Assembly: GCA_018669475.1 (NCBI GenBank)
Contig: JABHCC010000163.1
Coordinates: forward strand, 31,528 to 95,527
From: Bacteroidota bacterium
GTDB lineage: Bacteria; Bacteroidota; Bacteroidia; Bacteroidales; UBA12481
Length of the DNA: 64,000 nucleotides
Reading direction: 5' to 3'
How positions within the stretch are numbered: position 1 is the first letter of the stretch; each line of letters begins with the position of its first letter. Shown piece by piece: positions 1 through 64,000 of this stretch. Made by a program: the position numbers and the translations under genes. The notes beneath the pieces were generated by a model, which did no database searches, had not been told where the DNA came from, and was given only the letters and a program-made list of their open reading frames with translations.

Positions 1-1042
1 TGGGTGCCTTTACAGGAGTGTATATACTTACAGAAGGGGTGTTTGCAGATAGGCTACCAATAGTCTGAGAATTAGCATCAACACCTCCCATAAGGTAAAT
101 GTTTCCATCTAGCCCATGGGCTGTCATTGATGATAATCCAGTATACATTGACGATACTTCTTGCCAATAATTAGTTTGAGGGTCAAATAGAAAGACAGCC
201 GATGAGGTTTCTTTTTGCTTGTATGATTTTATTGGGCTCTTCTGACCTCCAAAAACGTATATAATGCCATCAAAAGAACAGGCTGCTACCCTAGAAAGTT
301 TTATAGGTAGCATTGATGAATTTTCACTCCATGAATTTGTCTCAATATCGTATTTGAAAACTGTTTGGATTGGTAAATCCCAATGGTCAGGGGTGCCACC
401 AAAAAGATATATAGTTTTATCAATTAATACTGCAGTACTATTGGCTATTGGAATTGGCACAGGTGCCAGTTGGCTCCAGATTTTGCTTCGCATATTAAAC
501 TTCTGAAGGTCATTTGTTGATGAACCCACATCGAATGTTCCGCCAATGATGAACAATTCATCTCCTGAGATACAAGAGGCAAATCCATATCTACCAGTTA
601 TATTACGGCTGCTGATTTCAATCGGAATCCCCAAGCTCCACTCGCCAGATTCGGTGTGTAAAACATCAACCCTGTTTTCGATAAAATGATGATTCATATC
701 TCCCAGTCCTCCCACAACGAAAATCTCCTTTCCCCATAATTCACAAGACAGATGTCCACGTGGGTGCGGTAAATCTGAGTATTTTCTTGACCAGGAGTTA
801 TGTTGAACATTATAAACAAGAACGCCACCATATATGCGGCTATATTGCGTATTATTCTCAACTGGTATGTAACCACCAATCAACAATATTTGGCCATCAA
901 CAGCGGCGGATGAAAACGCAATGACAAATTCAGGAATCTCAGATACTTTTTCCTTCCAACTCCCAATTTGCCCTTTTAGCTTATTGGTTTGAAAAACCAA
1001 TAAGAAAACAATTATTCCGTATATTAATCTGTATTTATTCAA
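1..1042 (-). CDS. Kelch-repeat beta-propeller protein, partial (runs off left window edge), probable TTG start overlapping the upstream gene
   Basis: Reverse-complement frame from TTG at 1042 is open to position 1: LNKYRLIYGIIVFLLVFQTNKLKGQIGSWKEKVSEIPEFVIAFSSAAVDGQILLIGGYIP...; repeated [IV]-x-GG kelch blades and an N-terminal hydrophobic segment. Absent from the ATG-based ORF track. Confidence 0.8.
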   Translation of the reverse strand, partial: MNKYRLIYGIIVFLLVFQTNKLKGQIGSWKEKVSEIPEFVIAFSSAAVDGQILLIGGYIPVENNTQYSRIYGGVLVYNVQHNSWSRKYSDLPHPRGHLSCELWGKEIFVVGGLGDMNHHFIENRVDVLHTESGEWSLGIPIEISSRNITGRYGFASCISGDELFIIGGTFDVGSSTNDLQKFNMRSKIWSQLAPVPIPIANSTAVLIDKTIYLFGGTPDHWDLPIQTVFKYDIETNSWSENSSMLPIKLSRVAACSFDGIIYVFGGQKSPIKSYKQKETSSAVFLFDPQTNYWQEVSSMYTGLSSMTAHGLDGNIYLMGGVDANSQTIGSLSANTPSVSIYTPVKAP

Positions 1043-2714
1043 ACCTTAATATATCGTGCCAAAAGGAGTTGCCATTTGATTGTATAGACACATATATTTC
1101 AATGGGTCTTTTTGTCCGGAAACCTGATGATATTATTAGCTTGCCTTTTGAGCTTGCGTTTACAGTCTCACCAGGTAAAATGTCTCCAATCAGCAGTTGC
1201 TTCGACAGTAGGGCAATATTCGGGTCTGCGCAAAACAATTCCACCTCAACACCCTCTGCTTTTCTTATTTTTCCATTATTCCTGATCCCAAAAGAGAAAG
1301 AGACAGTATCAGGAGATATGGATTCCCCAATCTTGAGCTCCATGGAAGACGAGTCATCAACTTTAAGCGGCCCTATGGTAGTAAATGGTCTCTCAATTCC
1401 CGAACTGGTGAAGATCCTGTCTCCATTTATATCAGTTGTAATTACCTCAATGTAATATATATCCTCATGCGATAGATTACCAATCCATCCGCCATATACA
1501 CCATCAGAAGTATGATAATCATTATGCAAACCATCATCATGGAGTTGAACTGATTTCTCAATGTTATTAGCACTATTCTTCAGATTAATATGGGCTGTAA
1601 ATAATCGCTCTTTGTGATTGATAAACGAAGTTCTAAAAAACAATGAATCGGTTTGGTGTAGATAGGTATTACTTATCTCTCTATGAATTGCTACGACTGG
1701 GTTAGAAGTTGCCATATATTTAATGTTGACACTTCCTTTTGAGTAAGTTCCGTCTATTTGTCCAGGAGTCATAATAGCACACATACTTAGAAATTCATTC
1801 TCTTTCACATGAATAGCTGTTGTATTTGCTCTATAAGGGAACGAACAAACTTCAAAAACTGCTTTTGATTGAGGATCATAGACCGTCATTTTGGTGTTGT
1901 AAGTATTGACCCTTAATTCCGGATCAAGACCAGTAATACCACCAGCGATATAAATAAAATTATTATATACCCATGTTGCATGGCCATATAATCCTTTGGG
2001 ATGAGCAGCTGGTCCTGTCTGCCAGGAATTGGTTTGGATATCATAAATCTCGAAATATGGAATTATATCCCCACTGGATGTCACCCCCCCCAAAGCATAG
2101 ATTTTTCCATTCAAATAACATACCGATAAGCTCCCCCTAGCTGTTGGCATATCTGCCTTTTTCTCCCAGATCTTTGATACTGGATCATACGCCTCTACTG
2201 TAGATATTCCTTGACTGGTTCGATCAAAGCCTCCGATAACATAGATCTGCCCTTCTACGATACAAGAGCCAGAGCCATAACGCCTTGATGATAGCCTAAT
2301 TGGGTCTGGATCCCAGCTGTCTAAGAGCAGATCAAAGACTTCAATATCATCATATCTCAAAATTAAGGGCCATCCTGATGAGCCTCCAATAACATATAGT
2401 TTATTGTTAAGCACTTCGATGCTGGAGTGTGCCCTGGGGCTTGGCATTTTAATTTTTGAAATATCCCACCTTTTGGTCATGAGGTCATACACTTCAATTG
2501 AAGCACTCCCAAAACCCAAATTGGTAGTTGAATCTGTTACGTATCCGCCAAGCACGTATACCTTTCCGTTATAGAACGCCGAAGAGAACTGCTCCTTAGC
2601 TCTCGGGTTTGCTGGACCAGCAACTGACCATTGTCCATTTTGTCCAGCCAGATTATTTGTCATATACCCAAGAAAGGAAAGACTAAAAAAGAAAATAAAG
2701 CATAATTTCTTCAT
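1035..2714 (-). CDS. Secreted Kelch-repeat protein with C-terminal beta-sandwich-like region
   Basis: Signal peptide MKKLCFIFFFSLSFLGYM; repeated kelch motifs (YVLGGY, YVIGGSSGW, YVIGGFDR, YALGGV, YIAGGI). Confidence 0.85.
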   Translation of the reverse strand: MKKLCFIFFFSLSFLGYMTNNLAGQNGQWSVAGPANPRAKEQFSSAFYNGKVYVLGGYVTDSTTNLGFGSASIEVYDLMTKRWDISKIKMPSPRAHSSIEVLNNKLYVIGGSSGWPLILRYDDIEVFDLLLDSWDPDPIRLSSRRYGSGSCIVEGQIYVIGGFDRTSQGISTVEAYDPVSKIWEKKADMPTARGSLSVCYLNGKIYALGGVTSSGDIIPYFEIYDIQTNSWQTGPAAHPKGLYGHATWVYNNFIYIAGGITGLDPELRVNTYNTKMTVYDPQSKAVFEVCSFPYRANTTAIHVKENEFLSMCAIMTPGQIDGTYSKGSVNIKYMATSNPVVAIHREISNTYLHQTDSLFFRTSFINHKERLFTAHINLKNSANNIEKSVQLHDDGLHNDYHTSDGVYGGWIGNLSHEDIYYIEVITTDINGDRIFTSSGIERPFTTIGPLKVDDSSSMELKIGESISPDTVSFSFGIRNNGKIRKAEGVEVELFCADPNIALLSKQLLIGDILPGETVNASSKGKLIISSGFRTKRPIEIYVSIQSNGNSFWHDILRFE

Positions 2715-2877
2715 AAATTGTGGTATCGTATCAAGCTGAGCTAAGTAAAAATATGAGGAAAGACTAGAACAATGGTGCTTTATACAAATTCTTAACCAAA
2801 TCTTGACAAATCAGATAATAAACTTAACAATCAAATATAATTAATTGGCCACTTTAGCATGATAACCAATTTCCAGT

Positions 2878-4995
2878 ATGGCTCTTTTCAAACCGCAAGG
2901 AAAACATAAGCGAAAAATTCTTTTTTACTCTCTGGCAATGATCCTTCCCGGAATCATTCTCAGTATTGTGGCTTTTAGAGGCATCATTGGGAATATGGCT
3001 ATGGCAGAAAAAAATCAGACACAAAAACTCGCCAATATCAGTCAAAAATTCTGCGAAGATCTGGAAAAATCATTCTTAAGAAGTTCCACCGAGTTTCCAC
3101 CAGATGAATTGTACTATGATGCAGGGTTTTCAAAATTCAAGGAGCCAACAAAGGGTATTGAATTTCTGAACGACAAGAGATTTGTAAGCATAAGCACATG
3201 GTTACCAGACACCGGGCTTTATATCCTGAATAATAATATTCTGTTTGTTCCAAATATGTATTGGAATGGTCATCATCAAAAAATCTCTTCAATTTCATTA
3301 CACTCATGGAGCATGAAAGAAGAGTTTGAAAACAACAACCTTTATGAAGCTCTGAAAAAAAATAAACAAGTATTCCAGGATTCTTCCAGTAATATCATGT
3401 TGCAGATTCAATCTCTAATGAGCCAGGCCAGAATTCAACGCAAATTGAATCAAATTCGAGAGGTCAAACGATTGTATAGAGATATATTTGAATTAAGCAA
3501 AAATCCAGAAATCCTGTCTCTGCAGGATACAATTCCCAGAAAGCTCATGGGGGATATAATTCTATCATGGATAAAAAGCAATGAATTTTTGAGCAATACA
3601 CAAAATTTCAGCATACCAGCAATCGAAATCCTCGCTTTCCTTTCCTTACCTCAGACTTATTTGATCCAAAAGAATTACATACTCTGTTTGCAAGAATGCC
3701 AAAATATGTTTGAAATTCTCAAGAATAGTCCACCTGAGCTTGCTATCGATATAGAAACAATTGAGGCACTATTGAAAAAAAGAGAAGGTGTCGTTCATAA
3801 GCATAACAAAATCATTCATCTAAGCGATCGAATAAATAGCATACTAACAAACGAGAATATTGATAGTGACGACATCAGCCAACATAATTTTGCGCAATAT
3901 GAAGATTCAGTATCCTCATATACAGTATTTTCAATTGGTCAGAATGGTGAAAGAATGGCATTAATATTAGACTTGAAAGAGTATCTTAAAGAACACTCCA
4001 ACAAATTCTTCAAGTCTCGACAGTATAAGAATTTGATTCATTGGCAAATAAAGGACGAACAAGAAAAGGTCATTAATGCTGGAGCTGGCTTTAATCCTAA
4101 AACATCAAGCTATTCTAATACACCAATTAATCTGGGTATGTGGAGCTTACACCTGCAATACAATAATACGAGCTGGCTTCGAAGTGCTTTTTCAAGTAAT
4201 CAGGGTATCTACTTTGCAGGTATATTATTTGTAATTCTGGGACTGGTGCTTGGTCTTATAATCACTTTACGTGGTCTTGCTCAGGAAAATAAATTAGCCC
4301 GATTAAAATCAGATTTCATTTCTTCAGTATCTCATGAATTAAAAAGCCCGGTGACCTCGATTCGTCAAATGAGTGAACTTCTGGAAAGGGGTAGGATTCA
4401 AAGTGAAGATCGCAAAAAAGAGTATTATTCTACAATGGTCGCTCAAAGTGAACGCTTGAGCCATGTAGTCGAGAATATTTTAGATTTTTCAAGGCTGGAA
4501 TATGGCACTAAAAAGCTCAAACTTGAACCAACACGTGTAGACCGATTACTAAAAGACGTAATTGAAATTTTCGAAATCCGACTACGATTTACCGGATATA
4601 ATTTGAAGTTTACCATTGATGAGAATATTCCCATTATGAATGTGGATCAAGAAGGCCTTAGGCAGGTATTCTACAATTTGTTAGACAATGCTTACAAATA
4701 TTCGGGGAAATCCAGAAATATTGATTTGGCTCTGGTCAAACTTGAGAATGGAATTCAAATATCCTTCCAGGATTATGGAATAGGAATTCATCTAAAAGAT
4801 CAAAAAAGAATTTTCGAACGATATTTTCGAAGCCATTTTGATAAAACCGAGGATATAAAAGGTAATGGTATTGGCCTGGCAATAGTATCTCAGGTTGTCA
4901 AATCACATCATGGTAAACTAGACGTAAAGAGCGAGTTAGGTAAAGGGAGCACATTCAGTGTAATTATTCCATTCTCTAAAACAACTTCAGTATGA
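2878..4995 (+). CDS. Membrane sensor histidine kinase
   Basis: SSVSHELKSPVTSIRQMSELL H-box, NLLDNAYKYS N-box, DYGIGI and GNGIGLAIV G-boxes; hydrophobic segments at N-terminus and before HisKA. Confidence 0.95.
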   Translation: MALFKPQGKHKRKILFYSLAMILPGIILSIVAFRGIIGNMAMAEKNQTQKLANISQKFCEDLEKSFLRSSTEFPPDELYYDAGFSKFKEPTKGIEFLNDKRFVSISTWLPDTGLYILNNNILFVPNMYWNGHHQKISSISLHSWSMKEEFENNNLYEALKKNKQVFQDSSSNIMLQIQSLMSQARIQRKLNQIREVKRLYRDIFELSKNPEILSLQDTIPRKLMGDIILSWIKSNEFLSNTQNFSIPAIEILAFLSLPQTYLIQKNYILCLQECQNMFEILKNSPPELAIDIETIEALLKKREGVVHKHNKIIHLSDRINSILTNENIDSDDISQHNFAQYEDSVSSYTVFSIGQNGERMALILDLKEYLKEHSNKFFKSRQYKNLIHWQIKDEQEKVINAGAGFNPKTSSYSNTPINLGMWSLHLQYNNTSWLRSAFSSNQGIYFAGILFVILGLVLGLIITLRGLAQENKLARLKSDFISSVSHELKSPVTSIRQMSELLERGRIQSEDRKKEYYSTMVAQSERLSHVVENILDFSRLEYGTKKLKLEPTRVDRLLKDVIEIFEIRLRFTGYNLKFTIDENIPIMNVDQEGLRQVFYNLLDNAYKYSGKSRNIDLALVKLENGIQISFQDYGIGIHLKDQKRIFERYFRSHFDKTEDIKGNGIGLAIVSQVVKSHHGKLDVKSELGKGSTFSVIIPFSKTTSV

Positions 4996-5675
4996 GAAAA
5001 ATATTAATAATTGAAGATGACCCCGCAATACGGATGGCTTTGGAAGATGACTTCGTGGCGGAGGGGTATCAGGTGGAATCCGTTGATAATGGATCTGATG
5101 GGCTTAAAAAGGGGCAGGTGCCTGAATATGATATCATTCTGCTTGACTTAATGCTCCCCGATCTTTCCGGATTTGAAGTTTGTAAGCAAATTAGAGCAAA
5201 AGGAATTGGAACACCTATTATTATGTTGACTGCAAAAAGTCAGGATGTTGACAAAATATTGGGGCTGGAGATTGGGGCCGATGATTATGTAACAAAACCA
5301 TTCAGCCCACGTGAGCTTCAAGCCAGAATAAATGCTGTGCTCAGGAGAACACTGACTAATAATCCAACCAGTGTTGTCTCCTTGTCAATTGGTCCTTTTA
5401 TAATGGATCATGAAAAGCATGAGTTAACAAAGAACGGGCAGTCAATTTATTTAACAATTATCGAATACTCTCTTCTTCAATATTTAATTGAAAACCAGAA
5501 TAAGGTTCTTCACCGAAATGATATATTAGATAATGTTTGGGGGCGTGAAGTTTATGTTACTCAAAGAACTGTAGATACGCATGTAGCAAGCCTCAGGAAA
5601 AAAATAGAATCCAAAACGGATTATCACCAGTGGATTGTTGCTGTAAGAGGAATTGGCTATAAGTTTTTAAGCTGA
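4992..5675 (+). CDS. OmpR-family DNA-binding response regulator
   Basis: Receiver (IIEDDPAIR, DIILLDLMLPDLSG, LTAK, TKPFSPREL) plus winged-helix C-terminus; ATGA overlap with the upstream kinase. Confidence 0.95.
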   Translation: MRKILIIEDDPAIRMALEDDFVAEGYQVESVDNGSDGLKKGQVPEYDIILLDLMLPDLSGFEVCKQIRAKGIGTPIIMLTAKSQDVDKILGLEIGADDYVTKPFSPRELQARINAVLRRTLTNNPTSVVSLSIGPFIMDHEKHELTKNGQSIYLTIIEYSLLQYLIENQNKVLHRNDILDNVWGREVYVTQRTVDTHVASLRKKIESKTDYHQWIVAVRGIGYKFLS

Positions 5676-5718
5676 TTATCTTAAATAAACCTTTCCCGTT
5701 TTTGCCATGATATTGCAT

Positions 5719-6831
5719 TCATAATAGTTCAATCGACCCAAGTTTATGGCATAAATAATCTATTTGGTCTCTTGTATGGGTCGAAAAAACAACGATACGC
5801 AATACTCCATCGCTACCAGAGCCACGATATTTCACAAATTGGATAAAAATACCTTCATCCATCAGAGCTTGATGGATGCTTGTCATGTTTGCCACATCAC
5901 CAGGAGCAAATGCAACAATTGGTCTGGAATTATCATCAGTATCAATTCCGATCGCTTTCAAACCTTCTTTTAAGTAACTGGCGTTCTCCCAAAGTTTTTC
6001 GCGCATCATTGGATTGTTCTTAACAAGCTCAAAGCCCTTTATACCGGCAGCAACAGCCGCATTCATGGGGGCATTTGAACCGGTCATAACACTTCCGGAC
6101 TTAATCCTGTTTATAAAATCTGCCTTACCTGGAATTATCCCACCATAAGCACCAAATGCTTTGGATAAAGTTGCGCCCATATATAGCCTGTCGGATTTCA
6201 AACCAGCATGTTCATAGGATCCTTTTCCGTTTTCACCCAGAATCCCAACACCATGTGCATCATCGATCCAAATCACACCATTGTATTGTTCGGCCAGAGT
6301 AAGATAATCACTAAGCGGAGCAATTTTAGCCCAGACAGGAAACATGCCATCGCTCGCAATCATAGGCCTTTGCTTTGGTTTTAAATTTTCTTCAAGTTTT
6401 ATCCTTAAGTCATCAAGACTTCTGTTTTTAAAGCTGACTATTGGTTTGCCAACTGTCATAGCTCCTTCAGTAAGACAATAATGCGATCCCTCATCAATAA
6501 AAATCACATCATATAAATCCATATCACTTAAGGCCTTTAGCCCGGCAATGTTGCTTAGATATCCCGAGGGCAAATAGGCAGCATCCTCAGTATCAAAGAA
6601 CTTAGCTGCACTTTTCTCAATTTCCAACAACAAGGGAGTTGTCCCAGAAATGGACCTCGATGTAGCACTTGCAATACCAAATTCCAGCGTGGCCTCACTC
6701 GCTGCTTGAATTACTTCGGGATGTGAATTCAGTTGAAAATATCCGGTTCCGGCGAAATACAAATATTTCTTTCCATTAATCCGGGTTTCAGTACCGGTGG
6801 CACTTTCAGTAATAAAATTATATGACGACAT
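5719..6831 (-). CDS. PLP-dependent alpha-oxoamine synthase-like aminotransferase (BioF/KBL-like fold)
   Basis: YLPSGYLSNIAGLKAL, IDDAHGVGILGENGKGSYEH, MGATLSKAFGAYGG (PLP lysine region). Confidence 0.85.
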   Translation of the reverse strand: MSSYNFITESATGTETRINGKKYLYFAGTGYFQLNSHPEVIQAASEATLEFGIASATSRSISGTTPLLLEIEKSAAKFFDTEDAAYLPSGYLSNIAGLKALSDMDLYDVIFIDEGSHYCLTEGAMTVGKPIVSFKNRSLDDLRIKLEENLKPKQRPMIASDGMFPVWAKIAPLSDYLTLAEQYNGVIWIDDAHGVGILGENGKGSYEHAGLKSDRLYMGATLSKAFGAYGGIIPGKADFINRIKSGSVMTGSNAPMNAAVAAGIKGFELVKNNPMMREKLWENASYLKEGLKAIGIDTDDNSRPIVAFAPGDVANMTSIHQALMDEGIFIQFVKYRGSGSDGVLRIVVFSTHTRDQIDYLCHKLGSIELL

Positions 6832-7936
6832 GTTCCATTTCTTTCATGAAAGCATCATCAAAACTGGCACCTATCCCGGGAGTGTCTCCCAGCTCCCATT
6901 TACCGCTTCCTTTATACTCTATCCCTCCAACAACAGGATCTTCAGCTAGCATGAGTGATGAGTCAATATCGAAATGGACAACATTGTTCCGGGCTGCAAC
7001 CAGATGCATAAGTGCAGTCAATGCATAACGCGATTCAGACATGCACCCAACCTGACATTTTATCCCTGCAGATTCAGCAATAGCAACTATTTTCAAGGCA
7101 TTATTAATCCCACCAGATTTTGAGAACTTAATATTAAAATAGTCACATGCTCCCATACTTGCCAGACGAAAGGCATCGTGATGATCAAACACCGATTCGT
7201 CTGCCATTATAGAAATCGGACTGTTTTCTCTTACCCTGACCAGTTCTCTATTATTCCAGTGAGGAATAGGTTCTTCGCAATGTTCAATATTGTATTTATC
7301 AAGTTCGTTCAAGGTTTTAATAGCAGTAACAGGATCCCAGCCCTGGTTGGCGTCAATTCTTATAGGATAGTCCATCCCTACCGCATCTCTGATAGACTTA
7401 ACCCTTGCTACATCAGCATCTGTAGTTGTTCCCAACTTTAGCTTAATCGCAGGAAATCCGTCGTCTTTGAACCTTAATGCATCACTAGCCATTTTTTCAG
7501 GCGAGCCAATACTGATTGTCATATCAGTATAAACCTCACGAGAATTACTACCGCCAAGCAACTTATACAGAGGCAGATTGGCCTTTTTTGCCAGCAGATC
7601 GTACAAGGCCATATCAAAGGCACTCTTCATGGTGTAATTTCCCTTAACAGCCCTCTCAATCTCAAACAAACGATCCTCAATAGCAAAAGGATCTTTGCCT
7701 TTTAAAAGCTTCCCGATTTGTACAGACAGCTCAAATACAGTCTCTTGTGTTTCACCAACAATAAAAACAAATGGTGCACATTCACCAATTCCGATTAGCC
7801 CTGTATTAGTATGTATTTTTACTACAACATTTGTTGCACCCTCGATAACTCCCAAAGAAATAACAAAGGGTTCTCTATATGGAATATTCAGTTTGATTAC
7901 TTCCACACTTGTGATGACAGTATCTTGATCTTTCAT
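6818..7936 (-). CDS. Enolase-superfamily dipeptide epimerase (Ala-Glu epimerase-like)
   Basis: MR_MLE-type sequence: IKLKLGTTTDADVARVKSIRDA, IRIDANQGWDP, IMADESVFD, NIKFSKSGGI. Confidence 0.88.
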   Translation of the reverse strand: MKDQDTVITSVEVIKLNIPYREPFVISLGVIEGATNVVVKIHTNTGLIGIGECAPFVFIVGETQETVFELSVQIGKLLKGKDPFAIEDRLFEIERAVKGNYTMKSAFDMALYDLLAKKANLPLYKLLGGSNSREVYTDMTISIGSPEKMASDALRFKDDGFPAIKLKLGTTTDADVARVKSIRDAVGMDYPIRIDANQGWDPVTAIKTLNELDKYNIEHCEEPIPHWNNRELVRVRENSPISIMADESVFDHHDAFRLASMGACDYFNIKFSKSGGINNALKIVAIAESAGIKCQVGCMSESRYALTALMHLVAARNNVVHFDIDSSLMLAEDPVVGGIEYKGSGKWELGDTPGIGASFDDAFMKEMEHVVI

Positions 7937-8029
7937 ATTCGGAGAAAATATGTTATTAACAAATGTAATAAATAAGGTTATAATGAAAATTTGCGGACAC
8001 TACACTTATATGATATTCATCCAGGCTTT

Positions 8030-9298
8030 CTATCTGTTTACATAAATATATCTCAACACACAGCTATTCCCTATACTATTTTTGTTCTGGTCATCGGTGA
8101 GCCTGAGTTGTAAAACATGACTTCCCGATATCAACCCATCTGCAAGAGTGTAATACCAAGGCAAGTGGTAGTATGTGCTGTGTTTGGTAAATAAATCCTG
8201 CTTCTTCCATTTTCCTCCATCAATACGGTATTCAATAATCCCGGCATCAGGTCCGGCAGCTACGGCCACACCCACAGCATTACCTTCGAACTTGAATTTT
8301 AATGATCTTGCAGGATATTTGCCAATTAACATGGATACATTGATGTAGTTAGCACGAGTATTAGCTTTTATTTCAGGAATCCAGTTTTCGACAAGCTCCC
8401 AACCTTTTTGGAGCTTAATTTCAGAAGAAGGAATTAGCACTCCATTATCATAACAGGCATTATCCAATTTCATGAGTATTGAATAATTAGTAATCTTATC
8501 ATCTTCAGCAACAAAGCCGGTCAGTGCATTATTCAAATAAGTAATCATCGAGTGAGCATAAATTCCCTGTCCGAAAGGTGAAGGATGAAGGTTTTTGAAA
8601 TCATCTTTCCATGTAAACTCATCAGCATTAATTCTTTCGGTAACTTCTTTTGCCAAATTAATTGCCGGAATATTATAGTACTTAGCTACTTTTTCATGAT
8701 TCTGAATTACCTGAGGAATTTTCCCTTGCCGGTAATCGTTCATCTTCCCGGGGTCAACAAAATACATAAATACAATATCTGTTGTTGGGTTGTTTTCTCT
8801 TGTGTGCCGCACTATCCCTTCCATCGATCTTATCTGTTCCTCATTTGATTTTCCTTTACCACCATCATTTACAGCAGCCTCAACAAAAAGAAGGTCAACA
8901 GATCCGTTCATTAAAACATCCCTTTCCAGTCTGAACACATCTTCAGTTGAGCCAAAAGAAGGAATTCCAGCAGCTATAAAATCAAATTTTATTTTTGGGA
9001 AACGGTCCTGCAAATAGCTGCAAATACTATCACGCCACCCTCCATTGTAAGTAATTGAACCGCCTAAAAATGCCACCCTTGCTTTTTCCCGTTGTTTTAA
9101 CTTGATAAAGGTATTCTCTAATCCACCACGCATTAAATGGTAATCTGAGGATTTCAATTTTGGCTTAGGCTGCATGGTTTGAGATTTATTAAAACCATAC
9201 CAATCAGATTTTTCTCCAGGATAATCCTGTCCGGAGAGGCTTACATTAAGAAATAAAATCAGAGAAGTTAACAGAGCAATTCGGAATGATCTTTTCAT
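8030..9298 (-). CDS. Secreted SGNH/GDSL-family hydrolase
   Basis: Signal peptide; VAFLGGSITYNGGWRD (block I), LLFVEAAVNDGG, NLHPSPFGQGIYA. Confidence 0.85.
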   Translation of the reverse strand: MKRSFRIALLTSLILFLNVSLSGQDYPGEKSDWYGFNKSQTMQPKPKLKSSDYHLMRGGLENTFIKLKQREKARVAFLGGSITYNGGWRDSICSYLQDRFPKIKFDFIAAGIPSFGSTEDVFRLERDVLMNGSVDLLFVEAAVNDGGKGKSNEEQIRSMEGIVRHTRENNPTTDIVFMYFVDPGKMNDYRQGKIPQVIQNHEKVAKYYNIPAINLAKEVTERINADEFTWKDDFKNLHPSPFGQGIYAHSMITYLNNALTGFVAEDDKITNYSILMKLDNACYDNGVLIPSSEIKLQKGWELVENWIPEIKANTRANYINVSMLIGKYPARSLKFKFEGNAVGVAVAAGPDAGIIEYRIDGGKWKKQDLFTKHSTYYHLPWYYTLADGLISGSHVLQLRLTDDQNKNSIGNSCVLRYIYVNR

Positions 9299-9552
9299 AT
9301 ATAAGATTAATGGGATTAAAGATAATGAAAGTGAGTATCATTACTTAAGGTACAATGGTAATTTCCCCCTGGCCTCTCTTCAATGGAGCAGGAGTTCTTT
9401 CACTCTATTGTGGTTTAGGGACTGGGTAACTCGGGTATACCTTCACTAACTTCATTGAATATCTTAAAATTTCTTAAAAATCATTAAACTGTTTATCCTA
9501 CGCATTGAATTTCATAACTTGTGTAGCTAAATATTAACTAAATCAACCCGAA

Positions 9553-12500
9553 ATGAAACACAAAAGCTGGCTCATAGCTTGCATATTAGCTCTTGCATTT
9601 TTGCTCCCTGGTTTATCTGGCCAAGCACAAAAAAGAAAAAAGACAGCTCCGGAAGTGAAGCAATTTGAATTAAACTCTCAGATGCTTTCAACTCTGAAAT
9701 TCAGAAGTATAGGCCCTGCAGCCTATTCAGGACGAATTTCTGATCTGGCTGTAAATCCAGATAATCATTCAGAATATTATGTTGCTGTTGCATCAGGTGG
9801 TCTATGGAAAACTGATAATCATGGTACAACGTTCAAACCGATTTTTGATGGACAATCAGTATTCTCCATAGGATGCATTACTATGGATCCGAACAATACA
9901 AACACTCTTTGGGTGGGTACCGGTGAAAATAATACTCAGCGTAACCTGGCTTATGGTGATGGTGTTTACAAATCAAGCGATGGTGGAAGATCGTTCAAAA
10001 ATATGGGACTGAAAACCAGTTCTCAAATAGCAAAAATCATTGTCGATCCGCGCAATAGCGACGTGGTTTATGTTGCTTGTCAGGGACAAGCATGGGGACC
10101 AGGTGGAGAGAGAGGTTTGTACAAAACTACAGATGGTGGAAAAACATGGAAAGCTGTTCTTGAAATTGGTGAATATACAGGTATTACTGACCTGGAAATG
10201 GACCCGCGAAATCCTGATGTTCTTTATGCTGCATCACATCAACGCGAGCGCAGAGTTTATTCCAAAATTAATGGTGGTCCGGAATCTGCTATCCACTATA
10301 CAGAAGACGCTGGTAAAACCTGGAAAAAACTTAAAGGAGGACTACCGGGTGGTGATGTTGGACGCATCGGTCTGGCTCTTTCTCAATCAAATCCTGATGT
10401 AATTTATGCTGTTATAGAATTACCAGGAAGCAAAGGTGGAACATATCGCTCAATCAATCGCGGTGCAAGCTGGGAAAAGCGTTCAGACAAAGTTTCTGGC
10501 AGTCCGCAATACTATAATGAACTATACGTAGACCCTAATGACGAGAATACCATTATTTTAATGGATACACGAGCTGCCCTTTCAGATGATGGTGGCAAAA
10601 CCTGGGTAAGTATTGAAGGAAGAAATAAGCATGTCGACAATCATGCTTTATGGATAGACCCAAATGACTCCAATCATATGCTTATGGGTAGTGATGGTGG
10701 TTTGTATGATAGTTATGATGGAGCAAAAACATGGCAGTTTAAAAACAACCTGCCAATCACCCAGTACTACCATGCAAGAACTGATAATGACTACCCTTTC
10801 TACAATGTATATGGAGGTGCTCAGGATAATGGTTCATGGTTTGGTCCTTCCAGAACTCATCGCAGATCAATAGTTAATGGCGACTGGACCTATACCATAG
10901 GTGGAGACGGATACTTATCAATTCCTGATCCGAATAATCCGGATATTCACTATTGCGAATCTCAATATTGTGGAATCAGAAGATATGACAGAACTACTGG
11001 AAACAGTATTGGCATTCAGCCACAACCAACAGAAGATGAGAAATATACCTGGAATTGGAACACTCCGTATCTCCTCAGCCATTTCGATTCAAAAACTCTG
11101 TATATCGGCGGGAATTATGTATTGAAAAGCACAGATATGGGTGGTACCTGGAAGAAAATTAGTGGAGATATGACCCGCGGTATCGATCAGAATGATTTGC
11201 CTATGATGGGCAAAATGTGGCCACCCGAAGCCGTAGCCAAGAATCTATCAACTTCAGAATTTGGTAATATTTTTGCACTTACTGAATCTCCTCTGAAACA
11301 AGGATTATTGTATGTGGGTACTGATGATGGATTAATCTGGACCACCGAGGATGATGGAGCTAATTGGACAAAATATACCAGCTTCACCGGAGTTCCGGAA
11401 ATGACCTTTGTTAATTACATTACGCCTTCAATGCATGATGAATCTACAGTTTATGCATGTTTCGATGGTCGTAAAAACAGTAGCGACTTTACCCCATACT
11501 TAATCAAAAGTACTGACAAGGGTAAAACCTGGACATCCATTGCCTCGAACCTGCCTTCTGGTACAGTATATTGCATTCAGGAAGATCATGTGAATCCAAA
11601 CATTCTATTCATTGGAACAGAATGGGGCGTATGGACTACCATAGACGGAGGAAAAAAATGGGTTCAATTGAAGAGTGGTATTCCAACAATTCAGGTCAAG
11701 GAATTGACCATTCAGAAACGTGAAAACGATCTTGTTGTTGCTACTTTTGGTCGGGGGTTTTACGTCCTGGATAACTATTCTGCATTAAGAGAACTAAGTG
11801 AAGATCTGACGAAAAAGGATGCTCATATATTCAAGATAAAAGATGCTTTGATGTATTTCCCATCCAGTAACCTGAATTACCAGGGATCAGTTGAATTTAA
11901 AGCTTCTAATCCTCAGCCAGCCGTAAAGATTGAGTACTATATTAAAGATGGATTCACCGGTCTGAGATCCAAACGTATCAAGGCTCAAAAAGCAGCTTTG
12001 AAATCAGGCGAAAAGTATCCTTATCCTACAGAAGAAGAGCTACGAGCTGAGAAAACTGAAGTTAAGCCTGGATTGGTTTTTACTATCTATGATTTAGATG
12101 GAAATATCATGAAAAAGCTAAGTGCTCCACTTAGTAAAGGGTATAAAAGTATTAATTGGGATTTCTCCTACTTATCAAATCGTGGAATCAAAGTTGTTCC
12201 GGGAGAATATAAGGTTGCTATTGACAAAAATGATAATGGAGTCTTTACACGTTTGCTTGAACCTCAGTCATTCAAAGTCATAGCCTTACCTACTGCTTTA
12301 GGGACTCCTGATTATGCAGAGAAGTTCAACTTCGCAAAGAAATTAAACAAGCTGAATGCCTCTGTATCATCGGCCCGCACAAAGATCTCAGACATGAACA
12401 AGCGCCTGAGTTTCATGAAAGGTGCGACAACTGGTTTAGCCGTTGAAGGAAACTTTTTAATTGAGGAAATCAATGCCTTTCAAAAAGAGGTGGATGCCAT

Positions 12501-12732
12501 AAGCAAGGTGATTAGTGGTGGTTTTGGTGCCAAGAGATCGGTATCAGGTAGTTTAGGTTTTGCCGGCTACGCCACATCGGGTGCCAATGTTAATATAACA
12601 GGTGCTCAGAAAGAGCAATACAATCTTGCAAAGAAAGCCTTTGCAGGCCAGCCAGATATGATTGCTGATCTAATTAACAATAAATTGCCGGCTTTAGAGA
12701 AGAAATTCAAAGCCGCAGGCGGAGTATTGTAA
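9553..12732 (+). CDS. Secreted sortilin/BNR-repeat beta-propeller protein
   Basis: Signal peptide; repeated BNR/Asp-box motifs (KSSDGGRSFKNM, KTTDGGKTWKAV, YTEDAGKTWKKL, LSDDGGKTWVSI, STDKGKTWTSI). Confidence 0.9.
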   Translation: MKHKSWLIACILALAFLLPGLSGQAQKRKKTAPEVKQFELNSQMLSTLKFRSIGPAAYSGRISDLAVNPDNHSEYYVAVASGGLWKTDNHGTTFKPIFDGQSVFSIGCITMDPNNTNTLWVGTGENNTQRNLAYGDGVYKSSDGGRSFKNMGLKTSSQIAKIIVDPRNSDVVYVACQGQAWGPGGERGLYKTTDGGKTWKAVLEIGEYTGITDLEMDPRNPDVLYAASHQRERRVYSKINGGPESAIHYTEDAGKTWKKLKGGLPGGDVGRIGLALSQSNPDVIYAVIELPGSKGGTYRSINRGASWEKRSDKVSGSPQYYNELYVDPNDENTIILMDTRAALSDDGGKTWVSIEGRNKHVDNHALWIDPNDSNHMLMGSDGGLYDSYDGAKTWQFKNNLPITQYYHARTDNDYPFYNVYGGAQDNGSWFGPSRTHRRSIVNGDWTYTIGGDGYLSIPDPNNPDIHYCESQYCGIRRYDRTTGNSIGIQPQPTEDEKYTWNWNTPYLLSHFDSKTLYIGGNYVLKSTDMGGTWKKISGDMTRGIDQNDLPMMGKMWPPEAVAKNLSTSEFGNIFALTESPLKQGLLYVGTDDGLIWTTEDDGANWTKYTSFTGVPEMTFVNYITPSMHDESTVYACFDGRKNSSDFTPYLIKSTDKGKTWTSIASNLPSGTVYCIQEDHVNPNILFIGTEWGVWTTIDGGKKWVQLKSGIPTIQVKELTIQKRENDLVVATFGRGFYVLDNYSALRELSEDLTKKDAHIFKIKDALMYFPSSNLNYQGSVEFKASNPQPAVKIEYYIKDGFTGLRSKRIKAQKAALKSGEKYPYPTEEELRAEKTEVKPGLVFTIYDLDGNIMKKLSAPLSKGYKSINWDFSYLSNRGIKVVPGEYKVAIDKNDNGVFTRLLEPQSFKVIALPTALGTPDYAEKFNFAKKLNKLNASVSSARTKISDMNKRLSFMKGATTGLAVEGNFLIEEINAFQKEVDAISKVISGGFGAKRSVSGSLGFAGYATSGANVNITGAQKEQYNLAKKAFAGQPDMIADLINNKLPALEKKFKAAGGVL

Positions 12733-12750
12733 AATAGTAAATCGATAAAG

Positions 12751-12787
12751 AAAAAAGGGCAGCTGGGTATTCAGTTGCCCTTTTTTT
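12751..12787. terminator. Bidirectional rho-independent terminator
   Basis: aaaaaagGGCAGCTGggtattCAGTTGCCCttttttt hairpin between convergent genes, A-tract on one side and T-tract on the other. Confidence 0.9.
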
Positions 12788-12795
12788 GATAAGCT

Positions 12796-13314
12796 TTACT
12801 TAAGCACCTTTTTAACCATCCGCGTTACGGAATGCCTAATCCCTGGAGAAAGAGACTCTAAATATTGATCTTGCGAAAGCCAGGCGACCTCACTCAACAA
12901 ATCGGGATGTTTTTTTGCCATCTTAAGAATGAAAACTAAAGCGTTATATCGAACAGAGGGTCCTTTATTTATGGCCTCCCAAACAGACATACACAGGTTA
13001 AACATATAGCCTTCATGTTCTTCATTTAATTCCATCTTAGTCAAGATTTTCATCAATTCACGCTGGTGTCCATCTTTCTTGCTTGGGATTGTATCGATGA
13101 TTCTTGTAATATATGCCTGCATCCGATCATCATTCTCCTCCATACAGCTCCAAAGCAGCCAGGCTGCCCTCCAAGAATAGGGCTGTTTGTCGCCTATAGC
13201 CAATTCAATTGCTTCTACAAAATACTCAGGATGAGTACCGAGAAAGGCAATCATTCCATCCTTATATGAATTGGTCAAGATAATTTCTAACCGTGTTGCC
13301 ATATGCCAGCACAA
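12796..13314 (-). CDS. Hypothetical protein, possibly helical-repeat-like
   Basis: Coding-like ORF of 172 aa, helical; true start may be the later MATRLEIILTN. Confidence 0.65.
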   Translation of the reverse strand: MCWHMATRLEIILTNSYKDGMIAFLGTHPEYFVEAIELAIGDKQPYSWRAAWLLWSCMEENDDRMQAYITRIIDTIPSKKDGHQRELMKILTKMELNEEHEGYMFNLCMSVWEAINKGPSVRYNALVFILKMAKKHPDLLSEVAWLSQDQYLESLSPGIRHSVTRMVKKVLK

Positions 13315-13381
13315 TTTATGAATTCATTGTTAAATGCAATCCACAAAGTGGCAAGCAGATCGAAATATGCTGGATTGCATA

Positions 13382-15268
13382 TTAAATAATTGAAATCAAG
13401 ATTAACAAAGCCATTAAAGTAGAGGCAAAAAGGGAGCGCCACATTTTTGCTTTCTTTTTACGATGAATGATAAGGTTTATTCCGATTACTATTGCAAACA
13501 TAATAAGGAGGAATAACCAGGCCTGATCAGATAATACGACAAAGATTAAACCTGCCAATACAAATAGAATCCACTGTAACAGACATCTTAGCATTAGCAA
13601 TGATACTTTTTTACCAGAAAGCTTCTGCTTAACTAAAAAGAAGCCAAATATCATCCCAAAGATCAGAATAAAATATGCGAAGGTTCTGAAAAGCAATGAC
13701 TTTAAAGGAGTTGTGAGTAAAGCTGAGAAGGTAAGGTCTGGAACAGACAAGCCTTCAAAATACTCAGCATCAAATTCGCTGTCAATAATCAGATTGATGG
13801 CTTCAGTTGATAATCCGCCAATCTCTTTTATTTGATCTAAACTGGTAAAAAAACCTTTGGTTTTACGATAGTTAATAATCTTAAGAGCATCGTCTTTTTG
13901 AATCCCTTTAATCGTTAACAAATCTGCAACTTCTGCAGCATTGATGTCAAAGGTATAAACAGGCATAGTGATGGCATCATAAGGATCAAGAGCCAACAGA
14001 CGGTGTGGATGATCTTTAATCAATAACCACAGATCAGGCGGCAGCTTACAGGTATAATCCAGATGTGTAACTTCTTTGAAAAGGTCCTTTATGGCCACTT
14101 CTTCGAAAGGGAAAGCGCTAATATATCCCTCCATAAAATCAATGAGTTGTGATTGTGAAAAACTATCATCAGTCATATAATTATGGAACACATAGAAATA
14201 TTTAAGGAACTGATTTTGCAGAGGGGTAAAGACTTCGTTCGGTAAGTGCATCGCCATGCTTGTATCCGGCAGGAAAGGAAGATAAAAAGAAGCTTCCTGA
14301 TATTTTTTTGATAAATCACTCTGGGTAAGACGAGTAAAAAAGGCACTGATAACACCCTCTGTAGAAAGCATCTGGATATAATTCCTCAGTTCACCATCAT
14401 TTTGTCGTACACCTGAATTTCGATAGGTGAGCTGATCTTCAATATTTGGCAATTCCATTGTTGCATTGCGATATATTACCTGACCATTAACTGCATGCTC
14501 ATGCCTTTTATAGTCTTCAAATTTTTGAAACCACAGCGGCATTGACATTTTGAAATATCCGATTCGAAGTCTATTCTTAAGGTCCTTTTCAAATCCACGT
14601 ATAGAATACTCCGATTTATTCTTGATGATTTTCAGGTCGGCGAATATTCCATTTCTAATGCTGTCATTTTTCTCGTAAAGCCTGGCAATGTTTTCCATGT
14701 GCTCTGAAAATCCCTCATTAAAGGCTGTTGAATAATCAGTTCTGAGAGAGAAATAATGCATATCTACAGATCTGGAGGTTTCATCCCCCTTGGATTCATT
14801 TAGCATCCCGTACAGAAGGTGTCCCATCTCGTGAGGATAAAGCTGAGTGAATGACATCAATTTATCTTGCCTGGAATCGATTCTACCCTCAACAATATCA
14901 ATGTAAGGAACATTAGCTTTTTCAATGGTTCCATTCTCTTGCTTGAGATGAAATCCGAGCTTAGCAAATCCTCCATCCTGCTGAGTGAGTGCCAAATATG
15001 CAGGCTCTATTATATCTTTGGAATACTTATTCTTTAAGTAGTTTGCAGCCAGTAAATACAAACTCAATGTTTCTTTTACGAAGGAATTTTTTGCTATCTC
15101 ATCGACCTTCTTAAACAATTCTGATGTATCAGACAGAACAGTCATAACTGGCAAATCATCTATCATCTCGCCAGTAGGTTGCAAAACGATCAATTTGCTC
15201 GAAATATCCTGGGCTTTTACAATTGTCAATGAAAGCAATAATAGAATCAGAGAAAAAAGTGTTTTCAT
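13382..15268 (-). CDS. Secreted protein with HExxH-type motif, helix-hairpin-helix region and C-terminal transmembrane helices
   Basis: Signal peptide; YPHEMGHLLYGML (HEMGH); ComEA-like INAAEVADLLTIKGIQKDDALKIINYRKTKGFFTSLDQIKEIGGLS; several C-terminal TM segments. Confidence 0.75.
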   Translation of the reverse strand: MKTLFSLILLLLSLTIVKAQDISSKLIVLQPTGEMIDDLPVMTVLSDTSELFKKVDEIAKNSFVKETLSLYLLAANYLKNKYSKDIIEPAYLALTQQDGGFAKLGFHLKQENGTIEKANVPYIDIVEGRIDSRQDKLMSFTQLYPHEMGHLLYGMLNESKGDETSRSVDMHYFSLRTDYSTAFNEGFSEHMENIARLYEKNDSIRNGIFADLKIIKNKSEYSIRGFEKDLKNRLRIGYFKMSMPLWFQKFEDYKRHEHAVNGQVIYRNATMELPNIEDQLTYRNSGVRQNDGELRNYIQMLSTEGVISAFFTRLTQSDLSKKYQEASFYLPFLPDTSMAMHLPNEVFTPLQNQFLKYFYVFHNYMTDDSFSQSQLIDFMEGYISAFPFEEVAIKDLFKEVTHLDYTCKLPPDLWLLIKDHPHRLLALDPYDAITMPVYTFDINAAEVADLLTIKGIQKDDALKIINYRKTKGFFTSLDQIKEIGGLSTEAINLIIDSEFDAEYFEGLSVPDLTFSALLTTPLKSLLFRTFAYFILIFGMIFGFFLVKQKLSGKKVSLLMLRCLLQWILFVLAGLIFVVLSDQAWLFLLIMFAIVIGINLIIHRKKKAKMWRSLFASTLMALLILISII

Positions 15269-15555
15269 ACAATGTGAATTTTCTGAAGGTATGACGTTGG
15301 AATCTCACATTTTGTTACTTAATTGGATTTCAGTCTTTAATATCATTGTTGTATTTGCTATGATAAATATGATATTTGATTGTGCAATTTTTTTACGAAT
15401 CATTTTAGTGTCAATTCATAAGCTGGAAATCTATTTCGTATTAATACAAGGAGAAAATCAGGTTTAACATGATATAGTTTTGATGTAACTTTGAGTTCGA
15501 GGATTATTACCCTCCTAACAATTTAGTTTTCAATGAATATTAATCATTAACTGCT

Positions 15556-17160
15556 ATGAGAAAAAGCCTGACTATTTTGGTGTTAGTGTTACTGGCGACA
15601 AATTGTACCCAACCAGAACAAATCCTTTCCTGGGAGGAACAAAGAGAACAATATGAGTTTCCTGCTTGGTTCGAAGAGGCCCGATTTGGTATCTGGGCCC
15701 ATTGGGGAGCACAAACTCAACCTAATCTTGGAGGTGGATGGTATGCCAGACATATGTACATGCAGGATGTTGGTAATCAGCAGTGGGGCAAGAATGCTAA
15801 TCCTTACCACCTGGAGACATATGGACACCCATCAGAAATTGGATACAAGGATGTACTCAATGAGTGGAAAGCAGAGAATCTGGATACCGATGCTCTCTTG
15901 AAATACTTCAAAAGCATTGGCGCAAAATACTTTGTTATCCTGGCGAACCATCACGATCATTTCGACAATTTCAACTCCAGCTATCATCTCTGGAATTCTG
16001 TAAACATGGGTCCTAAAAAAGATATCGTGGCAGAATTTGAAAAATCTACAAAAAAATACAAGATTCCATTTGGTGTAAGTTCTCATGATGACAGGTATCT
16101 GGGATGGTGGTTACCAGCTTTTGGCTCCGATACATCAGGTTTTTATGAGGGAGTACCTTATGACGGCCATATGACTATAGAAGACGGGATAGGCAAATGG
16201 TGGGAAGGACTGGATCCGGCTGATTTATATGGACTTCCACCAGAAAAAAGAACCCCGGAATGGATTGAATCAGTAAAAAAGAATTGGGTATTGCGTCATA
16301 CAGAATTAGTTACAAATTACGATATAGACTTCCTCTGGTTTGACGGATATGGATTCCCTTACGGAGACTATGGTCAGGAAGTTTGTCAGGCATACTTCAA
16401 TCACAGTCTTAATACGCATGGAAAAATCAAAGGCATTGTTGCAGGAAAATTCCATGAAGAACCATCTACCGTAAAAGATATAGAAAGAGGTGGATCAAAT
16501 GAAATATTGGATTATCCCTGGCAGGGAACACTTACTTTTGGCTCTTGGTTCTATAAAAATGATCGTCCTATCAGACATAATGCCAGAACCGTTATTGAAA
16601 TGCTAACTGACATGATCAGCAAGAATGGAAACATGTTGCTCAATGTAGAGCTTAGGCCGGATGGAACAATTCCTCCTGATCACAAAATAATTCTCGATGA
16701 TATTGGAGCCTGGATAAAACTCAACCAGGAAGCTATCTATGCCAGTAAACCATGGGAAATATTTGGCGATAATTTGAATTCCAGTCTTAAAATCCTTGAG
16801 GAACAAAACATTGGCGAAGCTGATCTGAAAGCATTGAAAGAACAAGCCAAAGCTGAACACTTCAATGAAAGGACTGTTGAAAGTCTTCCTTATGGTCCGA
16901 CGGAAGTTCGATTTACTACAAATAAAAATGATTTGTACATATTCGTTTTAAATCCTGCCACCGGACCAATACATTTACCATCATTGGGATCAGATTCTGA
17001 TTATTCTCCAAACCGTATCAAATCAATTTCGATGATTGGCAGCAAAGAATCCATCAAGTATGATCAAACAGAAAATGAGCTTATTTTGTATATCCCTGAA
17101 AACAGACCCAATCAATATACAACGGTATTTAAAGTACGAGGTATTTTACCCAAACAATAA
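15556..17160 (+). CDS. Alpha-L-fucosidase, GH29
   Basis: Lipoprotein-like N-terminus; WFEEARFGIWAHWGAQTQP, YFVILANHHDHFDNF, IDFLWFDGYG. Confidence 0.9.
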   Translation: MRKSLTILVLVLLATNCTQPEQILSWEEQREQYEFPAWFEEARFGIWAHWGAQTQPNLGGGWYARHMYMQDVGNQQWGKNANPYHLETYGHPSEIGYKDVLNEWKAENLDTDALLKYFKSIGAKYFVILANHHDHFDNFNSSYHLWNSVNMGPKKDIVAEFEKSTKKYKIPFGVSSHDDRYLGWWLPAFGSDTSGFYEGVPYDGHMTIEDGIGKWWEGLDPADLYGLPPEKRTPEWIESVKKNWVLRHTELVTNYDIDFLWFDGYGFPYGDYGQEVCQAYFNHSLNTHGKIKGIVAGKFHEEPSTVKDIERGGSNEILDYPWQGTLTFGSWFYKNDRPIRHNARTVIEMLTDMISKNGNMLLNVELRPDGTIPPDHKIILDDIGAWIKLNQEAIYASKPWEIFGDNLNSSLKILEEQNIGEADLKALKEQAKAEHFNERTVESLPYGPTEVRFTTNKNDLYIFVLNPATGPIHLPSLGSDSDYSPNRIKSISMIGSKESIKYDQTENELILYIPENRPNQYTTVFKVRGILPKQ

Positions 17161-17350
17161 AACATAATCTTGATTTGTTCTCTCCATTGTAATCAGGCCC
17201 TATACTAATTGAAAAGAAATTTCCGTACTCCTCTGCGCCAGAATAATTCTAATACAACTTTTCAGCAGTATGGCAAAGTGTATCATGTTTTGGTAGTGAA
17301 TAAAAGATATAAAACCAATACCTTTGCAGGTCTAATTAAGATCAAAACTC

Positions 17351-18511
17351 ATGTCTTTTGAATCCATGGGCTTAGCACCCTATCTGCTTAACACTTTAAG
17401 CAGCCAAAAATACGACCAAGCATACCCCATTCAGAATGAAGCCATTCCAGCGATACTAAATAAAAGAGATGTTCTTGGCATTGCACCTACCGGATCTGGG
17501 AAAACAGCCAGTTATGTTTTACCGGTTTTGATGAATCTCCAGGAAAAAAATGACATCAAGAACCGGCATATAGAAGTACTTGTGTTGGTACCAACAAGAG
17601 AACTTGCTGCTCAGGTAAGCGAGGTTTTCAATATATTTAGTAAAAACCTACCCAATCCTGTTAATACACTGGCTGTTTTTGGTGGGGTTTCTATTAACCC
17701 ACAAATGATGGCCATTCAAGGTGTTCGAATTCTGGTCGCTACACCGGGACGTCTATTGGAATTGATTGAATCCAATGCTGTACACATTAGTGAAATCAAA
17801 ACACTAATTCTGGATGAGGCTGATAAAATGCTAAATATGGGATTTAAGATGCAAATTGAACGCATTTTTGAATTGCTGCCCCCTGAGCGACAGAATCTAT
17901 TATTCTCTGCAACCTTGAGTGATGATGCAGGTAAAATCTCCACTATTCTTTTAAAAAATCCGCATGTCATTAAACTGGGGACAAAAGAATATGACATAGA
18001 ACTAATCAAACAATCCGCTTACATGGTATCCGAAGATAAAAAGGGTCCATTATTGCGTTACCTGATCAATCACAATAACTTGCAACAGGTTCTGGTATTT
18101 ACGTCTTCCATATTTAAGGCTGAAAGTGTGGTTAACAAACTGGTTAAAAATGGAATCGATGCTGAAGCAATTCATGGCAAGAGAAGCCAGCATGCCCGAA
18201 CGGAGGTACTGAGACAGTTCAAAAACGGAAAATTACGCGTCATGGTAACCACAGATTTGCTTGCTCGTGGAATAGATATTGAATTCCTGCCGCACGTGAT
18301 TAATTACGAACTTCCACGCTCACCAAAAGATTATATCCACCGGATCGGCAGGACAGGACGTGCTGAATCACCCGGAGAGGCCATATCCATAATTACTCCG
18401 GAAGAACTCCCTCATTTCAAGGTCATTCAAAAGAAAATGGGAAAAGTAATTCCCCTGACAGAAAGCCTTAAAGGCATAGATATCTTTGGTAATAATCATA
18501 GGGGTAGCTGA
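17351..18511 (+). CDS. DEAD-box RNA helicase
   Basis: Q motif, APTGSGKT, PTRELA, DEAD, SAT, HRIGRTGR. Confidence 0.96.
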   Translation: MSFESMGLAPYLLNTLSSQKYDQAYPIQNEAIPAILNKRDVLGIAPTGSGKTASYVLPVLMNLQEKNDIKNRHIEVLVLVPTRELAAQVSEVFNIFSKNLPNPVNTLAVFGGVSINPQMMAIQGVRILVATPGRLLELIESNAVHISEIKTLILDEADKMLNMGFKMQIERIFELLPPERQNLLFSATLSDDAGKISTILLKNPHVIKLGTKEYDIELIKQSAYMVSEDKKGPLLRYLINHNNLQQVLVFTSSIFKAESVVNKLVKNGIDAEAIHGKRSQHARTEVLRQFKNGKLRVMVTTDLLARGIDIEFLPHVINYELPRSPKDYIHRIGRTGRAESPGEAISIITPEELPHFKVIQKKMGKVIPLTESLKGIDIFGNNHRGS

Positions 18512-18623
18512 ACCCACTTTGAATGATTCTTCATACTTTCAAAGATGAGTATGTGTGTGACCTTTTATGCGGGCATTTAGTTATTTTCGTCAAGAATATT
18601 GAAAATTATTTATCCTCTCCAAT

Positions 18624-20039
18624 ATGATAAAACACTTAATAGTAATATTTGCTTTGTCATCCATTTTAGCTGGATGCATTTCTGAGTCAGGCATTGAGCC
18701 GGAAGCATTTTTCCCCATTCCAAATCAAGCTCAACTAAACTGGCATCAAGCAGAATACATCATGTTTGCTCATTTTGGAATGAAGACCTTTTACCCTAGC
18801 AGCGATCACATGGGATACGGTCAAGAAGATCCCTCGAAATTTTATCCGGTTAATTTTGATGCTAAGCAATGGGTTGAAGCAGCAAAAGCTGGTGGGTTTA
18901 AGGGAATTGTTATCACAGCCAAGCACCATGATGGGTTTTGTAATTGGCAAACAGAAACTACTGGTCATTGTGTAAAATCATCTCCATGGAAGAACGGACA
19001 GGGTGATATCATTCGTGAATTGAGCGAGGCCTGCAGAGCTGGAGGTGTCTATTTTGGGATTTATGTATCGATTATCGATAAACACTTTGAGCATGCAGGA
19101 TCTCCAGAATTCGACAATTATGGAGAGTATTACTATGCCCAACTAAAGGAATTAAGCACACAGTATGGAGTTATCGATGAATACTGGTTTGACGGATATA
19201 AAGCCGATGAGTTAAAGATGGATTATAGCAAGATTGCAGATTTAATCCGAGAAACACAGCCCACTGCAGTAGTCTATGAATCAGGTACTATGTCTGAGTT
19301 CCTACCGGATCGTAGTCTGGCCTGGCCGGGAAGACATGGAGGATTAGGTCCTGACCAGAACTATCGGGTTCTCATTAACGAGCAGTTGCGCTGGTATCCA
19401 TCAGAACCATCCATTATCCTTCAGGGTAACTGGTTTCATAACAATACACCCCTAATTGCTCTTGATCAGATACAGAACTACTACCTCAGCTCAGTTGCTT
19501 ATGGGGTGACACCTTTAATGAATATTTCTCCTAACACTGATGGATTAATTGATCAGGAAACTGTTGAAGGATTAATAGAATTCAAGGCATGGGTTGATCA
19601 ACTTCACGATTCAGATCTCACCCAAAACGACCGGGTGAAAGTAAGTGCTGACAATCTCAGAGGCAAGTCCAGGAATTTCTCCCCAGAGATGCTTTTCGAC
19701 AACAATCATGATACATATTTCGCTACCGATGACAGTGTTTTCAATGCGATAATCGATATAGATTTGGGATCTGTTCAAGAAATCAAAGGTTTCATTATTC
19801 AGGAGTATATACCCCTCGGACAAAGAATTGATGGATACAGTATTGCATGTCGTGTCGATGGAAAGTGGCAGGAAGTATTCTCCGGTATTAAGATTGGTTA
19901 CAAGCGCATCATACTTGAGGGGAAAGCCTCTGCCAGCGAAATCAATTTCCCGGCAAGCGATGCCGTAAGGCTAGTCATTCACGATGCTTTGGCTTGTCCG
20001 CTCATTAGCACTTTAAAGGTTATTGGAGATTACCGATAG
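18624..20039 (+). CDS. Alpha-L-fucosidase, GH29, with C-terminal F5/8 type C-like domain
   Basis: YIMFAHFGMKTFYPSSDHMG, GIVITAKHHDGFCNW, DEYWFDGYKADE; C-terminal discoidin-like region. Confidence 0.9.
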   Translation: MIKHLIVIFALSSILAGCISESGIEPEAFFPIPNQAQLNWHQAEYIMFAHFGMKTFYPSSDHMGYGQEDPSKFYPVNFDAKQWVEAAKAGGFKGIVITAKHHDGFCNWQTETTGHCVKSSPWKNGQGDIIRELSEACRAGGVYFGIYVSIIDKHFEHAGSPEFDNYGEYYYAQLKELSTQYGVIDEYWFDGYKADELKMDYSKIADLIRETQPTAVVYESGTMSEFLPDRSLAWPGRHGGLGPDQNYRVLINEQLRWYPSEPSIILQGNWFHNNTPLIALDQIQNYYLSSVAYGVTPLMNISPNTDGLIDQETVEGLIEFKAWVDQLHDSDLTQNDRVKVSADNLRGKSRNFSPEMLFDNNHDTYFATDDSVFNAIIDIDLGSVQEIKGFIIQEYIPLGQRIDGYSIACRVDGKWQEVFSGIKIGYKRIILEGKASASEINFPASDAVRLVIHDALACPLISTLKVIGDYR

Positions 20040-20065
20040 TACATCAGATCATTTCTTGGCGCATA

Positions 20066-23023
20066 TTATTCAACAATGATCTCATCAGCAAAAATCCAGG
20101 CCTTGCCTCCAGAACTAAGGTGCCACTCGGGAGTTAAACCAATATTTTTTGCTTTTATTCGGATAAACCGGATCGATGCATTCAGCTCAATCGAAAAGTC
20201 TTTGATCTGTATCCCTCCGACCATCCTGGAGTAATCGTTTTTAATGGTCTGTATAGTTTCCCACTTTTTGCCATTTACAGAGACCTCATATTGAATCACT
20301 ACCGGATAAAAAATCCAGGAGTCAATGTCCTGAAAACAACCCAGAGTAATACTTTTCACCCGCTGAACACTACCCAAATCAACTGTGGCATCCAGATCAT
20401 GTGCTTCATATCCCTGCCATGATGAATTGCGAAAGTTATAACTACCCCGATACCCATCAATCAAGGCCTGATCACCTCCAGCTTTGTAATTATCGTGGTA
20501 AGCCGTTCCTATTGTTATCGTTCTGCCTTTCACCCGCTTCGTGAATTTCAAAGTAGTGACCAGACTGGGAGGAAATCCATCCCTATAAATGCGTGCATTC
20601 AAAGTTGTGCTCTCACAGATAGTGATAGGACCCAAATACTGCTTAGTTTCCTTTGTAGGCTCACTACCATCAAGAGTGTAATAGATTTCTCCTGAATCTA
20701 CATAGGTACCCAATCTTACCTGAGTGGAATCTGCAAATACCTGGTTCCCTTGCTGTAAATACGGAATCGGAGTGAACTTTGAATCTCCAATCGAGGAAAC
20801 CGGTACATTTTCATTACTACTCCCCCATTCTCTATTGGGATTTGGACCCATTTCAAAAACCAGCTCTCCCCCTGCAACAATCTCTCCATGCCTGAGGTAC
20901 GATCTGGTGAGTTCTTGTCCGTTTAAACTGACAGACTGTATATAATAATTATTTGAGGAAAGGTTTATTGCGCTTATTGTAAACTCCTTACTATCTGACA
21001 ACTGGATAACAACTTTCTCGAAAGCCGGAGATCCAATGATATACTCATCCCTTCCGGGAGTGACGGGATAAAAGCCCATCGCCCCAAAAATATACCAGGA
21101 AGATAATTGTCCTAAATCATCATTTCCACATAAACCATCCGGAGTATGCTTGAAATAATCTCGTATTAGTTGCGAAACCAGCTTCTGGGTTTTCCAGGGC
21201 TCTCCAGAAAAATTATACAGATATGGTGCATGCATAGAGAATTCATCGCCCACATAGTAATAGCCTTTGTCAAATAATACATCCAGGGCTTTCCCAAAGG
21301 CCTCCTGGCCTCCGTAAATATCCATCAATCCTGATACATCATGAGGAACAAGAAAGTTGTGATTCAACTTGTAAATATTGAGAGATTCCTCTGTATTCCC
21401 GGCCCATGTGCTAATAGAATTATCATCTTCAGCACCCCAGCTTCCGTCTGAATTTTTCGACCGTACCATTCTGGTATCGGGATCAATGACGTGTTTGTAA
21501 TAGCTGGCCCGACGTATGAAGTATTCATAATCATCATCCCGACCCAGTGCTTTTGCCATCTGAGCTACACAAAAATCATCATAGGCAAATTCCAACGTCC
21601 GGGCTACTGGCTCCATGAAATTATCTCTCGAAACATATCCCAAATTCATAAAATTATGAATCCCAACCCGTGCCTGATAAAGATCCGTAGAGACCTTTGT
21701 GGCATTCTTTTTCATTGCTGCATAAGCTTGATCAGCATCAAAATCCCTAATTCCTTTCACATAGGCATCTGCCACCACCGGATCGGCATGTGTTCCCATC
21801 ATAACATTACTGTACCCGGGATTAGGAAGTTTGGGCATCCAACCTCCCTCATCATAAGCATTGAGCAGAGAACTCACCAGCTTGCTGACCAACTCAGGAT
21901 TAATCAGAACAAGCAAAGGATGCAATGAACGAAAAGTATCCCATAAAGAATAATCAGTATATAAACTGCCATCGTGAACCTGGCCATCAAAGGGAGAGTA
22001 ATACCGGCCGTTTTCCTCCAGGCTCCTTGGCAACAACAGACAACGATACAGCGCCGAATAAAAGGCTGTTTTCTGTTCTTCACTCCCTTCAATTTGGATG
22101 CGACTTAACTCCTTGTCCCATATCGCTTGCGTGCTTTTCATCAGCCTATGAAAATCCCAGTCAGGCACCTCCTGATCCAGATTCACCCGAGCCTGTTCCA
22201 GACTAATAAAGGATGTCCCAACCTTGACATTAACCACATCACTTTCCAACAGTTGAAATGTCACATAAGCTCCGGTTTTATACTGCCCTGATACTTTATT
22301 CTGTCCTTCTGTGATCTGAACCGGTTGGCCAACGGAATCATTCATAAATACCCCAAAGGAATCAATGGGATGATCAAAGCGAGCCACAAAATATCCTGCA
22401 AACTCAGGTGAGGTTCCCCTGCCCCTTGCTTTTGAATAGCCATAGACTTCATTTCTTTCCTGATCTATATGGATAAATCCGCCATCCTGATAGAAATCAA
22501 AAAGAAGAAATGGAGTTTCATCCTGAGGATAAGTTAGACGAAAAAGACCACAATGTTTCCCGGCTGTAATCTCGGTTTTTATACGGTAATCCTTAAGGAA
22601 AACAGAATAATAGTGTGGTTTAGAAATTTCTTTTTTATGAGAGAACCGGGATGCTCTTTCTTCTGGATCAATCTGAAGATCACCTGTTAGTGGCATTAGT
22701 GTAACAGCCCCATAATCAAACATCACGGCTCCACTGGGATAATGGGTACCCCGAAATCCCTGTATCCGGGCCTTCTCACCCTCCTCATAAAAATAAGGTA
22801 TTTGTCCGGTATTCGTTTGAGCAGTCCATTCAGTCATACCAGACGGCACACACACCCCAGGATAAGTATTTCCATGTGGCAACTCAGTTCCAGCTAACTG
22901 AATCTGCTCCTGCCAGGGCTTAGTGCCAATCAAAGTATTCACATAATCAGACAAGTGAACATGCTCTCGGTAACAACCAAGCAGCAACAAAACAATTAGC
23001 AAACTAAATAAACGAACTCTCAT
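20066..23023 (-). CDS. GH92 alpha-mannosidase-like protein with C-terminal chitobiase-like and F5/8 type C domains
   Basis: YVNTLIGTKPW, GNTYPGVCVPSGM, GFRGTHYPSGA, CGNDDLGQLSSWYIFGAMGFYPVTPG; lipoprotein signal; YYTLDGSEPT module. Confidence 0.92.
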   Translation of the reverse strand: MRVRLFSLLIVLLLLGCYREHVHLSDYVNTLIGTKPWQEQIQLAGTELPHGNTYPGVCVPSGMTEWTAQTNTGQIPYFYEEGEKARIQGFRGTHYPSGAVMFDYGAVTLMPLTGDLQIDPEERASRFSHKKEISKPHYYSVFLKDYRIKTEITAGKHCGLFRLTYPQDETPFLLFDFYQDGGFIHIDQERNEVYGYSKARGRGTSPEFAGYFVARFDHPIDSFGVFMNDSVGQPVQITEGQNKVSGQYKTGAYVTFQLLESDVVNVKVGTSFISLEQARVNLDQEVPDWDFHRLMKSTQAIWDKELSRIQIEGSEEQKTAFYSALYRCLLLPRSLEENGRYYSPFDGQVHDGSLYTDYSLWDTFRSLHPLLVLINPELVSKLVSSLLNAYDEGGWMPKLPNPGYSNVMMGTHADPVVADAYVKGIRDFDADQAYAAMKKNATKVSTDLYQARVGIHNFMNLGYVSRDNFMEPVARTLEFAYDDFCVAQMAKALGRDDDYEYFIRRASYYKHVIDPDTRMVRSKNSDGSWGAEDDNSISTWAGNTEESLNIYKLNHNFLVPHDVSGLMDIYGGQEAFGKALDVLFDKGYYYVGDEFSMHAPYLYNFSGEPWKTQKLVSQLIRDYFKHTPDGLCGNDDLGQLSSWYIFGAMGFYPVTPGRDEYIIGSPAFEKVVIQLSDSKEFTISAINLSSNNYYIQSVSLNGQELTRSYLRHGEIVAGGELVFEMGPNPNREWGSSNENVPVSSIGDSKFTPIPYLQQGNQVFADSTQVRLGTYVDSGEIYYTLDGSEPTKETKQYLGPITICESTTLNARIYRDGFPPSLVTTLKFTKRVKGRTITIGTAYHDNYKAGGDQALIDGYRGSYNFRNSSWQGYEAHDLDATVDLGSVQRVKSITLGCFQDIDSWIFYPVVIQYEVSVNGKKWETIQTIKNDYSRMVGGIQIKDFSIELNASIRFIRIKAKNIGLTPEWHLSSGGKAWIFADEIIVE

Positions 23024-23293
23024 CCAATCTTATTTATTACTTAAACTTATACTCATACTTGCAACTTACCCTTAAACCTTGAGGCTCAAGCCTTATCCCA
23101 ATAAATCGCCCTCTCCTTCGTCAAGCATGAAACCCCAAACGCCCACAAAGCAATAGTCAACAACTAGAATTCCTGCATTAATTTTGACAAAACTAGCTCC
23201 TGATAATATATACCTTATGTTTGGTATTATTTTATTCATAATACAAATGTTGAATCATTCAAGCAATGTAGCATGTATAGCTTTAGTACATAC

Positions 23294-23524
23294 TTATTTT
23301 ATCTCAGTTACTATTTCCAACTCATCACCGCTCTCATAAGGACTGAAAACAACAGAGTAATTCTTTCCCATCGCCAAATCAAAGCCTTGAACCAAGCTGA
23401 TCTCACCATTTTCAGAGATACGATATCGAAAATGATTCTTTTCTCCTTATTGCTTGTTATAGAAACCAAGTTATGCTCCTTAGGAAATGGGCTTCCATCA
23501 GTATTGAGGTAAATACCGGAAAAA
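23294..23524 (-). pseudogene. Frameshifted remnant of an unidentified protein C-terminus
   Basis: Minus strand reads GIYLNTDGSPFPKEHNLVSITSNKEK, then in another frame NHFRYRISENGEISLVQGFDLAMGKNYSVVFSPYESGDELEIVTEIK*; protein-like on both sides of an apparent frameshift; no start. Confidence 0.5.
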
Positions 23525-23560
23525 AGAAAAGATTGGAATTACACAACCTTTTGAAGTAAA

Positions 23561-24496
23561 TTAGGCTGACGGTAAGTTAACTGTAACTTTTGTTCCTGCT
23601 TTTTGGGCACTACTTACCGACAATGTCCCACGATTTAAATCGACAAGCTCCTTGCATAAAAGTAAACCCAGCCCGGATCCTTTTTCTTCAGCTGTTCCAT
23701 TTAAGGATCTTTCAACATATTCCTTTTTTTCTATAGTTGAGAGATTCTCAAAACCATCTGACAACAAGTTTAAATAACCCAAGGTTGTATTAAAAGGATT
23801 GATTATGTCATGAGAAATCAACTTTAGAAACAAATCCTTAGATTCATTTATTCCTTTCAGTTCAGCATTGGCCTTCCTGAGCTCTTTCTGGCTAATTTTA
23901 AGCTCATTAATAGCTCGTATTCGCTTAAAAACAATTGAAAATAAATTACAGATAGATTCCAAAGTACGCTTAATATCCTCATGCAATTTTCCTTCAAAGC
24001 ACATTTCATTGGGCACAAAAAAAGTAGTACTCGCATAAATCTCATCACCTCCAGAGAAACCTATTGAATAAACTCCCTGAATCTTTAGAAGTTTCTCTAT
24101 CGCATGAGCAACAATCCGATTTATTTTCCCCATCGTAATATCATATATACCGTCTTCAAAGTAATGGAGCCTTCCTGACTTAAATGATACTACCTGATCT
24201 TCTGATAAGGCAGAGAACGGGAAATCAATATGAAAAGGATCTTTTCCTACAACCTTACCAACCTGCCTTCTGAAAGTAGACAAAACATTACTTTCAACAA
24301 TCCGGAAATTCAACTTATCACTTTGCATAACAGATATGACATATGATAATCCGGGACTAACTTCAGCAATAGATTTCTTTAGGAGTTTTAGGAGCTCAGA
24401 CTCGTCATTAATTGACAATAAGCTGACCGCAAGCTCATTAAGGCCAACACTACTAATTTCACTTGCTGATTCCAACAATGGTTTATTAGTTCTCAT
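23561..24496 (-). pseudogene. Histidine kinase with a large in-frame internal deletion of the ATPase domain
   Basis: H-box-like SHDIINPFNTTLGYLNLL is followed about 20 residues later directly by EEKGSGLGLLLCKELVDLNRGTLSVSSAQKAGTKVTVNLP; N-box, G1 box and intervening sequence are absent. Confidence 0.75.
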
Positions 24497-24600
24497 ATCT
24501 TATCTGCTTCAATAAATATAGGCAAAATTTGCCAAAATTCAAAGGAAGACTCGCTGACAACTATTCCTTTAAATCATAAGCCAGCAAGAAGTCACCATGT

Positions 24601-24690
24601 GGGTTTTCGCTATACAAATATCCCACCTATATGATCGTCAATAAAGACGGAGAATTAGTACTACGTGATGCTGCCAGACCAAGTGAATGA
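24601..24690 (+). pseudogene. C-terminal remnant of a TlpA/thioredoxin-like protein
   Basis: Plus-strand GFSLYKYPTYMIVNKDGELVLRDAARPSE*: cis-Pro strand plus x-x-DKDG pattern typical of TlpA-like tails; no upstream domain. Confidence 0.5.
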
Positions 24691-24705
24691 GGATTTTCGA
24701 TTCGT

Positions 24706-25011
24706 TTAAGTCTCTGATCCTATAATTGACGGAAAGTTTGAGTACCAAATGGAAGTGAAACATACAAAAAGAAAAATAATTAATGTTCTTTTAGCTGTAA
24801 AGAAACGTGTCAATATATTGTTGGCTTTGGTTGTATAAAGTCCTCTAAATAATATGTAATTCCATGCAGGGCCATACATATCCAATACATATCCTTTCCA
24901 GAAGGTTCCTAAATCAATCCATATTGTTGATAGGCTAATTCCTCCAAATATTAAAAGTGCAACCGCCCAATATGGTGCAAATTTATCGTGTCTGCTTTTT
25001 ATTTTTAACAT
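24706..25011 (-). CDS. Small hypothetical membrane protein
   Basis: MLKIKSRHDKFAPYWAVALLIFGGISL...; two hydrophobic segments; internal Met at 25011 is a more likely start than 25074; overlaps the rsgA 3' end. Confidence 0.5.
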   Translation of the reverse strand: MLKIKSRHDKFAPYWAVALLIFGGISLSTIWIDLGTFWKGYVLDMYGPAWNYILFRGLYTTKANNILTRFFTAKRTLIIFLFVCFTSIWYSNFPSIIGSET

Positions 25012-26047
25012 ATTTCTTGACCATTTTTCCGAAATCCTTATCTTTTTTCCGTCTTTCAGCAATAGTAGATTCATAATGATCTTTTTCCCTTACCATCTTC
25101 AAGTAATTTTCATAGGACAACTTGTTAATATCTCCTCTTTCAATTGCTGCCACAACTGCACAGTCGATTTCTGAGGTATGTGTACAATCATTAAATCTGC
25201 AATTCTTTGATAGTTCCACTATTGTTTCAAATGTAGTTTCTAATCCGTCCGTAGAATCTGCAATACCTATCTCTCTCATTCCAGGATTATCTATTAAGAT
25301 TCCACCATTTTCAAGAACCTGCAATTCACGATGACTAGTAACGTGCTTGCCTCTACTAGAACTTATACTAATGGCACTTGTTCTCATCAATTGTTTGCCT
25401 AAAAGGTTATTTAATAAAGTTGATTTTCCTACTCCTGATGAACCTAATAAACAATAGGTTTTACCGTTTTCTATAATCTCTTTCAGTTTGTCAATTCCTT
25501 CTTGGGATTTATTACTTATAGCAAATATTGGTACTTCAATTATTCTTTCCCGAATGGGAGTAATCAATTTTATTAATTCGACATCATTCACCAGGTCTAT
25601 CTTGTTGAGAATGATAATTGGTTTTACGTTTGATTTGTTGCTAATAGTTAGATATCTTTCTATCCTGTTGATACTGAAATCTCTATCAACAGCCTGTAGA
25701 ATAAAGGCACTATCTATATTTGTTGCAATAATTTGCTTGTCATCTTGTTTTCCAACCGCTTGTCTTTCAATAATAGTTTTTCTTGGGAAAACTTTATGAA
25801 TAAGCACTTTATCGTCATCATATTCAGATATTGCAACCCAATCTCCAACGGCAGGAAAATCAGACCTATTATGCGCAGAAAATCTTAAATTCCCGATTAT
25901 CTCCGCCTCATATTCTTTTTCAGTATTTTTTACAATGTATCTTTCTTTGTGTTCAGAAATAACTCGCCCCACTGCAAAAGAGTCAAGATTATGGTCTTTT
26001 CGGTAATTTTCCAATTCTACATTATATCCTAATTCTTCAAGTGTCAT
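24983..26047 (-). CDS. rsgA: Ribosome small subunit-dependent GTPase A
   Basis: NKIDLV, LLGSSGVGKSTLLNNLLG, circularly permuted G motifs, C-rich tail CRFNDCTHTSEIDCAV. Confidence 0.95.
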   Translation of the reverse strand: MTLEELGYNVELENYRKDHNLDSFAVGRVISEHKERYIVKNTEKEYEAEIIGNLRFSAHNRSDFPAVGDWVAISEYDDDKVLIHKVFPRKTIIERQAVGKQDDKQIIATNIDSAFILQAVDRDFSINRIERYLTISNKSNVKPIIILNKIDLVNDVELIKLITPIRERIIEVPIFAISNKSQEGIDKLKEIIENGKTYCLLGSSGVGKSTLLNNLLGKQLMRTSAISISSSRGKHVTSHRELQVLENGGILIDNPGMREIGIADSTDGLETTFETIVELSKNCRFNDCTHTSEIDCAVVAAIERGDINKLSYENYLKMVREKDHYESTIAERRKKDKDFGKMVKKYVKNKKQTR

Positions 26048-26256
26048 TTTCCTTCTCCTACATTAAGTACAACTTTCCCCTGAGCATGACCTTCGCCTAA
26101 GTATTGCATCGCATCATTGGCCTGCTCAAGTGAATATCTCCTGTCAATGACCGGTGTGATCTTGCCATCCTCTACGAGCTTTGTGATAAACTCCATATTC
26201 TCCAAACATATATCTGTAAGTGATCTGACCAGCATTTTATATCTGGTCAACAACAA
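26044..26256 (-). pseudogene. C-terminal remnant of an NAD(P)-dependent zinc/quinone-type alcohol dehydrogenase
   Basis: MEFITKLVEDGKITPVIDRRYSLEQANDAMQYLGEGHAQGKVVLNVGEGK is a typical MDR-family C-terminus without catalytic or Rossmann domains. Confidence 0.75.
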
Positions 26257-26307
26257 AATCTACAAATCTTTTATCTGATGACATAATTTTCTCTTTTGTC
26301 CCCCACA

Positions 26308-28215
26308 TCAAATTCCTTCAATCTGCAATTCAACATTTTCATTATGCAATTCTTCAGCACTCATTCTTTTAAGTAGAATATTCTTCCCAAGTACATCATC
26401 GTCGATTTTATTTCCTGAGATCTTTACATTTTTACAGGCTTCAAAAAGAAAATTGTATTTATGAAAATGCCATGGTTCATAATCATAACTACGCGTAATT
26501 GTGTTGTTAATGAAACATAAACCATCAACGGATTTTGCATAAATAATTGGATAATCAGCGGGGTTAAATGTGTTATTCTCTATTCGGATATTCTGATGAA
26601 AGGGATGTAAGGAATCCGCTTTGGGAATCTCAGGATAGATGCTAATGATGGCATTGCAGAACTGATAGGAGGATGAATTGCATGGCGTTCTGAACTCATT
26701 ATTTCTGATCGTAATATCCTTAACCGCTCCACTCTCATACCAATAATTAGCATCACCAGCGATCAGAATAGCAGAACCACTTGTCTCAAATATATTGTTC
26801 TCTATCAACACTTTGCCAGGAGTTGATATTAAATATCCTCTTGCCCGGTTACTGCCCACAAAACAATTTGTGATGGTAACATTGGGAGTCCAACTTAGAT
26901 TCTCAAGTGAGTAGTCTGTGGATATATATTCCGGGATCTTATCCTGAAATTCCAGAACAAAGCTATTTTCATCTATGACCTCAAAACTCGAAACAATACC
27001 TATCCCTGTGGTACGCATATTACTCTTTTGCGTATACCCTACCGAATCTCCCTTTTGGGCCCAAATCAAACCCATACTCATGGAGTGCGCATAATTACAC
27101 TTGATAGAAGTATCACTTAATCTTTCAGCAACCGGAACAAATGTGCCGTGTATATTTATAGGATCATCCATCAATCCCTGAGCATCACATTCATTTATGA
27201 TAAGCTCACCTTTGCAACCCATAAAGTGCAGGCCGTCATCATGTCCGCTCAAATATCGATTCTTGTTCGGATTGGGAATCGAATGTACTCTTTGCAACTC
27301 CACATTTTCGCAGTATTGAGAAAGAATGCCCAGTCCGGATGTGTGATATACATTGATATTTTCAAGTTTGATGTCCCTGGAATGAAAAAGAAACATACCG
27401 GCATGATCACGAACATTATGTCTCATAATCCAGTAATTACCTATTCCCGGTGTTTTGCTAAAGTTTCCCTCCATGAGAACCAGGCCAGGACCAAATTCAG
27501 AGTATTTCACATTTTTCAAATCTCCTCTAATACTCCCATGATCTCCTGTGAAAGCAGGAATAATATGCTCTTTATTAAATTCAATTAGGTTTGATCCTCC
27601 TGATAGTCTCCATCTTGCCTCCCAGTCATCAGCCGCAAAGGTCAATCCGCCCTCCTGAACAGTATATGGGAACTGTGAGGCATCAATCTTTACCAATATG
27701 TGCTTTGAATCAGCTTCAATAATTTCAGATTCTGCAGTCAAAGGATGTTCCCAATCAATATTTACATTTTTAATGCTAATGTTTTCTGAATTATCCACGG
27801 TAAAAGGCTGGATATGTCCATGAAATATAAAATCAGATCCTTTAGCATCAATGGTAACATCCTTTCTGCCCTCTAGAAGAATCGCCAATCTTTTTGGATT
27901 TACATCATAGGTATTGGTTTCATAATAAGGCCTGAAATAATTTGAATCCGGATAAAAATCATACCTGCCTTTTGGAAAAATGATGCATATAGGCTCATCA
28001 CTCAGTCCTTCGATAAGTTCATTAACAGAAGCAGTTATACTTTGTTTGGTATTGGCTTCAATTCCATACTCGCTGACATCAACTATTTTAATCGATTTTT
28101 CTGATTTACAGCCAATAAGAACGGCTATTACTGCTGTAATTAATAATAGGTTTTTCATAATGCTTGCCTTACAAATATTTACTTCTTGAATAGTTTCTGA
28201 AAAATCAGACTGCAA
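26308..28215 (-). CDS. Secreted parallel beta-helix glycosidase, probably GH110 alpha-1,3-galactosidase-like
   Basis: Lipoprotein signal; HAGMFLFHSRDIKLENINVYHTSGLGILSQYCENVELQRV...GHDDGLHFMGCKGELIINECDAQGLMDDPINIHGT. True start is likely the internal MKNLLLITAVIAVLIGC. Confidence 0.75.
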   Translation of the reverse strand: MQSDFSETIQEVNICKASIMKNLLLITAVIAVLIGCKSEKSIKIVDVSEYGIEANTKQSITASVNELIEGLSDEPICIIFPKGRYDFYPDSNYFRPYYETNTYDVNPKRLAILLEGRKDVTIDAKGSDFIFHGHIQPFTVDNSENISIKNVNIDWEHPLTAESEIIEADSKHILVKIDASQFPYTVQEGGLTFAADDWEARWRLSGGSNLIEFNKEHIIPAFTGDHGSIRGDLKNVKYSEFGPGLVLMEGNFSKTPGIGNYWIMRHNVRDHAGMFLFHSRDIKLENINVYHTSGLGILSQYCENVELQRVHSIPNPNKNRYLSGHDDGLHFMGCKGELIINECDAQGLMDDPINIHGTFVPVAERLSDTSIKCNYAHSMSMGLIWAQKGDSVGYTQKSNMRTTGIGIVSSFEVIDENSFVLEFQDKIPEYISTDYSLENLSWTPNVTITNCFVGSNRARGYLISTPGKVLIENNIFETSGSAILIAGDANYWYESGAVKDITIRNNEFRTPCNSSSYQFCNAIISIYPEIPKADSLHPFHQNIRIENNTFNPADYPIIYAKSVDGLCFINNTITRSYDYEPWHFHKYNFLFEACKNVKISGNKIDDDVLGKNILLKRMSAEELHNENVELQIEGI

Positions 28216-28255
28216 GTTAAACCTATTTAATAAAATCTTTGCTTACTAATTCAGT

Positions 28256-28495
28256 TCAATCATCACAAGGCAATGAGTCAAATTCACTCCTCTTATTTTC
28301 GAACCACTCATTCATAGCATCAGGAGATTTCATAAGTTTTTGCATATCATTCATTGCCTTAAAATGATCCGCATCTCCCTGCTGAAACATCTCCATACTA
28401 TGCTTTTTGCTCAATTCAGCCATTTCATTAAAAGTGGGAGCATGAAACTCCATATCGCAAGCTCCGCCCAATTGTAAACAAGTCATTGTTTTCAT
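28256..28495 (-). CDS. Small DUF1059-like protein
   Basis: MKTMTCLQLGGACDMEFHAPTFNEMAELSKKHSMEMF pattern. Confidence 0.6.
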   Translation of the reverse strand: MKTMTCLQLGGACDMEFHAPTFNEMAELSKKHSMEMFQQGDADHFKAMNDMQKLMKSPDAMNEWFENKRSEFDSLPCDD

Positions 28496-28736
28496 AATTG
28501 TAATTTTTAATCAGTATCTATTCATTACACATAAAAAACACCATTGTTTATATTACTCCCCTGTGTACTGTTATTGTCAATTTTTCTAGTAATTTTAATT
28601 TTCGATCTTTCAATTTCTTTAGAAATACTACTTCATACAGGAATCACATTTAACTTCAAAGAACGGCTAACTTTCACAGCTGCTATTTGCAAGAAAAAAA
28701 CAGTAGGGTAATAGTTTAGTTATACGTTATAGTTTT

Positions 28737-31286
28737 ATGAAGAATCATTTATTCTTGCTGGCTTGCTTCATTGGCTTGTCCCTGTCTGGAAATTTATTGT
28801 CGCAAGAGGTTGAATTTGGAAAGGTTTCTGTGGATGTTTCTAATCGGATTCAAATTGAAATCGAATCATCTACAGATTATTATTATGTATTGTATTGTCG
28901 TCCAGATTTACAAAGCAACAAGGAATGGATTGTGTCCATTACGCTGGGTCAGGATGGTCAAACTATTATATCAGAGCAGCTAAAAGCGTATCCTTCGGAG
29001 CATTATCGCATTGTCCAACACCCTGTTGGACAATCTATTGATCTCGATCAGGACGGCATATCGGATATTAACGAAATTCAAAATTTAGGACGATTAGGAC
29101 CATTAAATCCTGCGGAAGAAATAGCTTTTAATGATGGTGTTGTTTCCATTCCTGATCGTGATATTTTCGAGCAGCTTTCATACAACGGTGAAGATATTAA
29201 GATCGATGTGCACCTGAAAAACCTGGAATTCGTCAAGTTTTTCTTCATTGATACACATACTGATAAGCCTAAGGTCTATTTTATGAATACTGAGACTCAT
29301 AGAGCTCACAGGGCTTTTGCTCAGGCAGTAGGCATAAGAATGGCTGCAATGGGTTCTCCCGTTGCTGGACAAATGCGAGGTGAGATTATTTACCATCCTA
29401 ATGTTCTGGGACCTAATGGATTTAATGGTGTCTATCGTTTTGAGTTTGAACCAAATGATTCCTATTCTTTTGAAAAAGTGCAAATGGCCTATGAGATGCT
29501 CGCCGCCAATATGCCAATACTTCGAAATAATTTGGCCTATTACCCTATGCCAAACGCAGCTCTGCCCAGATATCATTCTGAGAAACTATTGTATGATGCT
29601 TCCAGAGTTGCAGTTTTATTTGAAGAAGATATCTATGCGGATATTACCTATATAGCATTGAACCAGGCAGAGGGATATGGATTATTGCGACTAATGGATC
29701 TTGATGAACGGCCTCATTCCAGAGATGTGGTTATTTACGAAGCTCTACCTAATGAAATGCCTCGCACTGGTGGTATCATTACAACTGTTCCCCAAACCCC
29801 TCTTTCTCACGTAAATTTGAGGGCAATACAAGATAATGTCCCCAATGCCTATGTGAAGAATGCGCTGGATAATCAAGCGATTAAAGACCTGATGGGGAAA
29901 TATGTTTACTACAAAACTGATTCTGAAATTTTTGAAATCAGGGAGGCAACATTATCAGAGGTGGAAAATTGGTATGTTAATCAGCGACCAACAGAATCGC
30001 AATATCCTGAGCGGGATTTGTCGTTAACGAATATTACCTCCTTGGATCAGGTGGATTTTGATGAATGGAAAAGCTTTGGAGTTAAGGCTGCCAATGTAGC
30101 TACAATGAGGAAATTTGGTTTTGAGGAAGGAGCAATACCTTACGGATTTGCGATCCCATTTTATTTCTATGATGAGTTTATGAAATTTAATGGTTTCTAT
30201 GATCATGTGGATGGTTTGCTCAGTAATCCTGATTTTCAAAATGATTATTCTGTTCAGGATAGTTTGTTACAGGAGCTACGTGATACAATTCGCGCAGCAG
30301 ATATGCCCACATGGATGTGGGATGCCTTGAGTGAATTGCAAAGTTCCTTTCCTGATAGCACATCCCTCAGATGCAGATCAAGTACTAATAATGAAGATCT
30401 GCCTGGATTCAGTGGTGCGGGCTTATACAACTCAAAAACTCAACACCCTGAGGAGGGACATATTTCAAAATCTGTTAAACAGGTATTTGCCAGTTTATGG
30501 ACTTTCAGGGCCTTCGATGAGCGGCAATTCTACCGAATAGAACATGCGACAACAGCAATGGGAATTTTGGTTCATCCCAGTTATTCTGATGAATTAGCTA
30601 ATGGAGTAGCTGTAACCACAGATCCTCTGTATTTTACAGAAGATACTTATTACCTCAATGTACAGATCGGGGAAGATTTGGTTACCAATCCTGATGCACT
30701 CTCGATTCCAGAAGAGGGCTTATTGTCCACAACAACAAGTGGTCAGGATGGATATACTATTGTGAGATTCTCTAATCTGGTGGAAAATGACGTACAGATT
30801 CTTGGGCTTAATCATCTTGATGAGCTGAGGGACAAAATGACCACCATTCGTCAAGAATTTCAAAATCTTTACGGTGTGGAATCTGGTGAAAACTTTGCCA
30901 TGGAAATAGAATTTAAAATTACTGATGAGAATAATCTGGTCATCAAGCAAGCTCGTCCATGGGTGTTTAGCGCAGAAGGATCAGTCTCAGGAATGGAATC
31001 TGATAACACTCATATTCCAGAATCATTCCATATCAGTCAAAATCATCCCAATCCCTTTACCTCAAGCACTACCTTTTCATTTGATCTTTTTGAATCTGGT
31101 AATGTAAGCCTCAAAGTTTATAATCTTTTAGGATATGAGGTCAGTCATCTAATTGACAAAGCACTCCCTGCCGGATCATGGAGAATCCAATGGCACTCCC
31201 CCGAATTAGCTAAAGGACAGTATCTTGCTGAAATAGTTTTTAATGGAACCAGAAAAGTCATTAAAGTGTTAAAGGTTCAGCGTTGA
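28737..31286 (+). CDS. Secreted PEP/pyruvate-binding (PPDK_N-like) protein with C-terminal T9SS sorting domain
   Basis: Signal peptide; LRCRSSTNNEDLPGFSGAGLYNSKTQ, DELANGVAVTTDPLY, IKQARPWVFS; C-terminal NHPNPFTSSTTFSFDLFESGNVSLKVYNLLGYEV...GQYLAEIVFNGTRKVIKVLKVQR. Confidence 0.85.
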   Translation: MKNHLFLLACFIGLSLSGNLLSQEVEFGKVSVDVSNRIQIEIESSTDYYYVLYCRPDLQSNKEWIVSITLGQDGQTIISEQLKAYPSEHYRIVQHPVGQSIDLDQDGISDINEIQNLGRLGPLNPAEEIAFNDGVVSIPDRDIFEQLSYNGEDIKIDVHLKNLEFVKFFFIDTHTDKPKVYFMNTETHRAHRAFAQAVGIRMAAMGSPVAGQMRGEIIYHPNVLGPNGFNGVYRFEFEPNDSYSFEKVQMAYEMLAANMPILRNNLAYYPMPNAALPRYHSEKLLYDASRVAVLFEEDIYADITYIALNQAEGYGLLRLMDLDERPHSRDVVIYEALPNEMPRTGGIITTVPQTPLSHVNLRAIQDNVPNAYVKNALDNQAIKDLMGKYVYYKTDSEIFEIREATLSEVENWYVNQRPTESQYPERDLSLTNITSLDQVDFDEWKSFGVKAANVATMRKFGFEEGAIPYGFAIPFYFYDEFMKFNGFYDHVDGLLSNPDFQNDYSVQDSLLQELRDTIRAADMPTWMWDALSELQSSFPDSTSLRCRSSTNNEDLPGFSGAGLYNSKTQHPEEGHISKSVKQVFASLWTFRAFDERQFYRIEHATTAMGILVHPSYSDELANGVAVTTDPLYFTEDTYYLNVQIGEDLVTNPDALSIPEEGLLSTTTSGQDGYTIVRFSNLVENDVQILGLNHLDELRDKMTTIRQEFQNLYGVESGENFAMEIEFKITDENNLVIKQARPWVFSAEGSVSGMESDNTHIPESFHISQNHPNPFTSSTTFSFDLFESGNVSLKVYNLLGYEVSHLIDKALPAGSWRIQWHSPELAKGQYLAEIVFNGTRKVIKVLKVQR

Positions 31287-31339
31287 TGGTGTGAAACAGA
31301 TTGATGGCTGAAGCGAAGTGAAAGTCCCTACTTGTCTGG

Positions 31340-31367
31340 AGGTTACGGGTTTCGGGTTTCTAGTTTC
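31340..31367. repeat. Short heptamer tandem repeat (GGGTTTC-like)
   Basis: aggttac gggtttc gggtttc tagtttc. Confidence 0.7.
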
Positions 31368-31412
31368 AATAAACAAAAATATCCTTTTTGGTCTCATGAC
31401 ATTAAGTGACTC

Positions 31413-33050
31413 CTATTTTAGAATCATTTTCCCGACAGAGCTGAATTTATCCATATTTAGAACATAAAAATATATTCCGGATGTCATTGTTTGATCATTG
31501 TCATCTTTACCATTCCACAATACTGTATGATCGCCAGGATATAATTCCTGATTTATAAGCCTTCGTACTCTTCGACCATTCATATTATAAATCGCCAACT
31601 CTGAAAGACCTCTCTCAGGGATTGAAAAAGATATAGTTGTAGAAGAACTGAAAGGATTGGGATAATTTCGAACTTTCTTGAAATCTGTCAAATATTGCAT
31701 TTTATCATTCGATGTATTAACCGGACGGGCGGCAGTGGCAATATAAGTATGTCTTTTCGATCGTTTTTCAATATCGTGACCAGCATTATAAGCAAGAATA
31801 TAACGATTGTAGACATCATCAACGACAAGAGTTGGTGTCCGTTGGAATCCCTGATCCGGTACTCCATCAGGAAACTGTCCCGGGGCAATGATAGGATTAT
31901 CGGGATGACCGATCCAGTTATCGCCCCAATCAGGAGACCAATAGTATGCGATGTGTCCGTATCCGGCATAATTCTGATTCGAAACCATTAGCACCATGTG
32001 AACACCGTTGGCAATGGTGTCGCCGGTAACATGAGCTTGCCAGGATCCCCGAAACGAAAATCCCCCTGGCCAGGGTAATGTCCATTGGTAGGCCGGATTC
32101 TCAGGATCTGAGGGATCCCAGGATGGGACAGGGTTCTTTACCCAATTTGTTTTCCCATCCTCACTGTCAGCGTATGAAATTCTCCAGTTATAATAGGAGC
32201 CTGGTGTACTATTTAATCCACGATAGAAAAGACGTACTTTTCCTGAAGTTCCAAGATGTGGTACCCAAACAGGTGTCGGTTCTGACAGACCTCCTTTGAT
32301 CGTTCCATTCTGATTCCATCCCTTCTCCCACCATAATTCTGCCTCCAGGATATTCTTATAATCCTGGACAAACGGAATCCCAATCTCTGGTGCAGATTCA
32401 CTTGAGGCTACCTGAATGGCTCCCTCCCATCCGGACAACCCATTCCATTCAGGATGCAGATATTTCGTGCCAGGACGAGCAGTATAATACAGAAGGTGCT
32501 CTCCAGCTAATGGATGAAGGATATAACCGGGTGTGTCGGTATGGTTCCATGAGCTACCCGGATTAGGACCACCAGGTTTCACCAGAGGACTGAATTTTAC
32601 AAGAGTATTGGGATTGTAACCCAATGTCCAATTTTGTAGTAAATGCTCTTGAAATAATAGCTTTGTCAAATAGCTTGAATGATAGCTGTGATAAAATAAT
32701 TTTAGGAAACCATCCTGCAAACCAAGAAATTCCTCCCCCACAATTCCTCCCCAGTCACCATATAAATGGGTCTGGTAATTAGCATCTTGTGGATGAGGAG
32801 CAGTAATAAATCCTAAAGGAGTGAAATCAGGCCATTCCCCCAATGGTCCTTCCTGAGCTCCAAGCCGTATTGAAAGGGACAATACAAGTAATAGAATATA
32901 AAGAAACCTTACTACAGGTGCTAAAGGAATAATTTCACTTCTCTTAATAATATCAATCTTCGAAAGGAAGGTCATAGCTGTAGTAAAGATAATGAAAATT
33001 TGATGGGCTGGTAGGCTGGTGCGAGGCACTGAGTCACCAACTAGAATCAC
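31413..33050 (-). CDS. Secreted protein with T9SS C-terminal sorting domain, possible glycoside-hydrolase-like beta-propeller
   Basis: Internal signal-like FLYILLLVLSLSIRLGAQ; C-terminal VRNYPNPFSSSTTISFSIPERGLSELAIYNMNGRRVRRL...SGIYFYVLNMD. Confidence 0.75.
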   Translation of the reverse strand: MILVGDSVPRTSLPAHQIFIIFTTAMTFLSKIDIIKRSEIIPLAPVVRFLYILLLVLSLSIRLGAQEGPLGEWPDFTPLGFITAPHPQDANYQTHLYGDWGGIVGEEFLGLQDGFLKLFYHSYHSSYLTKLLFQEHLLQNWTLGYNPNTLVKFSPLVKPGGPNPGSSWNHTDTPGYILHPLAGEHLLYYTARPGTKYLHPEWNGLSGWEGAIQVASSESAPEIGIPFVQDYKNILEAELWWEKGWNQNGTIKGGLSEPTPVWVPHLGTSGKVRLFYRGLNSTPGSYYNWRISYADSEDGKTNWVKNPVPSWDPSDPENPAYQWTLPWPGGFSFRGSWQAHVTGDTIANGVHMVLMVSNQNYAGYGHIAYYWSPDWGDNWIGHPDNPIIAPGQFPDGVPDQGFQRTPTLVVDDVYNRYILAYNAGHDIEKRSKRHTYIATAARPVNTSNDKMQYLTDFKKVRNYPNPFSSSTTISFSIPERGLSELAIYNMNGRRVRRLINQELYPGDHTVLWNGKDDNDQTMTSGIYFYVLNMDKFSSVGKMILK

Positions 33051-33370
33051 TTAACATTAAATATAATTAGCAAATATAAATCGACCTACATTATCTGCTA
33101 TTTAAAAAGGATCCCCTTCAGTCAGTATTGGCTCATATTTGTTAGTGTTACAAGTATTGGGATTGGAAAATGATTTTATACTTCAAGCAAAGGATGATGA
33201 ATTAGGCAGAAAGTCACAGGATGCCAGGATCATTGTTAGAGGGCGAACCAAAAAAAAAAGAATAAGTAATGACAAAGCAAGACAATAAAAGATCAATTAG
33301 TGTATATGCACAATGGCTAGGAATAGACAAGCCGTTTCTGTCGGGTATTTTGCATTGAAAATACCTGATA

Positions 33371-34495
33371 TTAGCGTTTGCTAATTTTGACACCTCGATC
33401 CTCTAGGTATTTCTCAACGCTTGTCCAGCATCCATCTGCACGACCCACGAACTCGGGAGGACTGATCCCTTTTTGTGAATAAGTGCCGTCAAGCACTAGC
33501 CGGGTGACTGCATTACAAGTGTACCCTGTGGTTCGGGCCATGGAGAGGGCCCCCGTTGCAGGATCATATTCATCGTACATGCTGTAGGTGTAGGTCGCTT
33601 GTTTCCCGTCTTCCACTCCGGAAATAACTAGTTTCATGACAGTTATATCGGCCTCGCCCAGTTCGTATTTCCAAAGTGGGGAGAGCAGTGATGTCATCAC
33701 ATCTATCGGTCGTACTGAAACACCTTCCACCTTGATGGGGGTCGTGTTTAGTAATCCGGTATCCTTGAAAACACGCATCTGATCTACGTGATTAGGATAG
33801 CGGAGAGTCTTCTCAAACATGTCGGGGATATCCATGGTATGTATCAGGGTTCTGAGTCCGTCGGAGTTGAGGCATGCCATAGTGCCAACCTTATCGATAT
33901 CGATCGTCATAGTTTCGGAAAGCATTGGTCTTACAACCACCTTACCATTCTCAACCATGGTTCCGTTTTCGATGTATTCTTCTAAGACCTCAAGGACAGG
34001 AAAGGGAGATTTGTACCCTAAAGGTGCCTTCCTCGACTTTGGAACACCACCTACGTAGCACTCGTAGCGAGTAACTTTCATCTTACGTGATCGATCGCCG
34101 AGAATGATGTTACCCATACCAGGTACAACACCACAGTCAACCACGGCGGTAACCCCATTTGCCTTTGCCAGTTCGTCAAGGCCAAAAGGATCCTCCATGA
34201 AGTATGAAATGTCAACAATGTTTTTGCCTGCACGAATAACGTTTTCGAGCATTGAGTATCCAATGGAATAAGGTACCGAACCAATGACAATGTCAGCGTC
34301 TTCAACGGCACGTGTTACTCCTTCCGCTGAGGAAAGGTCCTCCACTCGTATCTGAATAGGATATTCACTGGCCAGCTGCTCCAGAGCCTCGCGGTTGACA
34401 TCCACAGAGATGACCTCATAGCTGGGGTCCTTGCACAGATCGATTGCCATGTATTTACCAACTGCCCCACATCCCAGTACTACTATTTTACTCAT
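33371..34495 (-). CDS. Saccharopine dehydrogenase-like family protein
   Basis: IVVLGCGAVGKYMAIDL Rossmann motif; DCGVVPGMGNIILG; overall family pattern. Confidence 0.88.
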   Translation of the reverse strand: MSKIVVLGCGAVGKYMAIDLCKDPSYEVISVDVNREALEQLASEYPIQIRVEDLSSAEGVTRAVEDADIVIGSVPYSIGYSMLENVIRAGKNIVDISYFMEDPFGLDELAKANGVTAVVDCGVVPGMGNIILGDRSRKMKVTRYECYVGGVPKSRKAPLGYKSPFPVLEVLEEYIENGTMVENGKVVVRPMLSETMTIDIDKVGTMACLNSDGLRTLIHTMDIPDMFEKTLRYPNHVDQMRVFKDTGLLNTTPIKVEGVSVRPIDVMTSLLSPLWKYELGEADITVMKLVISGVEDGKQATYTYSMYDEYDPATGALSMARTTGYTCNAVTRLVLDGTYSQKGISPPEFVGRADGCWTSVEKYLEDRGVKISKR

Positions 34496-34612
34496 CTTTT
34501 CATCCGTTTATATTTATTTTTATTTGTCGGATGGAGCTCGCACGACAAAAACAATCATCCGCATGTGTGTTAAAATATCTTTTCTTTTGTCATGCTCGGT
34601 TCATCCTTTTAT

Positions 34613-35995
34613 TTATAATTTTTTGGGTCGGGAGCGTATAATATAGCGGTAAATTGGCCAGGATATAAGCACCATGATCGCAGCATACATAGCGGTTTGG
34701 ATCTCTGAAACTGCCTGGAACAGTGAGAGTGCAATCCAACCGAGCAAACAAATTAGCGTACTCCATGGATGCCCCCATGCCCTGTAGGGGCGATCTGCAT
34801 CCGGCTGGCGTTTACGCAGGATAATGACTCCTGCTATCAGTAAGACATAAACGAAGATGTGAAAGAATACAGAAAGGTGAAGCAGAAATTCAAAACCTCC
34901 GATAATGATCAGGAAAACTGAAAGTCCCCAGGAAACCACTACTGCAAAGATCGGATTGCCACCTTTTGAGATTTTCTTGGCACGTTTGACAGCCAGGCCA
35001 TCAACGGCCATAGCCTGTAGAATCCTGGGCGTACTCATGTACAGTACGTTTTGGTGGGCTAGTGTCATAACTATTGCCACAACAAGCACAATGGTTGATG
35101 CCATCGGTGAGACCACCATCTCCAGCGCCCCGGCCAATGCCAATTCATTTCCAGCAAGGCTTAGCAGTGGCACTTTCCAGGCCAATGCTGCAGCAAGGAA
35201 GGTATAGAGCAGAATAACAATGACAACGCCCTTGATTGCTGCACGTACAATAGCCTTACCTCCGCCTTTGACTTCGCCGCTGAAATAGGCTCCATAAAGC
35301 CAGCCATCGTAGGTGTAAATTAGGGCAGCAATCACAAGACTCCAGCTGCCAATACCTTTAGCCTGAATAGGGAAAGAAGTTGTATTATTGTCAAGCGCCG
35401 ATCCAGAGAATACCAGTGCCAGAGTGAAACCAACAATGATTAGTGCAATGGCAGCGGCAGCGAATTGCTGAATATTTGCGCCCAGGGCAATGCCCTTTAA
35501 TTGAAGTGCGGCGAACACCGAAGAAACCATAATGGCCAACGGTACTTGCCATTGTGCTATATCAGGAAAAAGCAGCGTAGCAAATTCTGTAACCACCACT
35601 GCCTTCAAAGCAATGTCAGAGACAAAACTCAACCAGTCAACCCAGCCAATGACGAAACCAGGAAAAGGCCCGTAAGCACGTCTCACCAGAGAATAGGATC
35701 CTCCTGACCGTGGTGTCATACAAATCAGTTCGGCCGCTACTATTGTGCTCAATAGTGCAAAAAGGCCGCCAAGTACCCAGAGGGAAACAAATAAAAAAGG
35801 ATTGGGAGCAACTTCTGCTACCTCGCCGGGTGTGCGCAGAATACCCAGACCAATGATACCGCCAATGGTGACGGCCAATGTAAAACCGGAACTTAGAAAG
35901 CGCTTTGGATGATGCTGTGTACTCTTAGTACTCATATTCACTTTCGGAGTTAAATAATAAGGAAGCTCCAAGGTAAGGAAAAAGCATAGAAGCAA
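34613..35995 (-). CDS. APC-family amino acid permease
   Basis: GGIIGLGILRTPGEVA, RSGGSYSLVRRAYGPFPGFVIGW, about 12 hydrophobic segments. Confidence 0.92.
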   Translation of the reverse strand: MLLCFFLTLELPYYLTPKVNMSTKSTQHHPKRFLSSGFTLAVTIGGIIGLGILRTPGEVAEVAPNPFLFVSLWVLGGLFALLSTIVAAELICMTPRSGGSYSLVRRAYGPFPGFVIGWVDWLSFVSDIALKAVVVTEFATLLFPDIAQWQVPLAIMVSSVFAALQLKGIALGANIQQFAAAAIALIIVGFTLALVFSGSALDNNTTSFPIQAKGIGSWSLVIAALIYTYDGWLYGAYFSGEVKGGGKAIVRAAIKGVVIVILLYTFLAAALAWKVPLLSLAGNELALAGALEMVVSPMASTIVLVVAIVMTLAHQNVLYMSTPRILQAMAVDGLAVKRAKKISKGGNPIFAVVVSWGLSVFLIIIGGFEFLLHLSVFFHIFVYVLLIAGVIILRKRQPDADRPYRAWGHPWSTLICLLGWIALSLFQAVSEIQTAMYAAIMVLISWPIYRYIIRSRPKKL

Positions 35996-36046
35996 CTGTA
36001 GGACATACCTATTCCAAAATAATTGTTTTTAACAGGATTATAGTAT

Positions 36047-36964
36047 CTAATGTTTCGGGCTGCTGCCATTTAGTACTCCCCCATAATGCCCATTACCGCA
36101 ACAATTCTTAAACTTATCTCCACTATTGCAAGGACAAGGACTATTACGTCTTATCATCTCTTTCTTCTTGCTAAGCCTTCTGGATGACATATTTTGCCTG
36201 AATACTCTTTCCAGGAGATTATACAATTCAGGATGGTTTTTCTCAAGTAACTTTGGTCGCTCAAAGAAATATTCGCTTACAACAGAGAAAAATTCAGCTC
36301 TATTTGTTCCACCATAGGGATTTATTTCTGATACTCCATCGTATATCTCATCTATCTTCTTATTGATCAGATCTATCCACGGAATTGAGTACTGCTTTTC
36401 CAATAATAATGAGGGAATACCATCGATTGATCCATCTGTCTTATCTATCAAATGAACAAATTCATGAATTGCAGTGTTTGTCTTATCTGATTCATTCTTA
36501 AATCCATGTTTTAATGCTTGCTGAGACAAGATCATCTTACCTTCCATATAACCAGTACCCACCATTCCCAGTATTGATCTGTCCGGACCTTCGGTATCAA
36601 ATTTCTCATTGAACATTGACGGATAAAGTAAAACCTCATGAATATTTGAATATTTCCAATCACCAAATTCAAATATTGGAATAACTGCACTTGACGCAAT
36701 AAGTACTTTATCTATTGCTTCAACAGTAGTTTCAATTCCTGTTATCCTGCAATTCAAAAGGAATTCATGGACCTTGAATTCAAATCTATCTTTTTCTTCT
36801 TCGGATAATGAATTATAAAACGCTACTTCCCGGATCAATATAATTCTCCAATCTTTTGGAAAAGGTTCTTTTGGAACTTTCCATCCTGAATTTCTTCTAC
36901 GAATCCAAGCAAATAAGATGATACTAATTATTACAATAATTATTATGAATGTAACAGGGTTCAT
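36047..36964 (-). CDS. MtfA-like M90 zinc metallopeptidase with N-terminal TM anchor and C-terminal SEC-C motif
   Basis: MNPVTFIIIIVIISIILFAWIRR anchor; NTAIHEFVHLIDKTDGSIDG (HEFVH); RRNSPCPCNSGDKFKNCCG SEC-C motif. Confidence 0.82.
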   Translation of the reverse strand: MNPVTFIIIIVIISIILFAWIRRRNSGWKVPKEPFPKDWRIILIREVAFYNSLSEEEKDRFEFKVHEFLLNCRITGIETTVEAIDKVLIASSAVIPIFEFGDWKYSNIHEVLLYPSMFNEKFDTEGPDRSILGMVGTGYMEGKMILSQQALKHGFKNESDKTNTAIHEFVHLIDKTDGSIDGIPSLLLEKQYSIPWIDLINKKIDEIYDGVSEINPYGGTNRAEFFSVVSEYFFERPKLLEKNHPELYNLLERVFRQNMSSRRLSKKKEMIRRNSPCPCNSGDKFKNCCGNGHYGGVLNGSSPKH

Positions 36965-37162
36965 ATCTGTAAATGTTTCTGAAACATTGATCCTGTTGTC
37001 ATAAAAGATCTTTGCATTCCTGCCATATCCAATTCCAGGTATCAATATGTCCTTTACTCCCTCCTCAAGGAAGAAGTTCTTTATTAAGATTGCGGAATCC
37101 GAAGGTTCAAATCCCCACGACGTTTGTTCGTCTTTAAATTTTGATTCCCAGAATTCGCTCAT
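36965..37162 (-). pseudogene. N-terminal remnant of a TPMT-like class I SAM methyltransferase, in frame with mtfA-like gene
   Basis: MSEFWESKFKDEQTSWGFEPSDSAILIKNFFLEEGVKDILIPGIGYGRNAKIFYDNRINV: methyltransferase N-terminus incl. motif I (IPGIGYGRNA), then switches to MtfA. Confidence 0.7.
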
Positions 37163-37274
37163 GTTTTTTGTTTCGGGATTGCGGGCTACTTCACAAGATA
37201 CACCAAATTTGATGCGAGATAACGCTCGAAAATCTCTGAAAACCACATTACTAATGACACTTATTAGTGATAGT

Positions 37275-38852
37275 TTATTCAATTTTTATCTGATTTTTTC
37301 TCGAGGAATATAGTCCATTAATGAGATTACCATCACAAGCTTTTAGAAGTTCACTTTTAAGTTCATTTAATTTATCAGGATATATTTCTGATAAATCGCT
37401 CTCCTCTCGAAAATCATCGAGTAAATAATAAAGTTCAAATACATCTTTAGCCAGATATGCTCTTATTTTCCATCCGTCATTTGTAATCAGAGTAGGGCCA
37501 GAATATGAGGAGAATACGACGAATTCATGCTCTAATTCAGTATCTTTTTCAGTCAATTCGTTAAAAAAAGAAATACCATCTGTGTTAAATAATCTGGAAA
37601 AGCCGGTAATTTCAGCAATTGTGGGTAAAATGTCATAATTTGTTACTAAATGGTTGCTAATCCGTGCTGGATAAATCTCTTTTGGCCATCGAATTATTAG
37701 CGGAACAACTATGCCCCCTTGCAAATTACTTCGCTTCAATCCTGCTCTACCACCATTACCATCAAAGACATCCCCTCCTAAGTCGCTATAGTATTTATTT
37801 TCAAGGTTGTTAAAAATCTCTCCTGTTTTCATATTTGTATAAGGCTTATGAACACGATCTTGCTGTCCATAGTAGATCTCATGCCCATTGTCTGATGTGA
37901 ATATCACGATAGTGTTGTCATCGATATTAAGTGATTCAAGTTTTTGCAAAATCTGTCCAATATTATCATCCAACATTTTTACCATTGAAGCATATTCCTT
38001 CTCTATTTGCGTTAGACGTTCATCGTATACAAAATCGGAATGTACTGTGGGAATAGACACTGGTCCATGTGGTAGTTGAGTTGGAAAATATAAGAAAAAT
38101 GGTTGATCCTTATTGGTAGAAATAAAACTTAGAACGCTATCCATGAAAAGGTTTTGGGAATAGACTTTTTTTCCTGTCATATTCCAACGCTCAACGTATG
38201 TTTCTTGTGTCTCAGGTTCACCAGATTTCCCACAGTTCGCTAGGGTATTTCCACTAATCTCAATCAACTTCCCATTTTCAAATAAAAAAGGAGGATAAAA
38301 CCCATGCGCTCTTACATGATCAAGATAACCAAAAAAGTAATCCCATCCGTGTCGTTTCATTTGCTTGTGAGTGGAAGCAAAGCCCCATTCCAATTTCCCG
38401 AATTGAGCTGTAATGTATCCTGCCTCTTTAGCCACCTCACCTAAAAATACCATTTCTTCAGGTACTGCAGATAATCGTTCATTGATCATTGTCTCAACTT
38501 CACGGTGAGTGTAATCCCCTTTACCAATTTTTTTATAAATACCTGCGTTGGTTATCTCAAACTTCTCAGAGTGACAATCATGAAGTCCTGTTAAAAGTGA
38601 TGCCCTTGCTGGAGCACATAGCATACAGGAATAAGCATTTTGAAATCGAAGACCTTCTTTAGCCAGCTTGTCAATATGTGGAGTTTTAATGATCTGCTGT
38701 CCCTCATGACTAAGTAATCCTATACCTAAATCATCAGCATAAATCAGAATGATATTTGGTTTGTCTAGTTGGCTTTGGTTCTTATCACATGCAGTACAAA
38801 AGACTAGTATAATAAGTTGTAAGACAATTTTTGTAATCGGCATGAATTTCAT
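37275..38852 (-). CDS. Type I sulfatase
   Basis: NIILIYADDLGIG; LCAPARASLLTGLHDCHSE (C-x-P-x-R formylglycine motif); IVIFTSDNGHE. Confidence 0.93.
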   Translation of the reverse strand: MKFMPITKIVLQLIILVFCTACDKNQSQLDKPNIILIYADDLGIGLLSHEGQQIIKTPHIDKLAKEGLRFQNAYSCMLCAPARASLLTGLHDCHSEKFEITNAGIYKKIGKGDYTHREVETMINERLSAVPEEMVFLGEVAKEAGYITAQFGKLEWGFASTHKQMKRHGWDYFFGYLDHVRAHGFYPPFLFENGKLIEISGNTLANCGKSGEPETQETYVERWNMTGKKVYSQNLFMDSVLSFISTNKDQPFFLYFPTQLPHGPVSIPTVHSDFVYDERLTQIEKEYASMVKMLDDNIGQILQKLESLNIDDNTIVIFTSDNGHEIYYGQQDRVHKPYTNMKTGEIFNNLENKYYSDLGGDVFDGNGGRAGLKRSNLQGGIVVPLIIRWPKEIYPARISNHLVTNYDILPTIAEITGFSRLFNTDGISFFNELTEKDTELEHEFVVFSSYSGPTLITNDGWKIRAYLAKDVFELYYLLDDFREESDLSEIYPDKLNELKSELLKACDGNLINGLYSSRKNQIKIE

Positions 38853-38904
38853 AATTCCTTTTTAAATTATCGCTAATGGATCAGTGCAAACTCCGTAGCC
38901 GGGC

Positions 38905-38995
38905 GTGCGATCCGGTGTCCACCAGGACAGAGGATCGAGCGAGAGGTGATGTTGAAACTCCCACTGAATGCTATGGTGTTTTCATGGTTAGCCAC
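38905..38995 (+). mobile_element. Possible truncated 5' end of a group II intron
   Basis: Begins GTGCGATCC (GUGYG 5' consensus) with potential pairing CGATCC...GGATCG; noncoding. Opposite orientation to the domain V fragment. Confidence 0.35.
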
Positions 38996-39001
38996 TGGTT
39001 T

Positions 39002-39715
39002 TCATATTCTTTTATATATTCCATTTGGTATTACCTTCAATAGTATTGCAATTAATCGCCACCTCTTAGATACGTATCCAACAGTCTTTTTCTTTTTGAT
39101 AAATCCAAAAATCTGTTTTGCTGCTTTTTCTTTAGTTGCAACCCAAAATTGCCCTTCTCCTTTTGCCATATCTGTATCAACGAATCCAGGTCTTATGTCA
39201 GTTATATAAATCGGTTTTTTCGTTTTCGTTGCTTTTTGTCTTAATCCTTCCAAATAATTTATCTGATAGGCTTTTGAAGCATTGTAAGCCGGTGCAATTC
39301 TACTACCTCTTATTCCTGCTATTGAACTTATTGCTATTAGATGTCCTTTCCCTTGTTTTTCAAAATAATTGAATGTCCAGTCTACAATTTCAGTAAAAGC
39401 AATTACATTCAATTTATTGGTTGAATTCTCAATATCAAATTCTAATTTTTCATTTAAATCTCCTGTACCTGAGCTTAAAATCAACAAATCCAATCCTCCT
39501 ATTTCATTGACTAATTCAGTCAGTTTTTCAGAGTTGTTTTCTGTTGTGCAATCGAAAGAACTAATGCTGAAGTTTTTTGAGTTCGATTCTTTTAAATTAT
39601 CAAGCTCAGTTTTTCGTCTTCCCGTAATTCCAACTTTATATTCATTCTCCACAAGAATTTTGGAGAGCTCATTGCCAATTCCAGAAGTCGCACCAATTAT
39701 AATTGCTCTTTTCAT
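39002..39715 (-). CDS. Short-chain dehydrogenase/reductase
   Basis: IIIGATSGIGNELSKIL (TGxxxGxG), SSIAGIRGSRIAPAYNASKAY (S/YxxxK). Confidence 0.92.
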   Translation of the reverse strand: MKRAIIIGATSGIGNELSKILVENEYKVGITGRRKTELDNLKESNSKNFSISSFDCTTENNSEKLTELVNEIGGLDLLILSSGTGDLNEKLEFDIENSTNKLNVIAFTEIVDWTFNYFEKQGKGHLIAISSIAGIRGSRIAPAYNASKAYQINYLEGLRQKATKTKKPIYITDIRPGFVDTDMAKGEGQFWVATKEKAAKQIFGFIKKKKTVGYVSKRWRLIAILLKVIPNGIYKRI

Positions 39716-39724
39716 TCAGTTTTT

Positions 39725-40130
39725 TTTCGGCTTGTGGCACCGGGTAGCTTACGCCCCCTAAGAACTGTACGTGCGATTTTCACCGCATACAGCTCAGGCA
39801 CTTTAAAGGCAATCACGGCGAAGTGACACCCGGCTGTTATTACTGTTTTTATTTGACCTAAAAGTAGTAATTTGGTAACATTCTTTGGCTAAATCTTCTC
39901 TCCATTTAGTTCTCTGATAGAAGTATCTGTCATATTCGGGCAGAAAAGGATTGGCGTTGGCTTTCACTTTCACATAATACTTAATGGGTACAGACGATTT
40001 TGTTCGGTACCTTTTTTAGTAATCCTCTGGTCGGTAAAATGGTTATCGTGGAAGTAACGATGATATATCCACCAACGGTTTTTATTACCGTGTTGGTATT
40101 TAGTTTGTTGTGCCATGTAAGCGGATATCA
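39725..40130 (-). mobile_element. 3' remnant of a group II intron (RT/maturase C-terminus plus domains V/VI)
   Basis: Minus strand: frame-disrupted maturase-like tail HGNKNRWWIYHRYFHDN... then KYYVKVKANANPFLPEYDRYFYQRTKWRED, followed by a domain V hairpin at 39761-39795. Confidence 0.75.
39761..39795 (-). ncRNA. Group II intron domain V
   Basis: TGAGCTGTATGCGGTGAAAATCGCACGTACAGTTCT: matches the canonical 34-nt GAGC(C/T)GTATGCG..GAAA..CGCACGTAC(A/G)GTTC hairpin. Confidence 0.9.
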
Positions 40131-40287
40131 TTTACACCCTTGAGCCAGGGGCGATAATCACATTCTCGGTCTTGTTTAACTCCCCAAGGCGATGATCATC
40201 CAAGTGCGAAAGAAGGATTTGAACCGACCCTGTGACCCTTTTCATTGATTTTACCAGGTCATTGTCATAACCCGAAAGCCGTGGATA

Positions 40288-40587
40288 TTAGCACTCTGCA
40301 ATTTTCTCCGGTGCTCTCTTTTCGAGTGCCTTATACGGGTAAGCCAGAATATCACGCTGCTGCACCTGGTCCTCAGTGGCCAAAAAAGCATCAATCAGGG
40401 TGTTGCTCAGACGACTGGGAAAACCATGGGTAATAATAACCCGGGGCTCTTCACACTGTTTGTCGCGCGGCAAGCGTATAAGCGCACGCGCATGGCTGCT
40501 CGAAAGAGTCTCCATCATCAGATCCTGTGCAACATATAGTCTCTTAAATCCATCAATAATCTGGAAATTTACATTATATACTTTGTG
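40288..40587 (-). pseudogene. Possible ParB/Spo0J-like protein fragment
   Basis: Minus frame HKVYNVNFQIIDGFKRLYVAQDLMMETLSSSHARALIRLPRDKQCEEPR...; 'QIIDGFKRL' and 'SSSHARALIRL' resemble ParB_N and ParB HTH motifs; no proper start. Confidence 0.35.
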
Positions 40588-40604
40588 TTAGCGTTTCGTG
40601 CTTT

Positions 40605-41330
40605 CTATTTCTTCTTTAAAACTTTGTCTAATACTGTATTTTTATCAAGTTTCTTGGTGCAGAAAAACCAATCTTTACAGTCAAGGTCACTATCTTCCAT
40701 TCTACCCTTAGCAGCACCACATGAACCAGCAGGGCTAATGATGACATCATCTCCTGGTCTCCAATCAGCAGGAGTTGCAACTCCAAATTCGTCAGCTGCC
40801 TGTAAAGCAACAATTACACGATATAGCTCATCAAAGTTTCTTCCTAAACTTAGTGGATAATAAATGATAGCTCTAATTATTCCTTTTGGGTCAATGAAGA
40901 AAACAGCTCTAACCGCCTTTGTAGAATCTTCATTAGGTTGAATCATTCCATATTTTTTGGCAACATCCATTTTAATGTCTTCAATCAACGGAAAATTTAC
41001 TTCAACATCTTTCATTCCCTTGTACTCTATCTTTTCTTTAATAGTTCTCAACCATGCAATATGGCTGTACAATCCATCAATAGAAAGACCTACAAGTTTA
41101 CAATTTGCTTCTGCAAATTTATCTTCCATTGTAGCAAAAGTCATAAATTCAGATGTACAAACAGGAGTAAAGTCAGCAGGGTGACTAAAAAGAATTACCC
41201 AATCGCCTTTATAATCAGCAGGAAAGTTTATATCTCCCTGTGTTGTTACTGCTTTAAATTCTGGTGCAGCATCACCAATTCTTGGCATACTAAATACCTC
41301 TTGTTCAAGATTTTGTTCCATGATACTCAA
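40605..41330 (-). CDS. Peroxiredoxin (AhpC/TSA, Prx6/1-Cys-like)
   Basis: HPADFTPVCTSEFMTFATMEDKF active-site motif; long Prx6-like C-terminus. Confidence 0.95.
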   Translation of the reverse strand: MSIMEQNLEQEVFSMPRIGDAAPEFKAVTTQGDINFPADYKGDWVILFSHPADFTPVCTSEFMTFATMEDKFAEANCKLVGLSIDGLYSHIAWLRTIKEKIEYKGMKDVEVNFPLIEDIKMDVAKKYGMIQPNEDSTKAVRAVFFIDPKGIIRAIIYYPLSLGRNFDELYRVIVALQAADEFGVATPADWRPGDDVIISPAGSCGAAKGRMEDSDLDCKDWFFCTKKLDKNTVLDKVLKKK

Positions 41331-41345
41331 TTTTAAAGTTAATGT

Positions 41346-41771
41346 TTAACATTTATCGAATGTTCCTCTAATTTGAACTACAATATCTTCAAGTTTAAAA
41401 CCCTCAAATTGTTTCTTGTTAAAATATTCTTTTAATAAAACATCTAATTCTTCATCCTTATAATCTTCTATTAAATCACACTCAGAACAATAAATATGAT
41501 GGTGGTTATCAACAATTCCATCATATCGCAAAATATCTCTGTCTGTTTTAACTTTTTTGATTAACTTATTTTCAACCAGTGTATCTAATACTTTGTAAAC
41601 AGTCCCTGTTGCAATATTTGGGTGAGATACACGAATAAATTCAATAATATTATCGGCAGTTGGGTGATTATTCAAACTATAAATAGCCTCAAGAATACTA
41701 ATCCGCTGAGGAGTAACTTTTAATCCTTTTTCAGATAACTTATTTCTAATATTTTCTATCAATCTTTTCAT
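41346..41771 (-). CDS. Fur-family transcriptional regulator (PerR-like)
   Basis: TPQRISILEAIYSLNNHPTADNI, VDNHHHIYCSECDLIEDY; co-directional with peroxiredoxin. Confidence 0.9.
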   Translation of the reverse strand: MKRLIENIRNKLSEKGLKVTPQRISILEAIYSLNNHPTADNIIEFIRVSHPNIATGTVYKVLDTLVENKLIKKVKTDRDILRYDGIVDNHHHIYCSECDLIEDYKDEELDVLLKEYFNKKQFEGFKLEDIVVQIRGTFDKC

Positions 41772-41785
41772 TAGAATATTTCCTT

Positions 41786-41798
41786 AATGAGAGTCATT
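41786..41798. promoter_or_regulatory. Candidate PerR/Fur operator
   Basis: Perfect dyad AATGA-GAG-TCATT about 15 bp upstream of the PerR-like start codon. Confidence 0.45.
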
Positions 41799-41925
41799 CT
41801 CCTTTAGTGAAAAATAAATTTAAGCAATTATTTCCAAATCAAAAAATACAGATTACATTAATTGGATAGGTCTATTTGCATGAACGCTAACCGAGTCAGC
41901 ATCCGATAACTTTCGGGTACATGAG

Positions 41926-41988
41926 GTATAGCTGATGTTTGTTAAATGCTTGCAAATCAATTGGTGGTAATTGAAATCTAATGTACTA
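41926..41988 (-). repeat. Inverted copy of the 63-bp noncoding block found downstream of the intact recombinase
   Basis: Reverse complement is identical over 63 bp to 63765-63827 (TAGTACATTAGATTTCAATTACCACCAATTGATTTGCAAGCATTTAACAAACATCAGCTATAC). Confidence 0.95.
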
Positions 41989-42015
41989 TTTCTTTTAGAG
42001 AACCCCCAAGCTTTA

Positions 42016-42249
42016 TCATGTTATCCCTAAATTGTCTAAAGGGTTCTTGATCTGATCTATTCCTTTGTTGGTTATATGAGTGTAAATCTGAAACGTCTTA
42101 GGACTTGAATGACCAAGCAAACTCTGAATATATCTTATATCAGTGCCATTGCTCAATAAATGAGTGGCAAAGGAATGCCGAAGCGTATGTAAGGTTGCCC
42201 GATCTTTTTTGCCTTTACCACCCCTGATTATTACCTTACCTTCAATACT
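42016..42249 (-). pseudogene. C-terminal remnant of a tyrosine recombinase, paralogous to 62346-63737
   Basis: Minus strand [74 protein letters not shown], lacking about 55 codons relative to the intact copy. Confidence 0.92.
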
Positions 42250-42787
42250 ATTCTTCCAGAAATTGCAAACTTCTGATTTCAGTTGTTGTAACTTCCTTGT
42301 AAAATACTACTACATCATCACCTCTGAAGATATCCTCGGGGCTATATAAACCTGCTTGAAATTCCATGATTGTGCCATCCGCAGTTTCAATGTCAACATA
42401 ACCATCCATATCTCCACATGTACAGGTATTTAATCTTCCCTCAACTGCAAGTATTTTCGCCCTGTCAGTCTTTTGTCCAGTGGAGTGTCTCGATTGAAGA
42501 TCGATCGAATATAACTGATTTTCTAACTGATAACGATAGATAATTTTGACTCTTCTCCTGATAATTTCAGATACTTCCGCAACTCTCACCATATCAGCTG
42601 AGATGCTTCCAATTATGGAATCCTGCTTGTCGTGGCTAATCACTTTGATCTGATAATCCTGACCCTGGTCTGATTTGTTATACTCAGCAACAATGCCCGA
42701 AAAAACCAAATCATCAGGCCCAATATTTTGAGTAAAAACAGGTAACCCAAACACTAAAACACTAAGTAAACTAATCAGAGTTCTCAT
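42248..42787 (-). CDS. Hypothetical secreted protein
   Basis: Signal peptide [20 protein letters not shown]; co-directional with downstream genes. Confidence 0.65.
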
Positions 42788-43031
42788 TTGTACTTTTTTT
42801 TCTAAACCAATTCCTCGGATTCATATAAGATTTGTATTTGGTGAAAAGTTCCTTACCTACCAACAGCCCTCCTGCCCAAAACAGCACTTCTCCTGAGACT
42901 AATAAGATAGTAGTGAGAGTGACTTTTGTTTTAGTTTCCACATCAAGAAAAGGAACAATGGGAATACATAAAAAAAATGGAACTGAAATAATCATCAATA
43001 CCACACCAAGTTTGAATATCCAGTTTTTCAT
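42771..43031 (-). CDS. Small membrane protein (two TM segments)
   Basis: Hydrophobic segments; overlapping start/stop with neighbours. Confidence 0.6.
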   Translation of the reverse strand: MKNWIFKLGVVLMIISVPFFLCIPIVPFLDVETKTKVTLTTILLVSGEVLFWAGGLLVGKELFTKYKSYMNPRNWFRKKSTNENSD

Positions 43032-44152
43032 CGCCTCACCACTTTTAATTGATTAAAATAATAGTAGTTTACCTCATCCGAATTGCTTTCAATAATATCT
43101 TCCCTGCCATCTCCATTAAGATCAGATGTGATGATATCATAGGTGTTGAATTTTTTATCGCTCAATTGAATTCTCTCCCAAACAGTAGCATCAGCCCTAT
43201 TCAGAAAAACCGTGTTTGCTTCCCTTGAATTTCCAACTACAATATCCAGATTACCATCCAAATCAAAATCGCTGATTGCTATTGCATAAGAATTAGCTAC
43301 GCGAGTACCGAATTCAATCTTTTCAGCAAACCTGAGTTGTGGATCACCAAAATAAACTGCATTTGCCTCACCAATATTTGCTACGACGATATCCAGGATC
43401 TTATCATTATTCATATCAGCAACAGCAAGCGATCTGGTATTATCGCTGCCGGATCCGAATGGGATCCTATCTGAGAAATCCAGCATACCATCATTCAGGT
43501 ATACGAAATTTTGCTGCTCATCTCTGTTAGCCAGGATTAGGTCATAATCATTATCCCCATCAATATCTGCCACTTCCACATCTATTGTCGAATCGTCCTT
43601 ACTTCCAAACCCTATACTCACTGAGAAGTCCCCCATCCCATTATTAAGACAGATCTCATTTTCCCGACCTCTGTTAGTTATCAAAATGTCAATGTCTCCA
43701 TCCATGTCTATATCAGCTGTTGTGAGATTTCTTGTTGGTGCGTAGGTCATTCCAAAAGAAGAGGCTTTAACAAAGTTCCCAGCTCCATCATTTATAAAAA
43801 TGTAATTTGGAGCCATATCATTTCCGACAGCAACATCCAGATCACCATCCATATCAAAATCTGCTAGCTCAGTGGCATAACTCGTTGCACTTTCTAATCC
43901 CAACGGTTTGGATGCCGTGAAAATTCCTTTACCATTATTTACCAGAATTCGATTTTGGCCGGGCCAGTGTCTTCCATTGGCAACAAGAACATCCATATCT
44001 CCATCCCCATCTATATCTCCAGAACTTATTGAGGCTGATCGTTCCTTGTAATTACCGAGTATTAGTCGTTCGCTAGTTCGAAATGTTAAATCCTGTCCGT
44101 AACTCCAGTTCGACAGAAGGAATAGTAAAAAAATAAAAGGAAGTTTGAGCAT
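43028..44152 (-). CDS. Secreted FG-GAP/VCBS repeat beta-propeller protein
   Basis: Signal peptide; repeated DxDGDGDxDxxVAN motifs (DIDGDGDMDVLVANG, DFDMDGDLDVAVGND, DIDMDGDIDILITNR ...). Confidence 0.92.
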   Translation of the reverse strand: MLKLPFIFLLFLLSNWSYGQDLTFRTSERLILGNYKERSASISSGDIDGDGDMDVLVANGRHWPGQNRILVNNGKGIFTASKPLGLESATSYATELADFDMDGDLDVAVGNDMAPNYIFINDGAGNFVKASSFGMTYAPTRNLTTADIDMDGDIDILITNRGRENEICLNNGMGDFSVSIGFGSKDDSTIDVEVADIDGDNDYDLILANRDEQQNFVYLNDGMLDFSDRIPFGSGSDNTRSLAVADMNNDKILDIVVANIGEANAVYFGDPQLRFAEKIEFGTRVANSYAIAISDFDLDGNLDIVVGNSREANTVFLNRADATVWERIQLSDKKFNTYDIITSDLNGDGREDIIESNSDEVNYYYFNQLKVVRR

Positions 44153-44167
44153 GGGCTAATCATTTAG

Positions 44168-45526
44168 CTATTCACCAGCAACAGCAATAAGTGAATGCTG
44201 GGTTCTGAAAAAGATAGCATTATCGCTAAGAGCAGGTACTACCATACAAATATCACCCAAATCATTTTCTGCGAGTATTTCGAATTCAGGTCCGGCTTTC
44301 AGTGTATATACCAATCCATGATCGCTAATAACGTATATTTTTCCATCAGATGCTACTGGTGAAGCGATAAAAGAATCACCCTGACCAAGGGTTTGCTTGT
44401 AAATCCGATCTCCGGTTAGGGGATTCAGACATTCAACTGATCCATTCCATCCCACATTATACAGGTGGTTTTCATATAATAACAATGAGTGCATATAAGA
44501 TCCTCCTCTCGGGAAGCTCCATTGTATAAACTCATTAAATGTTTCACCTTTCTCAAGTGTGATGTCTCCTTTTGCATCAGCCTTCACAGCCATTACCGGA
44601 GAAAAGCGGCCGTGTGCACTGTTAAAATAAATAAGCCCATCACCTATCTGGGGTGTTGGAACCGGTATATCTCCTCCACCAGACATTGTCCATATCTCTT
44701 CACCAGTTTCAAAATCATAAGCCCCTCGATGCTTATATCCGTTTACAACAACACAATCTTTGCCATTATAATTATAAATATTAGGGGTACACCAACCAGG
44801 ATGCTCCTCTCTTGATTTCTTCCATAACTCGTCCCCCGTTTCAACATCGAAAGCACCTAAAAAAGATTCACCTCTTACATCGCTCTGAATTAGCACAACT
44901 CCCTTGTGAATCAATGGTGAACTTCCGAATTCCCATTCAATTGCCCCTCTGTGCTCTGCCCAGGCCCCCGCATGCAATCTTCCAAAATTCTTTTTCCACA
45001 GCAGGTCCCCATCCATGTCATAGCAGTAAAGACCTTCGGATCCAAAAAATGCAACAATATGCTCTCCATCAGTTGCCGGAGTACAATTGGCATGCGTAGA
45101 TTTTGGATGCCTTTTCACCTGAGGAACACCAGTGAAAGCAGTTTTCTCCCAAATAATATCCCCTGTATTGTTATCAAAACAATATACCACCCAATCGTGA
45201 ACCGATTCATCCTCCACAGGATTAGAATTAACATAGGAACCTGCTCTGAGAATTGTATTATCAGTCTGACTTATTGCGCTTGTAATGAACAGCTTATCGC
45301 CCCAGATCACAGGACATGAAAGAGCAAGACCAGGAATATCAGTTTTCCATTTGATATTTGTGCCCCCTTCAACATCCCAATGCGAAGGGAGTGTTGTATT
45401 ATCAAGCACTCCGCTGGAATAATACCCTCGGTATGAGGACCATTGCCTTTCTTCCTCAATATTTGGAGAACAGCCAATAAGAGTAAAAAGAAAAAAACAG
45501 GATAATAGAAATGTAATTGGTTTCAT
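44168..45526 (-). CDS. PQQ-binding-like beta-propeller repeat lipoprotein
   Basis: Lipoprotein signal LLSCFFLFTLIGCS; repeated PQQ-like blades (YCFDNNTGDIIWEK, YCYDMDGDLLWKK, GAFDVETGDELWKK, YDFETGEEIWTM). Confidence 0.88.
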   Translation of the reverse strand: MKPITFLLSCFFLFTLIGCSPNIEEERQWSSYRGYYSSGVLDNTTLPSHWDVEGGTNIKWKTDIPGLALSCPVIWGDKLFITSAISQTDNTILRAGSYVNSNPVEDESVHDWVVYCFDNNTGDIIWEKTAFTGVPQVKRHPKSTHANCTPATDGEHIVAFFGSEGLYCYDMDGDLLWKKNFGRLHAGAWAEHRGAIEWEFGSSPLIHKGVVLIQSDVRGESFLGAFDVETGDELWKKSREEHPGWCTPNIYNYNGKDCVVVNGYKHRGAYDFETGEEIWTMSGGGDIPVPTPQIGDGLIYFNSAHGRFSPVMAVKADAKGDITLEKGETFNEFIQWSFPRGGSYMHSLLLYENHLYNVGWNGSVECLNPLTGDRIYKQTLGQGDSFIASPVASDGKIYVISDHGLVYTLKAGPEFEILAENDLGDICMVVPALSDNAIFFRTQHSLIAVAGE

Positions 45527-45642
45527 ACTTAATATTCCAAGTTTAGTTTCAAAGATATTAACTAATTCGGGCTAGAAACTATTTAATCCGTGAAAGTGTT
45601 TTTGTTGAACAATCATACTCCCACTCTACTTCTGATGGTGTA

Positions 45643-45690
45643 CCGAGTAACAGAGTAACAGAGTAACGGAGTCACTGAGCAACTGAGTAA
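45643..45690. repeat. Octamer tandem repeat (CNGAGTAA-like, six units)
   Basis: ccgagtaa cagagtaa cagagtaa cggagtca ctgagcaa ctgagtaa. Confidence 0.9.
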
Positions 45691-48149
45691 ACCTTCCCGG
45701 CCTCTGTTGCAAATTCTACTGTTCCATCCTTTGCCACTTTTGTTCGAACCCTTTTCCCATCACAAGAAACTTTAAGCTTCGTCTTCGCATTAATACGACA
45801 TAGCTTACCTTTTTTTGATAATACTTCAACACTTGTCACCTGGCCATCTGCCCATTGAATATCCAGTTCAAAGGCTCCTCTGGCACAAACACCATCAAAC
45901 CGTCCTGTATTCCATTTGACTGGCAATGCCGGTAAGAGTTCGATCACTCCTTCATGAGATTGCATTATCATCTCGGTTATTCCGGCTGTTACTCCAAAAG
46001 TACCATCCACTTGTAAGGGTGTAAAGCATTTCGCAAAAAGCTGGGGATAAGCCTGCTCTTTAATATATCCTTTAAATACCTTATGTGATCTTTCTCCATC
46101 ATACAATCTAGCCCATAAAGCCATTTTCCATCCTCGGGAGAAACCGGTTCCACCATCACCTCTTTGCTCAAGAACAGCCTTAATACCATCCACAAATTCT
46201 GGGGTTCTCCTGGCCGATAATACATTGCCGGGATACAAACCATACATATGTGAGAAATGTCGGTGACTCTTCTCCAATTGAGCATAGTCTTCCGACCATT
46301 CCTGCAAAGTACCGTCTTTTCCAATTTGCGGAGGCACTAGTCTGGCACGGGCTTCAAGTACATTATTAGCGTATCCTTCATCTCTGCCAAGTATTTGACT
46401 GGCTTCGGCATAATAGGCAAACAAATCAGTAAGAATCTGCATATCCATACTGGCCCCGTAGCATATTGTAGTAAAATAGTACATCCCTGTTACCTCATCA
46501 TAAAAATATTTGTACCCGGGACCCTGGGGAGGATTCTCCGGAGAGTTGGAGGGATTAGTAACCAGCCACTTACCATTGGGATGGTCAACTAGAAAATCCA
46601 TAAAGAAATCTACCGATCCTTTTATCACAGGGTAAATTTCCTTAAGATAATCCTCATCCAGAGTGTAGAGATAATGCTCCCACAAATGTGTAGTCAGCCA
46701 TGCGCCACCAACGGTAAAGGTACCCCATGTGGGTCCGTCCATCGGCGCTGCAACCCTCCAGAGATCTGTATTCTGATGAAATACCCAGCCATCTGCACCA
46801 TAATGCTCACGGGCTACCTGAGATCCCTGATCAGTGAGCTCCTTGACCATAGTAATGAGGGGCTCAACACAATCTGAAAGGTTTCCTGTTTCACCAGGCC
46901 AATAGTTCATTTCAGTATTGATGTTGGTTGTGTATTTTGAGTCCCAACTGGGATTCTGACTTTCATTCCAGATACCTTGTAAATTGGCAGGCTGTGTACC
47001 AGGACGAGAAGATGAAATTAAAAGGTAGCGACCAAAATTATATGCCAGGGCAGCCAGGTTGGGATCATCGGCAGTTTCAAAATTCTTCATTCGCTGATCA
47101 GTGGGCAGAAAAGAATTAGTGGTATTTGTCATCTGCAAAGATGCGCGCTCAAAATATGACCGGTAATCCTTAATCCCGGCATCTCTAATCTCAGCATAAG
47201 ATTTGCCAGCAATGTTTGTCATATACTTTTTAACCCGTGCTACCTGATCACCACTAACATCATTGTAAGCGACAAAATTGGTTGCCGCAACAACATAAAG
47301 AGTGACAGCATCAGCATTCTCTACGAATAACTCACTTCCAATTACCTCCATAGTTCCCCCTTCAGGTACAGCCTTTAACTGGGTTCGATAATTGAGCTTA
47401 CTATCCACCCCCAGATAATCTGCAGAGCGACCGTTAATCATCAATCCGTCATTTCCTACACCATCCATTCTGAAATAATCGGTCCCATAATTTGAATGAG
47501 CCATATTTCGAACACCCCGTAATTCAGCCCTGAATGATATTTGTCCGGGTTGATCAGCTGTCAACCTTACTACAATAACCTGATCTGGTGCAGAAGAAAG
47601 CACCTCCCGATGATAAGTAACCCCATGAGCTTTATATTCAACATTTGTTGTGGCTGTCTCAAGGTCGAGCCAGCGCTTATACTCGGTCACTTCTTTCTCA
47701 TTCTCAAAAAACAGATGCAGATTAGCCATGGATTGATACTTCATCTGCTCAACAGGATATCCCATCAGGTTGCGACCAAAAAGTTTATGGGCCTCAATTG
47801 GTTTGCCTTCAAAGATTAATCTCTGAATTTCAGGAAGAGCCTTTGCACCACCCTTCACCACAGTAGAATAGGGACCACCCGACCAATAGGTTTCCTCGTT
47901 CAGCTGTATTCTTTCTTCACCATTCTTACCAAATACCATAGCCCCGAGTCTGCCATTCCCAACCGGGAGAGCCTCTTCCCATGCTTTTGCAGGAGTCTCA
48001 TACCATAAGACATTTGCAGGATCAACCCTTAACTCCTGAGCTGCGGAAGGCATAGAAAATAAGACATAGAAAGTAAGAATAAGGAATATGGTTAAGGAAT
48101 AATTTGACTTTCTCATAGTTTGTTTATTATATAAAATTAGGCACTTCAA
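45672..48149 (-). CDS. GH95 alpha-L-fucosidase/galactosidase-like glycoside hydrolase
   Basis: LWYETPAKAWEEALPVGNGRLGAMVFGKNGEERIQLNEETYWSGGP; GTQPANLQGIWNESQNPSWDSKYTTNINTEMNYWPGETGNLSDC. Confidence 0.95.
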   Translation of the reverse strand: MKCLILYNKQTMRKSNYSLTIFLILTFYVLFSMPSAAQELRVDPANVLWYETPAKAWEEALPVGNGRLGAMVFGKNGEERIQLNEETYWSGGPYSTVVKGGAKALPEIQRLIFEGKPIEAHKLFGRNLMGYPVEQMKYQSMANLHLFFENEKEVTEYKRWLDLETATTNVEYKAHGVTYHREVLSSAPDQVIVVRLTADQPGQISFRAELRGVRNMAHSNYGTDYFRMDGVGNDGLMINGRSADYLGVDSKLNYRTQLKAVPEGGTMEVIGSELFVENADAVTLYVVAATNFVAYNDVSGDQVARVKKYMTNIAGKSYAEIRDAGIKDYRSYFERASLQMTNTTNSFLPTDQRMKNFETADDPNLAALAYNFGRYLLISSSRPGTQPANLQGIWNESQNPSWDSKYTTNINTEMNYWPGETGNLSDCVEPLITMVKELTDQGSQVAREHYGADGWVFHQNTDLWRVAAPMDGPTWGTFTVGGAWLTTHLWEHYLYTLDEDYLKEIYPVIKGSVDFFMDFLVDHPNGKWLVTNPSNSPENPPQGPGYKYFYDEVTGMYYFTTICYGASMDMQILTDLFAYYAEASQILGRDEGYANNVLEARARLVPPQIGKDGTLQEWSEDYAQLEKSHRHFSHMYGLYPGNVLSARRTPEFVDGIKAVLEQRGDGGTGFSRGWKMALWARLYDGERSHKVFKGYIKEQAYPQLFAKCFTPLQVDGTFGVTAGITEMIMQSHEGVIELLPALPVKWNTGRFDGVCARGAFELDIQWADGQVTSVEVLSKKGKLCRINAKTKLKVSCDGKRVRTKVAKDGTVEFATEAGKVYSVAQ

Positions 48150-48161
48150 TCTTTACAAGTA

Positions 48162-49682
48162 CTATTTTGCTTTCCACTGTGGCCAAACAGGGGAATCATG
48201 CTGGAGATCGTTCCATTTATCTTTCATTTTATCAGATAGCTCTTTGGTTTTATCCGGCAGGAGACCTGACAGGTCATTTTGTTGTCCGATATCTTTATCC
48301 AGATCATACAGGGCATATTTCTCTGGCTTAGCTGTCTTGATCCAATCCATCCATAATTGTTCAGGCTTTTTACCGTTGAAGAATCCTACTAACAGAAAGT
48401 TTTCATCTCTCAGGGTCATTGGGGGAACAAATTCATATTCATGAACAGGAGCACTCCAAACTACCGGATGCTGCCTTTGCTGATATTTCCCCTTAAAAGC
48501 ATGAAGCATACTCTCACCATCTATAACTCTGTCATCCGGCAGGGGGATATTCACAAGATCACAGATAGTGGGGAATAAATCGGTGCCATTTATAATTGAG
48601 GTATTCACCTGTCCTGATTTTGCAGTTCCTAGCCAGCGAATAATACCGGGCACACGGTGTCCACCTTCATAAGTAAATCTTTTCATCCCTCTCAGGGGAC
48701 CCGGACTCCCAAAACATTTGTCACGAATATCATCATCCCATTCTCCTCGTGATTCCATAAAATTGACCGGATATTCAGGGCCATTATCCGAAGTAAAAAT
48801 AACTATTGTATTATCATCCAGCCCCTTAATATCCAATGCCTTCATAAGCCGACCAAAGGCATCATCGATCTGGCTGACTGTACCATAATAGAATTTTTTA
48901 TGTGCTTCAATATCTTTATCATCACGTCGTGGTACATAACCATAGCCGACCTCATCTTCCAGTCTCTCCACTTCATCATTATCATAAGCAGCAGCATAAC
49001 TGTCAGGTGGGTTTATCGGGGTATGGGGACCGTGAGTACAAATTTCCATGAAAAATGGGGCTTGATCTTCATTTTGCTCTTCAAGCCAATCGATAGCTTC
49101 ATCTACGATAAGGTTACAGTACCAATCGTTGAGTTCTCCAACAGGCTCACCATTGCGATAAAACCTGCCAGGACTTTCTGGTCCGTCAAAAGCATTCACA
49201 ACAGTGGCAAACCAATAATCAAATCCATGATCTGCCGGATCGGGCTGCTTTGCTTTAGGTCTGTCAAAATGTGTAAGATGCCATTTTCCTGCGAAAAAGG
49301 TATTGTAACCCTCTTTTTGCAGGAGGGAAGGCAGTGTAATTTCACTCGCCTGAAGGTGAGCTCCTCCTCCAAGAATATAGTAAAACCCAAGACGGTAAGG
49401 ATGACGGCCAGTTAGCAATGCGGCCCTCGAAGGTGAACACACTGTTCCTGCAGCGTGGAAATCAGTATATCTCACACCCTGAGAAGCCAGCTTGTCGATA
49501 TTCGGTGTTTTAATGATTCGATTTCCATAGCAGCCCAAATCTCCATATCCCAAATCATCTGTCAGGAAAATTATTATGTTGGGCTTATTGGACTCTGATA
49601 CGCAGGATGGCATCGAAATCAGGGAGCAGATAGTAAGGCCAAAAAATAGGATTAAGGCTGACTTTGTTGTTTTCATAAGCAT
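48162..49682 (-). CDS. Type I sulfatase
   Basis: NIIIFLTDDLGYGDLGCYG; TVCSPSRAALLTGRHPYR formylglycine motif; GKWHL. Confidence 0.95.
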   Translation of the reverse strand: MLMKTTKSALILFFGLTICSLISMPSCVSESNKPNIIIFLTDDLGYGDLGCYGNRIIKTPNIDKLASQGVRYTDFHAAGTVCSPSRAALLTGRHPYRLGFYYILGGGAHLQASEITLPSLLQKEGYNTFFAGKWHLTHFDRPKAKQPDPADHGFDYWFATVVNAFDGPESPGRFYRNGEPVGELNDWYCNLIVDEAIDWLEEQNEDQAPFFMEICTHGPHTPINPPDSYAAAYDNDEVERLEDEVGYGYVPRRDDKDIEAHKKFYYGTVSQIDDAFGRLMKALDIKGLDDNTIVIFTSDNGPEYPVNFMESRGEWDDDIRDKCFGSPGPLRGMKRFTYEGGHRVPGIIRWLGTAKSGQVNTSIINGTDLFPTICDLVNIPLPDDRVIDGESMLHAFKGKYQQRQHPVVWSAPVHEYEFVPPMTLRDENFLLVGFFNGKKPEQLWMDWIKTAKPEKYALYDLDKDIGQQNDLSGLLPDKTKELSDKMKDKWNDLQHDSPVWPQWKAK

Positions 49683-49785
49683 TTATTACATCCACGAGAA
49701 TGATTATTCTTTTCATAGGAGTTCCATCCGATAAATAAAACAAATATAAACGGTTGAATTTATTAATAAGAACGCTGATAAACTA

Positions 49786-49818
49786 TAGAAAAACAGGTGA
49801 GGTTACCCCCACCTGTTT
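49786..49818 (-). terminator. Intercistronic rho-independent terminator/attenuator candidate between susD-like gene and sulfatase
   Basis: Minus strand AAACAGGTGggggtaacctCACCTGTTTTTCT: 9-bp perfect outer stem followed by a short T-run. Confidence 0.65.
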
Positions 49819-49927
49819 CGCTTGCATGCTCTAGTTGAATAATCAACTCAAATCAACCTAAAAACTATTAACTAAAAATACACCCAAAATTCAGTTCATA
49901 GTGAAGCATTAATCCCAATTTCAGGGC

Positions 49928-51391
49928 TTAATTAACTCCAGTTCTGGTATCCCACCACATTTGGGTACCGTAAAAAATATCACTTTCAACAACATCTGTT
50001 GGAAAGTTGATGTTAAGAGACTTCTCTTCGTCGGCATATGCCATTCTGAACGGAGGTCTGTTATGACCAAATTGCGCATAGTTTTCTGACACTCCTGTCA
50101 TTAATGGCACATCTGTTCTTCTGGCTTCTGACCATGCTTCTACGCTTTGCTTAAAAAGCGAAATCCACTTTTGTGTTCTGATCTTTTCAAGATTAGACAT
50201 TGAACCTGCTCCCCATGCAACACCTGGTTCCGAAAGGAAAGCTGTAGCTGCAGCAGCATCTATTCCATTATCCTCCATAGATTTCATAATACCCATTTCG
50301 TATGCTTCCTTAGCATTACCATCAGCAAGGCCTCTTTCATAAATCTCAGCTTTGTTGAAATAAATCTCAGCACAATGCATGAATGGAGAGAATCCTTCAG
50401 GGTCATTTCCAAATCGGTCACCTATGTGTGACACATTATTACCATTGTTCATTGTGTCTCTGGTTTGACCATCATAAAAACGATATCCATTGTACTCGCC
50501 ATATTTATTCTTGTCAACATAAACAGGCAACCTTGGATCATTATTATCCTTTAAAATGGAAACCATTACATCATTAGTTCGATACTGATCGGTTTTGTTT
50601 CCGTCAGCTGCTCCCATTCTTTCATACCAAATTTCCTGATCAGGAGTGATACCTGGATACCAGAAATATGCATTATCACTTTGATCTGTAAGCAAAGGCT
50701 TATCCAATACTTCTGAAATAACAGCCTTTGCTCCGGCTTCATCAACGGATGACATTCTCAAGGCAATTCTCAAGCGTGTTGAATTAGCGAATTTAACCCA
50801 CTTACTGATATCACCTTTAAAAATCCAGTCTCCTACCCCTATGTCTCCGCCTTCATCTGAAAACATTTCAGATGCAGTTTTCAGTTCTGCAAGAACCTCA
50901 GCATATACATCCTTTTGCTTATCATACTTAGGATAAATAATATCTTCTTCCAGCCTGAAAGCTTCGGAATAAGGTATATCTCCCCACAAGTCGGATGTTT
51001 GATGTGCTGCGTAGGCCTTTAATGTTAGTGCAGCAGCATATAAATTGTCATTACCCTCCTCCTTTGCGAGCCTCATGGCATCAACACAATAGGTCATAGC
51101 TATATACATACTACGCCATTGGCTATTATTGATATCTACCCGGTATTCATAATCACCGGTTCCAATTGCTGCAGTTTGTCCGGCCCATGAACCTGTATAA
51201 TAAACATCAAGACGTTCACCAAACAGAGTATATGTAATTGACATCATACCACGCAGGAATACATTAGTAGCAGGTACAACGGTTGCTGCGTTAGGGTTCA
51301 CATTCATCTCATCGAAGTCCTTTGTACAAGATCCGATGCCTAGTAGTAAAACTGCCAGGGCTAGTACTTTTATTTTCATTATTGTTTTCAT
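49928..51391 (-). CDS. SusD/RagB-like outer-membrane lipoprotein
   Basis: GIGSCTKDFDEMNVNPNAATVVP lipoprotein start; SusD/RagB-like architecture, adjacent to SusC. Confidence 0.93.
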   Translation of the reverse strand: MKTIMKIKVLALAVLLLGIGSCTKDFDEMNVNPNAATVVPATNVFLRGMMSITYTLFGERLDVYYTGSWAGQTAAIGTGDYEYRVDINNSQWRSMYIAMTYCVDAMRLAKEEGNDNLYAAALTLKAYAAHQTSDLWGDIPYSEAFRLEEDIIYPKYDKQKDVYAEVLAELKTASEMFSDEGGDIGVGDWIFKGDISKWVKFANSTRLRIALRMSSVDEAGAKAVISEVLDKPLLTDQSDNAYFWYPGITPDQEIWYERMGAADGNKTDQYRTNDVMVSILKDNNDPRLPVYVDKNKYGEYNGYRFYDGQTRDTMNNGNNVSHIGDRFGNDPEGFSPFMHCAEIYFNKAEIYERGLADGNAKEAYEMGIMKSMEDNGIDAAAATAFLSEPGVAWGAGSMSNLEKIRTQKWISLFKQSVEAWSEARRTDVPLMTGVSENYAQFGHNRPPFRMAYADEEKSLNINFPTDVVESDIFYGTQMWWDTRTGVN

Positions 51392-51409
51392 TTTTCTTCG
51401 ATTTTACGA

Positions 51410-54400
51410 TTAAAAGCTTACCCTTAGTTTAAATCCGTAACTTCTCATAGTAGGAATCTGGAAATTCTCAAATCCAACACCATTGTCTCCACCACCCAAA
51501 CCAACTTCAGGATCTATTCCTAACTCTTTGGTACTTTCGTGACGGTAAAGAATAGCAAGGTTCCGACCAACGAAAGACAAGTTAGCAGCATGTAACCAGT
51601 TAATTCCGCTTACATCAAAGTCATATCCGAATACCAATTCACGAAGTTTTACAAATGAACCATCAAGAATTGAATATTCATGGTTGTTCCACATCCATGA
51701 TCCGGCATAATATTGCTGTGCAGATACTCTGGTATCATTAACGCTTCCGTCTTGCTTAACAGCGTCGGCAATCAAACCTGTTTCACGAACATTATCCAGA
51801 GTTGAGCCTTCATATGAACCGGTAAAAGGAGCATGCCACGCTGTTACACTAAAGAAGTCTCCGCCCATTCTTGCGTCGATAAGGCAGCTCAAATTAAAAC
51901 CTTTATATGAGAAACTATTTCTGAAACCGCCAGTCCAATCAGGAGTAACATTTCCCAGATTGACACCAACATTGGTAGTGAGAGGTAATCCGGCATCGTT
52001 CACAACCATTGTTCCATTATCATCTTTCACATATGGCAGTCCCCAAAGAACTCCCCATTCTTCATCCGGGATACCGAGAGTTTTGCACCCACCGAATCCG
52101 CCTGAAATCTGATATGATTCGAGATCTCCATATAGCTCATTTACGGTACTCTTGTTTTTCGCCCAATTCAATGATGCAATCCAGTTTAATCCATCATTAT
52201 TATCGAGTACTTTTACATTCATCATAATCTCAACACCGCTATTTTCAATCTCACCGGCGTTCAGTAACATTGACCTGTAACCTGTTGCGGTTGATGTTGC
52301 TACTGAAAGAATCTGGTTAACTGTTGTTTGATCATAATACGTGAAGTCCAGTGCAACACGATCTTGCCATAACCTTATATCAGCTCCAATTTCAAATGAA
52401 GAGGTTATCTCTGGCTTCAGATTATTTGGAGGAAGCGTTGAACCAGGACTAAACATCGAAATATTATTAAATGTGCTTGCTGAATAAGTACGAGACAGTT
52501 TATAAGCACCTGTATCGCCTCCTACCTGAGCCCAACTACCACGTAGCTTGGCGAAACTGAGAACATCTGAATCAATACCAAATGCCTCTGTGATAATCAA
52601 ACCAGTACTAACAGATGGATAAAAATATGATCTGTTTTCAGCGGGTAGAGTTGAACTCCAGTCATTTCGTCCGGTAACACCAAAGAAAAGGAAATTTTTG
52701 TATGATGCATTAGCTGCAAAGAAAGCTGAATTAGTCTCTTTTTGATAATCATACATACTAACCACAGGCGAACCTTTTACATTTGAGATAGTGAAGAGAT
52801 CAGGTACGGTTAGATCATTTGCCCGCATGTACATATTCTTGGTTTTGTAACTTCTATAGTTAGCCCCAACAGTTCCATCAAGCCTTATGTCACCAAAACT
52901 CTTATCGAAATTCAGCATTAAATCTGCATTAGTCTCGTTATAATACAATTGAGTCTGGTTAAATTGACCTCCTCTATCCCTGCGTATATTTCCTGATGTT
53001 CCAGACTGGGTTTGATCTTTACGATACTCATTGTAAAAATCTGTTCCTGCCCTGACCATTACTGATAACCAATCTGTTAGCTTATAGTCGAGACTCATAT
53101 TTCCATAAAGACGATCACGGTTAAAGCCTGTTAGATTTCTTAAAGAATAATAAGGATTGTCGAAACCAGGATATATATGCCCTGCATTACCTTGATCACT
53201 GAATAACTGCTTTGCATGTGACATATCATAATCTCTTTGCAGCCAGGCAAAATCAACTCCAATACCAGAATATCCATTATTTGGTAAATTGTTACTCTCT
53301 TTAGTCAGATAAGTAAAATTGGTTACCGCAGTCAATCGGTCAGTTGGTCGAAGAGTCAAACTTCCGTTTATTGTTTGCTGACTTTGATCTGTAAAATTAA
53401 TTATCCCTTTTGTATCCAAATTGGTAAAGGCCAATCGTCCTGATGCTTTTGCGGTACTAGATGATATTGCAACAGCATTCTCAAGATTCACACCTGTTTG
53501 GAAAAAGTTCTTGTAGTTATCAGGACGGCTGACATAAGGACTATTTGCACCAGTTGACCATTGATCAAGATTATATCCTGCATCCATACGTGGGCCCCAG
53601 TTAATTGGCCAACCATCATTTACACCACCACCGTTGCCATCAACATAATTGTATCCAAACTCCTTTGCATACTCACCATAGCTTTTGCTGTATCCTGGAT
53701 TATCTGCTTTGTATTGATCATACTGATATTCACTACCGTTCCAACCTCCACCATATTCATTCTGGAATTTTGGAAAGTAGGCTGGTTGATCGAATACCAG
53801 TGAACTGGTAACATCAATACCTAATTTTCTTCCTTCGTTTCCTTTTTTGGTAGTAATCAGAATAACACCGTTTGTTGCACGGCTACCGTATAGGGCGGCA
53901 GCATTTGCACCTTTCAGTACTGTCATAGACTCAATATTGTTTGGATCGATATCTGCACCAGTATTTCCCCAGTCAATACCTCCACCACCACCCATATTTG
54001 TAGTGTTATTAAATATAGGTGTACCGTCGATAACAAAAAGTGGCTCATTGCCGGCAAAAGATGCATTACCCCTGATAACAATTCTGGATGAAGCACCTAC
54101 AGTACTACCACCACTTGTTACCTGAACACCAGCAATTTTACCTGATAAGGTATTAACAATATTATTATCCTTCGCCTGAGATAGTTCAGCTGCTCCAATA
54201 TCCTGCACGGCATATCCAAGAGTCTTTTTATCACGTGAAATACCCAAAGCAGTTACAATTACTTCATCAAGACCCAAAACATCTGGTTCTAAAACTACAT
54301 TATATACATTAGAAGATGTGATAGGTACTTCCTGTTTAGTCATACCAACAAAGGAGAATACTAAAGTACCCTGACTTTGGTTGTACTGGATGGTAAATCT

Positions 54401-54574
54401 ACCATCAGAGCCGGTAATTGTTCCCTGACCGGTTTCTTTAATTCTGACTGTGACACCAGGTTTTGTTTCATTGTCCTCAGAGGATGTCACTGTTCCTGTT
54501 AACTGGCGGTTTTGGCCAAAAGAGGACATGGCGCAAAAGAATGCTAACAGTAAAAATAATAGCTTTTGTTTCAT
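51410..54574 (-). CDS. SusC/RagA-like TonB-linked outer-membrane protein
   Basis: Carboxypeptidase-regulatory-like domain, LDEVIVTALGISRDKKTLGYAVQDI plug, RIVIRGNASFAGNEPLFVIDGTPI, C-terminal SYGFKLRVSF. Confidence 0.96.
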   Translation of the reverse strand: MKQKLLFLLLAFFCAMSSFGQNRQLTGTVTSSEDNETKPGVTVRIKETGQGTITGSDGRFTIQYNQSQGTLVFSFVGMTKQEVPITSSNVYNVVLEPDVLGLDEVIVTALGISRDKKTLGYAVQDIGAAELSQAKDNNIVNTLSGKIAGVQVTSGGSTVGASSRIVIRGNASFAGNEPLFVIDGTPIFNNTTNMGGGGGIDWGNTGADIDPNNIESMTVLKGANAAALYGSRATNGVILITTKKGNEGRKLGIDVTSSLVFDQPAYFPKFQNEYGGGWNGSEYQYDQYKADNPGYSKSYGEYAKEFGYNYVDGNGGGVNDGWPINWGPRMDAGYNLDQWSTGANSPYVSRPDNYKNFFQTGVNLENAVAISSSTAKASGRLAFTNLDTKGIINFTDQSQQTINGSLTLRPTDRLTAVTNFTYLTKESNNLPNNGYSGIGVDFAWLQRDYDMSHAKQLFSDQGNAGHIYPGFDNPYYSLRNLTGFNRDRLYGNMSLDYKLTDWLSVMVRAGTDFYNEYRKDQTQSGTSGNIRRDRGGQFNQTQLYYNETNADLMLNFDKSFGDIRLDGTVGANYRSYKTKNMYMRANDLTVPDLFTISNVKGSPVVSMYDYQKETNSAFFAANASYKNFLFFGVTGRNDWSSTLPAENRSYFYPSVSTGLIITEAFGIDSDVLSFAKLRGSWAQVGGDTGAYKLSRTYSASTFNNISMFSPGSTLPPNNLKPEITSSFEIGADIRLWQDRVALDFTYYDQTTVNQILSVATSTATGYRSMLLNAGEIENSGVEIMMNVKVLDNNDGLNWIASLNWAKNKSTVNELYGDLESYQISGGFGGCKTLGIPDEEWGVLWGLPYVKDDNGTMVVNDAGLPLTTNVGVNLGNVTPDWTGGFRNSFSYKGFNLSCLIDARMGGDFFSVTAWHAPFTGSYEGSTLDNVRETGLIADAVKQDGSVNDTRVSAQQYYAGSWMWNNHEYSILDGSFVKLRELVFGYDFDVSGINWLHAANLSFVGRNLAILYRHESTKELGIDPEVGLGGGDNGVGFENFQIPTMRSYGFKLRVSF

Positions 54575-54721
54575 AGGATAACAGTTAATTTAAACATGTT
54601 TATAATACAGTTTAAAATTAGGACTAACACTACAGGCTTTCAGTCTCTTTATTTGCCTGTTTATCCTCTTTATTAACTATTATCGTCTTTTTCTTACTGT
54701 TTATTAAGAATGAGAATTATC

Positions 54722-55618
54722 CTAGACTTGGAAAAGAAGTCTTTTTTTGTACTCATTAGGAGATAATCCGGTAACTCGCTTAAAATGTCTGTGGAAATTT
54801 GATGTACTGTTGTACCCGCTCTCATAACAAGTCTCCGATACAGTATAGTCTTCCTGGGTCAATAATTTACATGCTCTTGCTATACGTGTCTCAATTAAAT
54901 AATCAGAAAAGGTCTTTTGGGTTTTTTTCTTAAAAAACCGACAAAAAGCACTGGAAGTCATACTAATCTGACCAGCAACATCTTCAAGACTAATCTGATG
55001 ATTGTAGTTGTTCTGAATAAAATCTACTATCACTTTCATCTTTTTACTGTCAAGAGGATCTCTGACAGGTAGTTGCCGGGTAGAAAGGTAGAGTGCAGAA
55101 TCATCCTCGACCATAAGACTAAAGGTATTCATCAAAGATATAACCTGCTCAAATCCTGTTGATTCAAGAATATTAGTAATACTCCTTTCAATTGAAGAAT
55201 CTTGTTTCGGGCTTAACTTAATTCCATAATTTGAATTCGAAAGAAGACTTAATATCTGATAAGCCTCAGGAAGTAAGTCGAGTAGTTTTATAAATTGCTC
55301 CTTATCAAAAAAAATAGTTATAGCCCGTGCGTGAGTTAATGATTCAGAGTTATTTCCAGCATTAGCATCAGATCGAAAAACGTGAGGAAGGTTCTCTCCT
55401 ATCAGAAATAAGTCCCCCTGCTTGAAATCAACGCAAGTATCAGAAACAAATAGTTCACCAGAGCTCTTCACTATATATGTAAGCTGACACTCCTTGTGAT
55501 AATGATACGGGCGATAGAAACAGGGTAATTCCCAGTACTCAGCTTTTATGGATTGTTCTCCCTGACGGGGTACCGTGAAACAAATTGGATCCATACTTAC
55601 ATAATTTAACTTATGCAA
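54722..55618 (-). CDS. AraC-family regulator with N-terminal cupin-like domain
   Basis: ISLEDVAGQISMTSSAFCRFFKKKTQKTFSDYLIETRIARACKLL...SGYNSTSNFHRHFKRVTGLSPNEYKK. Confidence 0.95.
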   Translation of the reverse strand: MHKLNYVSMDPICFTVPRQGEQSIKAEYWELPCFYRPYHYHKECQLTYIVKSSGELFVSDTCVDFKQGDLFLIGENLPHVFRSDANAGNNSESLTHARAITIFFDKEQFIKLLDLLPEAYQILSLLSNSNYGIKLSPKQDSSIERSITNILESTGFEQVISLMNTFSLMVEDDSALYLSTRQLPVRDPLDSKKMKVIVDFIQNNYNHQISLEDVAGQISMTSSAFCRFFKKKTQKTFSDYLIETRIARACKLLTQEDYTVSETCYESGYNSTSNFHRHFKRVTGLSPNEYKKRLLFQV

Positions 55619-55669
55619 GTTAAGGAAACTTATTTACATAACATTAATAAGTATACAGAAAACTCACTT

Positions 55670-56890
55670 TTATCTAAGCTTAAGGCCTAACACTGCATCC
55701 AAAACCAGGGCCACAGAACCAATTACTGATGCATATTCCTTAAAACCAGCAGGAAGAATCTGAACTTGTCGGTTTGGTAACATTTTTTGTTTTTCTATCT
55801 CATTCGTGAGTGCTCTCCAAAAAAGATCTCCGTTCAAGCTCACTCCACCCCCGACAAAAACATGAGTCGGGTCAAGTAATTGAATTAAATTACCAATTCC
55901 AACACTAAGTGAACGCATTGCATTCAGGCATGTTTTCTTTGCAAAATCATCATTTTTTCTGCAAGCATCAAAAACCATTTTTGCATCAATCTTTTCAACC
56001 TTTCCACCACACAACTGGTTCAACAGGCTTGATTTAGTAAGACCCACCTGAGCCAGATGACCAATACTTCTCCCCGATGCCAAAGCTTCTAAACAACCAG
56101 TACGTCCACAATCACAAACTATTTTGCTGTTAGGATCAATAGTCATGTGTCCAAACTCACCCGAATACCCTCTCCCTCCATCAATTAATTGACCTTCAAC
56201 AACAATTCCGGCTGCAATACCGTAACCCACATTAACAACAATAAAGTTTTCAAGATCCCTTCCCTGTCCATAGCCTTTCTCTCCTAAAGCCATTAACCTG
56301 GTAGAGTTCTCCAGAAACAAAGGTATTGACAGACGTGCTTCCAAATCATTCTTGAAATTCACATTCTGCCATCCAAAATCAGGTGACAAATCTACTATCT
56401 CCTTTTTCTTATCAAGCAAACCTGCTACCCCAACACCTAATCCAATAACATGGCCAGTATCCAATCCTCTCTTAGACAATAATCTTTCAACTAAACTTAC
56501 AAGATTGTCAATCACGACCTCATATCCTTCTTCTTTACCTGTGGGCATTTGGATCTCCATCACAATTTCAGCATCAAGATCAGCCAATACACCACGAATC
56601 ATAGTTGCACCAAGATCAATCCCTAAAACATATTTCCCAGAAGCATTAAACTCAACAATCACCGGGGGACGCCCTCCATTGCTATGACCAACTCCACAAT
56701 ATTTTGCCAGCTTTTCTTCATTGACAATTCGATCAACAATTCGCGACACAGTCGGCGCTGCCAGACCAGTTAGTTTGACTAATTCTGCACGACTGATGGT
56801 ATGATTTTGCCGAATCAATTGCAGAATTACTCTACGATTCATACGATTCATAACCTCAGAATCAACCTTTTGAATTTCTTGTTTTGCCAT
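55670..56890 (-). CDS. ROK-family transcriptional regulator/sugar kinase-like
   Basis: N-terminal winged HTH plus YVLGIDLGATMIRGVLADL; GEFGHMTIDPNSKIVCDCGRTGCLEALASG. Confidence 0.95.
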   Translation of the reverse strand: MAKQEIQKVDSEVMNRMNRRVILQLIRQNHTISRAELVKLTGLAAPTVSRIVDRIVNEEKLAKYCGVGHSNGGRPPVIVEFNASGKYVLGIDLGATMIRGVLADLDAEIVMEIQMPTGKEEGYEVVIDNLVSLVERLLSKRGLDTGHVIGLGVGVAGLLDKKKEIVDLSPDFGWQNVNFKNDLEARLSIPLFLENSTRLMALGEKGYGQGRDLENFIVVNVGYGIAAGIVVEGQLIDGGRGYSGEFGHMTIDPNSKIVCDCGRTGCLEALASGRSIGHLAQVGLTKSSLLNQLCGGKVEKIDAKMVFDACRKNDDFAKKTCLNAMRSLSVGIGNLIQLLDPTHVFVGGGVSLNGDLFWRALTNEIEKQKMLPNRQVQILPAGFKEYASVIGSVALVLDAVLGLKLR

Positions 56891-57099
56891 GTGTTTATTT
56901 ACATCGTAAAGATAGCATTCTCAATCATGATTATTTTCATACTATTAGAAACATCAGCAGATCATATTATCTGTCTAATGAATTATTTTATCCTTATGAC
57001 CAATGAACTAAGGATATTTCTTAAATTTGAACACAAGTTATCAATCATCTTTTTACTATTAATAATTAAGTCCTAATTAACGAGTAGATAAAACTTACT

Positions 57100-58734
57100 A
57101 TGATTAGCCCGATAGATGCTGTTATTATTGTTGTTTATTTAGTTGGAATTCTGACTATCGGAATTCTGTCGGTGAAACTCAAAAACATGTCAAGCGAACG
57201 CTATTTTCTTGCCGGTCGCGGACTTAAATGGCCAGTGATAGGGGCTGCACTTTTTGCATCGAACATCTCAACAATTCACCTGGTCGGACTAGCAGCATCC
57301 GGTTATAATGAAGGATTAGTATGGGGTAACTTTGAATGGCTGGCTGCTATAACCTTAATACTTTTGGGTCTGGTCTTTGCCCCTTTCTATTTCAAAAGCA
57401 AAATTTCAACCCTGCCTGAATTCATGGAAAAACGCTATGGCCAGGGAGCCAGAACCGTTTTAGCCATAATCGCAATTATTGGTGCCCTCTTTGTGCATAT
57501 AGGTATGAGCCTCTATGCCGGAGCTGTTGTATTCCACGCTTTCTTCGGGATTCCGGTCATGGTATCAATATTAATAATATCAGTAGTCACTATTGCATAT
57601 ACAGTTTTGGGAGGACTCAAGGCGGTGGTTGTTACTGAAACTATCCAAACCGGTATATTGATTATCGGAGCATTGATTTTAACGATAATAGCTGCTTTTG
57701 CCCTGCCGGATAAGGGCATTCACACTCTGGCTGATCTAAAAGCCGTTCTGAAACCTGGACAATTAAATATATTACACACACAAGACAGTTTGAAAGCATT
57801 AGGTGAAGGGGGATTTGACTCCGGACTCACATGGTACGCCTGTTTACTGGGTTATCCAATCCTTGGTCTTTGGTACTGGTGTTCTGACCAAACTATCGTT
57901 CAACGAGTGCTTGGGGCAAAAACCATGAGGGATGCCCAAACCGGCCCTATTTTTGCCGGATTCCTAAAAATATTACCCGTTTTCATACTGGTACTTCCAG
58001 GAGTCTTTGCATATGCCCTTTTTCCTGATATCATCGGAACAGACGCTAATCAGACTTTACCTGTTTTGATAAACCAGCTTCTGCCGGTCGGTCTTAAAGG
58101 AATCATGGCTGCAACACTTCTGGCAGCCCTTATGAGCACCATAGCAGCTGCTCTGAACAGTTCTGCTACATTAGTTGCATTAGATATCGTAAAAAGGATC
58201 AAACCCGAAACCAGCGATAAGCAACAGGTAAAATCCGGGAGGGTGGCTGCCATAGTTGTTATGGCTCTGGCAATGCTTTGGTCAACTCAGGGAGATCAAT
58301 TCTCAAGCATCTTTGAAGCTATAAATAAGATTGCTTCTGCCATTGCTCCTCCTGTTGCCGTGGTTTTTCTTTTTGGAGTTTTCTCAAAAAAAGGAACCTA
58401 TATGGGCGCCATGGTCACATTAATCCTTGGTCTGGCATTAGGAATAACAGCCTTTTGCTTTGATTTTGAACCGATTAGCGGATACATGTATCTTACTCAT
58501 GGATGGCATATGCCCTTTATGATGCAAGCCTGGTGGTTATTTGTTATCTGTTCAATCATTTACTTTCTTGTAAGTTGGTTTACAAAGAAACCATCAAGCG
58601 AAGTAATTGAGAAGTATACATGGAAAAATCCTCTGGCCGTCGTACTAAGCGGAAAAATTAATAAGTGGACCGACCCCAGAGTGTTAGCCCTTATGCTTGT
58701 TGTTGTATTAATTACATTATATATCATTTTCTAA
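57100..58734 (+). CDS. Sodium:solute symporter (SSS/SGLT-like)
   Basis: RYFLAGRGLKWPVIGAALFASNISTIHLVGLAASGY; multiple TM segments. Confidence 0.95.
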   Translation: MISPIDAVIIVVYLVGILTIGILSVKLKNMSSERYFLAGRGLKWPVIGAALFASNISTIHLVGLAASGYNEGLVWGNFEWLAAITLILLGLVFAPFYFKSKISTLPEFMEKRYGQGARTVLAIIAIIGALFVHIGMSLYAGAVVFHAFFGIPVMVSILIISVVTIAYTVLGGLKAVVVTETIQTGILIIGALILTIIAAFALPDKGIHTLADLKAVLKPGQLNILHTQDSLKALGEGGFDSGLTWYACLLGYPILGLWYWCSDQTIVQRVLGAKTMRDAQTGPIFAGFLKILPVFILVLPGVFAYALFPDIIGTDANQTLPVLINQLLPVGLKGIMAATLLAALMSTIAAALNSSATLVALDIVKRIKPETSDKQQVKSGRVAAIVVMALAMLWSTQGDQFSSIFEAINKIASAIAPPVAVVFLFGVFSKKGTYMGAMVTLILGLALGITAFCFDFEPISGYMYLTHGWHMPFMMQAWWLFVICSIIYFLVSWFTKKPSSEVIEKYTWKNPLAVVLSGKINKWTDPRVLALMLVVVLITLYIIF

Positions 58735-58747
58735 AAACCGAAGCAAT

Positions 58748-59782
58748 ATGCGACAAGCAATTATGCACAAACCCGGCGATATTGAAATCCGGCAGGTGCA
58801 GGATATTCTTCCCAGCTCTCTTCAAGCGCATGAGGTTCTGATATCCATTAAGCGTATTGGTGTTTGTGGTAGCGATATTCATGTTTTTCACGGCGAACAT
58901 CCTGCAACACCTTATCCGGTAGTTCAGGGTCATGAATATTCAGCTATTGTCTTAGCAACAGGCAGCGCAGTGAAATCAGTTAGCAAGGGAATGAAGGTCA
59001 CCGCACGTCCTCAGTTGGTCTGTGGTGAATGCGGCCCCTGCAATAGAGGCCAGTACAATGCATGCCAGGAACTAAAAGTACAAGGCTTTCAGGCTCCCGG
59101 GGTGGCTCAGGATATGTTTGTTGTACCCGAAGACAGAATTGTCATCTTGAGTGATTCGATGAGCTTCGAACAAGGAGCTATGGTAGAGCCTGCCGCAGTA
59201 GGCGCACATTCAACACGCCGCGCCACAAAGCTGAAAGGAAAGAATGTAGTTGTATCCGGGGCTGGAACAATTGGTAATCTGCTTGCTCAATTCGCAATTG
59301 CCCGTGGTGCTAATAAGGTACTAATTACAGATATTAGTGATTTTAGACTCCAAAAAGCCCGTGACTGTGGAATCGAATATACATTGAACGTTAAGAATGA
59401 ATCATTCGAAGAGGGGATTGCTAGTGTCTTCGGCACTCAGGGATTTCAAACAGCTTTCGAAGCTGCCGGAGTACAGTCTTCCCTTGACGTATTGATGTCC
59501 AATGTTGAAAAAGGAGGCGAAGTGGTAATCCTGGGTGTATACGCCAAGAATCCTACAGTAAACATGTTCTACCTGGGTGAACATGAGCTTAATGTTTTCG
59601 GATCCATGATGTATAAGCATGAGGATTACGAAGAAGCCGCAGAGCTTATCGCATCGGGCAAAATAAAAACCGATCCATTATTAAGTAAGCATTTCAACTT
59701 CGAGGACTATAAAGATGCTTACCGTTTTATTGAGGAACAGGGTGACAAAACAATGAAAGTAATGATTGATGTCAATGACTGA
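58748..59782 (+). CDS. Zinc-dependent MDR-family alcohol/polyol dehydrogenase
   Basis: GVCGSDIHVFHGEHPATPYPVVQGHEYSA, CGECGPCNRGQYNAC structural zinc site, VVSGAGTIGNLLAQFA. Confidence 0.92.
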   Translation: MRQAIMHKPGDIEIRQVQDILPSSLQAHEVLISIKRIGVCGSDIHVFHGEHPATPYPVVQGHEYSAIVLATGSAVKSVSKGMKVTARPQLVCGECGPCNRGQYNACQELKVQGFQAPGVAQDMFVVPEDRIVILSDSMSFEQGAMVEPAAVGAHSTRRATKLKGKNVVVSGAGTIGNLLAQFAIARGANKVLITDISDFRLQKARDCGIEYTLNVKNESFEEGIASVFGTQGFQTAFEAAGVQSSLDVLMSNVEKGGEVVILGVYAKNPTVNMFYLGEHELNVFGSMMYKHEDYEEAAELIASGKIKTDPLLSKHFNFEDYKDAYRFIEEQGDKTMKVMIDVND

Positions 59783-60644
59783 TCCGACAGCTAATTTTCT
59801 AATGGCAGGTATTGGGGAATTATTATGGGATCTCCTGCCGGATGGTAAACAGCTGGGAGGATCACCCATGAATGTAGCCTATCATTGCAAGGCTGCCGGA
59901 ATTAATTCAGTAGTGATTAGTGCAATAGGAAAAGATGATTCAGGACAAGAAATTCTGAATACCATCAAACCTTATCAGATTTCATGTAACTATATTCAGC
60001 TTAAACAGAATTATCCAACAGGTACTGTTACAGTTAAGCTAAACAAGGGAATCCCGGATTTTATCATCCATAATAATGTTGCCTGGGATTATATTGCCTG
60101 GAACGATCAACTCATGAAACTTGCAAAAACAGTTGATGCCGTAGCTTTTGGCAGCCTCAGTCAAAGAAACAAGATATCACGCGAAACAATACAAAACTTT
60201 CTTGAACATATGAAACCCGGTAGTATCAGGGTATTTGATATCAACCTAAGACAAGCATTCCATTCATATGACATAATAAAACAATCACTCAAAAAAGCGA
60301 CAGTACTAAAAATAAATGACGAGGAACTCCCTGTTTTGGCGAAATACATGTCCTTGCAAGGCACAATTCCAGAACAGCTCCGATCATTGATAAATACATA
60401 TTCACTCGATCTAATTGCATACACTATGGGAGCAGAAGGCAGTTGGCTCATAAGCAAAGATGAATACTCTGAGATCCAAACTCCTAAAGTATCAATAGCT
60501 GACACCGTGGGTGCAGGAGATGCATTCACAGGAGTAATGATTGCAGGATTACTAGAAAATAAAGAATTAGGTATAATCCATAAAGAGGCAAGCGAAATTG
60601 CAGCCTGGGTATGCACAAAGGCAGGGGCAATGCCAGTCTACTAA
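59766..60644 (+). CDS. PfkB-family carbohydrate kinase (fructokinase-like)
   Basis: GELLWDLLPDGKQLGGSPMNVAYHCKAAG; DTVGAGDAFTGVMIAGLL. Confidence 0.93.
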   Translation: MMSMTDPTANFLMAGIGELLWDLLPDGKQLGGSPMNVAYHCKAAGINSVVISAIGKDDSGQEILNTIKPYQISCNYIQLKQNYPTGTVTVKLNKGIPDFIIHNNVAWDYIAWNDQLMKLAKTVDAVAFGSLSQRNKISRETIQNFLEHMKPGSIRVFDINLRQAFHSYDIIKQSLKKATVLKINDEELPVLAKYMSLQGTIPEQLRSLINTYSLDLIAYTMGAEGSWLISKDEYSEIQTPKVSIADTVGAGDAFTGVMIAGLLENKELGIIHKEASEIAAWVCTKAGAMPVY

Positions 60645-60646
60645 GA

Positions 60647-60707
60647 TAGGGCTTAGGGCGTAGGGCTTAAGAATAAGTAAAAGGAATAAGAAATAAGAAA
60701 TAACAAA
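60647..60707. repeat. Degenerate heptamer tandem repeat
   Basis: tagggct tagggcg tagggct taagaat aagtaaa (a)ggaat aagaaat aagaaat. Confidence 0.65.
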
Positions 60708-60713
60708 GGCGCA

Positions 60714-60761
60714 CCGAGTAACCGAGTTTCAGAGTAACAGAATAACCGAATAACCGATAAC
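60714..60761. repeat. Octamer tandem repeat, same unit family as 45643-45690
   Basis: ccgagtaa ccgagttt cagagtaa cagaataa ccgaataa ccgataac. Confidence 0.85.
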
Positions 60762-60770
60762 TAACAAACC

Positions 60771-61934
60771 ATGAAATCCTTTACTTTCCATCAAACGACT
60801 AAAATAATTTTTGGATCAGGAAAGATTGCAGAACTTCCTGATGTTGTGCTGTCTTACGGGACAAAAATACTGCTGGTCACCACACCGGCTACAATTCCTG
60901 CTTTAACTACTCAATATGACCGGGTAAAAAAGATGCTAAATGATAATGGTATCAATGTCATTCATTTCGATGCTGTAGTACCCAATCCTACCGTGGGTTC
61001 TATAAGTGAAGGAGCACTAATGGCCCGGGAAAATCAGGTTGAGGTAATCCTTGGATTAGGGGGTGGCTCGAGTATGGATTCAGCCAAAGCCATCTCGGTT
61101 GAAGCCACGCATCCCGGATCTTGCTGGGATTATTTGTTTTACAAAGACCATCCTGATCCGAAAAAACTACTCCCGGTCATTGCTGTTTCAACAACCTCAG
61201 GAACAGGCTCACAGGTCACACAAGTAGCTGTAGTTACAAATCCTGATGTCAGAGACAAATCTGCCCTGTACAACAATATTCTATACCCGCAGGTTTGCAT
61301 TGTTGATCCTGAACTCATGCTCAGTGTTCCTCAATTCGTTACAGCTTGCACAGGTTTTGATGTATTCTGTCATGCTTTCGAGAGTCTGATTCACCCGGCT
61401 AACAGTGCCTACGTCAACATGATGGCCTGGCAGGCAATTTCTCTGGTTATAGAGTTTTTACCCAAGCTGCTCGATGAGCCCGATAATCTCATGGCTCGCG
61501 AGAAAGTGGCCTGGGCCGACACCCTGGCTGGCCTGTGTATCGCCAATGCAGGAGTCACCCTGCCTCACGGAATGGGAATGGCCATCGGAGGTATGTATCC
61601 TCACATTGCTCATGGCGAAGCATTAGCAATTCTATATCCGGCATTTGCTGAATTTACCCAGGCCTCCGAAATATTCAAATTCGCCAAATTGGCAAGAATG
61701 CTAAATGCAGATCTGAATTCCCTGCCGGATAAAACCGCTGCCAAACAATCACCCAATGAACTCAGTAAATTTCTTGAATCTCTTGGACTAAAAATTAAGT
61801 TAAGTGATGTCAAAGTTCCTGAAGAAGAACTTGAAGCATTAGCAAAACAATGCATGGTTCTGCCAGATTATCAAGGCAATCCAAGAGTACCCACAGCAGA
61901 AGAGATGTTGGAGCTGGTGACGAAGGTGTACTAA
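60771..61934 (+). CDS. Iron-containing alcohol dehydrogenase
   Basis: ILGLGGGSSMDSAKAISVEA; HAFESL; GVTLPHGMGMAIGGMYPHIAHGEALAILYP metal-binding region. Confidence 0.95.
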   Translation: MKSFTFHQTTKIIFGSGKIAELPDVVLSYGTKILLVTTPATIPALTTQYDRVKKMLNDNGINVIHFDAVVPNPTVGSISEGALMARENQVEVILGLGGGSSMDSAKAISVEATHPGSCWDYLFYKDHPDPKKLLPVIAVSTTSGTGSQVTQVAVVTNPDVRDKSALYNNILYPQVCIVDPELMLSVPQFVTACTGFDVFCHAFESLIHPANSAYVNMMAWQAISLVIEFLPKLLDEPDNLMAREKVAWADTLAGLCIANAGVTLPHGMGMAIGGMYPHIAHGEALAILYPAFAEFTQASEIFKFAKLARMLNADLNSLPDKTAAKQSPNELSKFLESLGLKIKLSDVKVPEEELEALAKQCMVLPDYQGNPRVPTAEEMLELVTKVY

Positions 61935-61949
61935 ATTCGGCCTCCGGCC

Positions 61950-62026
61950 GAAGTCCGGGGTCCGAAGTCCGGGGTCAGGGGTCCGGGGTCAGGGGTCCGG
62001 GGTCGGAGGTCCGGGGTCGGAGGTCC
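61950..62026. repeat. GC-rich heptamer tandem repeat (about 11 units GRRGTCN)
   Basis: gaagtcc ggggtcc gaagtcc ggggtca ggggtcc ggggtca ggggtcc ggggtcg gaggtcc ggggtcg gaggtcc. Confidence 0.92.
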
Positions 62027-62075
62027 GATTCTCATGTCCCCACGTCCCGGTCCCCGATTCCCCGATTCCCGCCTG

Positions 62076-62093
62076 CCCCGATTATTATCGGGG
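62076..62093. terminator. Perfect hairpin downstream of Fe-ADH (possible terminator or REP-like palindrome)
   Basis: CCCCGAT-TATT-ATCGGGG; no clear T-tract on the plus strand. Confidence 0.45.
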
Positions 62094-62345
62094 ATTCCCA
62101 CCTATCCCTCCTATGCAAATCGTCAGCAAGAGCGTTCTGTTTTTTATCTTTTGACTTCGCCAGTTTTGCCAGGAATTTCTTTTTAGTGGTATGATCCTCT
62201 TAAGTTCGGTATTTCCAGTTTTCTATATGATTCATATCACAAAAAAAGTAGAGTAATATTTTCCACTATACACTACGATATGCATATATATTAATAATGG
62301 AGGCAAAGCGGAAGTCACTCGGTTAGCCTCCCAGATCAAAAATAC

Positions 62346-63737
62346 ATGCACATGAAAGACCTAAAAAGAAGAGAAACCAGACGAGAATCAGTGTCGATGA
62401 CTATTACAGAGCGATTTATTCTGTTAGAAATGAAAAAGAGCGATCAGGATATCCGATTTCTACGCACTCTCAGGTATGCCCGCTGGGACTCCACTGGTTT
62501 CTGCTGGGTCATCAACAATAAGAAAGAGAACCTTACGATGCTGAAAAACTACTTTGGTGATCGGCTTACAGAAATCAGCAATGAAGCAAGTTCTGTAAAA
62601 GCAGTTACATCGGCACCAGGTTTGGCTGTCAATTCAAGCATCCTTATTGTTGTTAAGTACAGAAATGGCCGTATACGATTAATATTCCGATATGACAAAG
62701 ACCTGGTCAGGCTAATAAAATCACTTCCGTTGTACACCTGGGATCAGGAAAACCGATGGTGGACCATTGCCAATACAGAAAAATCATTAGCTGCACTTGT
62801 TAGGTTTTGCGATGAGAGTGGTTGGAAGTATCAATATTTAGAAGATCTGCGACACCTCAACAAGAAACCACGACAGAAACCGGAAGACATAATTAATTAC
62901 CGTGCTGTACCTGCTAACTATTTAGACAAGCTTTCTGTGCTGAGGTACAGCATGAACACGGTCAAAACTTACAATGCATGCTTCTCAGAATTCATAAACT
63001 ACTTTAGCACAAAAGAGATCAATGAAATTTCTCAGCAAGACATTCAGGCTTTTCTGTTATATCTTGTACAGGAACGACAGGTTTCATCATCTTATCAGAA
63101 TCAGGCAATCAATGCCATTAAATTCTACTTTGAGAAAGTGCTAAATGGACCGAGGCGTATTTATTATATTGAGAGACCTCGAAAAGAGAAGATTCTACCA
63201 TCAGTTCTAGGTGAAGATGAGGTAAAAAGGATCTTAGAACAAGTAAAAAACCTGAAACACAAGTGCTTATTAATGACCTGTTATTCAGGAGGATTAAGGA
63301 TTAGTGAAGTACTAAACCTGAAGCCAATAGATATAGATTCAAACCGAATGCTCATAAATATCAGGGGAGGTAAAGGCAAAAAAGATCGTGTAACCTTATT
63401 GTCTGTCAAACTATTGGAGCTTTTGCGAGAATACTACAGAATCTACAAACCAAATGACTACCTATTCGCCGGACAAATGGGTGGGAAATACTCGGAAAGA
63501 AGTGCTCAGCTTGTATTGAAAAAAGCTGCCAAGAATGCCGGGATCAAACGCAGGGTAACTCTGCACACATTACGGCATTCCTTTGCTACTCATTTATTGG
63601 AAAATGGCACTGACATAAGGTATATACAGAGTTTGCTTGGTCATTCAAGTCCTAAGACGACACAAATCTATACCCACATAACAACGAGAGGAATAGACCA
63701 GATCAAAAATCCTTTGGATAATTTAGGGATAACATGA
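62346..63737 (+). CDS. Tyrosine recombinase/integrase with duplicated N-terminal domain
   Basis: C-terminal catalytic motifs [57 protein letters not shown]-like core-binding domain; two similar N-terminal W-D-x-x-x-x-W segments. Confidence 0.95.
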   Translation: MHMKDLKRRETRRESVSMTITERFILLEMKKSDQDIRFLRTLRYARWDSTGFCWVINNKKENLTMLKNYFGDRLTEISNEASSVKAVTSAPGLAVNSSILIVVKYRNGRIRLIFRYDKDLVRLIKSLPLYTWDQENRWWTIANTEKSLAALVRFCDESGWKYQYLEDLRHLNKKPRQKPEDIINYRAVPANYLDKLSVLRYSMNTVKTYNACFSEFINYFSTKEINEISQQDIQAFLLYLVQERQVSSSYQNQAINAIKFYFEKVLNGPRRIYYIERPRKEKILPSVLGEDEVKRILEQVKNLKHKCLLMTCYSGGLRISEVLNLKPIDIDSNRMLINIRGGKGKKDRVTLLSVKLLELLREYYRIYKPNDYLFAGQMGGKYSERSAQLVLKKAAKNAGIKRRVTLHTLRHSFATHLLENGTDIRYIQSLLGHSSPKTTQIYTHITTRGIDQIKNPLDNLGIT

Positions 63738-63764
63738 TTAAGCTTGGGGGTTTACTAAAAGAAT

Positions 63765-63827
63765 TAGTACATTAGATTTCAATTACCACCAATTGATTTG
63801 CAAGCATTTAACAAACATCAGCTATAC
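63765..63827 (+). repeat. 63-bp noncoding block, identical to an inverted copy at 41926-41988; candidate recombinase site
   Basis: TAGTACATTAGATTTCAATTACCACCAATTGATTTGCAAGCATTTAACAAACATCAGCTATAC; contains TCAATT-ACCACC-AATTGA at 63779-63796. Confidence 0.9.
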
Positions 63828-63832
63828 GTCAT

Positions 63833-63854
63833 GTACCCGAAAGTCTTCGGGTAC
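63833..63854. other. Perfect 9-bp inverted repeat (hairpin) adjacent to the conserved block
   Basis: GTACCCGAA-AGTC-TTCGGGTAC; degenerated in the copy near 41900. Confidence 0.85.
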
Positions 63855-63870
63855 TGACTCGTTGAACTAA

Positions 63871-63895
63871 ACCGCCTCCCGGCGGTGATTTTTTT
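63871..63895 (+). terminator. Rho-independent terminator
   Basis: aCCGCCtcccGGCGGtgattttttt. Confidence 0.85.
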
Positions 63896-64000
63896 AATTC
63901 TCGTAAGCATTCGGCCTAGTGCATATTCTAAAATGTGAGATTTTGTCCTATTTTTCCAGCTTGGCTTTCAATTTTGAGCAGGATTATTCAAGAATTTCCA

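Follow-up and report, generated by a model that had tools for sequence, protein, structure and literature searches.

In the integrons of Treponema, attI lies at the 3' side of intI, and the integrase keeps the IntI-specific domain. For integrons in general, this domain of the integrase is treated as defining (PMC9668308); known as I2, it is reported to dock extrahelical bases and to block exchange of the second strand, and the ability of integron integrases to recombine attC hairpins in single-stranded form is held to have come with it (PMC7790495). For Bacteroidetes proper, IntegronFinder 2.0 reported a single complete integron, that of Salinibacter ruber (PMC9024848). Our search of the open-access literature, with preprints outside its scope, returned no description of the system considered here.

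The window, i.e. the whole stretch of 64,000 nucleotides that was analysed, carries near its end an XerA-like tyrosine recombinase gene, followed by a noncoding block that recurs in inverted orientation. Very probably, in our view, an integron has its attI site at 63738-63861, with this block as the 5' part and the adjacent recombinase as the integrase. The features concerned are the following.

62346-63737, + strand: XerA-like tyrosine recombinase, 463 aa (Pfam PF00589, 1e-42; NF040815 over cutoff)
63738-63861, + strand: attI-like insertion site region, from stop codon to crossover (93% and 91% identity in two other copies, then abrupt divergence)
63765-63827, + strand: 63-bp block, 5' part of the attI-like region (exact inverted copy at 41926-41988)
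63833-63854, + strand: palindrome GTACCCGAAA-GT-CTTCGGGTAC adjoining the crossover (attI layout of homologues)
63861-63862, + strand: putative crossover G|TT (conserved upstream, variable downstream)
41892-42015, - strand: second attI-like copy (115 of 124 positions identical)
42016-42290, - strand: recombinase pseudogene, 3' part only, with an internal deletion (sequence comparison)

The 63 bp at 63765-63827 are the exact reverse complement (100%) of 41926-41988, and past one mismatch (G/C) a further 16 bases are identical, as the first-pass annotation had described; the window has no other inverted repeat of at least 25 bp. That annotation had also put the differences between the two coding tails at roughly 30 of about 183 positions, which was close: 148 of 178 alignment columns are identical (83%), with 29 mismatches and one gap. 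The noncoding sequence from the stop codon to 63861 is identical at 115 of 124 positions (93%), in keeping with the earlier observation that noncoding sequence is the better conserved; the limits given for the exact identity hold as well, but conservation ends at 63861 and not at 63827. In another genus of the window's family (G002), where only about the last 20 codons of the recombinase gene are kept, the same noncoding stretch is identical at 113 of 124 positions (91%). The suggested search of the window's own genome yielded a further copy on contig C7 with 93% identity over 55 bp and another on C141 with 79% over 85 bp, the attI-like site being present in that genome in four copies. The copies at 41.9 kb, on C141 and in G002 reach a junction with variable sequence behind it, and this recurrence within the family supports the proposal of selection on DNA, tied to the recombinase. 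A predicted hairpin at 63833-63854 is partly kept in six family copies. The pseudogene at 41.9 kb has lost its 5' part, and its internal deletion fuses the GKGKKDR motif to HTLRHSF. Other 3'-end recombinase fragments lacking a 5' part occur in G000 (C7:48803-49194, C116:19571-19735 and C185:3393-3482) and at locus L028.

Within the block, TCAATT-ACCACC-AATTGA had been read as a Xer-type core, and the block as the recombinase's own site. The block does belong to the site region, but the proposed core is wrong because the crossover, as placed by alleles, lies 34 bp downstream of the block; the arms of that core are also broken on C7 (TCATGT/AATTGA) and C141 (TCAATT/AGTTGA) and absent from homologous loci. 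When the 3' flanks of homologous recombinases are aligned, a site of the same layout adjoins them, and the objection that the block might be missing there fails for the site as a whole; the 63-bp sequence itself was found only inside the window's family. In most related loci, this site follows the stop codon within ~30-250 nt and ends in G|TTR (usually CG|TTR), after which a locus-specific gene begins. Near-identical pairs of alleles set the boundary at this point, given that unrelated sequence averages 49% identity: L090 and L091 are identical over the last 300 coding nt plus 242 nt through GTT and 47% identical beyond, L048 and L050 fall from 95% up to GTT to 53%, L076 and L101 from 87% before the junction to 52%, and L075 and L078 from 96% to 45%. 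Such allele-swap junctions, together with the family alignment, point to an attI that adjoins the integrase gene and takes insertions at G|TT. A palindrome of at least 8 bp, ending 3-12 nt before the junction, is present in 15 of 32 loci as against 1.1% of control positions; Chitinophagaceae and Pedobacter loci have no palindrome and carry a motif like GCGTACTTTTAAGTG|TT instead.

The recombinase itself stands apart from canonical integron integrases. It passes the NCBIfam model NF040815 (XerA-type) with 234.4 bits against a cutoff of 220 and fails TIGR02249 (integron integrase) with 221 bits against 265, and its catalytic residues, by homology, are R318, K343, H407, R410, H433 and Y442. In alignment with VchIntIA (2A3V), positions 368 and 384 of the query span VchIntIA positions 185 and 244, and the ~43 missing residues are, judging from this comparison, the IntI-specific (I2) domain. 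The spacing from GKG to HxLRH, counted in members where both motifs were found, is 65-70 aa in this group versus 107 aa in canonical IntI. By alignment, motif spacing and TIGR02249 alike, then, the window protein lacks the additional domain by which a canonical integron is recognised. In a tree of 98 recombinase sequences, 13 of the 14 IntI form one clade (support 99); the window protein is not among them but groups, with good support (98), in a clade of 20 rows that includes Bacteroidales, Algoriphagus, Belliella and relatives. Branches are very long and placement is uncertain for the fourteenth IntI (L142), the Xer rows and C27rec. Structure prediction (pLDDT 80) gives two similar beta-alpha modules at residues 16-167, a duplicated small alpha/beta module that makes up the N-terminal 170 aa (window 62346-62860). 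Pfam returned nothing significant for the N-terminus of the window recombinase, and for that of a Belliella homologue it returned HARP at 4.7e-4 (20.1 bits, below the cutoff of 25). The best PDB fold match of the predicted structure is the integron integrase 2A3V, followed by XerA. Homologues also occur in records from Cyanobacteria, Spirochaetales, Phycisphaerales and Neomarinimicrobiota (L061, L062, L060, L071 and L069), several of them with a hairpin and a GTTR-like junction downstream. A dif system for dimer resolution would have a single site near the terminus and no cassettes; here there are four site copies, with cassettes adjacent.

A circular cassette rejoins its own start and end in one attC, and its ends should therefore be complementary. 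In 31 of 61 homologous loci, a GTTR 9-mer within 300 nt of the stop codon has its reverse complement downstream, against 5.7% when loci are matched with other loci, and the rate per k-mer is 20% for GTTR versus 3-5% for other trinucleotides. A cassette walker traced arrays of up to 7 attC-bounded cassettes, with attC spacings clustering at 116-121, 176-185 and 38-55 nt; in genera from several families, the first cassette comes straight after the recombinase. The cassette arms (~15 bp, n=66 cassettes), in which columns 1-9 pair by selection, carry a fixed A-C mismatch at column 11, with A in 65 of 66 starts and G in 55 of 66 reverse-complemented ends, and pair again at columns 12-14 in 54-60 of the 66. 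Twenty-two native attC, drawn from 15 loci and reassembled in their circular arrangement, share a 30-pair consensus in which 91.4% of cells are paired and 25 of the 30 pairs show two-sided change, whereas partner-swapped controls are 62% paired on average and 68.5% at most. Belliella cassettes include pairs of the VbhA-Fic and Gp49/HTH toxin-antitoxin type. At L170 and L172, unlike at other loci, the recombinase and the neighbouring attC-model matches have opposite orientations.

Remains of such cassettes, and elements that interrupt them, are found in the window itself.

40587-41891, - strand: gene cassette, start GTTAGCGTTCATGC, end GCACGAAACGCTAAC (9-bp start/end complementarity)
41349-41771, - strand: Fur-family regulator in this cassette (Pfam)
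40608-41330, - strand: AhpC/TSA peroxiredoxin in this cassette (Pfam)
38987-39715, - strand: probable further cassette remnant, a short-chain dehydrogenase gene ending at AGTGGCTAAC (Pfam adh_short; cassette-end-like sequence)
63868-63902, + strand: start of an IS91-family element (TAAACCGCCTCCCGGCGG...), inserted after GTTGAAC (same sequence in ten family places)
63903-64000, + strand: end of an IS66-like element, interrupting the IS91-like element (25-bp terminal inverted repeat; tnp genes on C211)

The 9-bp match between the ends of the Fur-peroxiredoxin cassette has a chance probability of ~1.2%, and its attC is damaged; the dehydrogenase remnant has lost its start and keeps only the cassette-end-like sequence. 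Between the two lies the 3' end of a group II intron (39739-39797, - strand; Rfam RF00029, 56 bits). Group II introns are known to associate with integrons. On C141 (locus L022, 5230-6503), the block (79%) has no recombinase upstream and stands ahead of a cassette with a Fic-like reading frame (HPFMEGNGR motif, from translation), matching 9-bp ends and an attC-model match of 36.9 bits (5.6e-7); such a platform would need a recombinase in trans. At the window's end, C211 and the contig end (64000) have 141 bp in common, and on C197 the IS91-like start runs into a tyrosine recombinase reading frame that resembles the one beside an IS91-type transposase on C211. The IS91-family start (TAAACCGCCTNCCGGCGG) is preceded by TTGAAC in 9 of 10 family matches (window 63862-63902; L153-L162), several of which lie at attI-like junctions, and in at least some copies the element brings along a related tyrosine recombinase of its own; it may target att junctions. 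An IS91 terminus was considered as the source of the block and set aside, the IS91-like start lying past the block at 63868 and other block copies having no IS at the junction.

Canonical IntI scores over its cutoff in 70 of 248 genomes in a sample of the phylum, and in 1 of 296 in a sample of the window's class, which the organism names of its closest relatives indicate to be Bacteroidia. Among 18 checked genomes with the window-type recombinase, 17 have none over cutoff, the window's genome included. A covariance model of the 118-nt attC (threshold E <= 0.001, with rough E-values) matches in 123 of 149 genomes of the class, often at least 10 times per genome; most genomes are drafts, and the counts do not show which enzyme made the sites. 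Outside the class, 14 of 41 relatives of the canonical-IntI genome G158 have matches, and G158 and its five congeners gave no match with this model. Twelve regions at strong attC matches were inspected: four include a window-type recombinase, none has a better match to canonical IntI, and of those four recombinases two head the array on the same strand and two stand beside it in opposite orientation. In the Tangfeifania genome (G110:C42:69596-70534), a canonical IntI (357 bits) occurs together with a recombinase of the window type and its five-cassette array (L070), which offers a natural comparison of the two.

We propose that the adjacent recombinase would recombine attI with the attC of a circular cassette and in this way insert the cassette at G|TT (63861|63862), the substrate probably being the folded bottom strand of attC. 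Insertion at a fixed G|TT would then keep the sequence upstream constant and swap that downstream. The integron reading is favoured by the block copies that head the Fur-peroxiredoxin cassette at 41.9 kb and the Fic cassette with its attC on C141. Against it count the intact window locus, which has no visible array and is followed by transposons and the contig end, the absence of the IntI-specific domain, the lack of an array at several recombinases of the wider family, two independent loci where recombinase and array are on different strands, and the restriction of the 63-bp sequence to the family. The 63-bp part itself would probably serve as an accessory binding sequence and/or as a leader or promoter for the first cassette. 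That it owes its conservation mainly to a role as promoter, leader or RNA for the cassettes that follow, with the recombination site confined to the last ~30 bp, is possible, if in our view the lesser prospect: the crossover and the homologue-type palindrome (63833-63861) do lie outside the block, which is not common to distant homologues, but no Rfam family matches it, the only Rfam match in the window being the group II intron end elsewhere. Integron attI sites, moreover, also carry an accessory recombinase-binding sequence upstream, and the two roles can coexist.

Whether the recombinase gene and its 3' site could together be a cassette, with the block as attC, is a related question; the gene is co-oriented with the array and a site follows its stop codon, but the attC covariance model gives no match at the block, the feature predicted in common is only the short hairpin at the junction, and the block on C141 heads a cassette with no recombinase, all of which makes this quite improbable. 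A bystander recombinase, with cassettes moved by a canonical IntI elsewhere or by housekeeping XerC/D, would account for the many arrays with no recombinase within 15-20 kb and could draw on the separate Xer-like genes in the window's genome. It is unlikely given how rare canonical IntI is (over cutoff in 1 of 18 recombinase-bearing genomes and 1 of 296 of the class) and given the arrays that begin directly behind the recombinase in several families. Least credible of all is a recent segmental duplication or gene conversion between two otherwise unrelated copies, an explanation suited to two inverted copies 22 kb apart in one genome and named at the outset as a possible refutation. It would require equally conserved flanks, yet the coding flank is at 83% and the noncoding at 93%, and the block recurs in another genus (91%) and on C141 with no recombinase flank.

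If the attI reading is adopted, its wider meaning is what we favour with more reserve: that XerA-like integrons lacking I2 are a distinct class and the main cassette system of Bacteroidia, with attC in most genomes, overlooked because searches require the IntI-specific domain; that folded-attC capture accordingly needs no I2 or takes another route; and that the clinical tet(X3) came from such a platform. Given the reported roles of I2, the enzyme would have to manage base docking and the block to second-strand exchange otherwise, or use double-stranded sites, and perhaps the fixed mismatch or the N-terminal module stands in for I2. A widespread cassette system of this kind makes the I2 rule directly testable and may represent an ancestral or parallel solution. 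One reported Bacteroidetes integron (PMC9024848), set against attC matches in 123 of 149 genomes, suggests that a large mobile gene pool may be uncounted. As for tet(X3), a relative of the integrase stands directly upstream of it on Acinetobacter plasmids: in L164 (2916-5117; pJAT2044, NZ_CP104735.1), a truncated recombinase, tpnF, has 61.8% identity to that of the window; an attI-like junction, TATACGCCATTTGGCGTATA-GCCACTT-G|TTATGTGCCATTT, comes after it, and a cassette-end-like AAACGGCTACTAAC lies downstream of tet(X3). The link consists of this one recombinase fragment, a junction of the expected form and a sequence resembling a cassette end, which matches the start at 10 of 14 positions, for which reason an intact cassette is not claimed.

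Among described systems, tpnF of the tet(X3)/tet(X5) ISCR2 units of Acinetobacter (PMC7722449) shares with the window a related recombinase, the palindrome and the GTTATGTGCCATTT junction, but is truncated and moved by ISCR2; the published account names it a recombinase gene and does not present it as an integrase (PMC7722449). With XerA, the window recombinase shares the sequence family of NF040815, over cutoff, and has 5hxy and 4a8e among its best structural matches; it differs in the variable array that follows, XerA being associated with dif-type dimer resolution and no cassettes. The archaeal integrons likewise have attI immediately downstream of the integrase, but their integrases keep the IntI-specific domain (PMC9668308). 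The fullest correspondence is with chromosomal integrons such as the Vibrio superintegron, which have the same attI beside the integrase, G|TT insertion, attC-hairpin cassettes, same-strand arrays, and toxin-antitoxin and Fic cassettes, and whose VchIntIA (2A3V) is the closest solved structure. From these, the present system departs in an integrase with no I2 domain, often with an N-terminal extension of 110-190 aa, in an attI that lies 3' of the integrase and co-oriented with it, and in cassette arms of ~15 bp with a fixed A-C mismatch.
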